The translations under genes and the position numbers were made by a program. DNA of 64,000 bases from Cryomorphaceae bacterium (GTDB lineage: Bacteria; Bacteroidota; Bacteroidia; Flavobacteriales; Schleiferiaceae): contig JAFMBM010000006.1 of assembly GCA_017858515.1 (NCBI GenBank), positions 1 to 64,000 on the forward strand, given 5' to 3'. Positions within the stretch are counted from its first letter, which is position 1. Each line of letters opens with the position of its first letter. Under the pieces are notes generated by a model. The model did not search any database and had not been told where the DNA came from. It was given only the letters and a program-made list of their open reading frames with translations. Below, piece by piece: positions 1 to 64,000 of the stretch.

Positions 1-85
1 GGCCTTCCCGAAAGTTTCTCGCACCCTCTTGAAAGTTTCTCAGGCCTTCCAGAAAGTTTCACGGGCCTTCTTGAAAGTTTCTCCG
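1..85. repeat. Degenerate ~21-bp tandem repeat, four copies at the window edge
   Basis: Four adjacent units of 20-22 bases run over 1-22, 23-42, 43-63 and 64-85. Each contains the core GAAAGTTTC, and three begin GGCCTTC. A weaker, more purine/pyrimidine-biased continuation is visible to about 145. On the minus strand the repeat can be read as a heptapeptide of the type E-K-L-S-G-R-P, and that frame stays open from about 143 to the window edge. The array may therefore be coding or may be an intergenic repeat family. The left boundary lies outside the window. Confidence 0.75.
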
Positions 86-715
86 AGCCATCGTTCTTTC
101 TCACGGCCCTTTCAATTTCTTTCACCACCCTTCTTTCCAGGCTCTTTTATCCTTTTCTCTCCTCCTTTTTCTCAAAAAGCCGATTTTTCAGTCCGCTCAA
201 TTTCTTCTCATCTTCCCTCTCTTTTTCTCTGCTCTGCCTCCTTTTTCACTGCTTTGTCATTCGTCCCTAGCCCAAGTCCAGCCTGTCCTACCCCCTCTTC
301 ATTTCCACCCCTTTTCTGTCCTATTTTTTCTTCCGCATAGTCTGTACATTTTCTTTTCTCTTCAGCGCTTTTTCTTCTGGTCGCTACGCCTTTTCTCCCT
401 TCCTTCTGCAAGCAGTATACGAGATCCGTAGAAAATTTTAATTTCTGCAAATAATTGCATATGAGGTAGTTATTGCTAAATCCGTATACTCGAGCGCTTG
501 TTTTTTTCAATTCAAGCTTTCACCTTTGTCCCTATTCTCATCCCCTAAAACCAAGGCCTTCTAGATCCTATGTCTTATGCATCAATCCGACCAAGCAACC
601 CTGACTCTAACTCCTAAAACCACAGCATACCGAAAGAAAAAATTTGAGTAAAATAAAACAGAGCCACCAAGGCCCTTATTCAACGTATCCAACCCATGGA
701 TTCATCCAAAGGCTC
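86..715. other. Gene-free stretch, pyrimidine-rich on the plus strand
   Basis: No recognisable gene. Bases 86 to about 410 are dominated by C and T on the plus strand. Any minus-strand reading is therefore a low-complexity Lys/Glu/Arg-rich peptide (for example 208-510, about 100 codons), which I do not accept as a gene. Bases 414-421 and 483-490 form an 8-bp inverted repeat (AGTATACG / CGTATACT) about 60 bases apart. Bases 500-715 show nothing notable. No clear terminator is visible after the glycosyltransferase that ends at 716. Confidence 0.6.
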
Positions 716-1573
716 TCACAAAACCAATCTCAACAAACAAGCCAAGCGAAAGACCACTATCTTCAAACTCCATCCTGCTTTTTTATACAGCTCTATCGCC
801 TTCTCTAACTCGCCCATTTTATGGTAGGCCCGCGCCCATTCGTATTGCAATCGCTGTTCTACTTTTATTAAGAAGGCTTCTGAAAGCGATAATTCATCTG
901 CCAGCGAATTCAGCACCGCCCGCACTCTTTCCGAATGCATCCCTATTTCACTGCTCATTCCGCCGGCTCTGTATTCGCCCAATAATTCGTTCAGCCCATA
1001 AAAGGGCGTCGAACGCAGCAGCAAACGCAACCACAAATGCAGATCTTCTGCGCCTAGAAATGCCTTGTCTTCTGTAAATCCTCCGCTGCTTTCGAGTAGG
1101 CTTCTGCTCATCAATACCGAAGAAGGCACGGGCGATCTGCCCTTTAATAAAACATCTTCCAAGCTTTTCAGCTTTTTTGCCTGACGAATCCTTCCGCCCT
1201 CTAAAGGACGCATACTGTGATAATACACTCCCTCGCCCTTTTGCTGGATTTCCAATTGTAGCCTCTTCAGCTTATCTGCATCCCAAAGATCATCGGCATC
1301 TAAAAAAGCAATCCAATTACAGCTCGATGCCTTCCAGCCCTTATTACGGGCGGCACCCAATCCTTTGTTCTCTTGAAAAACAGTTGCGATCTTTAAAGTG
1401 CTGCGCGATGCGAAGTCTTGAATGATCTTCTCCGAAGCATCGCTGCTTCCGTCGTTTACAATAATCAGTTCCTTGGGCGGAAGCCGTTGTTGCTCTATAG
1501 ACTCCAAGGTCGCCAAGAGCGTGCGCTCTGCATTGTAAACGGGCACCACCACCCCTATTTCAACGCCTTTCAA
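716..1573 (-). CDS. Glycosyltransferase family 2 protein
   Basis: A cytoplasmic GT-A fold glycosyltransferase that would transfer a sugar from a nucleotide-sugar donor to a growing surface polysaccharide. The N-terminal VVVPVYN strand (residues 8-14), NDGSSD (40-45) and the metal-binding LDADD (91-95) are the family 2 hallmarks. The last ~60 residues are helical, with a TPR-like stretch. The length, 285 residues, is normal. The start is TTG, placed by a 4-nt TTGA overlap with the stop of the upstream glycosyltransferase, and the conserved strand begins 7 residues later. It is the last gene of the minus-strand run that begins with the ABC exporter permease. Donor and acceptor cannot be told from the sequence. 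Confidence 0.9.
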   Translation of the reverse strand: MKGVEIGVVVPVYNAERTLLATLESIEQQRLPPKELIIVNDGSSDASEKIIQDFASRSTLKIATVFQENKGLGAARNKGWKASSCNWIAFLDADDLWDADKLKRLQLEIQQKGEGVYYHSMRPLEGGRIRQAKKLKSLEDVLLKGRSPVPSSVLMSRSLLESSGGFTEDKAFLGAEDLHLWLRLLLRSTPFYGLNELLGEYRAGGMSSEIGMHSERVRAVLNSLADELSLSEAFLIKVEQRLQYEWARAYHKMGELEKAIELYKKAGWSLKIVVFRLACLLRLVL

Positions 1574-2604
1574 TGCTCAAAGTATTTACCCGGAAACAGT
1601 CTATGCCTCCACTTCTTTACTCGTTCTTTGATTCTCAATATCTCAATTATATGAATCAAGACTAAATACAATGCAGTATAGCCTATCCGCAACAACAGAA
1701 AATCTCTATACGCCCTGAACCGCTTATACAGTTTGAAATTGTCTCTCCAATACTTCCATGACCTATGCTGACGAAACAAACTGCCGATCCACCAATTGGC
1801 GAATTGTGCGTAGCAATGCTTCCGAAACTCGGCATCGGGTGCATTCTTATCAGAGATAAAGTCGGCCAGTTGCAGTATTTCAAAATAGGCTGTGGCATCG
1901 GCATTGGCTCTCTGTCTTTGGGTCTGCTCGTGCTTGCGGAAGTAATTCAAGGTCTCGGCGCTAAAGGCTAGTCCCCCCGTCTGCAGTAGTTTGCAGTAGA
2001 ACATCCAGTCGCCATTCAACTTCCAATCTACGGGCAAGGGTCCTGCTTCTAAAAATTCCTTCTTCCGAAACAATACGGCGCTGGCATTCGGAATGCTGTT
2101 GTGGCGCAACATATAGCGTCGGCATTCTTCTACGCCTTCTGAATAGAAGTCGTTTTCCCAACGATCTGTTTTATAAATGTATTGGTAGTTCTCGCGGTAG
2201 TTGTTTCCCTCCTCGCCTTTTTCGTTTATGAATACCGATTGACAGTAGGCCATAACGGCTTTCGGATGGGCAAGCAAGGCGGCCACATTGCGGGCCAAGA
2301 GTTCCGTATGCGCTAGATCGTCGCTTTCGGCTATCCACAAAAAATGGCCTCTTGCCAGCTGAGCCCCTTTGTTCCATTGAGCAAAAGGACTCCCGCTGTT
2401 CTTTTCGTTTACTATGAGTTTTGTTTCGGGTCTCTTTTGTGCGTACTCCTTTAATATGCTTAGGCTATCGTCACTAGAGCAGTCGTCGAGCAAGATCAAC
2501 TCAAAATCTTGAAAGCTTTGCGCCAATATAGAATCCAGTCGCTGCCGCAAATAGGGCGCGTGATTGTAGTTGGGAACAATAACCGTAACCGAAGGCGGCT
2601 TCAT
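1570..2604 (-). CDS. Glycosyltransferase family 2 protein
   Basis: A second GT-A glycosyltransferase of the locus, 344 residues. VIVPNYNH at 8-15, LDDCSSDD at 39-46 and an ESDD metal site at 93-96 identify family 2. The segment with NSGSPFAQWNKG (69-80) resembles enzymes making cell-surface glycans. A hydrophobic helix near the C-terminus may tether it to the inner membrane. I chose ATG at 2604, not the ATG 24 bases upstream, because it overlaps the sulfotransferase stop as ATGA, as at the other junctions of this operon, and leaves the usual short lead before the first strand. Substrate unknown. Confidence 0.9.
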   Translation of the reverse strand: MKPPSVTVIVPNYNHAPYLRQRLDSILAQSFQDFELILLDDCSSDDSLSILKEYAQKRPETKLIVNEKNSGSPFAQWNKGAQLARGHFLWIAESDDLAHTELLARNVAALLAHPKAVMAYCQSVFINEKGEEGNNYRENYQYIYKTDRWENDFYSEGVEECRRYMLRHNSIPNASAVLFRKKEFLEAGPLPVDWKLNGDWMFYCKLLQTGGLAFSAETLNYFRKHEQTQRQRANADATAYFEILQLADFISDKNAPDAEFRKHCYAQFANWWIGSLFRQHRSWKYWRDNFKLYKRFRAYRDFLLLRIGYTALYLVLIHIIEILRIKERVKKWRHRLFPGKYFEH

Positions 2605-3344
2605 AGATAGCCCAGTGTTTTCATCCATTTGCTCTCCAAAGCTACGGCTTGCAATTCGCTTGGGTAGGTGTATTGCCTTTCTTCTCTTTCTTTTGCTTGG
2701 ATGGATTGGCCTACGAAACGCGATAATTCGGAATAAACCGATGCTTCTCCTTTTACCAAATCGCTGTAGCGGAGGCTCAAGAGTGGGAAATCTTTTTCGC
2801 TATAACGCATGGCCTGTTCGATATATGTTTCCCAGAGCTGAAAACAAAACAGCAGATTGTTCAATCGCGGGTCTTGTATTTCCCCCATTTTCTGATTCCT
2901 ATAGAAAAGACTCATGGCTACATCTCTGCCGTCTCTATGTAGGTGGATGGCTTTGAGCTTTGGATAAACGGTTTGCCAATAAGGAAGTGTAAAGGTGTTG
3001 CGCGGATCTTTCCATCCCCAGGCCTCGTTGAAAAACAATCGTCTGTAGACTTCTCCCCCTCTGTTCAATTTAAAATGCTCGTGATAGAGTGCTGCACCTG
3101 ATAATTTTTGTTCTCCACTCTTTCTCACTACCACAGGCTCCAACCAATCGGCATAGTTCTCTTTCAATAGCTTTTGGTTGAGGCTGAGAAAGTGAATGGC
3201 TTCGGCATTGTGCTCTTGCAGCAAGCCCATATACACTTTAGACGAATGCAGTATTCTAGACAGCAAGCTGCTGCCCGATCGGTGCATCCCAAAAACTACC
3301 ACAGGATACTCGGCCGGATCTTTCCAAAAAGTCGGTAAGCTCAC
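2601..3344 (-). CDS. Sulfotransferase family protein
   Basis: A predicted PAPS-dependent sulfotransferase (Sulfotransfer_3-like), likely to sulfate the polysaccharide or a glycan precursor made by this locus. GMHRSGSSLLSR at 19-30 is the 5'-phosphosulfate-binding loop, and HRDGRDVAMS at 136-145 is the 3'-phosphate-binding motif. WKDPR (111-115) is also typical. The length, about 247 residues, is normal. The start is uncertain. GTG at 3344 gives a 4-nt GTGA overlap with the ABC ATPase stop, while ATG at 3374 would overlap by 34 nt. I prefer GTG because the other junctions of this run also have 4-nt overlaps. That the substrate is a sugar is inferred from context; lipid or protein acceptors remain possible. 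Confidence 0.85.
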   Translation of the reverse strand: MSLPTFWKDPAEYPVVVFGMHRSGSSLLSRILHSSKVYMGLLQEHNAEAIHFLSLNQKLLKENYADWLEPVVVRKSGEQKLSGAALYHEHFKLNRGGEVYRRLFFNEAWGWKDPRNTFTLPYWQTVYPKLKAIHLHRDGRDVAMSLFYRNQKMGEIQDPRLNNLLFCFQLWETYIEQAMRYSEKDFPLLSLRYSDLVKGEASVYSELSRFVGQSIQAKEREERQYTYPSELQAVALESKWMKTLGYL

Positions 3345-4543
3345 AATTCGCTCTTTTTCCAATTCAACTCCCAATGCATTCCGCCTCTTCTAAATTCGGA
3401 GGTGCGCGCATTCGGGAGCACGCGAAAGCTCAAAGCCGACTCCAATCGATCGGCGGGTTTGCCGTTGATGAGCAATCGGGCCACCAAGGCGTATTCACCT
3501 GGAATGAGATGCATGCTCTGTAGATCGGTCTTCAATTCTATGGGCAAAGGCATTCGGCTCTGCTCTAAATCCATATTCGAATCGTAACAGCCTATAAAAC
3601 GTTCGTTCTCTGAAAAGAGATTGAGCTGTATGCGCAAATTTTGTAGCTGATCGAGTTGCAAATGAGGCGAATGAATGTGCAAGGCAAACTGCGCCAGTGT
3701 TCCGACCTCTAGCTCTTGTATTTCCTTTCCCTCTTCATCCAGCAATTGCAGCTTTTTCAATTGAATATCGCCGGTTCCTCTTCTATCGCTTCTCTGTTCG
3801 GCGGGAATTTCCTTCGCCCTCAGCATCATTTCTGCTCGGTAGCGGGCAGACACCGCATCGGCGGCTCCAAAATCGCGCATTCTGCCTCCATCCAACCAAA
3901 GCGCGCTATCGCACAGTCTATTTAAACTTTCTAGGTGATGGGTCACCAAAAGAACGGCTCTTCCGCTTTGACTCAGCTCCTGCATTTTATTGAGGCATTT
4001 GGCTTGAAAGGCCAGATCGCCCACCGCCAAAACCTCATCTACCAAGACTATTTCTGAATCTAAATGCGCCGCAACGGCAAAGGCCAAGCGCACATACATT
4101 CCGCTCGAATACTGCTTTACGGGGGTATCTATAAACGACTCAATGCCGCTGAAATCGATAATCTCATCCAACTTCTGTAAAACCGAAGCCCGTGGCATTC
4201 CCAAGAGGGTTCCGTTCAAAAAGATATTCTCTCTTCCACTTAAATCCGGATGAAAGCCGGTGCCTACTTCCAGCAAGGGCGCTACTCTTCCGATCAGCTT
4301 GGCTCTTCCTTCTGTGGGTTTGCTCACTCGAGAGAGTATTTTCAGCAAAGTGCTCTTTCCGCTGCCGTTGCTTCCAATAATGCCCAAGGTTTCGCCTTCT
4401 TTTAGTTGGAAGGAGATATCCTTCAAGGCCCAAAATTCTTCTTTCTTGCTCCCTGCCGAAAAAAAGCGCTTCATTAAAAGGTCTTCTCTCCGTGCATTGC
4501 GCTCGTAGCGCTTGCCTATGCCTTCTACTTCTATCCGCTTCAT
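3341..4543 (-). CDS. Polysaccharide ABC exporter, ATP-binding subunit (Wzt-like)
   Basis: The ATPase of an O-antigen/teichoic-acid type ABC exporter, energising transfer of a lipid-linked glycan across the inner membrane. Walker A GSNGSGKST is at 57-65, the signature YSSGM at 145-149 and Walker B VLVDE at 166-170. After the ~245-residue nucleotide-binding domain comes a ~150-residue C-terminal domain. In Wzt proteins this region is a beta-sandwich that recognises the chain terminus, so export may depend on a terminal modification; the neighbouring sulfotransferase is a candidate, by inference only. The start ATG overlaps the permease stop by 4 nt (ATGA). Total 400 residues, typical for Wzt with a carbohydrate-binding domain. 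Confidence 0.93.
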   Translation of the reverse strand: MKRIEVEGIGKRYERNARREDLLMKRFFSAGSKKEEFWALKDISFQLKEGETLGIIGSNGSGKSTLLKILSRVSKPTEGRAKLIGRVAPLLEVGTGFHPDLSGRENIFLNGTLLGMPRASVLQKLDEIIDFSGIESFIDTPVKQYSSGMYVRLAFAVAAHLDSEIVLVDEVLAVGDLAFQAKCLNKMQELSQSGRAVLLVTHHLESLNRLCDSALWLDGGRMRDFGAADAVSARYRAEMMLRAKEIPAEQRSDRRGTGDIQLKKLQLLDEEGKEIQELEVGTLAQFALHIHSPHLQLDQLQNLRIQLNLFSENERFIGCYDSNMDLEQSRMPLPIELKTDLQSMHLIPGEYALVARLLINGKPADRLESALSFRVLPNARTSEFRRGGMHWELNWKKSEL

Positions 4544-5397
4544 AACTCATCCATCCAACGCGCTTCTTCTTTTCGGAAGAGCGCTAATCCAACCAACAAC
4601 AACAGCATAGTGCTGCCAAAACTCAATAGGGCGTACTGAATGGGAAAGAGCGCACCGAATAAGGCATGCCTAAATAGCTCTATGGCTCCCGCTATCGGAT
4701 TCAAATAGACCACAAATTGCCATTCGGGTGGAAGCGCACTTCCAAACAATCCCCAACTGTAGGCCACAGGGGTGAGGAAGAAAAGCATCTGAAAGAAATA
4801 GGGCAGCAATTGTTGAATGTCTCTGTAACTGCCTCCTATGGCAAAGCTCAACAGTGCTACAGAAAAGCTACTGAGGAGTATAAAGGGAAGGGCGAGTAGC
4901 AACCAAAGGAGATTCCAACTCCCGTAGCCGCTCCAAAGGGTGTAGATGAGCACCAAGAACAATCCGACTAAAAACTCGGGCAGTAGGGCCAGTAGTTTGC
5001 TGATGGGCAAAAAGAGTTTGGGGAAGAATACCTTTCGAATAATGGCTTGGTACTGCTGCAAGAGTTGACTAGACTGAGTGCTGGCGGAAGAAAAAAACGA
5101 CCAGCCTATCCATCCACTGATCACATAGAGTGGAAAGGGAATTTCAATTCCATCTCTTGAACCGATGCGCGAAAACAACAGGCTCAAAATAGCGGCGCTG
5201 AGAATGGGCTGAATGAACATCCACAGCCAACCCAAGCGGGTTTGTCCGTAGCGCACCTTCCAATCTCTATGCACAAAAGAGCGCAGCAAATCTTTGTATT
5301 GCACAAAGTCTACCCAGACTTGTTTCAATGGGCTACGGCCCGCTTCGATGATTCGTTCAAGGGGCTTTTCTTCTCTTGTATGTATGCTTTTGTTCAA
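4540..5397 (-). CDS. Polysaccharide ABC exporter, permease subunit (Wzm-like)
   Basis: The membrane half of the exporter, an ABC-2 type transporter with about six hydrophobic segments. The conserved N-terminal region (YKDLL followed by RDWKVRYGQTRLGWLW) precedes the first helix. It should form the channel with the ATPase encoded immediately downstream. The frame is open to an ATG at 5520, but that would extend 84 bases into the divergent ligase gene. A TTG at 5397 leaves a short lead of normal length before the conserved region and avoids the overlap, so I use it (about 285 residues). CAAAATTG at 5403-5410 on the plus strand reads on the minus strand as CAATTTTG, one base from the TAnnTTTG promoter box. 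The start is the weak point, not the identity. Confidence 0.88.
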   Translation of the reverse strand: MNKSIHTREEKPLERIIEAGRSPLKQVWVDFVQYKDLLRSFVHRDWKVRYGQTRLGWLWMFIQPILSAAILSLLFSRIGSRDGIEIPFPLYVISGWIGWSFFSSASTQSSQLLQQYQAIIRKVFFPKLFLPISKLLALLPEFLVGLFLVLIYTLWSGYGSWNLLWLLLALPFILLSSFSVALLSFAIGGSYRDIQQLLPYFFQMLFFLTPVAYSWGLFGSALPPEWQFVVYLNPIAGAIELFRHALFGALFPIQYALLSFGSTMLLLLVGLALFRKEEARWMDEL

Positions 5398-5436
5398 AGC
5401 ATCAAAATTGATGTATTTTCCGCTTAAAGCATAACT

Positions 5437-7383
5437 ATGAGCGCGGAGAAATCTACAAAGCTGAATTTCACTGACATACTTATTCTCTTGGCCTTTATTG
5501 TGCTGCCATTTGCCCTGCAAAAAGAGCTTGGAGATGCCGGTTTGGCCGCCAGACAGCTGTGGATTGCCTCCGTGGCCGCCGTCTTGGGTCTGTTTTTAGC
5601 CTTCGGGAATAAGAAAGAAAAAAGCCTGGCTTTGGATCTTCCCACCCTACTCCTTATTATATGGTACCTCTGGCAATGGATTTCTTTGCCCGCCGCTACC
5701 TATGCCGGCGATGCGTATTCTTTTCTCTTCCGCAATGGCAGTTTGCTCCTCTGTTTTATAGGCCTGCGCTATGCCCTTCAACACAAAATTCTCTCTACTA
5801 CCTATCTCTATAAGTCGGGAGCCATTTTGGCTTCCATTGTGTCTATTCATGCGGGTTTTGAGATCATAGAGCGCTGGCAAGAAGGCGATTTGCTCATCAA
5901 TGCCTATGCGGTAAAGGGTTTATTTCAACACAAAAACCTGCTTTCGGGCATGCTGTTGCTCTGCTTTTGCTTTTCACTCATGGGCCATCAAGCCTTAAAG
6001 GGCAATTGGAAGAAAGCTTCCTTGGCCATTAGCGCCTTGCTGCTCTTGGAGATCTTCGTGCTCCGCACCCGCGGTGCTTGGCTCGCCCTCATTGGCTCTA
6101 CCCTCCTCATCTTCGGCCTCCGCTTCCTCTTCGATTCCAATAAGTCGAACTTGCGTTTGGCTTTTAGAAAGTACAGTTGGATGGCGCTGATTCCACTTGG
6201 TCTCTTGGCTTTCACCATGGTGTCGGAAGGAAAAAAACAATTCCTAGACAAAGCCAATATCGAAAGTCGTTTTTCCTTCTGGCAGAATAGCCTCGAAATG
6301 ATTCAAGAACATCCCCTCACGGGTGTGGGCGCAGGTCAATGGCGCATTCAGTTTCCAAAATACGGACTAGAGCATACCGACGCCAAGGTGATGAACGGTC
6401 AGATTTCTATCCAACGGCCGCACAATGATTTTCTGTGGATGGCCTCGGAGTTTGGTATTCCGGCCCTGCTTTTCTTTTTGGGTTTCTTGTTCTTCGTTTT
6501 CAAAGCCTTGATTAAGAAGGAAGAAGCCAACGATGAATGGGGAAAACTAAAATGGGTTGTTGGATTTGGAATTCTAGCTCATTTGATCTTCTCCTTGGGC
6601 GATTTCCCTTACGAGCGAAGCGGACATATGTTCTTATTCTTTGTGCTCTTAGCTCTGTTGCTCAGCACTTCTTCCAATAAAAGCCTCGTAAGCGTTCCGG
6701 CTCTGGCCATTTGGTTGCCCCTCAGTCTTCTCTCTTTGGGCTCGGCCTATGCCGCAAAGGCACATATGAAAGGAGAAATATTGGGTGCCAAGGTGTTGGA
6801 ATACAATAAAAAACAAGACGGCCGCATTGTGGGTGCCGCTGAAAAAGCAGAAAGCTTTTTTTATAGGATGGATAATTTCACCAATCCGATGCCTTACTTC
6901 AGTGGTATTGGCAAGCTCTACGTTCAAAAGAATGCCGTAGCCGCCAAACTCGATTTTGAACGCGCTCTTAGCCTGGCTCCGTATCATATTCTTTCTCTTA
7001 ACCAAATGGGAAACAGCTTTAAGAGTGAAGGAAATTTAGACGAAGCTTTAAAATGGTATGAACAGGCCTACGCCATCAGTCCGGAGTTTGAACTCTTGCG
7101 CTTAAACTTGGCCGAGCTCTATCTCAAGCAAGGCAAAATACAAGAGTCGTTTGAAATGCTGCACGGCTGCTCCCTCACTTCTCAGAATCCGAAACTCTTT
7201 CAGCTGGCCATTCAAGTTTTACCTCTTTGGATGGAATTGAAAAAACAAGAGAATGTGCGTCCGCCTCTCTATGTGTACCTAGAGGGAGTTGGAAAGGATG
7301 GCAATAAGCTGGGCAATGCCTATGCGGCCTACCGAAATGAAGCATTTAGAAACAATGCCGCCAAATTACCTGGCCTTCGGTAA
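5437..7383 (+). CDS. O-antigen ligase/polymerase-like membrane protein with C-terminal TPRs
   Basis: An inner-membrane protein of the Wzy_C superfamily, which ligates lipid-linked glycan to an acceptor or polymerises it on the periplasmic side. About 12 hydrophobic segments span residues 10-430. The signature periplasmic loop, with RPHNDFLWMASEFG near residues 326-339, lies between the later segments. Residues ~485-575 look like two or three tetratricopeptide repeats and are probably periplasmic. The start ATG at 5437 is followed by a short polar N-terminus before the first helix. The gene runs divergently from the ABC exporter and overlaps the convergent sugar transferase by 18 nt at its 3' end. 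Ligase versus polymerase cannot be settled by sequence alone; an ABC-exported glycan argues for ligase. Confidence 0.85.
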   Translation: MSAEKSTKLNFTDILILLAFIVLPFALQKELGDAGLAARQLWIASVAAVLGLFLAFGNKKEKSLALDLPTLLLIIWYLWQWISLPAATYAGDAYSFLFRNGSLLLCFIGLRYALQHKILSTTYLYKSGAILASIVSIHAGFEIIERWQEGDLLINAYAVKGLFQHKNLLSGMLLLCFCFSLMGHQALKGNWKKASLAISALLLLEIFVLRTRGAWLALIGSTLLIFGLRFLFDSNKSNLRLAFRKYSWMALIPLGLLAFTMVSEGKKQFLDKANIESRFSFWQNSLEMIQEHPLTGVGAGQWRIQFPKYGLEHTDAKVMNGQISIQRPHNDFLWMASEFGIPALLFFLGFLFFVFKALIKKEEANDEWGKLKWVVGFGILAHLIFSLGDFPYERSGHMFLFFVLLALLLSTSSNKSLVSVPALAIWLPLSLLSLGSAYAAKAHMKGEILGAKVLEYNKKQDGRIVGAAEKAESFFYRMDNFTNPMPYFSGIGKLYVQKNAVAAKLDFERALSLAPYHILSLNQMGNSFKSEGNLDEALKWYEQAYAISPEFELLRLNLAELYLKQGKIQESFEMLHGCSLTSQNPKLFQLAIQVLPLWMELKKQENVRPPLYVYLEGVGKDGNKLGNAYAAYRNEAFRNNAAKLPGLR

Positions 7384-8706
7384 GGGAAAAAGTGCTTGAA
7401 AGACCGTGAGGAAGACAATCTTGAGATCCAACAATACCGACCAATTTTCTAGATAATAGACATCGGCTAGTACTCTAGACTCCAGTTCGCCTTCTTGTTC
7501 TATCTGTCCTCTATATCCTTGCACTTGCGCCAAGCCCGTAATTCCAGGCTTGATTAAATGCCGTACCATAAATCCATCCAACTTGTCTCTGTACTCCTTG
7601 GTATGCTCCAACATATGTGGCCTAGGACCAATAACCGACATTTCGCCTTTTAAGACATTGAGAAACTGCGGAAGCTCGTCTAGGCTGTGGCGGCGGATGA
7701 AATTTCCAACGGCAAAGGGTTTTCCATCCAATCCCAACGACCGAAATTTTAAGATATAGAATTGTTCTTCGTTCAATCCCGAGCGCAACTGGGTGAAGAA
7801 AATGGGCCCTCGACTGCTTACTAAGATTAATGGGGCGATAAGAATAAAGGCCAAAGGAAGAACAAGAACAATTACAAAGAGAGAGAGGAGTAGATCGAGC
7901 AATCGCTTTATACTTCGGTTTTTAAAGTTCTCTAGGGGCTCTTGTCGTGGGTAGATCAGCGGAATGCCCAGCAAATACTCCACCTCAAAGGATTTATTGA
8001 AGGGCATTTGAAAGTCGGGCACAATGCGGGTGCGCATCAAATGGGCGTCGGCAAAGCGCTGCCATTGCAGCAATTCAGCCGCATCACCTAGAGCAAGATA
8101 CAATTCTTGTACGCCAGATTTCTTTAGTTCGGCCGCGTAGTTCTCTGGCTTTATGCCCGCATTTTTCTTTTGCTCCAGAGACCAAACCAACTGCAATCCT
8201 TCTTGATATAAATGAGCCTCCGGATTGTTCAGTCTCTCAAAACTTCCACCCGAACCTACCAGACCAATCCGCCTCCGGCCTAGTCCTTTTTTTCTTCTAT
8301 TCTCTTGCCATTTAAAGTACAATCCATCCCAAACCAATAGAAAGAGAGTCCAAAGAGCGTAGAAATAAATGCCAAACAATCGAGAGAAGAAAGTTTCTTT
8401 TAAGGCTAAGAGCAAAAGGGCGAAGAGCAAAATATGCCAGAGGATAAGTCCTAGGCTTTGTCCCATCTTCTTGCGCACTCCTTCTTTCCATTGCAAAGGA
8501 GTAGCGCTTCTATTGAGCTGACGAAGCACCAACCAAAGCAAATTGTTGAAGACCCAGAGTTGGAGGTAATAATTATAATAGGTAGGATTCTCTACCCGCA
8601 GATCGTCGAATCGCAAACTCACGGCACTCAGAAAGGCCAAATTGAGCATCAACCATCCACCTAGAAAATCGATCAGCTGCTCTTTCTTTACACCCAATTG
8701 GTTCAT
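7366..8706 (-). CDS. Polyprenyl-phosphate sugar-1-phosphate transferase (WcaJ-like initiating enzyme)
   Basis: The likely initiating enzyme of the glycan: it transfers a sugar-1-phosphate from a nucleotide sugar to undecaprenyl phosphate at the inner membrane. An N-terminal half with about four membrane helices and a Rossmann-like segment precedes the catalytic bacterial-sugar-transferase domain (263-446). That domain shows a membrane-entering helix, KFRS (320-323), the catalytic DELPQ (343-347), IGPRP (359-363) and PGITGLAQVQG. The stretch between KFRS and RRHSLDELPQ is unusually short. The start ATG overlaps the aminopeptidase stop as ATGA, so the two are probably co-transcribed. The donor sugar is unknown. 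Confidence 0.92.
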   Translation of the reverse strand: MNQLGVKKEQLIDFLGGWLMLNLAFLSAVSLRFDDLRVENPTYYNYYLQLWVFNNLLWLVLRQLNRSATPLQWKEGVRKKMGQSLGLILWHILLFALLLLALKETFFSRLFGIYFYALWTLFLLVWDGLYFKWQENRRKKGLGRRRIGLVGSGGSFERLNNPEAHLYQEGLQLVWSLEQKKNAGIKPENYAAELKKSGVQELYLALGDAAELLQWQRFADAHLMRTRIVPDFQMPFNKSFEVEYLLGIPLIYPRQEPLENFKNRSIKRLLDLLLSLFVIVLVLPLAFILIAPLILVSSRGPIFFTQLRSGLNEEQFYILKFRSLGLDGKPFAVGNFIRRHSLDELPQFLNVLKGEMSVIGPRPHMLEHTKEYRDKLDGFMVRHLIKPGITGLAQVQGYRGQIEQEGELESRVLADVYYLENWSVLLDLKIVFLTVFQALFPLPKAR

Positions 8707-11048
8707 TTCTTCCAGCCGCTTAATCGGTCAAACACGGCTTGCTGATTGTCTGTCCAGGTTTCATACACCTGCTTTACTCTTTGCTCTACTTTAGAATTAT
8801 GCGTTCCATCTTTCAAGAAGAAATGAACATAGTCTCTGGTAGGACGCGCAATTCTCCCATTCGGATCGAAATAATCTTGAAGACAGCCTTCCAAGACCTC
8901 CTGATCGAAAACCCCTTTGCCTTTCATCGTCATCGAGCTCAAGGCCATTCCTCTTGTGTTGAATTCGTTTTGTGGAAGAGCCAAGGCAATGAGTTGAGCC
9001 TTGCCGGCTTCGTCTCCCTTTAAAAGCAAATAGGTGCTGGCTGCCACCTTCAGATTTTTCACCACGGGTTCATTGTAATCGAGCGCCAAGCGCGCATGGG
9101 CCACACATAGCTTTGGATCCTTTTGAAACCAAATGCTCAAAGCCGTTTCCTTCGATTTATAGGAAGGATTCTCCCAAAGCTTTTCGGCCAACTTCACAGA
9201 CCATTCACTGGTATTCGTATTCTGACTGAAATACATATCCACCAAAAAACGCAGCGAGTCTATTCCACAAAGTTGCAGCAGCATCTCTTCTTTTAGGTTG
9301 GATGTAGGAAGCGCGTTTAAGACCGTCCAGATAAAATCGACTTCCTTTAATTGGAGACTCTTTTCTATGTCTTTCTTCCCCAAAGTAAGTGCGGAGGGAT
9401 AATAGCGAAGCAGATACTTTTGAACCTCTGGGTTCTCCAACTTCAACAGTTGTTTCAGAGCTTTTTCTTCCAAAGGCGCCATTTCCCATTTCGCTAAACA
9501 TTTTAAATCTACATCTGGATAAGCCGCTAAAAGGTCTCTTCCTTCTAGATCCAATCTATTGAGATTCTCAGCAGAGCCCAGGCGAAGGAATTGTGTCTCC
9601 AAGCGACCGTCGGCATGCACTAGCAAAAGCTCTAGCCTCATGGGCGCTTTAGAAGGATTGTAGATTTCTATGCTCTGTTTGTTTTTCTTTCCAACGAGCT
9701 TTAGGCCCAACTCAGGCTCCCCAGCTCCTTCCACCCAATAATCGAAGAAGTCTTGGTAGATTTCATACTTATCCTTATCCATAGAAGTCAGCAGGTCAGA
9801 TGCCTGTACCACGCCATATTCGTTTGCCTTTAGAAAATCGATTATTCCCTCCTTAAAAACCTCTTCTCCCACATATTCCTTCAACATAGAAACCACCCAT
9901 CCACCTTTATCGTAGAAGGCCACTGAACCGGCTTTCTCGTCTGAAACGGAGCAAGGCTTGTTCGCACTTTGACTAAAAACGCGTTGAGCGGCTTGTTCAC
10001 GAGACAACCGATAGAGAAAATCGCTTTCAAATTGCTTTTTCGCTTCCCACTGCCAATAGGTGGCAAATCCTTCATGCAACCAATGGTGGCTAGAATTCAG
10101 CGCTGTGACCGAGTTTCCGAACCAATGATGGGCCATTTCGTGGGCTTGAATTTCCAATTGGGTGCGATCGGCATACAAGATCATTGAATCTTGCAAGAAA
10201 AAATCGCCCATGGCAACGGCCGAGGTATTCTCCATAGCGCCATGCTTGAAATTGGCTACGGGTATGTGCTTATAGGTGGCAGTCCATGGAAACTTTACTC
10301 CTATCGCCTCCTGCATCCAAACAAATAGATCGGCGGTCTGATTATAATTCTCCTGAAACAAAGCCTTGTGCTCTGGATACAACAGATGCTGGAAAATCTG
10401 TCCTTCTTTTTCGTCCCATTTCATATTGTATTTTCCAATACCCAAGAAAATGAGGTAAGAGGGATGTGCTTCGGCCAGACGGTAATGCCAATGTTTTGAA
10501 TTCTCGGCTGCTTTTTGGGTGGATGGGAGCAAGATACCATTTGATACCACTTCGTATTCCGAAGGAAAATCAAGCACTATTTCGGTAGATACTTTATCTC
10601 TTTGATCGTCTTGATGTGGAATCCAATGCCGGTGATCGATGCCCTGCCCTTGAGTCCATATTTGCGGATTCGGATCGGCATTGTTCCAACCTCTGAAGTA
10701 AATTCCCTTGCGCGGCTGCGCAGCATATTCAATCTCTATATTGTGCTTTTTGCTTCGGTCAACTTCTCCTGGCTTAAACCACAATCCATTTTCATTGAAT
10801 TGGTAGGGATGTTCGTTTCCGTTCCATTTAAAAGAAGAATAAGAAAGTTGAACTCCATCCAACCAAATGCTGTCGGTAGATGTTAAGAGCATACAATCGA
10901 TAGAAACCTTGGCGTTTAGACTGGATTCGGTTGGATTTAAATCCAATTCTAAAACAAGTTTCAACTGATCGATGGGAAGACTTTTTTCTTGACCAAGAGA
11001 AGTCTGTAAACAAAAAACGGAGAGTATCGAATAAATGTATTTCTTCAT
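8703..11048 (-). CDS. Secreted M1-family zinc aminopeptidase
   Basis: A gluzincin aminopeptidase predicted to be exported, removing N-terminal residues from peptides in the periplasm or outside. It begins with a signal peptide (MKK..., hydrophobic core, cleavage near residue 20). The exopeptidase motif GAMEN is at 270-274, and zinc ligands HEMAH (303-307) and E326 sit in the usual H-E-X2-H-X18-E spacing. HEAT-like helical repeats fill the C-terminal third. The frame continues upstream to an ATG at 11096, but only the ATG at 11048 gives a signal peptide and it does not overlap recG. 781 residues. A near-consensus promoter box (TTACTTTG) ends only 5 bases before this ATG. Downstream it is coupled to the sugar transferase gene. 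Confidence 0.93.
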   Translation of the reverse strand: MKKYIYSILSVFCLQTSLGQEKSLPIDQLKLVLELDLNPTESSLNAKVSIDCMLLTSTDSIWLDGVQLSYSSFKWNGNEHPYQFNENGLWFKPGEVDRSKKHNIEIEYAAQPRKGIYFRGWNNADPNPQIWTQGQGIDHRHWIPHQDDQRDKVSTEIVLDFPSEYEVVSNGILLPSTQKAAENSKHWHYRLAEAHPSYLIFLGIGKYNMKWDEKEGQIFQHLLYPEHKALFQENYNQTADLFVWMQEAIGVKFPWTATYKHIPVANFKHGAMENTSAVAMGDFFLQDSMILYADRTQLEIQAHEMAHHWFGNSVTALNSSHHWLHEGFATYWQWEAKKQFESDFLYRLSREQAAQRVFSQSANKPCSVSDEKAGSVAFYDKGGWVVSMLKEYVGEEVFKEGIIDFLKANEYGVVQASDLLTSMDKDKYEIYQDFFDYWVEGAGEPELGLKLVGKKNKQSIEIYNPSKAPMRLELLLVHADGRLETQFLRLGSAENLNRLDLEGRDLLAAYPDVDLKCLAKWEMAPLEEKALKQLLKLENPEVQKYLLRYYPSALTLGKKDIEKSLQLKEVDFIWTVLNALPTSNLKEEMLLQLCGIDSLRFLVDMYFSQNTNTSEWSVKLAEKLWENPSYKSKETALSIWFQKDPKLCVAHARLALDYNEPVVKNLKVAASTYLLLKGDEAGKAQLIALALPQNEFNTRGMALSSMTMKGKGVFDQEVLEGCLQDYFDPNGRIARPTRDYVHFFLKDGTHNSKVEQRVKQVYETWTDNQQAVFDRLSGWKK

Positions 11049-11075
11049 AGCACCAAAGTAAGGCATTGAAGCCTC

Positions 11076-11083
11076 TATTTTTG
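11076..11083 (+). promoter_or_regulatory. Candidate promoter box TATTTTTG for recG
   Basis: The octamer TATTTTTG fits the Bacteroidota -7 consensus TAnnTTTG exactly. It ends four bases before the recG ATG at 11088, so the transcript would have almost no leader. No clear TTG element lies 17-21 bases upstream. Confidence 0.45.
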
Positions 11084-11087
11084 AACC

Positions 11088-13187
11088 ATGAGCCAAGGAT
11101 TTTTAGAAACGGGTATTGAATATTTAAAAGGAGTGGGACCTCAAAAGGCCTCCTTATTAAAAGAGGAGTTGGCCATCAAGACCTTTGGCGATCTACTGCG
11201 CTATTATCCCTTTCGATATGTAGACCGCACACGGGTGCATACATTACTCGAGATATTGGAGGAAGAAGGAGAGGTGCAATTAGAGCTTCGCCTGAGCAGA
11301 GTGGAAGAAATAGGCGGACCAAAAGCCAAGCGATTGGTTGCCATGGCAACCGATGGACAACGATCTATTGAGCTGGTTTGGTTCAAAGGAATTAAGTGGA
11401 TTAAATCTTCCTTAGTAATAGGAGGTCGTTATGTAATATTTGGTAAGCCCAGTCGGTTTAAGGGGAAGATTAACATCGTACATCCCGAAATGGAACTGCT
11501 TGTGCCTGAGCAGGAGTTCAAGGGCAAAGGCATGCAGCCCGTCTATCATACGACCGAAAAACTCAGCAATAGAGGATTGAACAGCAGCGGAATCGCCCGA
11601 CTCACAGGAGAACTGGTGCGCAATCCGCATTTTCAACTGCAAGAATATTTGCCTACCGCTTGGTTGCAGCAATACAATTGGCCCGAAGCACAAGAAGCCT
11701 TTCAGAATGTGCATCACCCAAGCTATGGCAGCATTTTAGAAAAAGCCATTCAGAGAATAAAGTTTGAAGAATTCTTCTTCCTAGAACTGCATTTATTGCG
11801 GCATAAGCTAAACCACAAGAAAACCTATAAAGGATTTGTCTTCTCCAAAGTAGGCGACGCTTTCAACGATTTTTATTTCAAGCAACTTCCATTTGAGCTC
11901 ACCGATGCTCAAAAAAGAGTGATGAAAGAAATTAGAGCCGATATGGGATCCGGAGAGCATATGAATCGGCTTTTGCAGGGAGATGTGGGAAGTGGCAAAA
12001 CCATCGTGGCTCTTTTGTGCATGCTTCTAGCCCTCGACAATGGATTTCAAGCAAGCTTGATGGCGCCCACCGAAATACTGGCCACTCAGCATTATCATAC
12101 CCTCACCGAATTGCTCGACGGACTTCCCTACCCCATTCGCCTATTAACTGGAAGTACCAAGACCGCCCAGCGAAACGAAATACATTCCCTGCTGGAATCA
12201 GGCGAACTTCCCTTCTTAGTAGGAACCCATGCCTTATTAGAGGAAAAAGTAAAATTCAAGAATCTTGGTTTAGCCATAATCGATGAGCAACACCGCTTTG
12301 GTGTAGCCCAACGCGCAGCCCTTTGGAAGAAAAACACCCTTCCACCCCACATCTTAGTGATGACCGCCACACCCATCCCCCGCACCCTCGCCATGACGGT
12401 TCACGGCGATTTGGATGTAAGTGTAATCGATGAACTACCCCCAGGACGAAAACCCATTAAGACGGTGCATCGCTTTGAAAACAGAAGGTTGGAAGTAATT
12501 GGATTTATGAAACAAGAGATTGCCAAAGGCCGACAAGTCTATGTGGTTTTTCCCTTGATTGAAGAATCCGAAACCTTAGATTATAAAAATCTGCAAGAAG
12601 GCTTTCAGCACATCCAAGATCTTTTCCCCAGGCCCGAGTTTGAAGTAGCCATGGTCCACGGACAGATGAAGCCCGAAGAAAAAGACTTCGAAATGAAACG
12701 CTTCGCCGAAGGCGTTTGTCAGATCTTAGTAGCCACCACTGTAATAGAAGTAGGTGTAAACGTGCCCAATGCCACAGTGATGCTTGTAGAAAGTGCAGAG
12801 CGATTTGGTTTATCTCAGTTGCATCAGCTCCGAGGCCGAGTAGGCCGAGGAGGAGATCAATCGTATTGCATCTTAATGACCGGTCAGAAATTAAGCAACG
12901 AAGCCCGCACCCGAATGGAAACCATGGTGACCACCCAAGACGGCTTCCGAATAGCAGAAGTGGACTTGCAATTAAGAGGTCCGGGCGATTTATTAGGTAC
13001 ACAGCAAAGCGGACTAATGGATTTAAAATTGGCGAGCTTAACAAAAGATGCGGCTCTTTTGCACATCGCCAGAGATAAAGCCGAAGAAATTTTGCGCTCC
13101 GATGAGGAGTTTGAGCAATTGGAAGCAATGAAAATAGAATACAGAAGGAGATATGGAAAAAAAGCCATTTGGTTTAGAATTTCTTAA
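11088..13187 (+). CDS. recG: ATP-dependent DNA helicase RecG
   Basis: A branch-migrating helicase that remodels stalled replication forks and Holliday junctions. Domain order is as in known RecG. The N-terminal wedge/OB region begins with FLETGIEYLKGVGP at residues 5-18. A superfamily 2 helicase core follows, with Walker A GDVGSGKT near 297-304, the DEQH box near 398 (DEQHRFG) and TATPIPRTLA. The C-terminal part has VATTVIEVGVNVPNA, QLRGRVGRG and the TRG-type end. 699 residues is the normal length. The start ATG at 11088 matches the conserved N-terminus. It is divergent from the aminopeptidase with only 39 bp between start codons. Confidence 0.98.
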   Translation: MSQGFLETGIEYLKGVGPQKASLLKEELAIKTFGDLLRYYPFRYVDRTRVHTLLEILEEEGEVQLELRLSRVEEIGGPKAKRLVAMATDGQRSIELVWFKGIKWIKSSLVIGGRYVIFGKPSRFKGKINIVHPEMELLVPEQEFKGKGMQPVYHTTEKLSNRGLNSSGIARLTGELVRNPHFQLQEYLPTAWLQQYNWPEAQEAFQNVHHPSYGSILEKAIQRIKFEEFFFLELHLLRHKLNHKKTYKGFVFSKVGDAFNDFYFKQLPFELTDAQKRVMKEIRADMGSGEHMNRLLQGDVGSGKTIVALLCMLLALDNGFQASLMAPTEILATQHYHTLTELLDGLPYPIRLLTGSTKTAQRNEIHSLLESGELPFLVGTHALLEEKVKFKNLGLAIIDEQHRFGVAQRAALWKKNTLPPHILVMTATPIPRTLAMTVHGDLDVSVIDELPPGRKPIKTVHRFENRRLEVIGFMKQEIAKGRQVYVVFPLIEESETLDYKNLQEGFQHIQDLFPRPEFEVAMVHGQMKPEEKDFEMKRFAEGVCQILVATTVIEVGVNVPNATVMLVESAERFGLSQLHQLRGRVGRGGDQSYCILMTGQKLSNEARTRMETMVTTQDGFRIAEVDLQLRGPGDLLGTQQSGLMDLKLASLTKDAALLHIARDKAEEILRSDEEFEQLEAMKIEYRRRYGKKAIWFRIS

Positions 13188-13223
13188 GAGAATGGTATCA
13201 ATCAAAGTTCTATTTTCGGCCTA

Positions 13224-13862
13224 ATGGCACGCAGAAAGAAGAATAGAGAGACGGGGGGTCTGTTCAGGAATGGAAAAGCCTATTTTTTTCGGTTTTCACG
13301 CAAAGGTGGAGTAGGGTTTCTCAAGAAGAACTTATCGAAGTTCTTGCTGGCATTGATTGCCTTCGCGGGGGTCTTTGCCTTGGCCAATCACTTCATCCTT
13401 ACCGATGAATTAACCCAATGGATCGAAACATCCCTGCCACCCCTCTGGCTTGTTGGCATTTTGTTTATATCAGAGTGCTTCCTCGGAATTCTTCCCCCCG
13501 ACTTATTCATTTGGGCATTGAGCAGTTATCAATATCCTTATCTATGGGTTTTGGCGCTAGCCATTGTTTCCTATGTAGGTGGAATTATCTCTTTCTATTT
13601 CGGAACCCAATTGTTCAAGATTCCGAGAATCCACCGCTGGGTAGAAGAACGTTATGTCGATGAATTCAAGCAAATCCGCAAATACGGAGGTCTATTGATC
13701 TCGATAGCCGCATTAACCCCGCTTCCTTTTAGTCCTGTGAGTTTAGTATCCGGAGTGGTGCACTATCCCCTTAAAAAGTATTTAGTAGTGGCCTTAATGC
13801 GCTTTGTTCGTTTCTTTTTGTACGCCTTTGTAATCTTTGAGTTCCCAAGTCTTTTTCAATAG
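13224..13862 (+). CDS. DedA/VTT-domain membrane protein
   Basis: A polytopic inner-membrane protein of the DedA/SNARE-associated (VTT) superfamily; bacterial relatives act in lipid-carrier flipping and membrane homeostasis. After a basic N-terminus (about 40 residues rich in Arg/Lys) come 4-5 hydrophobic segments. The conserved block includes GTQLFKIPRIHRWVEERYV, the PLPFSPVSLVSGVVHYP loop and a final helix. 212 residues, typical. TATTTTCG, one base off the TAnnTTTG box, ends 5 bases before the ATG, so the transcript could be nearly leaderless. Only one base separates its stop from the aspartate kinase start, suggesting co-transcription. Substrate unknown. Confidence 0.85.
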   Translation: MARRKKNRETGGLFRNGKAYFFRFSRKGGVGFLKKNLSKFLLALIAFAGVFALANHFILTDELTQWIETSLPPLWLVGILFISECFLGILPPDLFIWALSSYQYPYLWVLALAIVSYVGGIISFYFGTQLFKIPRIHRWVEERYVDEFKQIRKYGGLLISIAALTPLPFSPVSLVSGVVHYPLKKYLVVALMRFVRFFLYAFVIFEFPSLFQ

Positions 13863-13863
13863 T

Positions 13864-15129
13864 ATGGAAGGATTAAAGCAAGTTTTTAAGTTCGGAGGTG
13901 CATCGGTAAAAGATGCCGCAGGCATTCGAAATATGACGGAGCTTCTAAAGGGCTTCCAAGAGACCCAGCTCATCATTGTGGTGAGTGCCATGGCCAAAAC
14001 CACCAATTCATTAGAGTTGGTGCTTAAATATTGGTATGAAGCTTCAGAAGAATGCAGGAAGGTGTGGAAAGAAATTCAAAACTTCCACCTAAACATTGTA
14101 GACGAACTGTTTCAGGAAAAAGAGGCGCGTGAAGAAGTGTATCAAAGCCTAAACCCGATTTGGGCTGCGATGAATGAACAATTGAGTTCGAAACCCACCC
14201 ACTTCGCCCGAGATTATGATAAAATGGTCTCCTTTGGAGAATTGCTTTCAACGAAAATCATCTCTCACTATTTAAATAAGGAAGGATTGGTGGTTGTCTG
14301 GAAAGATTGTCGCGCACTTATCGCAACCGACTCAACGCATCGAAATGCCCGAATAGAATGGGAAGCCACTGAGAGAAAAATGAAAGAGGCATTGGATAAT
14401 ACCAGCTGGTTTATTACCCAGGGTTTCATAGGAGCCAATGCTGAAGGCGAAACCACCACCTTAGGAAGAGAAGGCTCGGACTATACAGCAGCCGCCATTT
14501 GTTACGCCCTAGAATACGATTCGGTTACCATCTGGAAGGATGTACCTGGAATTAAGAACGGAGATCCGAAAGTGTTTAAAGACACCGTATTGCTTCATCA
14601 ACTCTCCTATGAAGAAGCAATTGAATTAGCCTATTATGGAGCTTCGGTTATCCATCCAAAGACTATTCAGCCCTTGCAGAGGAAATCCATCCCTCTATTT
14701 GTCAAAAGCTTCATTGAACCTCAAAATCCTGGAACGCATATTGGAAAGGATCTCGAATTAACACCACATATCGATTGCTTTATTCGCAAGGAGAAACAAT
14801 GGTGGTTAAGAGTTTCCACCCGAGATTTAGCTTTTATCGCCGAAGACCAACTGAGTTTCATTTATAAGATCTTCTACGACTTGGGAATTAGAGTTAATCT
14901 ATCCAGTCACAGTGCCGTAAGCTCCAGTTTCTGTTTTAATGGCGAGCCTCAATTGCAAGTAGAACTGTTTAAACGTTTGGAAAAATTCTTTGAATTGGAG
15001 CTAATCAAAGAAGCACAACTCTATACCATTCGTCATTCCAGATTGGGCTCGAAAGAAAAGATAGAGGGCTACAGAAAGGTGCTTCACGAGCAAATGAGCA
15101 AAGACACATTTCAACTCGTAGTGGTTTGA
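13864..15129 (+). CDS. Aspartate kinase
   Basis: Phosphorylates aspartate as the first step towards lysine, threonine and methionine (and diaminopimelate for peptidoglycan). The phosphate-binding VFKFGGASVKD lies at residues 7-17. Catalytic-core features include the kinase segment TTLGREGSDYTAA and a GVPG-like KDVPGIKNGDP. The C-terminal ~130 residues form a regulatory region of the ACT type, though poorly conserved. 421 residues. I take ATG at 13864, right after the upstream stop, not the in-frame ATG at 13837 inside the DedA gene, because the conserved strand follows directly. Being single-domain, it is not fused to homoserine dehydrogenase. Which aspartokinase paralog it is cannot be told. 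Confidence 0.93.
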   Translation: MEGLKQVFKFGGASVKDAAGIRNMTELLKGFQETQLIIVVSAMAKTTNSLELVLKYWYEASEECRKVWKEIQNFHLNIVDELFQEKEAREEVYQSLNPIWAAMNEQLSSKPTHFARDYDKMVSFGELLSTKIISHYLNKEGLVVVWKDCRALIATDSTHRNARIEWEATERKMKEALDNTSWFITQGFIGANAEGETTTLGREGSDYTAAAICYALEYDSVTIWKDVPGIKNGDPKVFKDTVLLHQLSYEEAIELAYYGASVIHPKTIQPLQRKSIPLFVKSFIEPQNPGTHIGKDLELTPHIDCFIRKEKQWWLRVSTRDLAFIAEDQLSFIYKIFYDLGIRVNLSSHSAVSSSFCFNGEPQLQVELFKRLEKFFELELIKEAQLYTIRHSRLGSKEKIEGYRKVLHEQMSKDTFQLVVV

Positions 15130-15173
15130 AATCAAGTTTTTTTCATGTTTAATAGAAGATTGTTACATCACCT

Positions 15174-15204
15174 ATTGTGGGCATTGAAAATGATTGTACC
15201 TTTG
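15174..15204 (+). promoter_or_regulatory. Promoter of the str/S10/spc/alpha cluster
   Basis: ATTG at 15174-15177 and TACCTTTG at 15197-15204, separated by 19 bases, match the Bacteroidota sigma factor consensus (TTG ... TAnnTTTG). The box ends 53 bases before the rpsL ATG. I saw no comparably clear promoter at the other starts inside the cluster up to 32136, although I did not scan every gene exhaustively; this is probably the main promoter. Confidence 0.7.
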
Positions 15205-15257
15205 CAGTCCCCTAAAAATTAGGGAATATAGCGTAAAGACAAGAAAAACAAGCGTTT

Positions 15258-15680
15258 ATGCCAACCATTCAGCAATTGGTGCGGAAAGGTCGTACGAAAA
15301 TCGAGAAGAAGAGTAAGTCGGCTGCTTTGGATGCATCTCCTCAAAGAAGAGGTGTTTGTACCCGAGTTTATACTACCACACCTAAGAAGCCTAACTCGGC
15401 TTTGCGTAAAGTAGCGCGTGTGCGTTTAACCAACGGAAACGAGGTTAATGCATACATACCTGGAGAAGGACACAATTTACAAGAGCACTCGATCGTATTG
15501 GTTAGAGGAGGAAGGGTAAAAGATTTACCTGGAGTTCGATACCATATTGTTAGAGGAGCATTGGATACTGCCGGAGTAGATGGCAGGAGACAACGTAGAT
15601 CGAAATACGGAGCTAAGCGTCCTAAGCCAGGAGCAGTAGCAGCAGCGGCCAAAGGTGCTGTTAAAGGCAAGAAGAAATAA
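15258..15680 (+). CDS. rpsL: 30S ribosomal protein S12
   Basis: A decoding-centre protein of the small subunit and the usual site of streptomycin-resistance mutations. The [11 protein letters not shown] block (41-51) and the [12 protein letters not shown] segment are diagnostic. Lys43 and Lys44 are present, so the sequence looks streptomycin-sensitive at these positions. An Ala/Lys-rich C-terminal tail makes it 140 residues, longer than the ~124 of E. coli and common in this phylum. First gene of the str block. Confidence 0.98.
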
Positions 15681-15699
15681 GAAGCTTTACTGAGAAGAA

Positions 15700-16170
15700 A
15701 TGAGAAAGCAAAGAGCTAAAAAACGTCCACTGTTACCGGATCCGAAATTCAACGATCCACTGGTAACTCGTTTTGTGAACAACCTGATGTATGATGGCAA
15801 AAAGAGCACTGCTTTCGCTGTGTTTTATGATGCCATTGCAAGTGTATCTGAAAAGACAGAAAGACCAGACGGTCTGGAAGTTTGGAAAGAGGCTTTAACC
15901 AACGTAATGCCGCATGTAGAAGTGCGCAGCCGTCGTGTGGGTGGAGCTACCTTCCAGATCCCAATGCAGATTCGTCCAGATCGCAAGATTTCCATGGCAA
16001 TGAAATGGTTGATTAACTATTCACGTAAACGCAATGAGAAGACTATGAGCATGCGCCTAGCGAATGAAATTATTGCAGCAGCCAAAGAAGAAGGAGCTGC
16101 GGTAAAGAAGCGCATGGATACTCATAAGATGGCGGAAGCTAATAAGGCGTTCTCACATTTCCGTTTCTAA
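15700..16170 (+). CDS. rpsG: 30S ribosomal protein S7
   Basis: A primary 16S rRNA binder that organises the 3' head domain of the small subunit. 156 residues. It shows the N-terminal KKRPLLPDPKFNDPLVTRFVN and the VRSRRVGGATFQIP beta-hairpin region at about 75-88. It lies 19 bases after rpsL, in the conserved rpsL-rpsG-fusA order. Confidence 0.98.
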   Translation: MRKQRAKKRPLLPDPKFNDPLVTRFVNNLMYDGKKSTAFAVFYDAIASVSEKTERPDGLEVWKEALTNVMPHVEVRSRRVGGATFQIPMQIRPDRKISMAMKWLINYSRKRNEKTMSMRLANEIIAAAKEEGAAVKKRMDTHKMAEANKAFSHFRF

Positions 16171-16194
16171 ACGAATTATTGACTAAGAATTATA

Positions 16195-18321
16195 ATGGCA
16201 CGCGACCTCAAATTAACACGTAATATCGGCATCAGTGCGCACATTGATGCGGGTAAAACGACCACCACTGAGCGTATCCTTTACTATACAGGTATTAACC
16301 ATAAAATTGGTGAAGTACATGATGGTGCGGCTACAATGGACTGGATGGTGCAAGAGCAGGAAAGAGGGATAACCATCACTTCTGCGGCTACCACTTGTTT
16401 TTGGAATTTTCCAACCGAACAAGGAAAGTCACTTCCATCGACGCAGCAATACAAAATCAATATCATCGACACTCCAGGTCACGTTGACTTTACCGTAGAG
16501 GTAGAGCGTTCCATGCGTGTTCTTGATGGTGCTGTTGCACTTTATTGTGCGGTTGGAGGTGTTGAGCCACAATCTGAAACCGTTTGGCGTCAGATGGATA
16601 AGTATCGTGTACCTCGTTTGGGCTTTGTAAATAAAATGGACCGTGCTGGTGCAGACTTTTTTAAAGTAGTCGCGCAGATCAAGGATAGATTAGGGGCTAA
16701 CGCTGTTCCATTGCAAATTCCTATTGGAGCTGAAGCTGAATTTACTGGTGTAGTTGATTTATTGACTATGAAAGGTATTATTTGGGATGATAGCACCCAA
16801 GGAATGACCTATGATATTATTGATATTCCCGAAGATCTAGTTGAAACTGCAAATGAATTTCGCGAGAAACTAGTTGAGTCGGTTGCTGAATACGACGACA
16901 AATTGATGGAGAAATTCTTTGAGGATCCGGATTCGATCACCAAAGAAGAAATGGTAGCGGCTATTCGCTTAGCTACAATTGATATGTCTATTGTTCCTAT
17001 CCTTTGTGGAAGTGCTTTCAAGAACAAGGGTGTACAGAAGATGTTAGATGCCGTTATGGATTATCTACCTTCTCCCGTTGATGTTGAAGGTATCACAGGT
17101 ATCAACCCGGACACAGAAGTTGAAGAAGTTAGAAAGCCAAGTGTATCGGAACCTTTTGCTGCTTTAGCATTCAAAATTGCAACCGATCCTTTCGTTGGAA
17201 GACTTTGTTTCTTTAGAGTATACAGTGGTAAGTTAGATGCAGGTTCATATGTTCAAAACATGCGTACAGACAAGAAAGAGCGTATTTCCCGTATCTTCCA
17301 AATGCACTCTAACAAGCAGAATGCAATTGATGCTATTGAAGCAGGAGATATTGGAGCAGGTGTTGGTTTTAAAGACATCCGTACAGGAGATACTCTATGC
17401 GACGAGAAACATCCGATTGTTTTGGAATCTATGTCGTTTCCAGAGCCGGTGATCGGAGTTGCTATTGAACCAAAGTCTCAAGCAGATGTAGATCGTTTAG
17501 GTATGTCTTTAGCGAAATTAGCTGAGGAGGATCCAACGTTCAGAGTTCACACAGACGAAGAAACAGGTCAAACTGTAATCAGTGGAATGGGCGAATTGCA
17601 CCTTGAAATTATTGTAGACAGACTTAAGAGAGAATTCAAAGTTGAGTGCAACCAAGGAGCTCCCCAAGTACAATATAAGGAAGCCATTAAGGCATCTGTT
17701 AATCACCGTGAAGTTTACAAGAAGCAGACAGGTGGTAGAGGTAAATTTGCTGATATAGTTGTTACGCTAGGACCAGCTGATGCAGAGGTTACAGGTCTAC
17801 AATTTGTGAATGACGTAAAAGGAGGAAACGTACCGAAAGAATATGTGCCTTCAGTAGAAAAAGGCTTCCGCGAAGCAATGAAGAACGGACCACTTGCAGG
17901 TTATGAGATTGATAGCCTAAAAGTGACCCTCCTAGATGGATCTTTCCACCCCGTTGACTCAGATGCACTTTCTTTTGAATTAGCCGCTAAAATGGCTTTT
18001 AGAGATGCTGCTAAGAAAGCCTCTCCGGTATTATTGGAACCTATCATGAAAATTGAGGTAGTTACCCCGGAAGAAAACATGGGAGATGTTGTTGGAGATT
18101 TGAACCGCCGTCGTGGACAAGTTCAAGGTATGGATTCCAGAAACGGAGCACAAGTAATTAAGGCGAATGTTCCCCTTTCTGAAATGTTCGGTTATGTAAC
18201 CCAACTTCGTACAATGAGTTCCGGACGCGCGACTTCCACTATGGAATTCTCTCACTACGAGGATACTCCAAGGAATATTGCCGATGAAGTTATTGCAAAA
18301 GTTAAAGGTCAACACGCCTAA
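16195..18321 (+). CDS. fusA: Elongation factor G
   Basis: The GTPase that drives translocation of the ribosome and, with the recycling factor, subunit splitting. G1 [12 protein letters not shown] is at 15-26, with the G2 region [12 protein letters not shown]3 DTPGHVDF and G4 NKMDRAGAD all intact. Domains II-V follow at normal length (708 residues). GTPase switch residues are intact, so this is a canonical EF-G rather than a degenerate paralog. It follows rpsG by 24 bases and runs directly into rpsJ, so the str and S10 blocks are fused here. Confidence 0.98.
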
Positions 18322-18333
18322 TCCTACAAGGAA

Positions 18334-18639
18334 ATGAGTCAAAAAATTAGAATCAAATTAAAGTCCTACGACCACAACCTAGTGGATAAGTCGGCCGAAA
18401 AAATTGTTAAAACAGTAAAGAGTACTGGAGCGGTTGTTACTGGTCCAATTCCTTTACCAACAAACAAAAGAATTTACACTGTTTTGCGTTCACCACACGT
18501 AAATAAGAAAGCGAGAGAGCAATTCCAATTGTCATCTTACAAGCGTTTAATGGATATTTATAGCAGTTCTGCTAAAACCATTGATGCACTTATGAAGCTT
18601 GAGTTACCAAGCGGTGTAGAAGTAGAAATCAAAGTTTAA
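18334..18639 (+). CDS. rpsJ: 30S ribosomal protein S10
   Basis: A head protein of the small subunit; it also pairs with NusB in antitermination and is bound by NusG, so its gene product links to the nusG encoded at the other end of the window. [21 protein letters not shown] near the N-terminus and [13 protein letters not shown] at 52-64 are diagnostic. 101 residues. It opens the S10 block with only 12 bases after fusA, too little for a separate S10 leader. Confidence 0.98.
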
Positions 18640-18657
18640 TTAAGTCAAACTAGAAGA

Positions 18658-19281
18658 ATGCCCGCTCTAATTGGGAAAAAAATCGGAATGACCAGCATCT
18701 TTGGTCCGGATGGTAAAAACGTTCCTTGCACGGTTGTAGAAGCCCTGCCGAACGTTGTTACTCAAGTCCGCACACAAGAAGTCGATGGTTACCAATCGCT
18801 TCAAATCGCCGGTGGTGGTGAGCGAAAGGAAAAAAACACGCCCTCTGCACTTAAGGGTCACTTTAAGAAAGCAGAAACAACTCCTAAGAAACTAGTAGTT
18901 GAGTACAAAGATTTTGACAACTCACAGTACGCCCTTGGAAATGAGATTAGCATTGAGCTTTTCGAAGAAGGTGAGTATGTTGATGTTGTTGGAACGTCGA
19001 AAGGTAAAGGATTTCAAGGAGTAGTTAAGCGCCACGGTTTTGCAGGTGTAATGCAAGCGAGCCATGGTCAGCACAACCGTCTGAGAGCTCCAGGATCTAT
19101 TGGTGCGGGATCTGATCCCAGCCGCGTTTTCAAAGGTATCCGAATGGCAGGCCAAATGGGTAACAAGAGAACGAAGATTCAAAACTTGATCATAATGAAG
19201 GTGGACAAGGATAAAAACCTGCTAGTAATTAGCGGTTCTATTCCTGGTCCTAAGAACGGACTTGTAATTGTTGAGAAATAA
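18658..19281 (+). CDS. rplC: 50S ribosomal protein L3
   Basis: An early-assembly large-subunit protein whose long loop reaches the peptidyl transferase centre. It starts with [11 protein letters not shown] and carries the loop segment [14 protein letters not shown] and [25 protein letters not shown]; the Gln of this loop (HGQHN) is the site methylated in many bacteria. 207 residues. Its TAA overlaps the rplD ATG by one base (TAATG), implying coupling. Confidence 0.98.
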
Positions 19282-19907
19282 TGGAATTTAGCGTACTCGA
19301 CAAAAACGGAAAAGACACAGGTAGAAAAATTGAATTGAGTGATTCGGTAGTAGCCATTTCACCTAATGAACATGCAATTTACCTCGATGTAAAGCAATAT
19401 TTAGCTAATCAGCGTCAAGGCACGCACAAGGCTAAAGAAAGAGCAGAGATTGCTCGTACCACTAAGAAAGGTTTTAAGCAAAAAGGAACCGGAAATGCGC
19501 GAATGGGATCGTTCAAATCGCCTTTACATAGAGGTGGTGGAACTGTTTTCGGTCCTCGTCCACATGATTATGGCTTCAAATTGAACAAAAAAGTTAAGCG
19601 TCTAGCTCGCAGGAGCGCAATTAGCTTAAAGGCCAGCACTCAGTCTCTTATGATTCTTGAGAACTTAGAATTTGCTGTTCCAAGGACTAAAGAATTCTCA
19701 GGAATTATTAAAGCTTTGGGATTAGAAAATAAAAAATCACTTATTGTAGTGGATGAGACAAGTAAAAATGTATATTTGTCGTCCCGAAATTTTCAGGGCT
19801 CTGAAGTGATAATGGTTTCAGAATTAAGTACTTATAAGCTTATGAATGCTCAAAAGCTGGTATTTACTGAAGGTTCGGTAGGAAAAATTAATGAAGCGTT
19901 AAGCTAA
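19281..19907 (+). CDS. rplD: 50S ribosomal protein L4
   Basis: Lines the exit tunnel with L22 and in some bacteria represses its own operon. The tunnel loop is recognisable from TKKGFKQKGTGNARMGS and HRGGGTVFGPRPHDY, and 208 residues is normal. The start codon overlaps the rplC stop. I cannot see an S10-leader hairpin for L4 autoregulation because fusA and rpsJ abut. Confidence 0.98.
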   Translation: MEFSVLDKNGKDTGRKIELSDSVVAISPNEHAIYLDVKQYLANQRQGTHKAKERAEIARTTKKGFKQKGTGNARMGSFKSPLHRGGGTVFGPRPHDYGFKLNKKVKRLARRSAISLKASTQSLMILENLEFAVPRTKEFSGIIKALGLENKKSLIVVDETSKNVYLSSRNFQGSEVIMVSELSTYKLMNAQKLVFTEGSVGKINEALS

Positions 19908-19913
19908 GCGACT

Positions 19914-20204
19914 ATGAATATTTTGATCAAACCCATCATAACTGAGAAGGCTACTGCAGATGCAGAAGATCAGAATCAATTTTCGTTTGTTGTCCATAGA
20001 GATGCAAACAAAATTCAGATTCGTGAGGCAATACAGACAATCTATAATGTGAACGTAGAAAGTGTAAATACGATGGTAGTTGCGGGAAAGCGTAAGATGC
20101 GCTATACTAAAACTGGCATTTTAAGCGGAACTACCGGAGCATACAAGAAAGCCGTTGTTACGGTTCGTAGTGGAGAGACGCTAGATCTTTACAGCAATAT
20201 TTAA
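19914..20204 (+). CDS. rplW: 50S ribosomal protein L23
   Basis: A tunnel-exit protein, docking point for trigger factor and SRP. It starts ILIKPIITEKAT and includes ANKIQIREAIQTIYNVNVESVNTM, the conserved 23S-binding part; the C-terminal hairpin is short. 96 residues, 6 bases after rplD. Confidence 0.98.
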   Translation: MNILIKPIITEKATADAEDQNQFSFVVHRDANKIQIREAIQTIYNVNVESVNTMVVAGKRKMRYTKTGILSGTTGAYKKAVVTVRSGETLDLYSNI

Positions 20205-20207
20205 GAG

Positions 20208-21032
20208 ATGGGAATACGTAAACTAAAAGCCATTACTCCAGGACAACGTTTCCGCGTAGTCAATGATTTTGGCAGTATCACGAAGACCACTCCAGAAAAG
20301 GGTCTTTTACGTCCTAAGAAGAACTCTGGTGGTAGAAATAACACTGGTAAAATGACGGTTCGTAACGTTGGTGGAGGACATAAACAACGCTACAGAGAGA
20401 TTGACTTCAAGAGAGAAAAGTTTGGAATACCTGCTACGGTTAAGGCTATAGAGTACGATCCAAATCGCAATGCTCGCATCGCACTTCTTTTTTATGCCGA
20501 TGGTGAAAAAAGATACATCATAGCTCAAAACGGACTTCAGGTAGGACAAACAATTGTTTCTGGTAAGGATGCGAATCCGGATGTTGGAAACGCATTATTT
20601 CTATCCGATATTCCACTAGGTACAGTGATTAGTTGCATTGAAATGAGACCTGGACAAGGTGCTGTAATTGCACGTAGTGGAGGTTCTTTTGCACAACTTG
20701 CTGCTAGAGATGGAAAGTATGCGATCATCAAATTGCCGAGTGGTGAAACAAGGATGATATTGATTACTTGCATGGCCTCTATTGGAGTTGTATCCAACTC
20801 TGATAGTGCATTGGAAAGAAGCGGTAAAGCGGGTAGAAGTCGCTGGTTAGGCAGAAGACCAAGAGTAAGAGGTGTAGCGATGAACCCAGTAGATCACCCA
20901 ATGGGTGGTGGTGAAGGTCGTTCTTCAGGAGGACATCCGAGATCCAGAAATGGAATACCAGCTAAGGGATACAAGACTCGTACTCCGAAGAAGGCATCGA
21001 ACAAGTACATCATTGATCGTCGTAAGAAATAA
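20208..21032 (+). CDS. rplB: 50S ribosomal protein L2
   Basis: A large universally conserved protein close to the peptidyl transferase centre and needed for subunit association. [20 protein letters not shown] near 41-60 and the C-terminal [17 protein letters not shown] with its critical histidine are intact. 274 residues, normal. It is separated by 3 bases from both rplW and rpsS. Confidence 0.98.
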
Positions 21033-21035
21033 GAA

Positions 21036-21317
21036 ATGGGAAGATCACTGAAAAAAGGACCTTTCATCCACTTTAAGTTGGAAAAGCGTGTCCTCGAAAA
21101 TGTTGAGCAGAATAAAAAGACCGTTGTCAAGACTTGGTCAAGAGCGTCTATGATTTCACCAGATTTCGTAGGTCAAACAATTGCTGTTCACAATGGAAAG
21201 ACTTTTATTCCAGTTTATGTGACTGAGAATATGGTTGGTCACAAATTAGGAGAATTTGCGCCTACACGCAATTTCCGTGGCCATGCAGGCAATAAGAAGG
21301 ATAAAGGCAAACGATAG
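21036..21317 (+). CDS. rpsS: 30S ribosomal protein S19
   Basis: A head protein of the small subunit forming bridges near the A site with S13. It begins [11 protein letters not shown] and contains [20 protein letters not shown] and [14 protein letters not shown]. 93 residues, normal length. Three bases after rplB. Confidence 0.98.
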
Positions 21318-21329
21318 GAAAAAATAGCC

Positions 21330-21767
21330 ATGGGTGCCAGAAAAAGATTAAAAGCAGAAGCTACTAAAGAAGCTCGTAAGAATGTGGTAATGGCCAGTTT
21401 AAACAACTGTCCTACCTCTCCTCGCAAAATGCGTCTAGTAGCTGATATGATAAGAGGAATGGAAGTGCAAAAAGCATTATTTCTTCTTAAAAACAGTGGA
21501 AAAGAAGCCTCTGGACGTTTAGAGAAACTTTTGCAATCTGCCCTATCCAATTGGGAGCAGAAAAACGAAGGATCTCAAATGGATGACGCCGGTCTAGTTG
21601 TACAAGAAGTACAGGTAAATGGTGGAAGGATGCTAAAGCGTGTTCAACCCGCTCCACAAGGTAGAGCCCACAGAGTTAGAAAACGTTCTAATCATGTGAT
21701 GCTTATTGTTGGATCTGCCGAGCAGATTACTGTAGAAACTGTTAACACTGAAGAGAATAACGCTTAA
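21330..21767 (+). CDS. rplV: 50S ribosomal protein L22
   Basis: Spans the large subunit; its hairpin tip narrows the exit tunnel beside L4. [18 protein letters not shown] at about 28-45 and the hairpin [21 protein letters not shown] are intact. 145 residues, with a ~20-residue basic N-terminal extension relative to E. coli (110). Its TAA and the rpsC ATG overlap by one base. Confidence 0.97.
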
Positions 21768-22495
21768 TGGGACAAAAGACAAACCCTATAGGAAACCGTC
21801 TAGGTTTCATCCGCGGATGGGACTCCAATTGGTACGGTGGACGTGACTACGGAGACAAAATCGCCGAGGATCATAAAATACGCAAGTATTTGTATGCTCG
21901 TTTGCAAAAGGCAAACGTAAGTCGCATAATTATCGAGCGCACTCTCAAACTTGTTACAGTAACTATTACTTCGGCCCGTCCAGGTATTATTATCGGAAAG
22001 CAAGGGCAAGAGGTGGATAAACTTAAGGAGGAGCTTAAAAAGCTTACTAAGAAGGAAGTTCAGATCAATATTTTTGAGATCAAGAGACCTGAGTTAGATG
22101 CCAAGTTAGTTGGCGATAGCATTGCTCGTCAAGTGGAGGGTCGTATCAGCTACAGAAGAGCTGTTAAGATGGCCATTGCTGCTTCCATGAGAATGGGCGC
22201 TGAGGGTATCAAAGTTATGGTTAGCGGTAGATTAAACGGTGCTGAGATTGCGCGCAGTGAAATGTATAAAGATGGAAGAACACCTCTTCATACATTCAGA
22301 GCAGACATCGATTATCATATTTCGGAAGCTCATACTACCTATGGAAGATTGGGTATTAAAGTATGGGTCATGAAAGGCGAAGTGTACGGCAAAAGAGATT
22401 TGAGCAATACACTGGGAGTTACAAAGAAAGGAGGACCGGCTCCTACTGGAGGAAAACCCTCTGGAGACCGTCGTCCAAAAAGAAAGAAAGCTTAA
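21767..22495 (+). CDS. rpsC: 30S ribosomal protein S3
   Basis: A head protein at the mRNA entry channel with helicase-assisting basic residues. It starts [20 protein letters not shown] and has the KH domain [14 protein letters not shown] near 73-86, followed by the C-terminal domain with [20 protein letters not shown]. 242 residues including a Lys/Arg-rich tail. Confidence 0.98.
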
Positions 22496-22506
22496 GGGAC
22501 TGAGAT

Positions 22507-22929
22507 ATGCTACAGCCTAGAAAAACCAAGCACAGAAAGACCTTCAAAGGTAAAATGAAAGGTATCTCCCAAAGGGGGCATACTATCGCCTTTGGAAGCT
22601 TTGCTATCAAAACAATGGACGAAAAGTTCATTACCTCTCGTCAAATTGAGGCGGCTCGTATTGCTGCTACTCGTTTTATGAAGAGAGAAGGACAAATGTG
22701 GATCCGAATATTTCCAGACAAACCTATTACCAAGAAGCCAGCCGAAGTTCGTATGGGTAAAGGTAAAGGAGCTGTAGAATATTGGGTTGCCCCTGTAAAA
22801 CCAGGTAGAATTTTGTTTGAACTTGAAGGCGTTACACTTGATGTAGCTCAAGAAGCATTGCGCTTAGCGGCTCAAAAGCTTCCTGTTCGTACGAAGTTTA
22901 TCGTTCGTAGAGATTTTGTACAAGCTTAA
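22507..22929 (+). CDS. rplP: 50S ribosomal protein L16
   Basis: Sits near the A-site tRNA elbow. [19 protein letters not shown] at the start, [21 protein letters not shown] and [18 protein letters not shown] (about 80-97, containing the conserved Arg/Gly loop) are diagnostic. 140 residues. Confidence 0.98.
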
Positions 22930-22938
22930 GAATTGCAG

Positions 22939-23139
22939 ATGAAAGCTTCAGTAATCAAAGAAATGACAACAGCAGAGCTCAAAGAGAACTTAGCTGAAGA
23001 AAGGATTAACTATTCAAAGATGAAGATGGCTCATGCCATATCTCCACTAGAAAATCCGGTAAGTCTGCGTTTAAAACGCAAAGTTGTAGCTCGGTTAGAG
23101 ACTGAGTTACGTGGTAGAGAAATGGAACTAACGGCTTAA
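22939..23139 (+). CDS. rpmC: 50S ribosomal protein L29
   Basis: A small two-helix protein at the tunnel exit next to L23. MKASVIKEMTTAELKENL begins a typical L29, and NPVSLRLKRKVVARLETEL forms the second helix. 66 residues from the ATG at 22939; an in-frame TTG 6 bases upstream is the less likely start. Confidence 0.96.
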   Translation: MKASVIKEMTTAELKENLAEERINYSKMKMAHAISPLENPVSLRLKRKVVARLETELRGREMELTA

Positions 23140-23148
23140 GCCCAAAAG

Positions 23149-23415
23149 ATGGAAGAGAATACAACACGTAATCTCCGTAAGGAAAGAATTGGCTTGGTAA
23201 CTAGCAACAAGATGGAAAAATCTATCGTAGTTAGTGTTGAGCGCAAGAAAAAGCACCCTATATACGGTAAGTTCGTTAAGGTTACTAAAAAGTTTCACGC
23301 TCATGATGAAAAGAATGAGTGCAACGAAGGTGATCTTGTGCGCATCATGGAAACCCGTCCTCTAAGCAAAACGAAAAATTGGCGCTTGGTGGAAATAATT
23401 GAAAGAGCTAAATAA
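23149..23415 (+). CDS. rpsQ: 30S ribosomal protein S17
   Basis: An OB-fold primary binder of the 5' domain of 16S r[23 protein letters not shown] and the central [21 protein letters not shown] are the signature, with the [16 protein letters not shown] end. 88 residues, 9 bases after rpmC. Confidence 0.98.
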
Positions 23416-23418
23416 GCC

Positions 23419-23787
23419 ATGCTACAAACGGAATCAAGATTAAGAGTAGCGGATAATACTGGAGCCAAAGAGGTACTAGTGATTCGTGTTCTTGGAGGAA
23501 CTAGAAGGAGATATGCCTCTCTAGGTGACAAAATTGTTGTAACAATTAAGGACTCAACCCCTTCGGGTAACGTAAAAAAGGGACAAGTTAGTACGGCCGT
23601 TGTAGTGCGTACTAGAAAGGAGGTCCGCAGAGCAGATGGATCGTACATTCGCTTTGATGACAATGCTTGTGTCTTACTCAATGCAGCTGGAGAAATGCGC
23701 GGAACTCGTGTGTTTGGTCCAGTGGCAAGGGAACTTCGCGACAAGCAATATATGAAGATTGTTTCACTTGCACCTGAAGTGCTTTAA
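23419..23787 (+). CDS. rplN: 50S ribosomal protein L14
   Basis: A subunit-interface protein forming bridges to 16S rRNA and the docking site of the silencing factor Rsf[21 protein letters not shown] is the canonical start, with [19 protein letters not shown] and the [10 protein letters not shown] motif. 122 residues, exactly the usual length. Confidence 0.98.
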
Positions 23788-23801
23788 TACCAGGCTTACA
23801 G

Positions 23802-24116
23802 ATGAAATTGAACATTAAAAAAGGAGATAACGTACAGGTAATGACGGGTGTTGATAAAGGCAAAACCGGCAAAGTTGTAGAGATTATCACAGAAAAGTAT
23901 AGAGCGATTGTTGAGGGTGTGAATATCGTTCACAAGCACACTAAGCCTTCGACTAACAGTCCTCAAGGAGGCATCATTCAAAAAGAAGCCTCTATTCATA
24001 TGAGCAATCTTATGATTGTTGATCCTTCCGAAGGAAAGCCGACAAGAATAGGTAGAAAGATAGAAAATGGCAAAAGCGTACGCTACGCTAAGAAATCTGG
24101 TGAGATACTGAAATAA
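23802..24116 (+). CDS. rplX: 50S ribosomal protein L24
   Basis: One of the first proteins to bind 23S rRNA. The KOW motif [20 protein letters not shown] at about 5-24 and the [21 protein letters not shown] segment are clear. 104 residues. Its TAA overlaps the rplE ATG by one base. Confidence 0.97.
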
Positions 24117-24670
24117 TGGAATACCAACCGAAATTAAAGCAAGAGTATCGCGAGCGAATTACTTCCACAATGAAGGAAGAATTTGGTTACTCAAGTGTCA
24201 TGCAAATTCCGAGACTAAAGAAAATTGTCGTTAGTCGCGGTGTAGGAGATGCTGTCGCAGATAAAAAGCTAATTGAATTCGCTTCGTCTGAACTAGCATT
24301 GATTACTGGGCAGAAACCCATTTCAACTTTCTCTAAGAAAGACATTTCTAATTTCAAATTGAGAAAAGGAATGCCTATCGGAGTTATGGTTACTCTACGT
24401 GGTGATAAAATGTATGAATTTCTCGAGAGGTTAGTTTATTCATCTTTACCTCGAATTCGTGATTTCAACGGAATTAAAGCGACTGGATTTGATGGACGTG
24501 GAAATTATACACTTGGAATTACTGAGCAGATCATCTTTCCAGAGATTAACATTGATAAAGTGAATCGAATTTCTGGTATGGACATCACTTTCGTGACATC
24601 TGCAAACACAGATAAAGAGGCTAAATCGCTTTTAGGGCATTTTGGACTTCCATTCAAAAAAGGAAAATAG
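24116..24670 (+). CDS. rplE: 50S ribosomal protein L5
   Basis: A central-protuberance protein binding 5S rRNA and P-site tRNA. It contains [58 protein letters not shown] and [19 protein letters not shown], in the usual order. 184 residues. Confidence 0.98.
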
Positions 24671-24673
24671 GCA

Positions 24674-24943
24674 ATGGCAAAAGAATCCATGAAAGCGCGT
24701 GAGCGCAAGAGAGAAGCTTTAGTAGCTAAATATGCTGCAAAGAGAGCCGCTTTAAAGGAGGCTGGGGATTATGAGGGATTACAGAAATTACCAAAAAACT
24801 CCTCTCCTGTTCGATTGCATAATCGTTGTAAGTTAACTGGTCGCCCACGTGGCTATATGAGACAGTTTGGTCTCTCCAGGGTGACTTTTAGGGAAATGGC
24901 TAATAACGGTCTTATTCCAGGTGTGAAAAAAGCAAGCTGGTAA
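24674..24943 (+). CDS. rpsN: 30S ribosomal protein S14, zinc-independent type
   Basis: A head protein of the small subunit. At 89 residues it is the long form, and the CxxC pairs of the short zinc form are absent; only one Cys is present in the [14 protein letters not shown] segment. The [24 protein letters not shown] end is diagnostic. Three bases after rplE. Confidence 0.98.
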
Positions 24944-24962
24944 CAATTACATAGTAGAGAAA

Positions 24963-25361
24963 ATGGTAACTGATCCAATAGCAGATTATTTAACAAGAAT
25001 GCGTAACGCCATGATGGCTGGGCATAAGATTGTTGAAATTCCTGCAACAAAATTAAAAGAAGAAATTACTCGTATCTTGTTAGATCAAGGTTACATTCTT
25101 GGATACAAGACTGAAGAGACAAAACCACAGAATACATTAAAGATCGCTTTAAAGTATGATAGGCTTTCAAAAATGCCTATTATCCGTGGAATTTCAAGAG
25201 TAAGCCGTCCAGGATTACGCCAGTACAAGGGCTCAACAGATTTACCACGCGTTAAGAATGGTTTAGGTGTTGCAATCGTTTCTACTTCCAAAGGAGTAAT
25301 GACTGATAAAGAAGCTCGAAAAGCGAATGTGGGTGGTGAAGTATTGTGTTTCGTCTACTAA
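24963..25361 (+). CDS. rpsH: 30S ribosomal protein S8
   Basis: A central-domain 16S binder, and in enterics the spc-operon repressor. It starts DPIADYLTRMRNAMMAGH and ends LGVAIVSTSKGVMTDKEA followed by GGEVLCFVY. 132 residues, normal. Confidence 0.98.
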   Translation: MVTDPIADYLTRMRNAMMAGHKIVEIPATKLKEEITRILLDQGYILGYKTEETKPQNTLKIALKYDRLSKMPIIRGISRVSRPGLRQYKGSTDLPRVKNGLGVAIVSTSKGVMTDKEARKANVGGEVLCFVY

Positions 25362-25375
25362 AGGAGAATTAGAAA

Positions 25376-25930
25376 ATGTCTAGAATAGGAAAATCACCCA
25401 TAACCATTCCTGCAGGAGTTGATGTCAAATTAGACGGCAACATTTGTACTGTAAAAGGTAAATTGGGTACATTAGAACAAGAGATTGATTCAGTCATTTC
25501 AGTTGAAATTGATGGATCTACGATTAATCTGAGTAGGCCGAATGACGATAAGAATGTGCGTGCAAAGCATGGTCTATATCGTTCGCTTATATCCAATATG
25601 ATTGTTGGCGTTAATGAAGGTTTTTCAAAAAAACTAGAATTGGTTGGCGTGGGATACAGAGCTGCTAATCAAGGTCAGCAATTGGATTTGTCATTGGGAT
25701 ATTCGCACAATATATTGTTTGAAATCCCATCTGAAGTAACTGTTGTAGCGGTGATGGATAAAGGTAAAAACCCTATCATTTCATTAACGTCGTTTGACAA
25801 GCAACTTCTTGGTATGGTAACGGCTAAAATCCGTAGTCTACGCAAAGTTGAGCCTTACAAGGGTAAGGGAGTGCGTTTTGTTGGAGAGCAAATTAGAAGA
25901 AAGGCAGGTAAGACTGCTTCGAAAAAATAA
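25376..25930 (+). CDS. rplF: 50S ribosomal protein L6
   Basis: Lies at the base of the L7/L12 stalk near the sarcin-ricin loop. MSRIGKSPITIPAGV opens the first of two similar domains. GVGYRAANQGQQLDLSLGYSH and KVEPYKGKGVRFVGEQIRRK (second domain) are diagnostic. 184 residues. Confidence 0.98.
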   Translation: MSRIGKSPITIPAGVDVKLDGNICTVKGKLGTLEQEIDSVISVEIDGSTINLSRPNDDKNVRAKHGLYRSLISNMIVGVNEGFSKKLELVGVGYRAANQGQQLDLSLGYSHNILFEIPSEVTVVAVMDKGKNPIISLTSFDKQLLGMVTAKIRSLRKVEPYKGKGVRFVGEQIRRKAGKTASKK

Positions 25931-25933
25931 GTT

Positions 25934-26290
25934 ATGGCGCTTACTAAGAACGAAAGAAGAAATCGTATTCGCATGCGAATACGCAAAATGGTTACTGGAA
26001 CTGCAGAGAGTCCTAGACTATCTGTTTTCAGAAGTAATAAAGGTATTTACGCTCAATTGATCAATGATATCACTGGCGAAACTCTTGCACAGGCTTCTTC
26101 AAACGATAAAAGTTTGGTAGAGTCTAAGGGTACTAAGGTCGAAATGGCGAAACAAGTTGGAATGCTAATCGCAGAACGCGCTATGGCAAAGAGTATAGCA
26201 ACTTGCACATTTGACAGAGGTGGTTATTTGTATCACGGTAGAGTAAAATCACTTGCAGAAGGTGCAAGAGAAGCAGGTCTCAAATTCTAG
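25934..26290 (+). CDS. rplR: 50S ribosomal protein L18
   Basis: Binds 5S rRNA with L5 in the central protuberance. The Arg-rich N-terminus ([13 protein letters not shown]), [19 protein letters not shown] and [21 protein letters not shown] identify it. 118 residues. Confidence 0.98.
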
Positions 26291-26298
26291 GAATAAAG

Positions 26299-26820
26299 AT
26301 GAAAGCATTTAAAAATATTCAGCGCGTGAAACCAGGAGGTCTGGAACTTACAGATCGTCTCGTAGGTGTTCAACGTGTTGTTAAGGTAACAAAAGGAGGA
26401 CGCACATTCGGTTTTTCTGCCATAGTAGTGGTTGGGGATGAAAAAGGTGTTGCAGGGCATGGTATGGGCAAGAGCAAGGAAGTTTCTGAGGCTATTACCA
26501 AAGGAATAGAAGATGCTAAAAAGAATTTAGTTAGGCTTCCAATAGTAAATCACACAATTCCTCACGAAGAAGAAGGTAGATTTGGTGGAGCTTATGTATT
26601 TTTGCGCCCCGCTTCTCATGGTACTGGTGTAATAGCTGGTGGTGCAATGCGTGCAGTGTTAGAAAGTGTTGGTATTCATGATGTGTTGGCTAAATCGAAA
26701 GGTTCTTCCAATCCACACAACGTAGTTAAAGCTACTTTTCTAGCTCTGATGAAAATGCGCGATGCACATATGGTGGCAAAAAACCGTGGAATTTCCATGG
26801 ATAAAATATTCAATGGATAA
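26299..26820 (+). CDS. rpsE: 30S ribosomal protein S5
   Basis: Important for decoding fidelity; spectinomycin-resistance changes map to its N-terminal loop. [20 protein letters not shown] at about 26-45 holds the dsRNA-binding-like domain. [19 protein letters not shown] and [20 protein letters not shown] complete the signature. 173 residues. Confidence 0.98.
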
Positions 26821-26829
26821 TCTCGTAGT

Positions 26830-27015
26830 ATGAGCAGAATTCGCATTACTCAAAAAAGGAGTGTTATAAAACGTCCTTACCGCCAAGTCCGCACAATGGA
26901 GGCCCTTGGATTGAAGAAGATAAATAGTATAGTAGAGCACGAAGCTACCCCTCAAATTTTGGGAATGGTTGACAAAGTGCGCCACTTGATCAATGTAGAA
27001 ACACTCGAAGCTTAA
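26830..27015 (+). CDS. rpmD: 50S ribosomal protein L30
   Basis: A small large-subunit protein. RITQKRSVIKRPYRQVRTMEALGLKKIN matches the family pattern (segment shown at residues 4-31 in shortened form: conserved RS, R and GL-KIN), and 61 residues is normal. Between rpsE and rplO as usual. Confidence 0.97.
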   Translation: MSRIRITQKRSVIKRPYRQVRTMEALGLKKINSIVEHEATPQILGMVDKVRHLINVETLEA

Positions 27016-27022
27016 TTTCGAT

Positions 27023-27472
27023 ATGGAATTACACAATTTAAAGCCAGCAGAAGGCGCAGTTCATAGAACCAAGAGAATTGGTCGTGGAGAAGGTTCTGGA
27101 CATGGAGGAACCTCTACTAGAGGACATAAAGGTGCAAAATCTCGTTCTGGCTATTCTAAGAAAATAGGATTTGAAGGTGGGCAAATGCCACTTCAAAGAA
27201 GAGTTCCGAAATTCGGATTTCGAAACTTTAACCGTGTAGAATATACAGGAGTTAATATCGATGTTCTTCAAAAGCTATTTGATGACAATAAAATCACGGA
27301 CACTGTTGATCAAGAAATTCTAGTTAAGAATGGCTTAGTTAGCAAAAATGATCGAGTTAAGATTTTAGGTCGCGGTGAACTCTCTGCTAAACTCAATATT
27401 ACAGCCCATCAATTCTCTAAATCAGCACTAGCTGCGATTGAGGCCAAAGGTGGAACAGCAGTAAGCTTGTAA
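27023..27472 (+). CDS. rplO: 50S ribosomal protein L15
   Basis: A late-assembly large-subunit protein. The Gly-rich N-terminal arm RTKRIGRGEGSGHGGTSTRG at 15-34 threads through rRNA, and the second domain ends with the hydrophobic/Gly ITAHQFSKSALAAIEAKGG. 149 residues, 9 bases before secY. Confidence 0.98.
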   Translation: MELHNLKPAEGAVHRTKRIGRGEGSGHGGTSTRGHKGAKSRSGYSKKIGFEGGQMPLQRRVPKFGFRNFNRVEYTGVNIDVLQKLFDDNKITDTVDQEILVKNGLVSKNDRVKILGRGELSAKLNITAHQFSKSALAAIEAKGGTAVSL

Positions 27473-27481
27473 AAGAATAGA

Positions 27482-28828
27482 ATGAAAGGTTTAATAGATA
27501 CAATTAAGAATATTTGGAAGATCCAAGAACTGAGGGATAAAATCCTTCTAACGTTGGGCCTACTCTTAATTTACCGCGTTGGTTCTAACTTGGTCCTGCC
27601 AGGTATTAATCCAGATAGTTTGGCGGCCTTACGTAGCCAGAGTGGTTCTGGTCTTATGGGAATTCTCAATGCCTTTACAGGTGGTGCATTTGCCAATGCA
27701 TCCATTCTGGCGCTGGGAATCATGCCTTACATTTCAGCTTCGATTGTTATCCAATTGCTTGGAATGGCGGTGCCTTCCATTCAAAAGATGCAAAAAGAAG
27801 GTGAAAGCGGTAGAAGAAAATTAAACCAAATCACACGTATTTTAACCATAGGTATTACGGCTGCACAGGCTCCAGGTTATATTGCCAACTTGATGAGCCA
27901 GAATGTCGAGTTAACTATGTCTCCTGCCCTATTTTGGCCTCTCGCTACTCTTGTACTAGTTACGGGTACAGTTTTCGCCATGTGGCTTGGGGAGAGAATT
28001 ACCGACAAAGGAATTGGAAATGGTATTTCTCTGCTAATAATGGTTGGTATTATCGCCACCTTACCTCAGGCTTTCTTACAGGAACTTGCCGGTAAATATG
28101 AAAGACAAGGAGGTGGATTGGTTTTGTTTGTTGTTGAAGTAGCGGCTTTATTGATTGTTATCATGTTAAGCATTGGCTTAGTTCAAGCCGTTCGACGTAT
28201 TCCAGTTCAATACGCAAAGCGAACTGCAGCTGGTGTACAATATGGCAATATGAGTAGACAGTATATCCCTCTTAAGGTAAATGCCGCTGGTGTTATGCCG
28301 ATCATTTTTGCTCAAGCGATAATGTTTATACCTATTACCGTTCTCACATATACTGGTTTTCAATCAGACAACATGAATTCTTTCATTACCATGTTTAGCA
28401 ATATTCAAGGTTTCTGGTACAATTTCATCTTCGCGGTATTGATCATTCTGTTCACATTTCTCTACACAGCTATTCAGGTTAATACAAATCAAATGGCCGA
28501 TGATTTAAAGAGAGGTGGTGGTTTTATTCCAGGAATTAAACCAGGCAAGCCTACAGCCGAATTTTTAGATATAGTCCTTTCAAGAATCACTTTCCCTGGA
28601 TCAATCTTCCTTGCACTAATAGCCATTTTGCCAGCTTTTGCAATGGTGGCTGGTATAAATACACAGTTTGCATACTTCTACGGAGGTACGTCGCTTCTCA
28701 TTATGGTTGGTGTTGTTTTAGATACTCTTCAACAAATCGAGAGTTATTTATTGAATCGTCATTACGATGGTTTGATGAAGTCTGGAAGAGTAAAAGGACG
28801 TTCAGCTGTAGGAACTACTTCAATCTAA
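27482..28828 (+). CDS. secY: Preprotein translocase channel subunit SecY
   Basis: The pore of the Sec translocon in the inner membrane; its partner SecE is encoded at 62268-62462 in this window. Ten hydrophobic segments are visible. The plug and lateral-gate region begins after [14 protein letters not shown] (about 80-93), and the cytoplasmic loop with NRRP-like basic residues and [11 protein letters not shown] follows. 448 residues, normal. No map or adk gene lies between it and infA, as is usual in Flavobacteriia. Confidence 0.98.
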
Positions 28829-28829
28829 T

Positions 28830-29045
28830 ATGGCAAAACAAGGAGTTATAGAGCAAGACGGTAATGTTATTGAAGCATTATCCAATGCAATGTTTCGAGT
28901 AGAACTCGAAAATGGCCATATCGTTACAGCGCATATTTCGGGTAAAATGCGTATGCACTATATCAAGTTACTACCCGGAGACAGAGTTAAATTAGAAATG
29001 ACCCCCTATGATCTTTCAAAGGGACGAATTACGTACCGCTACTAA
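28830..29045 (+). CDS. infA: Translation initiation factor IF-1
   Basis: An OB-fold factor that blocks the A site during initiation. [40 protein letters not shown] and [20 protein letters not shown] are canonical. 71 residues. One base separates it from the secY stop. Confidence 0.98.
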
Positions 29046-29063
29046 ACAGGAATTGCTAGCAAA

Positions 29064-29180
29064 ATGAAAGTAAGAGCCTCTATTAAAAAACGCAGTTCAG
29101 ACTGCAAGATTGTACGCCGCAAAGGAAGGTTGTACGTTATCAACAAGAAGAATCCAAAATTCAAGCAAAGACAAGGCTAA
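29064..29180 (+). CDS. rpmJ: 50S ribosomal protein L36, Cys-poor form
   Basis: A 38-residue protein starting [20 protein letters not shown] and ending NPKFKQRQG. It keeps only one of the four zinc ligands (Cys14), so it is the zinc-independent (C-minus) version. Its position, 18 bases after infA and just before rpsM, is the conserved one. ATG at 29064, TAA at 29178-29180. Confidence 0.95.
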
Positions 29181-29205
29181 ACAGCCGCAACACTAAAAGA
29201 AAACT

Positions 29206-29583
29206 ATGGCAAGGATAGCTGGAATTGACCTTCCTAAAAATAAAAGAGGCGTAATAGGCCTGACCTATATTTTTGGAATTGGACGTAGCAGATCTCAAAA
29301 GATCTTAGATGATTCGGGTATAGACCCAAATATTAAAGTTCAGGATTGGGACGATGATCAATTGGCTTTGATCCGTACTGCAATCAGTGAGAACTTCAAA
29401 GTTGAAGGAGAACTGCGTTCAGAGGTTCAATTGAATATCAAACGTATGATGGACATCGGATGTTATCGCGGTATTCGTCACAGATTAGGTCTTCCCCTAC
29501 GTGGACAGCATACAAAGAACAACAGTCGTACTCGCAAGGGTAAAAGAAAGACTGTTGCAAACAAGAAGAAAGCCACGAAATAA
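29206..29583 (+). CDS. rpsM: 30S ribosomal protein S13
   Basis: A head protein forming the intersubunit bridge to L5. [34 protein letters not shown] with its helix-turn-helix fold, and [21 protein letters not shown] are diagnostic. 125 residues with a Lys-rich tail. First gene of the alpha block. Confidence 0.98.
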
Positions 29584-29592
29584 TAGATAAAC

Positions 29593-29985
29593 ATGGCTAA
29601 AAGCACCAAAACTTCAGTAAAAAAGAGAAAAGTTAAAGTAGAAGCCGCTGGAGAAGCGCATATCAATGCTACTTTTAATAACATAATTATCTCTCTTACC
29701 AATCTTCAAGGACAAGTCATTTCTTGGTCCTCAGCTGGTAAAATGGGATTCCGTGGTTCAAAAAAGAATACTCCCTATGCTGCACAAGTAGCAGCAGAAG
29801 ATGCTTCATCAAGAAGTATGGAAGCAGGTCTTAAGAAAGTACGGGTATATGTAAAAGGTCCTGGAAACGGAAGAGAATCCGCTATACGCTCATTGCACAA
29901 TAGCGGTATTGAAGTAACGGAAATCATAGACGTTACACCAATTCCACATAATGGTTGTCGCCCTCCAAAGCGTCGCCGAGTTTAA
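29593..29985 (+). CDS. rpsK: 30S ribosomal protein S11
   Basis: A platform protein near the mRNA exit. [20 protein letters not shown] at about 22-41, [19 protein letters not shown] and the C-terminal [16 protein letters not shown] are canonical; an N-G pair (HNG) is the site often isomerised to isoaspartate. 130 residues. Confidence 0.98.
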
Positions 29986-30009
29986 TTAGATAAAGAAAGA
30001 AAGGAGACA

Positions 30010-30615
30010 ATGGCAAGGTACACAGGTCCTAAGACTAAAATTGCTCGTCGATTCGGAGATCCAATCTTCGGTGCAGACAGTGCTTTTGAAAAACGTAACT
30101 ATCCTCCTGGTCAACATGGGTTGGCTCGTAAAAGAGGTAAGAAATCGGAATATTCTGTTCAATTAGCTGAGAAGCAAAAGGCAAAGTATACGTATGGAAT
30201 ATTGGAGAAGCAATTTCGAAATCTTTTTGAGAAAGCCTCCCGTCACAAGGGTATCACAGGAGAAAACCTCTTACAGCTTTGTGAGGCAAGATTAGACAAC
30301 GTCGTTTACAGGATGGGCATAAGTCCAACTAGATCTGGTGCTCGTCAGCTTGTTGGACATCGTCACGTAATGGTTAATGGATCACTTGTTAATATCCCTT
30401 CGTACCATTTGAATCCAGGTGATACAGTTTCCATTCGTGAAAAATCACGTTCTCTTGAAGTTATCACCAACAATCTCACTTCTGGAGGCAGCAAGTATGA
30501 GTGGATTGAATGGAACAGTGACAATTACAGTGGGCGTTTTTTAAACGTTCCATTAAGAGATCAAATTCCTGAAAACATCAAGGAACAATTGATCGTCGAG
30601 CTATATTCTAAGTAA
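30010..30615 (+). CDS. rpsD: 30S ribosomal protein S4
   Basis: A primary assembly protein of the 5' domain, autoregulator of the alpha operon in enterics. [28 protein letters not shown] and the S4 RNA-binding domain ([20 protein letters not shown], then GHRHVMVNG) are present. The zinc-binding Cys cluster of Gram-positive S4 is missing. 201 residues. This is one of the few starts here with a Shine-Dalgarno-like AGGAG upstream. Confidence 0.98.
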
Positions 30616-30637
30616 GCATCCAATAATAAGCGATTTC

Positions 30638-31630
30638 ATGGCAATCTTGAATTTCCAAAAGCCGGAAAAAGTAATCTTAAACCACGCAACGAATACCGAA
30701 GGACAATTCGAGTTTCGTCCGCTGGAACCAGGTTATGGCTTAACAATAGGCAATGCAATCCGCAGAGTACTTTTAAGTTCTCTTGAGGGTTATGCCTTTA
30801 CATCTGTACGAATAGAAGGTGTTGAACACGAGTTTAGCACTATCAAAGGAGTAGTTGAAGATGTGACCGAAATTGTTTTAAACCTAAAACAAGTTCGTTT
30901 CAAACGTCAAATTGATGATCACGACAGCGAGAACATTACAGCTTCTGTTATGGGTCAAGAGATAGTAACTGCTGGTGATCTTGGCAAATTTATTACTGGT
31001 TTTCAGGTTTTAAATCCTGAACTTGTGATATGCCATTTGGAACCCAAAATTAAGTTAGACCTGCAACTAACCATCGATAAAGGTCGTGGTTATGTTCCTG
31101 CAGAAGAAAACAAAAAGGGCAATGTTGCAATAGGCACAATCTTCATTGATTCGATTTTCACGCCAATCAAAAATGTTAAATACAGCATTGAGAATTATCG
31201 TGTTGAACAAAAAACAGATTTTGAGAAGCTTATTATAGAAATAAGCTCAGACGGATCTATCCACCCTAAGGAAGCATTGACAGAGGCAGCAAAAATCTTA
31301 ATTCAACATTTCATGCTTTTCTCTGATGAGAAAATTGCATTAGAAGAATCGGTTCCTGCTGAAATTGAAACGTACGATGAAGAGATAATTCGTATGCGCC
31401 AACTATTGAAGACGAAGCTTTCTGATATGGACTTAAGTGTACGAGCTTTAAATTGTTTGAAGGCCGCTGAAGTTGAAACTCTAGGTGAACTAGTAGGATT
31501 TACCAAGCAGGATCTAATGAAATTTAGAAATTTCGGAAAAAAATCGCTTACTGAATTAGATGAATTAGTTGAGGCTAAAGGCCTAAACTTCGGAATGGAT
31601 GTGAGCAAGTATAAATTGGATAAGGACTAA
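30638..31630 (+). CDS. rpoA: RNA polymerase alpha subunit
   Basis: The assembly scaffold of RNA polymerase; beta and beta' are encoded at 51251-59411 in this window on the other strand. The N-terminal domain has [26 protein letters not shown] near 22-47 (conserved core GNALRR-like). The C-terminal DNA-binding domain has [20 protein letters not shown] and [15 protein letters not shown]. 330 residues, normal. Confidence 0.98.
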
Positions 31631-31638
31631 CTAGGGAA

Positions 31639-32136
31639 ATGAGACACGGTAAAAAAAATAACCATCTCGGCAGAAAGGCGGCGCATCGTAATGCAATGCT
31701 TGCTAATATGGCTTGTTCGATAATTGAACACAAACGAATTAATACAACGGTTGCCAAGGCCAAAGAATTACGCAAGTACGTTGAGCCTCTTATAACCAGA
31801 TCAAAAGAAGATAGCACACACAATCGTAGAGTTGTATTCAGCTATTTGAAGAGTAAAAATGCAGTTACTGAATTATTCAGAACTGTTGTCACTAAAGTAG
31901 GAGAGCGTCCGGGTGGATACACTCGTATTATCAAAACTGGTAATCGTCTTGGAGATAATGCAGAAATGTGTATGATTGAGTTAGTAGATTTTAACGATCT
32001 CTATACCAATGAGAAGGCTCAGAAATCTGCAGGTCGTAAAAGTCGTAGAGGTGGAGCAAAAGCATCTACTTCAGCTGAAACCAAACAGGCTACCCAAAGC
32101 AGTAATATTGAAACTACTGATTCTGACAAGGATTAA
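31639..32136 (+). CDS. rplQ: 50S ribosomal protein L17
   Basis: A tunnel-exit protein. [36 protein letters not shown] and [21 protein letters not shown] are the family signature. 165 residues: the ~118-residue core is followed by a basic and Ser/Thr-rich tail typical of this phylum. Last gene of the alpha block, ahead of a strong terminator. Confidence 0.98.
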
Positions 32137-32162
32137 TAAATTGTTTCCAAGTTTAATCTTTT

Positions 32163-32200
32163 AAGGGATAGCGCAATTAGTTGCCTATCCCTTTTTTATT
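32163..32200 (+). terminator. Intrinsic terminator after rplQ
   Basis: GGGATAG at 32165-32171 pairs with CTATCCC at 32185-32191, with a further GCAA/TTGC pairing inside, followed by six T at 32192-32197. It ends the 17-kb ribosomal transcript. The candidate promoter for carA begins inside it. Confidence 0.85.
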
Positions 32201-32213
32201 GATTTTTGCTACT

Positions 32214-33311
32214 ATGTCTAAAAATGCCGCAATCCTTTTATTAGAAGATGGAACTGTTTTCCATGGAAGTTCAGTTGGACTCTTGGGAACTTCCTCTGGT
32301 GAAATCTGTTTCAATACAGGAATGACAGGATATCAAGAGATATTTTCAGACCCCTCCTACTATGGCCAATTACTAGTAATGGCAGCTTCTCATATTGGAA
32401 ATTATGGAACCTCCAAGTCCGATAGGCAATCTGAAAAGATTCAAATCGCTGGTCTTATCTGTAAATCCTTTAGTCAAATTGCCTCCAGAGCGGGAAGTAT
32501 TGACACACTTCTTGATCATTTTAAACGAGAAGGCAAACTAGCTATTGAAGGCGTAGATACCCGTGCTTTAGTGCGGCATATTCGAGATAAAGGAGCCATG
32601 AATGCGATCTTCTCTACCGAAATTTTAGATTTGGACAAATTGAAATCCATGCTTGAAATAGTTCCTTCAATGGATGGACTTGAATTATCATCAAAAGTAT
32701 CGACTAAAGAAATTTATGAAGAAGGCATAGGTAATGAATTCAAAGTAGCAGCAATTGACTTTGGAATAAAGAAATCTATATTGGATAACTTAGTTCAAAG
32801 GGGTTGCCATGTTCGCGTCTTCCCGATGGATACGAAGTTGGACCAAATAATACAATTCATGCCTTCTGGAATTTTCCTGTCTAATGGACCTGGGGATCCT
32901 TCAGTAATGATTGAATGTATTGAATTAGTGCGGAAGGTTGTTTCTTTAAATCTACCTGTTTTTGGCATTTGCTTAGGACATCAACTTTTGGCGCTTTCGC
33001 ATGGCTTGGAAACTAAGAAAATGCACACAGGTCACCGCGGTATAAATCATCCAGTTCTAAATAAAATTACTGGTAAAGGGGAAATTACGAGCCAGAACCA
33101 CGGCTTTGTTGTAACTCAAGAAAGCCTTGCAAAGGCTGAAAATTTGGAACTAACACATGTACATTTGAATGATAATTCAGTTGCTGGAATAGCTGTGAAG
33201 AATAAGCCAATTTTTTCTGTTCAATTTCACCCAGAAGCCTCTCCAGGACCGCATGATTCTCGCTATCTTTTTGACCAATTTATTGCTAACATAAAAGACC
33301 ATTTAAACTAA
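32214..33311 (+). CDS. carA: Carbamoyl-phosphate synthase small subunit
   Basis: The glutaminase that supplies ammonia to CarB for carbamoyl phosphate (arginine and pyrimidine synthesis). The N-terminal CPSase domain (LEDGTVFHGSSVG; FNTGMTGYQEIFSDPSYYGQ) is followed by a class I glutamine amidotransferase domain. The nucleophile Cys is in FGICLGHQLLAL, and His/Glu are in VQFHPEASPGPHDS. 365 residues from the ATG at 32214; the frame extends 33 bases upstream but into the terminator. The large subunit carB is not in the window. The rplQ-carA-eno-gltA order is typical of Flavobacteriia. Confidence 0.97.
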   Translation: MSKNAAILLLEDGTVFHGSSVGLLGTSSGEICFNTGMTGYQEIFSDPSYYGQLLVMAASHIGNYGTSKSDRQSEKIQIAGLICKSFSQIASRAGSIDTLLDHFKREGKLAIEGVDTRALVRHIRDKGAMNAIFSTEILDLDKLKSMLEIVPSMDGLELSSKVSTKEIYEEGIGNEFKVAAIDFGIKKSILDNLVQRGCHVRVFPMDTKLDQIIQFMPSGIFLSNGPGDPSVMIECIELVRKVVSLNLPVFGICLGHQLLALSHGLETKKMHTGHRGINHPVLNKITGKGEITSQNHGFVVTQESLAKAENLELTHVHLNDNSVAGIAVKNKPIFSVQFHPEASPGPHDSRYLFDQFIANIKDHLN

Positions 33312-34604
<1,293 letters not shown>

Positions 34605-34618
34605 TACACAAACAAGTT

Positions 34619-35926
34619 ATGGACAAAATAAAAGAGAAATTTTCGAGTATAATCGATGGTTCTATTAAGGAAGTAAAGGACTTCGTTAGCCAGTATGGTG
34701 ATGAAGTTATTGGTGAAATTAAAATTAACCAATTGTATGCTGGGATGCGTGGAATGCCCGCCCTCATTTGCGAAACTTCAAAACTCGACAACGAAGAAGG
34801 CATCCGATTTAGAGGATATAGTATTCCTGAATTGCAAGAAAAGCTGCCAAAATATCCTGGTGGAGAACAAGTGCTTCCTGAAGGCATTTTCTATCTGATG
34901 TTGATGAACGAACTTCCAAATGATGACGATGTTCGAAGAGTAAGCAATAACTGGGCAAGAAGAGCTATTGTACCGCATCATGTGTTTAATGTGATTGACG
35001 CGCTTCCAAAAACCGCCCATCCAATGACACAGTTTATTGCAGGTTTAACGGCATGCAGAACTGAATCAGAATTTCAAAAAGACTACCGCGAAGGCATTTC
35101 AAAGTCAGATTATTGGTCTCCAACTTTTGAAGATGCAATGAACTTAATCGCAAGGCTACCAAGAATTGCTGCCTACATTTATAGAAGATGTTATCACAAC
35201 GGTGATCATATCGAACCAGATTCTAAATTAGATTGGGGTGGTAACTTTGCCCATATGCTTGGATTCGACAGTGATGAGTTCAAGGAAATGATGCGTATGT
35301 ACCTTACGATTCACGCCGATCATGAGGGAGGAAATGTTTCTGCACATGCCATTCATTTGGTGGGAAGTGCTCTTACTGATCCTTACCTAAGCTTTGGTGC
35401 AGGTATGGCGGGCCTTGCAGGGCCACTGCATGGCTTAGCTAATCAAGAGGTTATTCGATGGATACAAGGCATGAAAAAGGATCTTGGTGGTGGACTTCCA
35501 TCCAAAGAACAAATTGCCAACTATTGCAAAAAGACTCTTGCTGAAGGAAAGGTTATTCCAGGATTTGGTCATGCCGTTTTGCGAAAAACAGATCCGAGAT
35601 ATACGGCCCAAAGAGAGTTTGCCTTGAAATTCATGCCTCATGATGAATTGTTCTTGATCGTAAGTCGGATCTATGAAGTTGTTCCCGAAATATTAGAAGC
35701 TACAGGTAAAATAAAGAATCCTTGGCCTAACGTAGACGCTCATAGTGGCCAGCTACTAATGCATTATGGTCTAACAGAATACGATTTCTATACTGTCCTA
35801 TTCGGAGTATCTAGGTCATTGGGTACAATGGCGAGTTTAGTATGGGATAGAGTACTTGGAATGCCAATTGAAAGACCGGGTTCTACAACAACAGAACTGC
35901 TCAAGAAGAAATTCAATTCCAAATAA
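34619..35926 (+). CDS. gltA: Citrate synthase
   Basis: Condenses acetyl-CoA and oxaloacetate, entry step of the TCA cycle. Catalytic histidines sit in HADHEGGNVSAH and in PGFGHAVLRKTDPRY, and the catalytic Asp in NVDAHSG. At 435 residues with a ~50-residue N-terminal extension it resembles the larger bacterial (type II) enzyme, though NADH sensitivity cannot be judged. Last gene of the carA-eno-gltA unit. Confidence 0.96.
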   Translation: MDKIKEKFSSIIDGSIKEVKDFVSQYGDEVIGEIKINQLYAGMRGMPALICETSKLDNEEGIRFRGYSIPELQEKLPKYPGGEQVLPEGIFYLMLMNELPNDDDVRRVSNNWARRAIVPHHVFNVIDALPKTAHPMTQFIAGLTACRTESEFQKDYREGISKSDYWSPTFEDAMNLIARLPRIAAYIYRRCYHNGDHIEPDSKLDWGGNFAHMLGFDSDEFKEMMRMYLTIHADHEGGNVSAHAIHLVGSALTDPYLSFGAGMAGLAGPLHGLANQEVIRWIQGMKKDLGGGLPSKEQIANYCKKTLAEGKVIPGFGHAVLRKTDPRYTAQREFALKFMPHDELFLIVSRIYEVVPEILEATGKIKNPWPNVDAHSGQLLMHYGLTEYDFYTVLFGVSRSLGTMASLVWDRVLGMPIERPGSTTTELLKKKFNSK

Positions 35927-35936
35927 ACATATTATC

Positions 35937-35969
35937 AAAAAAAGCCTCGCAATAGCGAGGTTTTTTTTT
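35937..35969. terminator. Bidirectional intrinsic terminator between gltA and the convergent membrane-protein gene
   Basis: CCTCGC (35945-35950), loop AATA and GCGAGG (35955-35960) make a perfect stem. Nine T follow at 35961-35969 and seven A precede at 35937-35943, so it can terminate transcription in both directions: gltA from the left and the minus-strand etf operon from the right. Confidence 0.9.
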
Positions 35970-35984
35970 CTTATAAGACCTATG

Positions 35985-37511
35985 TTATTTTACATTTGGA
36001 AGCCATCGGAATAAGAAATACGATTCCTTTGATTTGATAAGTTTCAACGAGCCTGCCTTCAATTTAGGCCTTTGATCGGAATTGCCACGAATCCAAAGAA
36101 CATAATCGACCTCTTCCAAAAGTTCTCCTTTGTGATTAAATAACTGCTGCTCAGGAGCTGGAACCGGATACATACCCTTTTTCCAGAATAATGGGAAATA
36201 TCCCGTTGCAGCCTCAAAATTCTCAATACAAACCACATCATTATCGGCTGATAACTGCATTTCCAGATTTTCAAAAAACCATGGTCCTTCATTAATACCA
36301 ACTACTACTGAACCGGCTTCTAACTCTCGCCCCCACTCTACCAACTGTTCTAAGACTTCAGAATTTGATTTATAAGCTTTTGTATAATAATTTATTCTAT
36401 TTACTTGAATTCCAATAAAAACCAAATAACCGAAAATAAATATATAAGAAGATCGAATAAAATATGTCAATAAAATAAAGCCAAAAAGTAATGATAGGTA
36501 AAGCATTCTTACTCCAATAAAACTGCCAGTATCTGTACTATCAGGAAGAATAAAAAAGCCAAGAATACAAGCAGTTGCAATAAAAGCAGTGGCAAGGACA
36601 AAAGGCTTATTCGTCTCCTTTTCCCCTTTTATAACAGTCTTTCTATTCTTTTTTCTAAAGAAAGAAATGAATAATAAAACAGCCAGAGTTACAAATACAT
36701 AATGTATAAGTGGGGTTTCAAAGTTTCCATCAAAAAGAAGGAGTGGATTAAACTCTTTAATCATCTCCAGCTTTTTCGAAAGTGGTAGGTATACATTTGA
36801 AACCAAAAAATCCGAATTGCGAGTAAAAACAAATGCTACCGTGAGAGCTACCCAGGGCGAAGCACTGACGATGAGAGAAAGTATTCCTTTTATACCTTGT
36901 GTTTTCTCTTTTCGAGTAGAGAATAACTGAAAGATTCTATAAAAACCAATCCAAACTAGAGCAATAATGAACAAGGTTGGATGCGAAAAGTAAATCAGTC
37001 CCCACAGAACAAAATACTTAATTACGAGAGTTTTATATGAACTCGGAGTCTTTAAAGAGACGGCCATCAAGATGAGTGAAAAATTTAAACCCCATAAGAA
37101 ATTATGAAATCCTAAAAAGATAAACCAAGACCACATCAATAAAATACCAAAATGACTTGCCCAAATATTTTGAATATTCGCTCTAACCAAAACCCATCGC
37201 CAACTCAAAATGAAGGTAGACATAAGCGCAAGAAGCTGAATCTTCATGGCCCAGATACTATCCATAAAGAAAAGCATAACAATACTAAGACCATGACCAA
37301 ACCAATTAGGGATTGGAAAGGATGTGAAATCATAGTAGTTATACCCCCAATGATTGGCATTGAGAAGCATGTTTTTAACTAACCTTGAATTATAAATATG
37401 AACGCCTCCGTCTAGGCTAATTAATTGTGGAAGGAACCATACAGGGAATAAAAAGGCGACAACAATTCCGATAAAAATAAACCATTCGAAATAATCTCGT
37501 CTTAACTTCAC
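35985..37511 (-). CDS. Polytopic membrane protein, possible GT-C-type glycosyltransferase
   Basis: Not a family I can name. 508 residues with about 10-11 hydrophobic segments and a polar C-terminal ~110 residues containing short motifs such as GINEGPWFFENLEMQ. After the first helix comes LDGGVHIYNSRLVKNML, an acidic residue in the first periplasmic loop followed by a His. This resembles the arrangement of GT-C enzymes and related DUFs, and is only suggestive. The start is GTG at 37511, 6 bases after the nupC stop, so it is the last gene of the etf operon. The DNA is notably AT-rich compared with the flanks. Confidence 0.6.
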   Translation of the reverse strand: MKLRRDYFEWFIFIGIVVAFLFPVWFLPQLISLDGGVHIYNSRLVKNMLLNANHWGYNYYDFTSFPIPNWFGHGLSIVMLFFMDSIWAMKIQLLALMSTFILSWRWVLVRANIQNIWASHFGILLMWSWFIFLGFHNFLWGLNFSLILMAVSLKTPSSYKTLVIKYFVLWGLIYFSHPTLFIIALVWIGFYRIFQLFSTRKEKTQGIKGILSLIVSASPWVALTVAFVFTRNSDFLVSNVYLPLSKKLEMIKEFNPLLLFDGNFETPLIHYVFVTLAVLLFISFFRKKNRKTVIKGEKETNKPFVLATAFIATACILGFFILPDSTDTGSFIGVRMLYLSLLFGFILLTYFIRSSYIFIFGYLVFIGIQVNRINYYTKAYKSNSEVLEQLVEWGRELEAGSVVVGINEGPWFFENLEMQLSADNDVVCIENFEAATGYFPLFWKKGMYPVPAPEQQLFNHKGELLEEVDYVLWIRGNSDQRPKLKAGSLKLIKSKESYFLFRWLPNVK

Positions 37512-37517
37512 CGCTCT

Positions 37518-38948
37518 TTAGATAAGCATACCAACCACAACAGCGGTAAACAGACTAGCTAGTGTACCTACAAGCAATGCTAGGAATCCCAATTCAGATA
37601 GGTCTCGTCGTCTGCTCGGCGCCAATGCTCCAATGCCGCCAATTTGAATACCAATAGATGCGAAATTTGAAAATCCGCAAAGAATATAGGTGGCAATTAC
37701 TATAGAACGCTCTTCATAAAACTTTCCAGCCGTTTGCATTTCTGCCATTGAAACATAGGCTACAAATTCATTTATGACTGTTTTTTCTCCTAAAAGCTGA
37801 CCCACTTGAAGCATATCATTTGAATTTACTCCCATCAGCCAAGCAACAGGTGCGAGAATAAATCCTAAGAGACTTTGCATGGTTAAACCTTTAAAAGCGC
37901 CACCACTCCATTCATTAATAAGTGCATTAAGTCCGGTTCTTTGACCAATACCACTATATAGAACATCGTTTAAGAGATAGATAAGGGCGATAAACACAAG
38001 CAGCATTACACCGACATTCACGGCTAATTTCAATCCTTGAACCGTTCCATTTGAAATGGCCTCTAATAAATTAGATCCAGAATCCTGAGGGTCTATAGCT
38101 GCCTCAAGATGTACCTCTCCCCTTTCAGGCAGGATCATTTTTGCTGCAAGAATAGCTGCAGGAGCAGACATTACAGATGCTGCTATCAGATGTTTTGCAA
38201 AAAAGATCTGGCGGACTTCATCTTCACCTCCTAAAAAACCAATGTATGCAGCCAATACTCCTCCTGCTATGGTAGACATCCCGCCACCCATTAAACAAAG
38301 TAATTCAGAGCGCGTCATCCTTTCGATATAAGGTCTTACAAGTAAAGGTGCCTCGGTTTGTCCAAGAAAGACATTTCCAACCGCAGCCAAACTTTCCGCC
38401 CCAGATAGTCCGAAGGTCTTTCGCATACCGATAGCAAAAAAATGAACCACTTTCTGAAGGATACCGAAGTAAAAAAAAATGGAAGTAATGGCAGAAAAGA
38501 AAACTACAGTTGGTAGTACTTGAAAGGCAAAAATGAATCCTATTCCAGCTGTATCTGTAACCAAAGAGCCAAATAGAAATTCGGACCCCGAGGAAGCAAA
38601 TGAAAGCAACCAAACGAATCCACGACTCATCGATTCAAATATATCCTTCACAAAAGGTAAGTGCAATATGCTGAAAGCTAGGGCTATCTGAACAAAGAGG
38701 GACTTTGCAACCAAAGCCCATGGGATATTTCTACGATCTCTACTGAAGAGCCAAGTAATGAGAAGTAATGAAAATAAACCCAGAATGCCTCTTGCCACTC
38801 TATTTAACCAGTAGCTCGCAGGATGCGAATCAGAAATAGTATTATCTGCAAGTTGAGTTAGATTAGAGGCAGGATCAGATTGGCCATAAGCGAAGGTGCA
38901 CAAGAAAAGTGATACAATCACCATTAGAACAATCCTTGAATTCCTCAT
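37518..38948 (-). CDS. NupC-family (CNT) nucleoside transporter
   Basis: A concentrative, cation-coupled nucleoside uptake carrier in the inner membrane. After a signal-like first segment and a ~30-residue periplasmic stretch come about nine helices. The conserved segments include AVGNVFLGQTEAPLLVRPYIERMTRSEL and MGGGMSTIAGGVLAAYIGFLG (typical CNT Q/E-rich substrate and sodium site; TEAPL). The region GVNSNDMLQVGQLLGEKTVINEFVAY also fits. 476 residues. The start ATG overlaps the upstream DUF151 stop (TAATG). Confidence 0.93.
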   Translation of the reverse strand: MRNSRIVLMVIVSLFLCTFAYGQSDPASNLTQLADNTISDSHPASYWLNRVARGILGLFSLLLITWLFSRDRRNIPWALVAKSLFVQIALAFSILHLPFVKDIFESMSRGFVWLLSFASSGSEFLFGSLVTDTAGIGFIFAFQVLPTVVFFSAITSIFFYFGILQKVVHFFAIGMRKTFGLSGAESLAAVGNVFLGQTEAPLLVRPYIERMTRSELLCLMGGGMSTIAGGVLAAYIGFLGGEDEVRQIFFAKHLIAASVMSAPAAILAAKMILPERGEVHLEAAIDPQDSGSNLLEAISNGTVQGLKLAVNVGVMLLVFIALIYLLNDVLYSGIGQRTGLNALINEWSGGAFKGLTMQSLLGFILAPVAWLMGVNSNDMLQVGQLLGEKTVINEFVAYVSMAEMQTAGKFYEERSIVIATYILCGFSNFASIGIQIGGIGALAPSRRRDLSELGFLALLVGTLASLFTAVVVGMLI

Positions 38949-39544
38949 TATTTATTTCCTCTTTTGCTTATCTCGTCGCGAATGCGAGCCGCTTTTTCAT
39001 AATCTTCATTTTCAACAGCCTGATCAAGCTCCGCAAACAAATCTTCAAGTGAAAATTTCAACTTTTCAGAAGACTCTGTCTTTGACTCAATTTCTACCCT
39101 CGACTCACCAATTTCTTTAGAATTATCTTGATCCAAAACCACACCTGCCTTATCTAAAATACTCAGATAAGTATAGACTGGGCAATCAAATCGAGTAGCA
39201 ATTGCCACGGCATCACTCGGTCTAATATCCAAGACTTCCTCCTTCCCTTCTTCTGACTGACAAACCAAGCTTGCATGAAAAACACCCTCTTTTAAGGAAT
39301 GAATAATTACCTCCTTAAAGGAAATCTTGAACTTTCTGGCGAAATCAATAAATAGATCGTGGGTAAGTGGTCTTGCAGGTTGAATATTCTTTTCCAGTCC
39401 AATAGCAATGGACTGTGCTTCAAATACTCCTATTATTATAGGCAAGGTACGGTTTCCCTGTTCCTCACCTAAAACAAGAGCATATGAGCCCGTTTGGGTC
39501 TGACTATAAGACAGTCCCTTGATAATCAACCGTACTCTACTCAT
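38948..39544 (-). CDS. DUF151 bifunctional-nuclease-family protein with C-terminal UVR motif
   Basis: 198 residues. Residues ~1-130 are a DUF151 domain (related to plant and bacterial 'bifunctional nuclease' proteins): GEEQGNRTLPIIIGVFEAQSIA and VLDIRPSDAVAIATRFDCPVYT are its two signature stretches. The C-terminal FAELDQAVENEDYEKAARIRDEI is a UvrB/UvrC (UVR) motif, which in other proteins mediates protein-protein contact. The molecular role is unproven in bacteria. It sits between etfA (6 bases) and nupC (1-base overlap), an arrangement seen widely in Flavobacteriia. Confidence 0.88.
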   Translation of the reverse strand: MSRVRLIIKGLSYSQTQTGSYALVLGEEQGNRTLPIIIGVFEAQSIAIGLEKNIQPARPLTHDLFIDFARKFKISFKEVIIHSLKEGVFHASLVCQSEEGKEEVLDIRPSDAVAIATRFDCPVYTYLSILDKAGVVLDQDNSKEIGESRVEIESKTESSEKLKFSLEDLFAELDQAVENEDYEKAARIRDEISKRGNK

Positions 39545-39550
39545 GAAATC

Positions 39551-40516
39551 CTAATTCTGCGCTTTGAATTCCTTCAAGGCAGCAGTTAGTTTAGGAACAA
39601 CATCAAAAGCATCTCCAACTATACCGTAGTCAGCTGCTTTAAAAAAAGGCGCCTCTGGATCGGAGTTAATTACCACAATTGTTCTAGAATTACTCACACC
39701 TGCTAAGTGCTGAATAGCTCCTGAGATACCTATAGCTATATAAAGGTTGGGATTGATTGCAATTCCCGTTTGACCTACGTGTTCACTATGAGGACGCCAA
39801 TGCATATCTGAAACAGGCTTAGAACAAGCCGTTCCTGCACCTAATACAGTGGCCAATTCTTCAACCATATTCCAGTTCTCTGGTCCTTTTAATCCTCTTC
39901 CACCTGAAACAACAATCTCCGCCTCAGGAAGAGGAATAGATCCTTTTGCCTTATTTACTGAAACCAACTCTGAATTAGCTTCAGCAGAAAAAGACTCATT
40001 TGTTTCAACTTGTGCTGAGACTGAAGATTCTACAATTCCAATTCCATTTGGAATGATGGAAAGGATGAATTTCTCTTGTTTGCTTTCATATACCACAAAT
40101 CCCTTACTTGAGAAGGCCCCTCTTTTAACGCGCATAGGCGAAATAGATTCTGGCAATGAAGCTACATTCGTTATTAAACCCGCCTTTAATCGAATAGCTA
40201 AAAGTGGTGCTATGGCTTTTCCATTAAAAGAGCCAGAAAGAACAACTCCTTGTGCACTCCTATTATTCACGGCATCCGTAAGTATAGATGCATATGATTT
40301 TGGGTTGAAGTTGTTAAAATCAGGATTAGAATAATGAATAACCTGATTAGCGCCATAATATCCAAGACTACTTAAGTCCTCGCTGCAACTACCAATTACA
40401 ACAGCTACCACATCCGTTCCTATTTGAGAAGCTGTTCTAGCCGCATAACTTACAGCTTCAAAACTCGCTTTTTTAAACTTGCCTTCCCAACTTTCGGTAT
40501 AAACTACTACAGACAT
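39551..40516 (-). CDS. etfA: Electron transfer flavoprotein alpha subunit
   Basis: With EtfB carries electrons from acyl-CoA and other dehydrogenases to the quinone pool. The C-terminal FAD domain shows VVSGGRGLKGPENW, GTACSKPVSD, HVGQTGIAINPNLYIAIGISGA and VVINSDPEAPFFKAADYGIVGD, all canonical. 321 residues. It follows etfB by 13 bases. Confidence 0.97.
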   Translation of the reverse strand: MSVVVYTESWEGKFKKASFEAVSYAARTASQIGTDVVAVVIGSCSEDLSSLGYYGANQVIHYSNPDFNNFNPKSYASILTDAVNNRSAQGVVLSGSFNGKAIAPLLAIRLKAGLITNVASLPESISPMRVKRGAFSSKGFVVYESKQEKFILSIIPNGIGIVESSVSAQVETNESFSAEANSELVSVNKAKGSIPLPEAEIVVSGGRGLKGPENWNMVEELATVLGAGTACSKPVSDMHWRPHSEHVGQTGIAINPNLYIAIGISGAIQHLAGVSNSRTIVVINSDPEAPFFKAADYGIVGDAFDVVPKLTAALKEFKAQN

Positions 40517-40529
40517 TCCTTATCTATTA

Positions 40530-41276
40530 TTATATGGCTTTTGCCTCGTTATGTAACAAATCTACTAATGCCTTAACATCGTCTGATGAAACCATTTTAC
40601 ATGCTTGTTTGCCCGCTGGCCTCTCAAATTTAATTGCTTCCGTCGCCACTTCGTTTGAGATCGAAGGAATTACTTTTAGTGGCTTGGTTCGTGCGGTCAT
40701 AATTCCTCGCATATTCGGAATTCTTAGATCTTTCTCTTCCACTAAGCCTTTCTGTCCAGCTACAATCATGGGTAGGCTTGCCTTAACAGTCTCTTTGCCT
40801 CCATCTATTTCTCGAATACAAGTTGCTACACCGCCTTCTACTTCCATTCCTACACAGGCATTCACAAAAGGCCAGTCTAGCAGAGCTGCTACCATTCCTG
40901 GGACTTGGGTACCATTGTAATCGATGGATTCTCGACCCATTATAACTAAATCGTATTTCTCGGTGGCGATTAAAGAAATTAATTCACTTGCCACAGCAAA
41001 ACCATCTGTAGGTTCAGCATCAATACGAATCGCATCATCTGCTCCAATAGCTAAGGCTTTGCGCAAAGTGGGCTCGGTATTCGCCTTGCCAACATTAACT
41101 ACTGTTACGCTTCCACCTTCTTTCTCCTTGAACCAAAGAGCACGGGTTAGAGCGAACTCGTCATACGGATTAATTACAAACTGAATTCCAGTAGTATCAA
41201 GAGACTTACCATCTGAGGTAAACTGAATCTTTGAAGTTGTGTCAGGTACATGACTGATACAGACAAGTATCTTCAT
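40530..41276 (-). CDS. etfB: Electron transfer flavoprotein beta subunit
   Basis: The AMP-binding partner of EtfA. MKILVCISHVPDTTSKI opens the protein, and INPYDEFALTRALWFKEK, VASELISLIATEKYDLVIMGRES and the recognition-loop region follow. 248 residues from the ATG at 41276. The frame stays open 90 bases upstream, but that part is not conserved and contains the promoter box. Confidence 0.97.
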   Translation of the reverse strand: MKILVCISHVPDTTSKIQFTSDGKSLDTTGIQFVINPYDEFALTRALWFKEKEGGSVTVVNVGKANTEPTLRKALAIGADDAIRIDAEPTDGFAVASELISLIATEKYDLVIMGRESIDYNGTQVPGMVAALLDWPFVNACVGMEVEGGVATCIREIDGGKETVKASLPMIVAGQKGLVEEKDLRIPNMRGIMTARTKPLKVIPSISNEVATEAIKFERPAGKQACKMVSSDDVKALVDLLHNEAKAI

Positions 41277-41300
41277 CAATAGTAATTTTGAAATGGATCG

Positions 41301-41308
41301 CAAAGATA
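41301..41308 (-). promoter_or_regulatory. Candidate promoter box of the etf operon
   Basis: On the minus strand these bases read TATCTTTG, an exact TAnnTTTG box, 24 bases before the etfB ATG. No clear TTG element is seen 17-21 bases upstream. It would drive etfB, etfA, DUF151, nupC and the membrane-protein gene. Confidence 0.55.
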
Positions 41309-41378
41309 CATCACAGCTGTTTAAGAATCTGCTTCGAAGAAACCTAAAGCTCAGTAATGACTGCAATAAAGTTGGCCT

Positions 41379-42848
41379 TTATCTCTTTTTAAAAATCATG
41401 ATCTCGGGGAAATCAGAAATTAAATCCCATTCCCCAGAATTTAGAATAGAATGCAACTTTTCCTCCCACTCATTTCTATTTAATGGATAATGATCTTCTG
41501 GTGGAAGCAGTGCTATATAAGTTGCATGGTGAATGAGCGGAAATTGAAAAATATCTTCCCTCAAAGCAAGGTGTGGTAGTAGAGATGTTTGGGCACTTAC
41601 TGGAGCTCCATCAGGTATTTTCTCAAGCTCTTGGTAGATTCTTTTCACATTGAACGATCGCGAGTAATGGGCTGAAGAGTAAACCCGCAACCGCTCTTTA
41701 TTTGTCCACATTTTGGTCCTATCCATGCTTCTGAAACTTGTAATGAATGTTCCAGCCATTACAATAAAAATTAAAAACCGCTGCCATTTTGATGGCTTCA
41801 CATTGTGAATAACAGAGAAAATTCCAATCGCTAAAACCGGTGCAAATTCAATGCTGTACTGACTCCCTATTCCCCACATACTAACATTATCATGATATAG
41901 CTTCTGGGCAAAAATGGGAATGAGCATTAGTAGGAAAAGGGGCTTTCTGAAGAGAAGCAAAATACCTGATGCAACCAGAAAGAGATGAAGTTCCCATTTA
42001 AACCCGTCAAAACCAGGATCCTCTAAGTGATTTACAAAAAGCAGACGCAAACCATCGATTGGATTGGTGAGCAAGAACTGTATAGCTTCTACTGGTCCTT
42101 GACCTAAAACTGAGTAATGAAAATGATGGTAGCCGCCGGAATTGGATAAGGAGGCCATGACAATAAATGTGATGGATACAAAGTAAACAAGAGAAAAAAT
42201 GGCTAAACCTATCCCCAAAAACCGAAGTTTGAGGTTCTTCCAATACAATCCTGTCCATCCTAAAGCCAAAAAGAACCCCCATAAGGCCATATTCTCTTTG
42301 GCAATCAAAAAGAAACAAAACAAGAGAAATGCCTTCCAAACTTTGTTCTTCTGAAATGCCAAGAAAATCCATGGCACAACACAAGATGCTACAACATTTG
42401 AGTGGTAATCAAAGGAAACCGCTGCAAATACACCATAAAAGCTCAAATACCAAAACATGGCCCAAAAAGCGATCGACTTAGATTGACTCTCAAAAAATCG
42501 ATAAACACCCAATCCACCTTGTAGCAGTGCTGAAATCTGAACTAATAAAAGGGTGTAACTTCCAAAAAGCCATGATAATGGTGAGAAAAGGGGAAGGTAT
42601 AAATCGAAATGGTCTGCGAGTAGATTTTCAGCTTCTTCCTTAAAGCAAAGGCTGTCGTTAAATTCTCCTAACCTATAATCGTAAAGTGCTTGAGTATAAA
42701 GACCTAAATCAAGAGCATATGTTCTAAAAAGGTAATGATTTACAAGCGAGATAAGTGAATAGATCAGTGCGAATAATATGAGCAAAGACGATGGTCCCAG
42801 TGAAACTATATACTTTTGAAACTGTTGACTATCCCGAATGCCTAACAT
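41379..42848 (-). CDS. DUF2079 polytopic membrane protein
   Basis: A predicted inner-membrane protein of the DUF2079 family, which has a GT-C-like layout but no proven activity. The hallmark ALDLGLYTQALYDY is followed by LLADHFDLYLPLFSPLSWLF near 80-100; the acidic and His residues resemble a catalytic loop. About 10 helices, ending in a soluble tail (RVYSSAHYSRSF...SAQTSLLPHLA...FPLI) like other DUF2079 proteins. Start: an in-frame ATG at 42890 exists, but 42848 avoids overlapping the divergent DCC gene. About 489 residues. Confidence 0.8.
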   Translation of the reverse strand: MLGIRDSQQFQKYIVSLGPSSLLILFALIYSLISLVNHYLFRTYALDLGLYTQALYDYRLGEFNDSLCFKEEAENLLADHFDLYLPLFSPLSWLFGSYTLLLVQISALLQGGLGVYRFFESQSKSIAFWAMFWYLSFYGVFAAVSFDYHSNVVASCVVPWIFLAFQKNKVWKAFLLFCFFLIAKENMALWGFFLALGWTGLYWKNLKLRFLGIGLAIFSLVYFVSITFIVMASLSNSGGYHHFHYSVLGQGPVEAIQFLLTNPIDGLRLLFVNHLEDPGFDGFKWELHLFLVASGILLLFRKPLFLLMLIPIFAQKLYHDNVSMWGIGSQYSIEFAPVLAIGIFSVIHNVKPSKWQRFLIFIVMAGTFITSFRSMDRTKMWTNKERLRVYSSAHYSRSFNVKRIYQELEKIPDGAPVSAQTSLLPHLALREDIFQFPLIHHATYIALLPPEDHYPLNRNEWEEKLHSILNSGEWDLISDFPEIMIFKKR

Positions 42849-42879
42849 GCATGAAAATTCATTTAATACTACCTCCCAA

Positions 42880-43287
42880 ATGTGGGGCAAGATACCTATT
42901 CTCTTTTCGGATGGTGAATGTCAGATGTGTAATTTCTGTGTACGCTTTATTCTAGCCAATGAGCGAAATTCTGATCTACATTTTAGTTATCTGAAAAGCC
43001 CTTTCACGAAGAGGTTTATTAACAGCGAATTAAGCTCAGTAGACAGTCTTATTCTTTGGCGGGATGGAAAATTCCTAACAAAATCCTCTGCTGCCTTGGG
43101 AATTCTTTCCTTTTTAAAATGGCCATGGCAATTTCTAAGAATATTATATCTCATTCCAAAAAGCCTTCGAGATAAAGTATATGACCATATAGCTAAGAGA
43201 AGAATTCAATGGTTTGGTGCTCGTTCTACTTGCTACTTCCCTAATTCTACTTCCGAAAAATTGCGATTTATAGATTCGTCATCTTAG
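42880..43287 (+). CDS. DCC-family thiol-disulfide oxidoreductase-like protein (DUF393)
   Basis: A small thioredoxin-like-fold protein with the family motif SDGECQMCNFCVRFI (residues ~10-24), whose DxxCxxC pair is the putative redox site; a third Cys lies three residues on. The second half has SSAALGILSFLKWPWQFLRI and YDHIAKRRIQWFG, typical of DUF393. 135 residues from the ATG at 42880; earlier in-frame ATGs at 42838 and 42847 would overlap the divergent gene. Its last 20 bases overlap the convergent DUF2809 gene. Function not established. Confidence 0.85.
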   Translation: MWGKIPILFSDGECQMCNFCVRFILANERNSDLHFSYLKSPFTKRFINSELSSVDSLILWRDGKFLTKSSAALGILSFLKWPWQFLRILYLIPKSLRDKVYDHIAKRRIQWFGARSTCYFPNSTSEKLRFIDSSS

Positions 43288-43678
43288 CTCGGCGCTTTTC
43301 TTTATTCGCTTCGATTACCCAAATTAATGCAACGCCCAACGTGTACACAATCATATCAATCCACGAAAAGGAAGTCCCTAGTACCCATTGTGCCATTCTA
43401 TTCTGAGAGAGACCCATCCAACCAATTAAATTGAAGTATTGAGTAAATTCTACAGAGATTGCAAAAAGTAGAACCGCAATAAGAATCCATTGGCTTGAAT
43501 ACTCTAAAAAAGATTTAACAAAATAATAGATGAAAATGACAATCAAGAAATCGCCTCCAAAAGGTCGAATAAACTGATCTTTCATAAAAACTGCAATAAG
43601 AATCTCTACGATCAAGAGCAGTACAGCAATTTTGAAGTAGCTTGAATTGAAGCGTAGATTTAATCTGTGTTTCATCAT
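43268..43678 (-). CDS. DUF2809 small membrane protein
   Basis: A membrane protein of about 136 residues with four hydrophobic segments. It has the family pattern of a polar segment with GGDFLIVIFIYYFVKS, SVEFTQYFNLIGW in the third segment and LGTSFSWIDMIVYTLGV towards the end. ATGs at 43678 and 43675 are both possible; the frame is open to 43768, but the extra part is not membrane-protein-like. Role unknown. Confidence 0.75.
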   Translation of the reverse strand: MMKHRLNLRFNSSYFKIAVLLLIVEILIAVFMKDQFIRPFGGDFLIVIFIYYFVKSFLEYSSQWILIAVLLFAISVEFTQYFNLIGWMGLSQNRMAQWVLGTSFSWIDMIVYTLGVALIWVIEANKEKRRAKMTNL

Positions 43679-43814
43679 AAATATATTCTGAGACAGAAAA
43701 CCTCCTTGGCTTCTAATTATTGTACTAACATCTCTTTTCTTACCAAAGAAGATAGAATTTGAAAACAAAATTGCAATAGTCTGCTCAATGACCCTTTTTA
43801 AGTAAAAGCTCTAG

Positions 43815-43822
43815 TAAATTTG
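43815..43822 (+). promoter_or_regulatory. Candidate promoter box of trxB
   Basis: TAAATTTG, an exact TAnnTTTG match, 20 bases before the trxB ATG. No good TTG element is seen 17-21 bases upstream. Confidence 0.5.
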
Positions 43823-43842
43823 GACATTCATAATACAATACA

Positions 43843-44778
43843 ATGGACAAACACGAATGTGTAATAATAGGAAGTGGACCTGCAGGTTATACAGCTGCTA
43901 TTTATGCTGCTAGAGCCGATTTAAAACCCATCATGTATACCGGCTTAGAGCCTGGAGGACAATTGACTACAACCACAGAAGTAGATAATTTCCCTGGTTA
44001 CCCAAATGGCATTTCTGGACCTGCAATGATGGAAGATCTACAAAAACAAGCAGAACGCTTCGGAACTGAAGTTCGTTTTGGTTTGATCACCAAAGTAGAA
44101 TTTTCGAACGAAATAGGTGGATGGCACACCCTTACAATTGATGAGGAGAAAACCATTCAAGCTAGAACAGTAATTATTTCTACTGGTGCATCTGCAAAGT
44201 ACTTAGGTTTAGAAGCCGAAAAACGTTTGGCTGGACATGGTGTTTCAGCATGTGCTGTTTGTGATGGCTTTTTCTATAAAAACCAAGAGGTTGTAATTGT
44301 TGGAGGTGGAGATACAGCCGCAGAAGAGGCCACTTATCTCTCAAAGTTATCACCTAAAGTAACCATGTTGGTTCGTAGAGAAGAGCTTAGAGCTTCAAAA
44401 GCAATGCAACATAGAGTTATGAATTCTCCGAATATTCATATCGAATGGAATACAGAGGCCATTGATCTTGTTGGTGAAAAGGTTCTGGAAGGAGTTAAGG
44501 TGAGAAATTCTAAAACGGGGGAAGTAAAAGTTATTCCAGCTCAGGGATTTTTCCTTGCTATAGGACATACTCCGAATACTGCAATTTTTAAAGGTCAATT
44601 AGACATGGATAATGTTGGATATCTTATTACCAAGTCTGACTCTACTGGAACGAAAATACCGGGTGTTTTCGCTTCGGGTGATGCTCAAGACAAAGTATAT
44701 CGCCAAGCGGTTACAGCTGCTGGCACTGGCTGTATGGCCGCCTTAGAAGCTGAGAGATATCTCTCGGATCTGAACTAA
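43843..44778 (+). CDS. trxB: Thioredoxin reductase
   Basis: An NADPH- and FAD-dependent enzyme that keeps thioredoxin reduced. The FAD-binding GSGPAGYTAAIYAARADL is at 10-27, and the redox pair is CAVC in GVSACAVCDGFFYKN (C138 and C141 approximately). The NADPH-binding GGGDTAAEEATYLS and the C-terminal GVFASGDAQDKVYRQAVTAAGTG are intact. 311 residues, normal for the low-molecular-weight type. Monocistronic with its own promoter, ending at a hairpin terminator. Confidence 0.97.
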   Translation: MDKHECVIIGSGPAGYTAAIYAARADLKPIMYTGLEPGGQLTTTTEVDNFPGYPNGISGPAMMEDLQKQAERFGTEVRFGLITKVEFSNEIGGWHTLTIDEEKTIQARTVIISTGASAKYLGLEAEKRLAGHGVSACAVCDGFFYKNQEVVIVGGGDTAAEEATYLSKLSPKVTMLVRREELRASKAMQHRVMNSPNIHIEWNTEAIDLVGEKVLEGVKVRNSKTGEVKVIPAQGFFLAIGHTPNTAIFKGQLDMDNVGYLITKSDSTGTKIPGVFASGDAQDKVYRQAVTAAGTGCMAALEAERYLSDLN

Positions 44779-44809
44779 TTCATTTTGAATTGCGAAGTGC
44801 ACTAAAAGA

Positions 44810-44839
44810 GCAGAGAATTTAACATTCTCTGCTTATTTT
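44810..44839. terminator. Hairpin terminator between trxB and the convergent barrel gene
   Basis: GCAGAGAAT (44810-44818) and ATTCTCTGC (44824-44832) form a 9-bp stem with a 5-base loop, followed by TTATTTTAT. On the other side four A precede the stem at short distance, so it may also work for the minus-strand gene ending at 44838. Confidence 0.75.
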
Positions 44840-47603
44840 ATCCATGTGGAGGTCTTCCTCCTCTTTCTCCTCTTCCTACTCCCTCTGAAGAGTTGCCTCC
44901 TTTAAATTCATTTAAGCGATACGTAAGGGTAAACATTAAATAGCGTTCTAGTACTATATCCCTCCTATCTTCTGTATAAATATCATTGAAGGTTCGACTT
45001 ATACTGTTATTCTGTCCAAGAATATCAAAAACCCAAATTTTGGCTTCCATGCGCTTTTGCTTTAGAAAGCGATAGCCAATTCCCGCGCTCCAAACCATAA
45101 AATTCTGATTAAAACCATCACTCAACCCTGTATTATAGGTATGATCTAGGTTGGTCTCCAGACTCAATCCAAAGTCGGGGCGCCATTTTGCTCCTAAGTT
45201 TGTATATACTGTTGAGAAAGAATTGTCTGCGTTCGAATTAAGTGAGTTCGTTATGTTACCTCCGCTAATTCTACTATTCATTACCAAATCTACCTTCTTA
45301 TTCAAATTACTACTGAGACCTACACCTATCATCGGATTTAATGATTTCGCCAAATTCAATTCGTCATTGAGCAAACTAGGCGTTTCGGTATAGGATCCTC
45401 CTCCCCTTATATTCAACTTCCACTTTCCTTCTGCTACAGGAAATCCATAACTCAAATACGTGCGAGCAGATAAAAATCCATTTAAATTCTCTGGACGCCT
45501 CAATTGCATTCCTGGTTCAAGGCCTGAAATGGGATTGCTAACGGTGGAAATTAAAGTGCTTTGGCCTATGTAATCTTGCGTAAGATTTAAAGCGGAGTAG
45601 ATAAACAATCCATTTCCATTCCTCGGATCGTTCAATCTAAATCGAATAGAGAAATCCTGATCATAAGCTTGAGCTAAATTTGGATTTCCTGAAGAAAGTT
45701 GCAAAGGATTAGAGTTATTAATTACCTCTTGAAGTTGATTGATGGAGGGAACTTGAGTAGATGTACGGTAACGAAAGCGAATACTCAACTTCTTCTCCTT
45801 TTCATATTCAAAGGAAAAAAGAGGAAGTAGGGCGTTGAAATCTCTAACATTATTAAAAGTCCTTGGAAGTGTTTGAATATTATCTAATACAATATTCTGA
45901 TTTGCAATACGGGCAGTAAAACTCCAAGAAGTAATTTCTAGATTGTAGCCCAGGCTATATTGCTGTCTATTATACCTGCTTTCGAATACATTTGATAATG
46001 CAGAATCCAACTCTTGGAAATCGGAGGCGTCTATATTATACGTTCTCCTATCTTCATTTTGGATGTCAAAATCAGATCCATAACTAAATTCCAAAATTCC
46101 GTTCTTTCCTAATGGCTCAGTGTAATCTGCATTCACCGAAAAAGCTGGACTATTAAAATTAGTTAAGTTTGACTGATTTGTTGTGTCAAAAGCTGGATTA
46201 CGATTCGCAAAGTATGAAAGTGCTTCCAAAGAAGATTCGGTTTCTGAATTATCGTAATCTGAAGAACTGAATAAGCTTAAGGTTCTTCTTGGAGTTTTGA
46301 ATTTATATTTATAAAGAAAGGTTCCTCCGAAAGAAAGAGATGAGACTGCTGAGCTGCTTATGCGATTGTTTTCATTGAGCAGAAAGTCTGAAGCAGAAGT
46401 GCTCGAAATGGCTCGTGACTGAGTTCTAGTATTTGAAATTCTGAAATTGGGGTTAAACTCGATGGCATGTGAACTATCTATTTGCCACTCCAAATCAAGA
46501 TTAACCAAATGACTTTGACTGTTGGACCAAGAAGTGTTATTCTCTGAATAAACCTGTCCTGAGTCAGTTGGAAGGATGTAAGCCCTTTTAATTTCAGAAC
46601 CTTCATTTACGTCTCTTCCATTTAAGCTGTAGCTAGCTTGAAGCTCTATTCCATTTGAGTAAGAGTTGTTGTAATTCAAGCCAAATGAATACGATTCCTG
46701 AATACCGGTACCCGTGGTTATCCCTCCCATAGACCTTCTCGATTGAGACACAAATTGTCCCAATCCACTCCCACTTCCATTTACATTATCTGCCGACAAT
46801 AAAAGACTTATTCTCTCCTTATTTCGAAATAAGTTAATGTTGGCATCTGCTTGATAACTATCATTCGTGCCCGCTCCAGCAAGAAGTTTCCCAAAAACTC
46901 CAAAGCGCTTTTCCTTTTTAGTAATAATGTCAAGCGTCTTTTGGGTATTTCCATCGTTAATTCCTTTAAATCGCGCTTGATCTGATAGTCGATCGTACAC
47001 CTTAACAGATTCTACCATCTCTGCAGGGATTAAATCGAGTGCTGCTTTGGAGTCTTCCCCAAAAAATGGCTTGCCATCTACAAACACCTTTGTAACATCC
47101 TCTCCCTGAGCCTGAACTGTACCACCTTCTATGGTAATACCTGGCATTTTCTTCAATAAATCTCCAGTAGAAGCATCGTCAGCAACGGTAAAAGCTGCTG
47201 CATTAATTAATGTAGTATCCCCTTTTAATGTCTGCGATTCCGCCCTAGCAGTTACTTCCACATCTTTTAGTAATTCTGAAGACTCTCTCAAAACAATTGT
47301 AAATAGCTCTTGACTACTACTGGAAAAATCGATTGTGTAAAGTGTATCCGTAAATCCCAAAGACTGGATTGCAATTGAGTAAGGCTTCGGTGAAATTTCA
47401 AAACGAACTTTTCCGGCCTCATCAGTGATGAAATTTCGAGTGTCTTCAGTGCCAATTTCTTTTATTGAAACCGCCGCCCCAACAATGGGTTGTTGCTTAG
47501 CTTCTATTACCCGAATAGAGACCGATTTTTGAGCAAAAACCGCTAAAGGACTCAAAAAGAGGAATGTAAAGAAAGCGAAATGCCTAAGCTGTGATAAATA
47601 CAT
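44838..47603 (-). CDS. Outer-membrane beta-barrel protein with CarboxypepD_reg and plug domains
   Basis: A 921-residue outer-membrane protein of the type often annotated as TonB-dependent receptor or OMP_b-brl_3. The signal peptide ends near residue 25 (...AVFAQ). A CarboxypepD_reg-like beta-sandwich (~28-110) comes next, then a plug-like domain (GDLLKKMPGITIEGGTVQAQG; VFVDGKPFFGED; VKVYDRLSDQARFKG), then a long run of amphipathic strands to about 895. The C-terminus is a Gly/Arg tail (RGERGGRPPHG) rather than an aromatic end. No SusD partner is adjacent, and the ligand is unknown. Transcribed alone, with a 526-base gap upstream. Confidence 0.85.
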   Translation of the reverse strand: MYLSQLRHFAFFTFLFLSPLAVFAQKSVSIRVIEAKQQPIVGAAVSIKEIGTEDTRNFITDEAGKVRFEISPKPYSIAIQSLGFTDTLYTIDFSSSSQELFTIVLRESSELLKDVEVTARAESQTLKGDTTLINAAAFTVADDASTGDLLKKMPGITIEGGTVQAQGEDVTKVFVDGKPFFGEDSKAALDLIPAEMVESVKVYDRLSDQARFKGINDGNTQKTLDIITKKEKRFGVFGKLLAGAGTNDSYQADANINLFRNKERISLLLSADNVNGSGSGLGQFVSQSRRSMGGITTGTGIQESYSFGLNYNNSYSNGIELQASYSLNGRDVNEGSEIKRAYILPTDSGQVYSENNTSWSNSQSHLVNLDLEWQIDSSHAIEFNPNFRISNTRTQSRAISSTSASDFLLNENNRISSSAVSSLSFGGTFLYKYKFKTPRRTLSLFSSSDYDNSETESSLEALSYFANRNPAFDTTNQSNLTNFNSPAFSVNADYTEPLGKNGILEFSYGSDFDIQNEDRRTYNIDASDFQELDSALSNVFESRYNRQQYSLGYNLEITSWSFTARIANQNIVLDNIQTLPRTFNNVRDFNALLPLFSFEYEKEKKLSIRFRYRTSTQVPSINQLQEVINNSNPLQLSSGNPNLAQAYDQDFSIRFRLNDPRNGNGLFIYSALNLTQDYIGQSTLISTVSNPISGLEPGMQLRRPENLNGFLSARTYLSYGFPVAEGKWKLNIRGGGSYTETPSLLNDELNLAKSLNPMIGVGLSSNLNKKVDLVMNSRISGGNITNSLNSNADNSFSTVYTNLGAKWRPDFGLSLETNLDHTYNTGLSDGFNQNFMVWSAGIGYRFLKQKRMEAKIWVFDILGQNNSISRTFNDIYTEDRRDIVLERYLMFTLTYRLNEFKGGNSSEGVGRGERGGRPPHG

Positions 47604-48129
47604 TTTGAAAGATGGATTAAATATGCATGATGTCGCCCTTTACAGACAACGGATTTAAAGTAAAGTTTAAAGCCACATTAACTTTATCCTTATGATTAGT
47701 CATGTTATTCATAAAGGGTATAAAAAGGGCTATGCGAAAATAACGAAGCAATAGATTTAAAAGCCCTTTAATATGGAAGTACAACCCATTAATCTATTCA
47801 TTCTTTTGTTATAGTTGGTCAGTGAAAAATCCGATTTAAACCAAGCGAAATTCAATGATGCTTTCTAACAACTTTTGGATGGATAGTTTTTCAACTCTCA
47901 TACCCAAATACCTTAATAGATGGGCTTAGGACTTATAGTAATAGAACCCAATACATCTAGAAACATTGTAACCGTACAACTTTAAAGACCAATTATCATG
48001 GCAAAATTCATATCTCATATAAGCCATTTAACAGCTCATTTAACTCCTAGAAGAACTTTTAAACAAGAATAGGAGTCAAATGAAAAAGGGACTGAGCATT
48101 TAAAACGCTGAATCCCCATATTTCATTAG
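47604..48129. other. Gene-free stretch upstream of the barrel-protein gene
   Basis: 526 AT-rich bases without a credible gene. AAAGGGCT (47724-47731) and AGCCCTTT (47762-47769) form an inverted repeat across 30 bases and could be an operator or hairpin. A 24-codon reading frame at 47998-48072 is probably chance. I saw no TAnnTTTG box aimed at the barrel gene. Confidence 0.5.
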
Positions 48130-48202
48130 TCGGGATGACAGGACTTGAACCTGCGACCACACGCCCCCCAGACGTGTACTCTACCACCTGAGCTACATCC
48201 CG
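48130..48202 (-). tRNA. tRNA-Pro (anticodon GGG)
   Basis: A full cloverleaf reads on the minus strand: acceptor CGGGATG/CATCCCG with the C1-G72 pair typical of tRNA-Pro, D stem GCTC/GAGT, anticodon stem CACGT/GCGTG with loop CTGGGGG (anticodon GGG), T stem GCAGG/CCTGT, discriminator A. 73 bases without encoded CCA. Confidence 0.95.
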
Positions 48203-48236
48203 AGTAGAATCTAAAAAGCACTTTTCAAAGGGGCTG

Positions 48237-48264
48237 CAAATATACTATTTCCTCCTTCTTACAA
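48237..48264 (-). promoter_or_regulatory. Promoter of the tRNA-Pro gene
   Basis: On the minus strand TTG (48262-48264), a 17-base spacer and TATATTTG (48237-48244) make a near-ideal Bacteroidota promoter, with the expected start about 28 bases before the mature tRNA 5' end. Confidence 0.65.
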
Positions 48265-48320
48265 GACGAAAGATTCATCCAAAATGAAACGCTACCAACA
48301 AAAAAGAACGGTCAATAATT

Positions 48321-48914
48321 CTAGCCTTTACTTAAAAACCCAAGAACTTCTTGTTCTATTTCTTTACTCTTGTTTCGGGCATACCAAAGATGTACAGCTT
48401 CTTTAATGGCCTCGTAACTCAATCCATTCTCTTTACTATCCGTCAATATTTTTTGGGCAGAGCTCGGTCTTGGACCCCACTTACCTAAAACTGAATAGTC
48501 ATTTTGGCTTAAACGTATGAGAATGGGAATACTTCTACTCACTCCATTGGTAAGATAAGCATCCATAAGTTCCAAGTTCTCATCTCTTAAAACCATTCGC
48601 ATTTCAATTCCAGCAAAGTGGGCAGATAGTTTTTCTAAGGCTGGAAGAATTTGGGCTGCATCACCACACCAGCCTTCTGTTATAACCAACCAATATTCCT
48701 TTATGTCTTTGTCTTTTAATAGATCTACCATCTCCATGTTTGGAGAATAGGTTTTGTCTATTCTCTTCATGCGCTGAACGTTCATTCGAGTATAGTCTAG
48801 CATTGCTTCAGAATGATTTTCACCTGTGGTCTTATCTTCTAAAAGCAGTGTGTCTATCATGGCTCTATAATCACGATAGCTCATTCCCTTTTCCCAATAT
48901 TCTTTATAGTTCAT
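48321..48914 (-). CDS. Thioredoxin-like protein with single-Cys WCGDA site
   Basis: A 197-residue cytoplasmic protein of a thioredoxin-related family common in Bacteroidota. After a ~70-residue helical lead the fold begins with EYWLVITEGWCGDAAQILPALEKL. The redox loop has one Cys (C83) and Ala at the position of the second (CGDA), so it cannot work as a classical dithiol. SRSIPILIRL carries the expected cis-Pro region, followed by WGPRPSSAQ. Four bases separate it from the ornithine aminotransferase stop, so they are co-transcribed. Function unknown. Confidence 0.8.
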   Translation of the reverse strand: MNYKEYWEKGMSYRDYRAMIDTLLLEDKTTGENHSEAMLDYTRMNVQRMKRIDKTYSPNMEMVDLLKDKDIKEYWLVITEGWCGDAAQILPALEKLSAHFAGIEMRMVLRDENLELMDAYLTNGVSRSIPILIRLSQNDYSVLGKWGPRPSSAQKILTDSKENGLSYEAIKEAVHLWYARNKSKEIEQEVLGFLSKG

Positions 48915-48918
48915 TTGC

Positions 48919-50223
48919 TTATGCCTGTATTGTATCTGACTTCTTGTGAAGCACTAAAAATTCTGTAAATGTTTTCTTTATAATGGAGATACAACTCATA
49001 AGTTGTTCTTCAGTAATTATGAGAGGCGGAGCGAGACGGATGATATTTCCATGAGTGGGCTTAGCTAATAAGCCATTATCTTTTAGGGCAATACAAATTC
49101 TCCAAGCAGTAGAACTACTTTCCACATCGTTAATGACAATGGCATTAAGCAAACCCTTTCCTCGTACTAATTGTATTAGATCACATTCTTCCTTGAAAGC
49201 ATTCATTTCACTCCTAAAAATCTCTCCTAATCTTCTAGCGTTTTGGGTGAGCTTTTCATCTACTACCACTTCCAATGCTTCCATAGCAATTTTCGATGCT
49301 AATGGATTTCCACCGAAAGTTGAACCATGCTGGCCAGGCTTGATAACCATCATTACTTCATTATCCGCTAAGACAGCAGAAACAGGATACATTCCACCTG
49401 AAAGCGCCTTACCTAGAATTAAAATATCTGGCTTTATGTATGACGAGCCACGTTCACATTTATTCTCGCAATTACAATTTCCACAAACCGCCAATAATCC
49501 ACCCGTTCTACCTATTCCTGTCTGAACTTCATCTGCAATAAAAAGTACATTTTTCTCTTTGCACAATCTTTGGGCTTCTGAAATAAAATCATCAGCCGGA
49601 ACCATTACCCCTGCTTCTCCTTGAATAGGCTCGACTAAAAATCCCGCCACATTTTTTCTTTCTAATGCTTTCGCTAGGGCATCAAGATCGTTATACGGAA
49701 TGTGATAAAATCCAGTTGGATAAGGTCCAAAACCATTTTTAGCATCTGGATCGGTGGAAAAGGAAACAATGGTGGTAGTTCTACCATGGAAATTATCGTT
49801 ACAAACGATTATTTCAGCTGTTCCAGAATCTAAACCTTTCTTCTCGTACGCCCATTTTCTACAAAGTTTTATGGCCGTTTCAACCGCTTCGGCTCCTGTG
49901 TTCATCGGCAGAACCCTATCAAAACCAAAATACTCGGTAATATATTTTGCATATGGGCCGAATACATCGTTGTGAAAGGCTCTTGAAGTAAGTGCAAGTG
50001 TACTCGCCTGTGACATCATAGCATGAACTAATCTTGGATGACTATGGCCTTGGTTTACAGCCGAATATGCGCTTAGAAAATCGAAATACTTTTTACCCTC
50101 TGGATCCCAAACGTAAACTCCTTCGCCTTTTGCAAGAACAACCGGGAGCGGATGATAGTTATGAGCACTATACTCGTGCTCTAAATGGATAGCATCGTGG
50201 GTAGAAATTGTCTGATCTGTCAT
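48919..50223 (-). CDS. rocD: Ornithine aminotransferase
   Basis: A PLP-dependent class III aminotransferase converting ornithine and 2-oxoglutarate to glutamate semialdehyde and glutamate in arginine breakdown. The Gly-rich N-terminal SAYSAVNQGHSHPRL, NTGAEAVETAIKLCRKWAY, cofactor-contacting FIADEVQTGIGRTG and the PLP Lys at 272 (LILGKALSGGMYP) are intact. Between these lies a Cys-rich stretch, CGNCNCENKC (247-256), absent from most relatives I recall outside this phylum. 434 residues. A thioredoxin-like gene follows directly. Confidence 0.94.
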   Translation of the reverse strand: MTDQTISTHDAIHLEHEYSAHNYHPLPVVLAKGEGVYVWDPEGKKYFDFLSAYSAVNQGHSHPRLVHAMMSQASTLALTSRAFHNDVFGPYAKYITEYFGFDRVLPMNTGAEAVETAIKLCRKWAYEKKGLDSGTAEIIVCNDNFHGRTTTIVSFSTDPDAKNGFGPYPTGFYHIPYNDLDALAKALERKNVAGFLVEPIQGEAGVMVPADDFISEAQRLCKEKNVLFIADEVQTGIGRTGGLLAVCGNCNCENKCERGSSYIKPDILILGKALSGGMYPVSAVLADNEVMMVIKPGQHGSTFGGNPLASKIAMEALEVVVDEKLTQNARRLGEIFRSEMNAFKEECDLIQLVRGKGLLNAIVINDVESSSTAWRICIALKDNGLLAKPTHGNIIRLAPPLIITEEQLMSCISIIKKTFTEFLVLHKKSDTIQA

Positions 50224-50241
50224 AGCTCCAAAAATTTAGTG

Positions 50242-50249
50242 CAAAGCTA
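50242..50249 (-). promoter_or_regulatory. Candidate promoter box of rocD
   Basis: Minus-strand TAGCTTTG, an exact TAnnTTTG match 18 bases before the rocD ATG. No matching TTG element was found at 17-21 bases. Confidence 0.45.
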
Positions 50250-50287
50250 CTGAACATAGAACGGACTGACAGTAAATTAGGGGCACC

Positions 50288-50938
50288 ATGATAGATTCTG
50301 AAGAAAAGCTAATTGAATATATACGGAAAGGTGAGTATGAGAATCAGGATTTCAAATTTGCAATTAATGATTCCAAGAAAATTGCCATTAGTCTATCTGC
50401 CTTTTCAAATACCTCAGGCGGTAGATTACTTATTGGAGTAAAGGACAATGGCCGTATTTCGGGAGTACGATCTGAGGAAGAAAAACACATGGTTGAAGGA
50501 GCCGCTGATCTATATTGCAGCCCTAGACCTGAAATCCAATTTATGGTTGTTTATACCTCTGATAATAAGGAGGTACTGATTGCAGAAATTGCTGAAAGCC
50601 ACTCTAAACCCATAAAGGCGATTACACCTGACGGAAGTTGGAAAGCCTATATACGAATGGGTGATGAGAATGCTTTAGCCAACGTTTTACATCTAAAAAA
50701 TTGGGAACGGGCTGCGGCTCTTAAAGGCAGCGAACGACCTTCTCACTTCACGGATAGTGATTTGAAGATCTTAAAACAGATAAGCGAACAATCTACTTGG
50801 ACAATCAATTCATTGGTAAAAAAAACAGGGCTTGCCCGTAGGCAAGCCCTGAATGTTTTGGGCAATTTCTTGCACTGGGATCTAATCGAACTGGTCCGAA
50901 TAGATTCTGAATTCAAAATCCGTATGAAGGCTGATTAA
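50288..50938 (+). CDS. AlbA_2 (Schlafen-like) domain protein with C-terminal helix-turn-helix
   Basis: 216 residues. The N-terminal ~125 residues are an AlbA_2/AAA_4-type domain: ENQDFKFAINDSKKIAISLSAFSNTSGGRLLIGVKDNGRISG is its typical course (residues ~18-58, with FKF, SAFSNTSGG and IGVKDNG as keys), and the segment RMGDENALA follows. The C-terminal part (~155-216) is a winged-helix-like DNA-binding region with TGLARRQALNVLGNFLHWDL as recognition helix. It is probably a regulator; target unknown. Its 3' half contains, on the opposite strand, the terminator of the rpoBC operon, and its last 4 bases overlap the DUF3467 gene. Confidence 0.8.
   Translation: MIDSEEKLIEYIRKGEYENQDFKFAINDSKKIAISLSAFSNTSGGRLLIGVKDNGRISGVRSEEEKHMVEGAADLYCSPRPEIQFMVVYTSDNKEVLIAEIAESHSKPIKAITPDGSWKAYIRMGDENALANVLHLKNWERAAALKGSERPSHFTDSDLKILKQISEQSTWTINSLVKKTGLARRQALNVLGNFLHWDLIELVRIDSEFKIRMKAD
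50818..50851 (-). terminator. Intrinsic terminator of the rpoBC-DUF3467 operon, inside the AlbA_2 gene
   Basis: CAGGGCTTGCC (50826-50836) and GGCAAGCCCTG (50841-50851) are perfectly complementary over 11 bp with a 4-base loop. On the minus strand the stem is followed by eight T (plus-strand A at 50818-50825). It lies 84-117 bases past the DUF3467 stop codon, the right place to end that transcript. On the plus strand no T-run follows, so the AlbA_2 transcript should read through. Confidence 0.85.
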
Positions 50939-51249
50939 GCCTGACCCGCAGGTCCTCCAAATGGAAGAGGAATAGGTTGTCCTTTTAGCTCTTCTATTTC
51001 GCCGTTGGTCTCTTCATATCTACGAATATTTTCCTTTAAAGCTAGAACAAGTCTTTTCATATGTTGCGGCGTCAAAATTATTCTTGACTTCACTCTTGCT
51101 TTTGGAATACCCGGCATCATTTGAACGAAATCCAAAACGAATTCTGTTGCAGAGTGATTGACCACTGCCAGATTCGAATAGATACCATCCGCAACTGCTT
51201 CGTTAATTTCAATATTCAGTTGTCCGTCGTTATTTTGATTTTCAGACAT
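50935..51249 (-). CDS. DUF3467 protein
   Basis: A 104-residue protein of a family found almost everywhere in Bacteroidota directly after rpoC. The core LNIEINEAVADGIYSNLAVVNHS and EFVLDFVQMMPGIPKARVKSRIILTPQHMKRL region (conserved FVLDF and P-A-V-SRIIL) is followed by an amphipathic helix and a Gly/Pro tail. Function unknown; constant linkage suggests a role with RNA polymerase or its assembly, by inference only. One base separates it from rpoC. Confidence 0.85.
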   Translation of the reverse strand: MSENQNNDGQLNIEINEAVADGIYSNLAVVNHSATEFVLDFVQMMPGIPKARVKSRIILTPQHMKRLVLALKENIRRYEETNGEIEELKGQPIPLPFGGPAGQA

Positions 51250-51250
51250 A

Positions 51251-54200
51251 TTAAACTCTTTCTTCTACTAATTCTGTTTTCTTGGCCGACAAGCGATCAA
51301 AATCATCCTGAGAACCAACAATATACTGATCGTATAATTTCAAACCAGTTCCTGCAGGTATTTTATGACCGACAATGACATTCTCCTTCAATCCTTCTAA
51401 CGTATCACGCTTAGCCGCAACCGCTGCTTCGTTCAACACTTTAGTAGTTTCTTGGAAAGATGCCGCAGAAATAAACGACTTGGTCTGCAATGAAGCTCGA
51501 GTTATACCTTGAAGAATCGGTGTAGCCGTGGCAGGGCGTGCATCTCTTGCAACAACCAGATTTTTATCAGATCGTCTCAGAAGTGAGTTCTCATCACGCA
51601 ATTTGCGGGTAGTGATTACCATTCCTGGTTTAAACGTATCCGAATCACCTGACTCTTCAACAATCTTCTTGTCGTAAATCCAATCATTCTGCGAGATAAA
51701 GTCATTCTTATGCACCAAATGACCTTCTAAGAATAAAGTATCGCCTGGGTCATTGATTTCAACTTTGCGCATCATCTGACGAACAATTACTTCAAAGTGT
51801 TTATCATTGATTTTCACACCTTGTAATCGGTACACCTCCTGAACTTCATTTACTAAGTATTCTTGCACCTTTGTTGGCCCTTGAATTGCTAAAATATCAC
51901 TGGGAGTAATTGCTCCATCCGATAAAGACATTCCAGCTTTAACAAAGTCATTCTCTTGAACAAGAATCTGTTTGCTCAGATTAATAAGGTATTTTTTCAG
52001 ATCGCCTGTTTTGGCTTCCACCATAATTTCGCGATTTCCTCTTTTGATTTTACCGTATGAAACAATTCCATCAATTTCAGATACAACTGCTGGGTTGGAT
52101 GGATTACGAGCTTCAAATAATTCAGTAACTCGAGGAAGACCGCCCGTAATATCACCCGCCTTTGCACTCTTACGAGGAATCTTAACAAGTACTTTACCTA
52201 CCTTAATCTTCTCACCATTCTCAACCTGTAAGTGGGCACCAACCGGTAGATTATATTGCTTCAAAGTAGCTCCAGACTTATCATTGATCAGGATGCTTGG
52301 AATCATTTTCTTATTCCTTGAATCAGATATTACCTTCTCTTGGAAGCCTGTCTGTTCATCAATTTCAACCCTATAAGTGAAACCTTGCTCTATATCTTCA
52401 AAAGAAATAACACCTGAAGTCTCACTGATAATAACAGCATTATAAGGATCCCAATCGCAGATAACTTCACCCTTCTTCACCTTAGCTTTTTCTGCAACTC
52501 TCATTGTAGCACCATAAGGAATAACAGAGGTAGCAAGGTTAATACCTGTTTTCTCATCAACTAGACGTAGTTCACCCGTTCTGCCAATTACGATATCAAC
52601 TAAGTTTCCTTCGGCATCTTCACTTTGCACCGTGCGCAACTCATCTACTTCAATGATTCCATCATACTTGGCGATCATTTTAGATTCTTCAGCCACGTTT
52701 CCAGCGGTACCTCCCACGTGGAAAGTTCTCAAAGTAAGCTGTGTTCCAGGCTCTCCAATAGATTGTGCCGCAATTACTCCAACGGCTTCACCCATCTGAA
52801 CAAGTTGGCCGGAAGCTAAGTTCCTTCCGTAACACTTTGCACAGATACCACGCTTAGATTCGCAGGTTAAGGCAGAGCGAACTTCCACCGAATCAATCGG
52901 TGATTCTTCAATGGCATTACCCATTGCTTCATTAATTAACTCTCCTGACCTCACAATTAAATCAGAAGTAAGCGGATTGTAAACATCGTGTAGAGAAACT
53001 CTACCAATGATACGATCCTTTAATGGTTCAACTGTTTCTTCATTCTTCTTTAAAGCACTCACATCTAGACCTCTCAAGGTTCCGCAATCCTCTTCATTGA
53101 TGATTACATCCTGAGCCACATCCACTAGGCGGCGAGTCAAATAACCTGCATCTGCCGTTTTCAAGGCAGTATCGGCAAGCCCTTTACGCGCTCCGTGAGT
53201 AGAAATAAAGTACTCAAGAATAGACAGTCCTTCTTTAAAGTTCGAAATAATCGGGTTTTCGATGATTTCTCCACCACCTGAACCTGATTTTTGTGGCTTG
53301 GCCATAAGACCACGCATTCCTGAGAGCTGACGGATCTGTTCTTTCGAACCACGAGCCCCAGAATCTAACATCATATAGATCGGGTTAAAGCCTTGATCAT
53401 CTGAGCTCAAATAATACATTGCCCTTTCCGTCAAACGTGCGTTAGTATTCGTCCAGACGTCAATTACCTGATTATAACGCTCATTATTAGTGATGAGACC
53501 CATATTATAGCTTGCAAGAATGTTCTCGATTTGATCGTTTGCATCCTTAATAAGATCGTCCTTTTCTTGGGGGATAATAATGTTTTCTAGAGAAAAAGAA
53601 AGTCCACCTCGGAAGGCGGTTCTAAATCCTAGATTCTTCATGTCATCCAAGAACTTAGCCGTAGTTGCAATATTGGTCTTTTTCAGAATGTCTGAAATGA
53701 TCTCACGCAAGGCCTTCTTGGTTAGAATGCTATCTATAAATCCTACAGTCTCTGGAACAACATCGTTGAATAATACTCTTCCAACAGTAGTTTCAATTAA
53801 GCGGATCACTATTCCACCATTCTCTTCAACTCTGTGGCGAACCTTAATTATGGCATGTAGATCGACTTTCTTCTCGTTGAAAGCAATCACTACCTCTTCA
53901 GGAGAATAGAAGATCATTCCCTCTCCTTTCATTGGCTTTTCAGGAGTACTTCTTCTAGACTTAGTCATATAATACAATCCCAATACCATGTCTTGAGATG
54001 GAACTGTAATAGGCGAACCATTTGCAGGGTTAAGGATGTTGTGAGAAGCAAGCATTAAAACTTGAGCTTCTAAGATAGCAGCAGGTCCTAAAGGAAGGTG
54101 AACTGCCATCTGGTCTCCGTCGAAGTCGGCATTGAATGCAGTACAAACAAGCGGATGCAACTGAATCGCTTTACCTTCAATCAATTTTGGTTGGAAGGCT

Positions 54201-55564
54201 TGGATTCCCAATCTATGCAAAGTTGGAGCTCTATTCAATAGAACGGGGTGTCCTTTCATAACATTTTCAAGGATATCCCAAACAACAGGCTCTCTCTTGT
54301 CAATTATTTTCTTAGCAGATTTAACCGTTTTAACAATTCCTCTTTCGATCAATTTGCGAATTACGAAGGGTTTGAAAAGTTCAGCTGCCATATTCTTAGG
54401 TAAACCACATTCGTGCAGGTACAATTCTGGACCTACTACAATGACAGAACGCGCAGAATAGTCAACACGTTTACCCAAAAGGTTCTGGCGGAATCGTCCT
54501 TGTTTACCTTTTAAGCTATCTGAAAGTGATTTAAGAGGGCGATTTGACTCGGTCTTAACTGCACTCGCCTTCCGTGTATTATCGAAAAGAGAATCGACTG
54601 CCTCTTGAAGCATCCTTTTCTCATTTCTTAAAATAACTTCAGGCGCTTTAATTTCCAATAAACGTTTTAAGCGGTTATTACGGATAATTACACGGCGATA
54701 CAAATCATTTAAATCCGAAGTAGCAAAGCGTCCTCCATCCAATGGAACTAATGGTCTCAGTTCAGGTGGGATAACAGGTACAATCTTCATTACCATCCAC
54801 TCCGGCTTATTTACAATACGCTCATTAGCGTCTCTAAAAGCTTCAACAACTTGAAGACGCTTTAAAGCCTCTTGCTTTCTTTGCTGGCTAGTTTCTGTAT
54901 TGGCCTTATGACGTAACTCATAACTCAATTCATCCAGATTCAATTTCCCTAAAAGGCCTATTAAAGCCTCACCACCCATTTTGGCGATGAATTTATTTGG
55001 GTCTGAATCTTCTAAATAATGATTGTCTTGCGGAATACGATCTAAAATCTCCAAATACTCTTCTTCTGTAAGGAAGTCCAAAAATTGGAGTGGGGCACCT
55101 TCGATAGAAGTAGCTATTCCGCCTTGTATAACAACATAGCGCTCGTAATAAATTACCATATCCAATTTCTTGGATGGCAATCCTAGAAGGTAACCAATTT
55201 TATTCGGTAAAGAGCGGAAGTACCAAATATGTGCAACTGGAACTACCAAATTGATATGTCCGATACGCTCTCTTCGAACCTTCTTTTCTGTAACTTCTAC
55301 ACCACAGCGGTCGCAAACAATTCCCTTGTAACGGATTCGCTTGTACTTTCCACAAAAACATTCATAATCCTTTACAGGGCCAAAAATTCGCTCACAAAAC
55401 AAGCCATCACGCTCGGGTTTATGAGTACGATAGTTGATGGTTTCAGGTTTCAAAACCTCACCACTAGATTTTGCCAAGATATCCTCCGGAGAAGAAAGGC
55501 TAATAGTGATGGAGCTGAATCCTCCTGTAGTGCTTGTCGTTTTATCGTTCGTTTTCAATGCCAT
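51251..55564 (-). CDS. rpoC: RNA polymerase beta' subunit
   Basis: The largest polymerase subunit, carrying the catalytic Mg site. The N-terminal zinc ribbon has Cys at 69, 71, 84 and 87. The catalytic loop [12 protein letters not shown] is intact, as is the trigger-loop region ([10 protein letters not shown]...) and a second zinc site within [13 protein letters not shown]. 1437 residues, usual for Bacteroidota. It follows rpoB by 37 bases. Confidence 0.98.
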
Positions 55565-55601
55565 TGAAGCGAAGTATTTCTTTTAGTTATTCTATTGCCT
55601 A

Positions 55602-58600
55602 TTATTCTAAAGTCACCTTAAGACCTAATCCTTGTAATTCGTGCAACAATACATTGAACGATTCTGGAATTCCAGGTTCTGGTAAGGGTTCTCCCTTAAC
55701 AATAGACTCATATGTCTTAGCTCTTCCAACTACATCATCCGATTTAACAGTAAGAAGTTCTCTCAGGATATTTGAAGCACCAAATGCCTCAATTGCCCAT
55801 ACTTCCATCTCTCCAAATCGCTGACCTCCAAATTGTGCTTTACCACCTAAAGGTTGCTGAGTAATTAAACTGTAGGGACCAATAGATCTTGCGTGCATCT
55901 TATCGTCAACCATATGTCCTAATTTCAGCATATAAATGATACCAACCGTTGCTGGCTGATCGAAGCGTTCACCCGTTCCTCCATCATACAAGAAGGTGTG
56001 GCCATATCTTGGTATTCCTGCTTGATCTGTGTAACTGTTGATCTCTTCAATACTCGCTCCATCAAAAATGGGTGTCGCAAACTTTTTACCCAGTTTCTTA
56101 CCAGCCCAACCTAGAACAGTTTCATAGATCTGACCGATGTTCATACGAGAAGGCACACCAAGTGGATTCAATACGATATCAACTGGAGTTCCGTCTTCAA
56201 GGAAAGGCATGTCTTCATCACGAACAATACGTGCAACAATACCCTTGTTTCCATGGCGTCCTGCCATTTTATCCCCTACTTTAAGCTTACGCTTTTGTGC
56301 AATGTACACTTTAGCTAACTTGATGATACCTGCTGGCAGTTCATCGCCCACGCTAATCGTGAACATCTTACGTTTATGAACCCCGGTAATATCGCTAACC
56401 TTGATCTTGTAATTATGGATCAACTGTTGGATTAAACGATTCTTTTCCTCATCTGTAGTCCATACCCCACCAGATAAACGAGTATAATCGTCAATTCCAT
56501 TTAAAATTTTCTGAGTGAATTTGGTTCCCTTTGGAATTACAATTTCATTCAAATCATTCGAAACACCCTGACATGTTTTACCTACTACCAAGAGATTCAA
56601 CTTCTCGAGGAATCGAGTCCGCAATGTTTCCATTTGCATTCCGTGCTCTTGAGCCAGAATCTCCAACTCTTCCTTATCCTTTCCACGTTGACGCTTATCT
56701 TTAATACTACGTGCGAAAAGTTTCTTGTCTATTACAACTCCATACAAAGAAGGACTTGCCTTCAAGGAAGCATCTTTAACATCACCTGCCTTATCTCCGA
56801 AGATGGCGCGAAGAAGTTTTTCCTCTGGGGTTGGATCACTTTCTCCTTTCGGAGTAATCTTTCCGATAAGAATATCTCCCGGCTTGATTTCAGCTCCTAC
56901 GCGAATAATTCCATTTTCATCTAGATCACGAGTCGCCTCCTCACTAACATTCGGTATATCTGGAGTTAATTCCTCCATACCCAACTTAGTATCTCTAACT
57001 TCAAGAGTGTATTCATCTACGTGAATAGATGTGAAAATATCCTCGCGAGCAACTCTTTCAGAAATCACGATAGCATCTTCAAAATTATACCCCTTCCAAG
57101 GCATAAACGAAACCAATAAGTTACGTCCTAAGGCAAGCTCACCTTTTTCCGTTCCGTATCCTTCGCACAAAACATCACCAGGCTGAACGCGTTGCCCAGT
57201 CTTAACAATTGGCTTTATATTTATAGTAGTACCCTGGTTCGTTTTTCTGAATTTGATAAGATTATAGGTCTTATACTCATCTTCAAAACTGACCAATTCC
57301 TCATCTTCACTTCGATCGTACTTAACAATAATCTCCTTTGCATCTACAAATACAACAACGCCACTTCCTTCTGCATCAAACAAAACACGACTGTCGCGCG
57401 CTACCTGCTTCTCAAGACCAGTGCCAACAATCGGAGCTTCAGGACGAAGTAGAGGCACCGCTTGGCGCATCATATTCGATCCCATCAGTGCACGGTTGGC
57501 ATCATCGTGTTCTAAGAAAGGGATAAGGGAAGCAGAAATAGACGCAATCTGGTTAGGAGCTACGTCCATGTACTGAACACTAGTTGGCTCAACGAGCGGG
57601 AAGTCACCTTCATCGCGCGCTTTTACTCGTGGATTAAGAAAATTACCTTGATCATCTATTGGTGCATTTGCCTGGGCAATTACCATATTCTCCTCTTCCT
57701 CTGCGCTTAAAAATGCGGGAGGTGAATCCACTTTCACAATTCCATTCTCAACAACACGGTATGGAGTCTCTATAAAACCCATTCGATTTACTCGAGAAAA
57801 CACACACATAGACGAAATAAGTCCAATGTTCGGTCCTTCAGGAGTTTCAATTGGACAAAGTCTTCCATAATGGGTATAGTGTACGTCACGAACCTCAAAA
57901 CCCGCTCTTTCACGTGACAATCCACCGGGGCCTAGGGCAGACATTCTTCTCTTGTGGGTAATTTCAGCCAACGGATTCGTTTGATCCATAAACTGACTTA
58001 GCTGATTCGTTCCAAAGAATGAATTAATTACCGAAGAAAGCGTTTTCGCATTTATAAGATCAATTGGTGTAAACACCTCATTGTCTCTCACATTCATCCT
58101 TTCACGAATGGTACGAGCCATTCTTGACAGTCCCACTCCAAATTGGTTAGCCAATTGTTCACCAACCGTTCTTACACGACGATTACTTAGGTGGTCAATA
58201 TCATCAACTTCAGCTTTTGAATTTATCAACTCAATGAGATACTTGATAATTCGGATGATATCTTCTTTTGTTAAAACTTGAACCTCCATACCCAGGTCAA
58301 GGCCTAGTTTCTTGTTCAGCCTATATCTTCCAACCTCACCTAAATTGTATCTTGTTTCTGAGAAAAACAACTTCTCGATAATACCTCTAGCCGTTTCTTC
58401 ATCGGGCGGTTCGGCATTTCTAAGTTGTCTATAGACATGCTCTACAGCTTCTTTCTCAGAATTGGTAGGATCCTTTTGTAATGTATTGTAGATAATAGAA
58501 TTGTCTGCAGACTCAATATCTTCTCTGTGTAAAAGTACAGTTGGAACATCTGCATCAATAATCTCATCTATATGCTCTTTCTCTAGAACAGTATCCCTGT

Positions 58601-59411
58601 CGAGAATGACCTCATTTCGTTCGATAGATACCACCTCTCCAGTATCCTCATCAACGAAATCTTCGATCCAAGTTTTAAGTACTCTTGCAGCAAGTCTTCT
58701 GCCGAGAATTTTCTTCAGCGCCGTTTTGCTAACCTTCACTTCCTCGGCAAGATCAAATATCTCTAGGATATCCTTGTCTCTCTCATAACCAATTGCACGT
58801 AGAAGTGTTGTTACTGGTAGCTTCTTCTTTCTATCGATGTACGCATACATAACATTATTGATGTCTGTAGCGAATTCTATCCATGAACCTTTGAAAGGAA
58901 TAATTCGAGCACTATATAGCTTGGTACCGTTAGCATGGTAACTCTGACCAAAGAAAACTCCTGGAGAACGGTGCAACTGCGAAACCACAACTCGCTCCGC
59001 CCCATTAATGATAAAAGTACCTCTGGGCGACATATATGGGATTGTTCCCAAATACACATCTTGAACTATCGTTTCAAAATCCTCATGTTCAGGATCTGTA
59101 CAATATAGCTTTAGACGAGCTTTTAATGGAAGGCTGTAAGTCAATCCCCTTTCAATACACTCTTGTTCAGAGTAGCGAGGTGGATCGACGAAATAATCTA
59201 TAAATTCTAAAACAAACTGATTACGTGCGTCTGTAATTGGAAAATTCTCAGAAAATGTACGGTAAAGACCTTCGTCTTTCCTATCATCTGGTTTAGTTTC
59301 TAATTGGAAGAAATCCTTAAAAGATCTCAGCTGGATATCCATAAAGTCAGGATAATCCAATTGAGATTTTATAGACGCGAAAGAAATACGGTGGGAAGAA
59401 GTAGTCGCCAA
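55602..59411 (-). CDS. rpoB: RNA polymerase beta subunit
   Basis: The second large polymerase subunit and rifampicin target. The rif-region segment [31 protein letters not shown] is standard, with Asp, His, Arg and Ser at the usual resistance positions (key parts QFMDQTNP and [13 protein letters not shown]), so the sequence looks rifampicin-sensitive. [12 protein letters not shown] and the C-terminal [12 protein letters not shown]-like part are present. 1269 residues. A 98-base gap with a possible hairpin separates it from rplL. Confidence 0.98.
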
Positions 59412-59453
59412 GGAACGTCGATTTTATTTCAAATACGGGTGAGAACACAAAAA

Positions 59454-59491
59454 GGTTCAGGCCCACAAACCAATGTCTGCAGACCTAAACC
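59454..59491 (-). promoter_or_regulatory. Possible attenuator or processing hairpin between rplL and rpoB
   Basis: GGTTCAGG (59454-59461) and CCTAAACC (59484-59491) can pair with one G-T pair across 22 bases that include the palindrome CTGCAG. No T-run follows, so it is not a plain terminator. In other bacteria this gap holds an attenuator or RNase III site that lowers rpoBC relative to ribosomal proteins. Confidence 0.35.
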
Positions 59492-59509
59492 AAAATCAAG
59501 GGAAGTAAA

Positions 59510-59887
59510 TTACTTTACCTCTACCTCTGCTCCAGCTTCTTCAAGCTGAGCTTTAAGAGCTTCTGCCTCGTCTTTAGCTACTCCTTCCTTCAAAGGTTTG
59601 GGTGCGCCATCAACTAGTTCTTTTGCTTCTTTCAATCCTAAACCAGTAAGTTCTTTCACTAGTTTAACCACTGCCAACTTAGAAGCACCTGCAGCCTTTA
59701 GAATTACGTCAAATGAAGTCTTCTCTTCAACTACTGGACCATCTCCTCCTGCAGCTGGACCTGCCATTGCTACTGCCGCAGCAGCTGGTTCGATACCATA
59801 AGTATCTTTTAAATAAGAAGCTAATTCGTTTACTTCTTTAACGGTTAGATTTACTAGAGCATCGCCTAGTGCATTGATATCTGCCAT
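59510..59887 (-). CDS. rplL: 50S ribosomal protein L7/L12
   Basis: The stalk protein, present in multiple copies per ribosome, that recruits translation GTPases. The N-terminal dimerisation helices ([21 protein letters not shown]) are joined by an Ala/Gly-rich hinge ([14 protein letters not shown]) to the C-terminal domain ([20 protein letters not shown], then [21 protein letters not shown]). 125 residues. Confidence 0.98.
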
Positions 59888-59946
59888 TTTGGACTTGTTT
59901 TTCTGTTTAATTAAATTGCGTTTATGGAAGCTGAGTGCGCACGAGT

Positions 59947-60468
59947 TTAAGCATTTCGCTCTTCAAGGGTCTTGACTATACCTGCGATAGTCTGACCACC
60001 TGAAAGTAGAGCAGAAATTACATTCTTCGCTGGAGATTGGAGAAGAGCAATTACATCGCCGATTAATTCATTCTTAGACTTTAATGTGCTTAAAGCCTCC
60101 AATTGAGAATCGCCAATAAAAACCGCCTCTTCTATCCATGCCCCTTTGAGAATGGGTTTATCAGACTTCTTTCTGAAGTCTTTTATGAGTTTTGCGGGCA
60201 AATTACCAGTATCAGAAATCATGATACTTGTGTTGCCCTTCAAAATAGGGAAAAGTTCGTCATAACTCTTTTCAGAACGCTCCATAGCCTTTCTGAGCAA
60301 AGTGTTTTTAACAACCTGTAATTTAATTTCTTTACCCGCACATAGTCTGCGTAGAGTACTGGTTTTTTCTGCATCTAATCCAGCGATATCAGTTAAATAA
60401 ACTGTTGTAGCCGATTCAAGCATTTTTACCAATGAATCTATTTGTATATCTTTTTCTTCTTTTGTCAT
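59947..60468 (-). CDS. rplJ: 50S ribosomal protein L10
   Basis: The base of the L7/L12 stalk. [19 protein letters not shown] and the [10 protein letters not shown] region fit, and the C-terminal helix that carries L12 dimers is present ([21 protein letters not shown]). 173 residues. Only 12 bases separate it from rplA, leaving no room for the L10-L12 leader structure of enterics. Confidence 0.97.
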
Positions 60469-60480
60469 GATGTGGTTCTT

Positions 60481-61173
60481 TTAAGCTAGAGATTTAGAAT
60501 CAACAGCAATTCCCTTACTCATTGTAGAAGAAAGGTATACACTCTTAACATATGTTCCTTTTGCTGCTGTGGGTTTCAAACGCAAAAGAGTCTTGAATAA
60601 TTCCTCAGCATTCTCTCGAATTTTATCCGAATCAAACGATACCTTTCCGATTGAAGCATGTACAATCCCGTACTTATCAACCTTGAAATCAATTTTACCG
60701 GCTTTAACTTCTGCCACTGCCTTAGCAACATCCATAGTTACCGTTCCAGTCTTCGGATTCGGCATTAGACCTCTCGGACCAAGTATACGACCCAACGGAC
60801 CTAACTTACCCATAACACTGGGTTGAGTTATAATAACATCAACATCAGTCCAACCAGCCTTAATTTTATCTAAGTACTCATCCAATCCAACATAGTCAGC
60901 TCCAGCTTCTTTCGCCTCTGCTTCCTTGTCGGAACTTACTAATGCTAGAACTCGAACATTCTTACCAGTTCCATGGGGTAATGATACTACACCACGCACC
61001 ATCTGATTAGCCTTTCTTGGATCTACACCTAAGCGTACTGCCACATCTACAGATGCATCAAATTTTGAATTGGAAATTTTCTTTACCAACTCACTCGCTT
61101 CTGTAATAGAGTAGAACTTATTTCTCTCTATCAAAGCAGCTACCTCCTTTTGCTTTTTTGTAAGCTTTGCCAT
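60481..61173 (-). CDS. rplA: 50S ribosomal protein L1
   Basis: Forms the mobile L1 stalk at the E site; in enterics represses rplKA translation. [27 protein letters not shown] (key: [13 protein letters not shown]), [13 protein letters not shown] and [19 protein letters not shown] are diagnostic. 230 residues, normal. 12 bases after rplK. Confidence 0.98.
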
Positions 61174-61185
61174 AATTCTTTTAGA

Positions 61186-61623
61186 TTAAAATGGCTTTTC
61201 GCCTGTTACGGTTATACCCATACTTCTCGCCGTACCTGCAATCATCGACATTGCAGATGATTCTGAAAAACAATTCAGATCTGCCATTTTATCTTGCGCG
61301 ATAGCACGAACTTGTTCCCAAGTAACCTTAGCTACTTTCTGACGGTTAGGTTCTGGAGACCCCCCTTTCAACTTTGCCGCTTCCATTAACTGCACTGCTG
61401 CAGGTGGCGTTTTTATAACGAAGTCGAACGATTTGTCTGCATAAACCGTAATAACTACTGGTAAAATCTTACCAGTCTTATCTTGGGTTCTGCCGTTAAA
61501 TTGCTTGCAGAACTCCATTATGTTTACCCCCTTCGAACCCAATGCAGGACCTACTGGTGGTGATGGGTTCGCTGCACCTCCTTTAACCTGAAGTTTAATT
61601 AGTGCACTTATTTCCTTTGCCAT
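61186..61623 (-). CDS. rplK: 50S ribosomal protein L11
   Basis: Binds the GTPase-associated centre; thiostrepton and RelA act here. [28 protein letters not shown] is the signature (key PPVGPALGS), and [20 protein letters not shown] ends the C-terminal domain. 145 residues. Confidence 0.98.
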
Positions 61624-61695
61624 GTTCTTGTTTACGTATTTGAATGCTCATTAACCCTCAACTGGAAGCGTTAAAGGGCAAACTGCTCACATCTT

Positions 61696-62247
61696 CTATT
61701 CTTTTTCTACTTGCATAAAGCTCAATTCTAGAGGTGTCTTTCTTCCGAAAATCTTAACCATCACCTCAAGCTTTCTCTTCTCCTCATTGATCTTCTCAAT
61801 CGTTCCAGAAAAACCATTGAAAGGACCATCGATTACCTTAACATTCTCACCTACATGGAAAGGTATATGGATTTGCTCTGCGCTCTCCATAAGTTCGTCC
61901 ATCCTACCCAACATTCTATTTACCTCTGCCTGGCGAATGGGCACTGGGTCACCCCCTTTGGTTTCACCTAAAAAACCAATTACTCCAGCCACGTTTTTAA
62001 CTGCATGCACCACCTCACCAGTGAGATGCGCCTCAATCATTATATAACCTGGATAGTGTGTCCTCTCTTTGCTAATCTTCTTTCCATTTCGGATTTGGTA
62101 AACCTTCTCCGTCGGAACTAAAATTTGACCTACACTTGATGCCAAGCCTTCGTGCTCAATCTCACTTTCTATATAAGCCTTTATTTTGTTCTCCTGACCA
62201 CTGATGGCCCGAATTACATACCACTTATATGTTGTTATTTCACTCAT
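61696..62247 (-). CDS. nusG: Transcription termination/antitermination protein NusG
   Basis: Binds RNA polymerase and links it to Rho or the ribosome (through S10). The NGN domain (KWYVIRAISGQENKIKAYIE at 8-27; PGYIMIEAHLTGEVVHAVKN) is followed by a KOW domain (FHVGENVKVIDGPFNGFSGTIEK). 183 residues, normal; not an RfaH-like specialised paralog given its place next to secE. Confidence 0.97.
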   Translation of the reverse strand: MSEITTYKWYVIRAISGQENKIKAYIESEIEHEGLASSVGQILVPTEKVYQIRNGKKISKERTHYPGYIMIEAHLTGEVVHAVKNVAGVIGFLGETKGGDPVPIRQAEVNRMLGRMDELMESAEQIHIPFHVGENVKVIDGPFNGFSGTIEKINEEKRKLEVMVKIFGRKTPLELSFMQVEKE

Positions 62248-62267
62248 TTAGTTTTGCTTCTGTCAAA

Positions 62268-62462
62268 TTATTTGACAAGGTCATAAATGATCTCAAGCAA
62301 AGTACTTATGCTCTTATCCATTAAAAAGATAATCAGTGCTATGATAATTGATGCGATAGCAACTACCACCGAACTATTCCATAGCTCTTTCCATGTTGGC
62401 CAACTTGTTTTCTCAACAAGCTCCATATAGGAATCTAAAAAATATGTCTTTATTCTTTCCAT
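62268..62462 (-). CDS. secE: Preprotein translocase subunit SecE
   Basis: The small clamp subunit of the SecYEG channel. 64 residues: an amphipathic helix (YFLDSYMELVEKTSWPTWKELWNSS, with conserved KTSWPTWKEL) and a single membrane helix (VVVAIASIIIALIIFLM). This is the short single-span type. 20 bases before nusG. Confidence 0.95.
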   Translation of the reverse strand: MERIKTYFLDSYMELVEKTSWPTWKELWNSSVVVAIASIIIALIIFLMDKSISTLLEIIYDLVK

Positions 62463-62478
62463 GTATATCTTGGCTCTG

Positions 62479-62549
62479 CACGGGTGGAGAGATTCGAACT
62501 CCCATCAACGGTTTTGGAGACCGCTATTCTACCCTTGAACTACACCCGT
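62479..62549 (-). tRNA. tRNA-Trp (anticodon CCA)
   Basis: Cloverleaf on the minus strand: acceptor ACGGGTG/CACCCGT, D stem GTTC/GAAT, anticodon stem GCGGT/ACCGT with loop CTCCAAA, T stem GGGAG/CTCTC, discriminator G as expected for Trp. 71 bases without encoded CCA. It lies between tuf and secE, the conserved place. Confidence 0.96.
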
Positions 62550-62559
62550 ATTCAGCCCG

Positions 62560-62591
62560 AAAGGTGCGACACCAAACGGTGAGGCACCTTT
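62560..62591 (-). promoter_or_regulatory. Two-part hairpin between tuf and tRNA-Trp
   Basis: AAAGGTGC (62560-62567) pairs with GCACCTTT (62584-62591); inside, CACC/GGTG pairs around loop AAAC, with a GA/AG internal loop. There is no T-run, so it is more likely an RNA-processing or stability element, or a weak pause, than a full terminator. Confidence 0.5.
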
Positions 62592-62626
62592 ACAAGCAAG
62601 TTATTCTATATTAAAGAGAGTATCTC

Positions 62627-63814
62627 TTAATCTGTAATTTCAGTGATTTGACCTGCACCTACTGTACGTCCACCTTCACGCATCGCAAAGCGTAGACCTT
62701 TGTTAACAGCAACTGGAGCGATCAAACGAACATTGATAGTTAAGTTATCTCCTGGCATTACCATCTCAACTCCATCAGGAAGAGTAATCTCTCCTGTAAC
62801 GTCTGTAGTACGCAAATAGAACTGAGGACGATATTTGTTATGGAAAGGAGTGTGACGTCCACCTTCTTCTTTCTTAAGGATGTAAACCTCAGCCTTGAAG
62901 TTTGTATGCGGAGTGATAGAACCTGGCTTACAAATTACCATACCACGACGAATCATACTCTTTTCAATACCGCGCAACAAAAGACCTACGTTATCTCCAG
63001 CCTCACCACGATCTAAAATCTTACGGAACATTTCTACACCAGTGATTGTAGAAGTCATCTTCTCATCACCAAAACCAATAAGTTCAACTGGATCACCAGT
63101 GTTAGCCACACCCGTTTCAATACGACCAGTTGCAACAGTTCCACGACCTGTGATAGAGAAAACGTCTTCGATTGGCATCAAGAATGGCTTTTCTACATCA
63201 CGAACAGGCATAGGAATAAAGCTATCTACAGCATTCATCAATTCCATAATGCTGTCCATCCACTTCGGCTCTAAATTCAAACCTCCAAGGGCAGAACCTT
63301 TGATTACAGGAGCATTATCCCCATCATAATCATAAAAAGAGAGAAGTTCACGAACTTCCATCTCAACGAGTTCTAAAAGCTCCTCGTCATCTACCATGTC
63401 AACTTTGTTCAAGAAAACTACGATAGCAGGAACACCTACTTGACGAGCAAGAAGGATGTGCTCACGAGTTTGTGGCATTGGACCATCTGTAGCAGCAACC
63501 ACAAGTATAGCTCCATCCATCTGTGCCGCACCTGTAACCATGTTTTTTACATAGTCAGCGTGACCTGGACAGTCTACGTGTGCGTAGTGACGATTCTCAG
63601 TTTGATATTCAACGTGTGAAGTATTAATTGTAATACCACGTTCTTTCTCTTCTGGTGCGTTATCGATTGAATCGAAAGAGCGCTTTTCACTAAACCCTTT
63701 CTCGGCCAACACTTGAGTGATTGCCGCAGTCAAGGTAGTTTTACCATGGTCTACGTGACCTATAGTTCCGATGTTCAAGTGTGGCTTGTTCCGGACGAAA
63801 TTCTCCTTTGCCAT
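62627..63814 (-). CDS. tuf: Elongation factor Tu
   Basis: Delivers aminoacyl-tRNA to the ribosome. G1 GHVDHGKTT is at 19-27, and [16 protein letters not shown] and the C-terminal barrel domains are intact. 395 residues, normal. It lies between tRNA-Thr and tRNA-Trp in the order known from E. coli tufB (thrU-tyrU-glyT-thrT-tufB). It is the only tuf in the window. Confidence 0.98.
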
Positions 63815-63866
63815 TTTCTGCGTTGTTTGATTGCGTTGTTTATAATTCTAAATGCACCTAAATTCG

Positions 63867-63938
63867 AGCCAATGATGGGAATTGAACCCATGACCTTTTC
63901 CTTACCAAGGAAACGCTCTACCCCTGAGCTACACCGGC
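63867..63938 (-). tRNA. tRNA-Thr (anticodon GGT)
   Basis: Cloverleaf on the minus strand: acceptor GCCGGTG/CATTGGC (two G-T pairs), D stem GCTC/GAGC, anticodon stem TTTCC/GGAAA with loop TTGGTAA, T stem ATGGG/CCCAT. The discriminator is T. 72 bases. Confidence 0.94.
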
Positions 63939-63984
63939 GGTTTTACTCTCCGGTTGCCCATTGAGCACTTTCGTTGAAAATAAG

Positions 63985-64000
63985 AGCGGGCGACGAGACT
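63985..64000 (-). tRNA. tRNA-Gly, partial at the window edge (3' end only)
   Basis: The last bases read on the minus strand as the end of a tRNA: T-loop AGT, T-stem CTCGT, acceptor CGCCCGC and discriminator T. A G/C-only acceptor of this kind with U73 is typical of tRNA-Gly, and a tRNA-Gly next to tRNA-Thr and tuf is the conserved order. The rest lies outside the window. Confidence 0.65.

Follow-up and report, generated by a model that had tools for sequence, protein, structure and literature searches.

Where can the transcript of an RNA polymerase operon end when its last gene and a convergent neighbour leave no intergenic DNA between them? This question is raised by a locus in the window, the 64,000-nucleotide stretch of DNA from a Cryomorphaceae bacterium (contig JAFMBM010000006.1) analysed here, in which the stop codons of DUF3467, the last gene of the transcript that carries rpoB and rpoC, and of an AlbA_2 gene on the opposite strand overlap in the tetranucleotide TTAA, so that no spacer is left between the two genes (Table 1). 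On the minus strand, the order of transcription is tuf, tRNA, secE, nusG, rplK, rplA, rplJ, rplL, rpoB, rpoC and DUF3467, these names having been given from recognisable sequence, with a family search behind the name of DUF3467 only. Regarding individual genes of this strand, the rpoB ORF (55602-59411, -) was listed with a TTG start, and an ornithine-aminotransferase-like gene at 48919-50223 (-) presents a cysteine-rich stretch, CGNCNCENKCER, before the presumed cofactor lysine region.

Table 1. Coordinates of the features of the convergent locus, as positions of the window
Feature	Position	Strand	Basis
AlbA_2 (Schlafen core) protein, C-terminal winged helix, 216 aa	50288..50938	+	Pfam SLFN_AlbA_2 PF04326, E 1.8e-17
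DUF3467 gene, last of transcript	50935..51249	-	PF11950, E 1.4e-31
rpoC	51251..55564	-	sequence recognisable as RNA polymerase beta'
rpoB	55602..59411	-	sequence recognisable as RNA polymerase beta
DUF3467 stop to hairpin, 83 nt, antisense to AlbA_2 3' coding end	50852..50934	-	sequence
TTAA, overlapping stop codons of convergent DUF3467 and AlbA_2	50935..50938	.	sequence
Predicted terminator hairpin, perfect 11-bp stem, TACG loop	50826..50851	-	sequence and fold
T8 (U-tract) of the predicted terminator	50818..50825	-	sequence

A hairpin and T-run inside the convergent coding sequence

Read on the minus strand from 50851 to 50826, the sequence is CAGGGCTTGCC-TACG-GGCAAGCCCTG, followed by TTTTTTTT at 50825-50818. 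The initial annotation had described here a perfect 11-bp stem with a 4-base loop and an 8-base T-run on the minus strand, placed just past rpoC-DUF3467 and yet wholly within the coding sequence of the convergent AlbA_2 gene, and inspection of the sequence bore out each of these points. All of the 11 pairs are Watson-Crick, 8 of them being G-C; the hairpin begins 83 nt downstream of the DUF3467 stop, spanning nucleotides 83-108 after it, and is located 87 nt inside the AlbA_2 gene, within the ORF at 50288-50938 (+). It is because DUF3467 and AlbA_2 overlap at their stop codons that the predicted terminator sits inside AlbA_2.

In silico folding of the RNA gave a free energy of -25.4 kcal/mol (z -4.8), none of 200 shuffles being equally good, and the stem dominated the fold of the entire predicted 117-nt 3′ UTR, with pair probabilities of 0.97-1.0. 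In comparison with 59 intergenic terminator candidates from 1.03 Mb of the genome, the hairpin was the more stable (-21.4 kcal/mol versus a median of -18.1 kcal/mol), and its tail of 8/8 T was matched by 5% of these candidates. The sequence features that characterize an intrinsic terminator were found, namely a G+C-rich and stable hairpin, a short loop, a U-tract placed directly after it and a gene upstream on the same strand, the stop of which is far enough away for the terminating ribosome to be left behind, and there was no Rfam match at the hairpin. On the plus strand, a U-tract directly after the stem is missing (AATGTTTT), so that the hairpin would not end the AlbA_2 message; the tail on this strand is AATGTTTTGG, and the U-tract on both strands that defines a bidirectional terminator is thus lacking. 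The terminator therefore probably acts one way only, on the minus strand.

A repeat or mobile hairpin was also considered and discarded, as at up to 3 mismatches only one other copy of the stem was present in the genome, at G000:C29:36129; this near-identical stem, AGGGCTTCCCCATGGGGAAGCCCT, is bordered by runs of A and T and belongs to an ordinary intergenic terminator, apparently a two-way one. Elsewhere in the window, an ordinary two-way terminator with a 10-11 bp stem is found at 44808-44834, between convergent thioredoxin-reductase-like and outer-membrane-protein-like genes.

The reading that we favour, with a probability of about 0.85, is that the hairpin and its T8 constitute a predicted intrinsic (Rho-independent) terminator of the rpoB-rpoC-DUF3467 transcript. 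The element had been regarded as the end of this transcript from the outset, and the stem with its T8, its position and the improbability of its codons, addressed below, make this very probable. Once ribosomes had left at the stop of DUF3467, transcription would continue over an untranslated stretch of 83 nt, the GC-rich hairpin would fold and RNA polymerase would release at the U8 tract near 50818, which would give the rpoBC-DUF3467 transcript a predicted 3′ end near 50818-50820; it is at the hairpin that the actual transcript would be expected to terminate. An antisense overlap would require no read-through, since even normal termination would leave ~121 nt of the operon RNA lying antisense to the AlbA_2 ORF.

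Codon choice and the protein encoded by the stem

Codons 180-188 of AlbA_2 are ACA GGG CTT GCC CGT AGG CAA GCC CTG, so that the stem encodes TGLARRQAL, exactly as had been proposed. The further proposal that these residues form the recognition helix was only partly sustained. In the AlphaFold model, obtained from a 27-sequence alignment (mean pLDDT 94), helices were predicted at residues 156-167, 173-180 and 184-196 and wing strands at 200-205 and 208-213; therefore, the stem encodes the last residue of helix 2 (173-180), the turn at 181-183 and, of the recognition helix (184-196), no more than the initial five residues. The AlbA_2 domain and a C-terminal wHTH fold were both recognised, by Pfam (E 1.8e-17), by the model and by the best PDB match, 3lmm (206 columns, E 1e-6), which was followed by Schlafen proteins; the Schlafen relatives in the PDB are, by their entry titles, RNA-acting proteins. 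Judging from its fold, the AlbA_2-wHTH protein would be a putative DNA-binding protein or transcription regulator.

The residues T/S-G-L-x-R-R-x-A-L are typical of the AlbA_2 family, and the winged-helix end was present in every aligned homologue of the family, whether or not rpoC adjoined it, which indicates that the AlbA_2 coding sequence was there before the terminator. The reverse order of events, in which the coding sequence was extended over an old intergenic terminator, was ruled out by the full-length winged-helix end of homologues located away from rpoC. The terminator would instead have arisen in pre-existing coding sequence after the loss of the intergenic spacer, and it would be encoded within AlbA_2 through an unusual choice among synonymous codons, the residues themselves being ordinary in the family.

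Such a stem could in principle be a chance inverted repeat, the hairpin and the A-run being by-products of the codon usage for KKTGLARRQAL, devoid of any transcriptional role. The KK pair does provide the A-run cheaply, at least seven A being obtained in 52% of resamplings, and the stem is missing from relatives that share the gene pair. Against this, when synonymous codons were drawn according to the usage of this genome, 11/11 pairing appeared in 2 of 200,000 draws, that is, with a probability of ~1e-5 given the protein, for a case that was chosen after the fact. Rare codons are found in the stem, GGG being the rarest of the 4 Gly codons, CTG the rarest of the 6 Leu codons and AGG the fifth of the 6 Arg codons. 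Moreover, the stem is on the strand and at the place where the polymerase operon has no nearer terminator, none having been detected in the window closer than 83 nt after the DUF3467 stop.

The genome-scale comparison led to the same result. It was based on 686 genes in 1.03 Mb, obtained by simple ORF calling, and on a null of synonymous resampling that ignores the dinucleotide context between codons. Antisense terminators of at least 10 bp, 6 GC and 6 T were observed in 3 genes versus 0.105 expected, the ORF start of one of the three, C34, having probably been called too far upstream; at the level of at least 11 bp, 7 GC and 7 T, the AlbA_2 hairpin was the single case, and none of 200 resamplings yielded one as strong. 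Both the p of 1e-5 and the genome-scale 0/200 point to a codon choice that is improbable without selection on the DNA, as dual coding would have it. A chance origin of the AlbA_2 hairpin is thus unlikely, and it was probably selection that placed the terminator.

It had also been asserted that independent evolution of the helix and of terminator strength is impossible, and this assertion found no support. The stem admits 66 single-base changes, of which 21 are synonymous; a pair is lost in 17 of these 21. All of the homologues tested encode the residues typical of the AlbA_2 family with no such stem, and an antisense terminator at the level of 8 bp, 4 GC and 6 T was found in 0 of 109 other homologue loci, a few of which represent the same gene twice. 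As far as the protein is concerned, the two functions can largely change independently, and a constraint, if any, acts on codon choice and not on the protein. A fuller coupling seems improbable, in which selection in the window's lineage would preserve the nine codons as a dual code, with synonymous or compensatory changes keeping the stem intact, and in which read-through would couple AlbA_2 expression to RNA-polymerase synthesis.

Predicted terminators after DUF3467 in related genomes

The family sample comprised 88 genomes of the same taxonomic family. Forty loci had no AlbA_2 next to DUF3467 and extended far enough beyond it, and in 27 of them an ordinary terminator of at least 10 bp started 1-48 nt after the DUF3467 stop. 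This family pattern was counted in favour of the terminator reading; the 83-nt spacing in the window exceeds the usual range and was counted against it. AlbA_2 was convergent with DUF3467 in four genomes, the window's own, G033, G036 and G087. In G087, an intergenic 13-bp terminator occupies nucleotides 49-78 past the stop of DUF3467, and its T-run touches the AlbA_2 stop codon. In G033 and G036 (same genus; L062 and L063), the convergent stops of DUF3467 and AlbA_2 abut in TGATCA and no convincing terminator was found in the 450 nt past DUF3467; the polymerase operon of these two may be ended by Rho or by another route. A G033 hairpin (7 bp, 3 G-C, 72-89 nt after the stop) was rejected as a homologue of the window's, since the codons beneath it are different ones (KALQRL) and it does not rise above background.

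Consequently, the operon can do without the window's element, as G033 and G036 have no convincing terminator and that of G087 is intergenic, and this too was counted against the terminator reading. Since relatives with the same gene pair do not carry the element, a terminator within the coding sequence is, among the lineages compared, confined to that of the window. The AlbA_2 proteins of G033, G036 and G087 are ~49% identical to the window's, which makes them too distant to speak on constraint over a shorter time scale. In the one close relative, G034, the C-terminal part of rpoC is 97% identical and rocD 86%; the contigs of this assembly end in rocD on one side and in rpoC on the other, and the gap spans the AlbA_2-DUF3467 region. 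In G035, rocD adjoins AlbA_2, and DUF3467, placed on a separate contig, is followed by a 14-bp terminator of its own. Downstream of AlbA_2 in this genome (L006:2230-2500), a G-rich, tandem-like repeat of ~60-70 bases (TTTCCCGCAGATTTCGCAGATTTTCGCGGATGG...) was observed. A contig search with a single AlbA_2 protein as the query returned no match; an alignment-based contig search returned 80 loci, and DUF3467 adjoins one of them, L142, apparently the G033 locus. Given the sequence of a close relative across the locus, the hairpin allows a simple test of synonymous constraint.

Another reading is that of a regulatory, leaky terminator, the variable read-through of which would send antisense RNA or a colliding polymerase into AlbA_2 and thereby tie the AlbA_2 level to rpoBC expression, in an excludon-like manner. 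The tail-to-tail overlap is certain from the sequence, the ~121 nt mentioned above being expected on normal termination, and antisense RNA to lexA generated by read-through of an intrinsic terminator has been reported in S. aureus (PMC8745188). Nevertheless, the strong stem and the full U8 suggest efficient termination, the gene arrangement is not conserved and nothing ties AlbA_2 to regulating or responding to rpoBC, which makes this scheme quite unlikely. A role of the hairpin in the AlbA_2 mRNA, in its stability or in plus-strand termination, is the least credible of all: either strand forms a perfect hairpin, but there is no U-tract directly after the plus-strand stem, ribosomes would translate through it and termination there would cost the protein its final 28 residues, a part conserved throughout the family.

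Likeness to known termination arrangements

Taken as the predicted terminator of the rpoBC-DUF3467 transcript, the hairpin involves no new mechanism; it is a clean and measurable case, in which the strong terminator of a core operon would fit within a conserved protein motif with the protein unchanged, and it illustrates how transcript ends can be retained in compact genomes once intergenic space has been lost. Of the 111 convergent pairs in 1.03 Mb of the genome, 55 overlap or sit at most 20 bases apart. A second terminator in a convergent coding end was found at G000:C8:9280-9309, in the convergent pair of a bacilliredoxin-like gene and a TrhO-type rhodanese gene; like the window's, it follows one stop, that of the bacilliredoxin-like gene, by 23 nt, and lies inside the coding end of the convergent rhodanese gene, by 27 nt, and it is weaker (L089:9253-9309), with several G-U pairs in its 13-bp stem and an interrupted T tail. 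As overlapping or closely spaced convergent pairs are common, a second case occurs in the same genome and precedents have been reviewed, the hairpin represents a neat further example of a known arrangement.

Termination sites are often located inside the coding sequence of the neighbouring gene, as reviewed in PMC7154746. The convergent overlapping 3′ ends described there share with the window the tail-to-tail overlap and the antisense RNA predicted for it; in the window, by contrast, a complete strong hairpin and U8 are drawn from the codons of the turn and of the start of the recognition helix, and not from a spacer. The bidirectional terminators of convergent genes in E. coli and Zymomonas mobilis (PMC7566282) are alike in serving convergent genes and in stem and loop size, the Term-seq averages of Zymomonas mobilis being a stem of ~11 bp and a loop of ~4 nt, whereas the window's element has its T8 on the minus strand only and is placed in coding sequence. 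In S. aureus, read-through of the sbrB terminator is reported to make antisense RNA to lexA (PMC8745188); there, too, an intrinsic terminator faces another gene, so that antisense RNA by read-through is possible, and the sbrB terminator is described as having natural mispairings, whereas the stem in the window is perfect.
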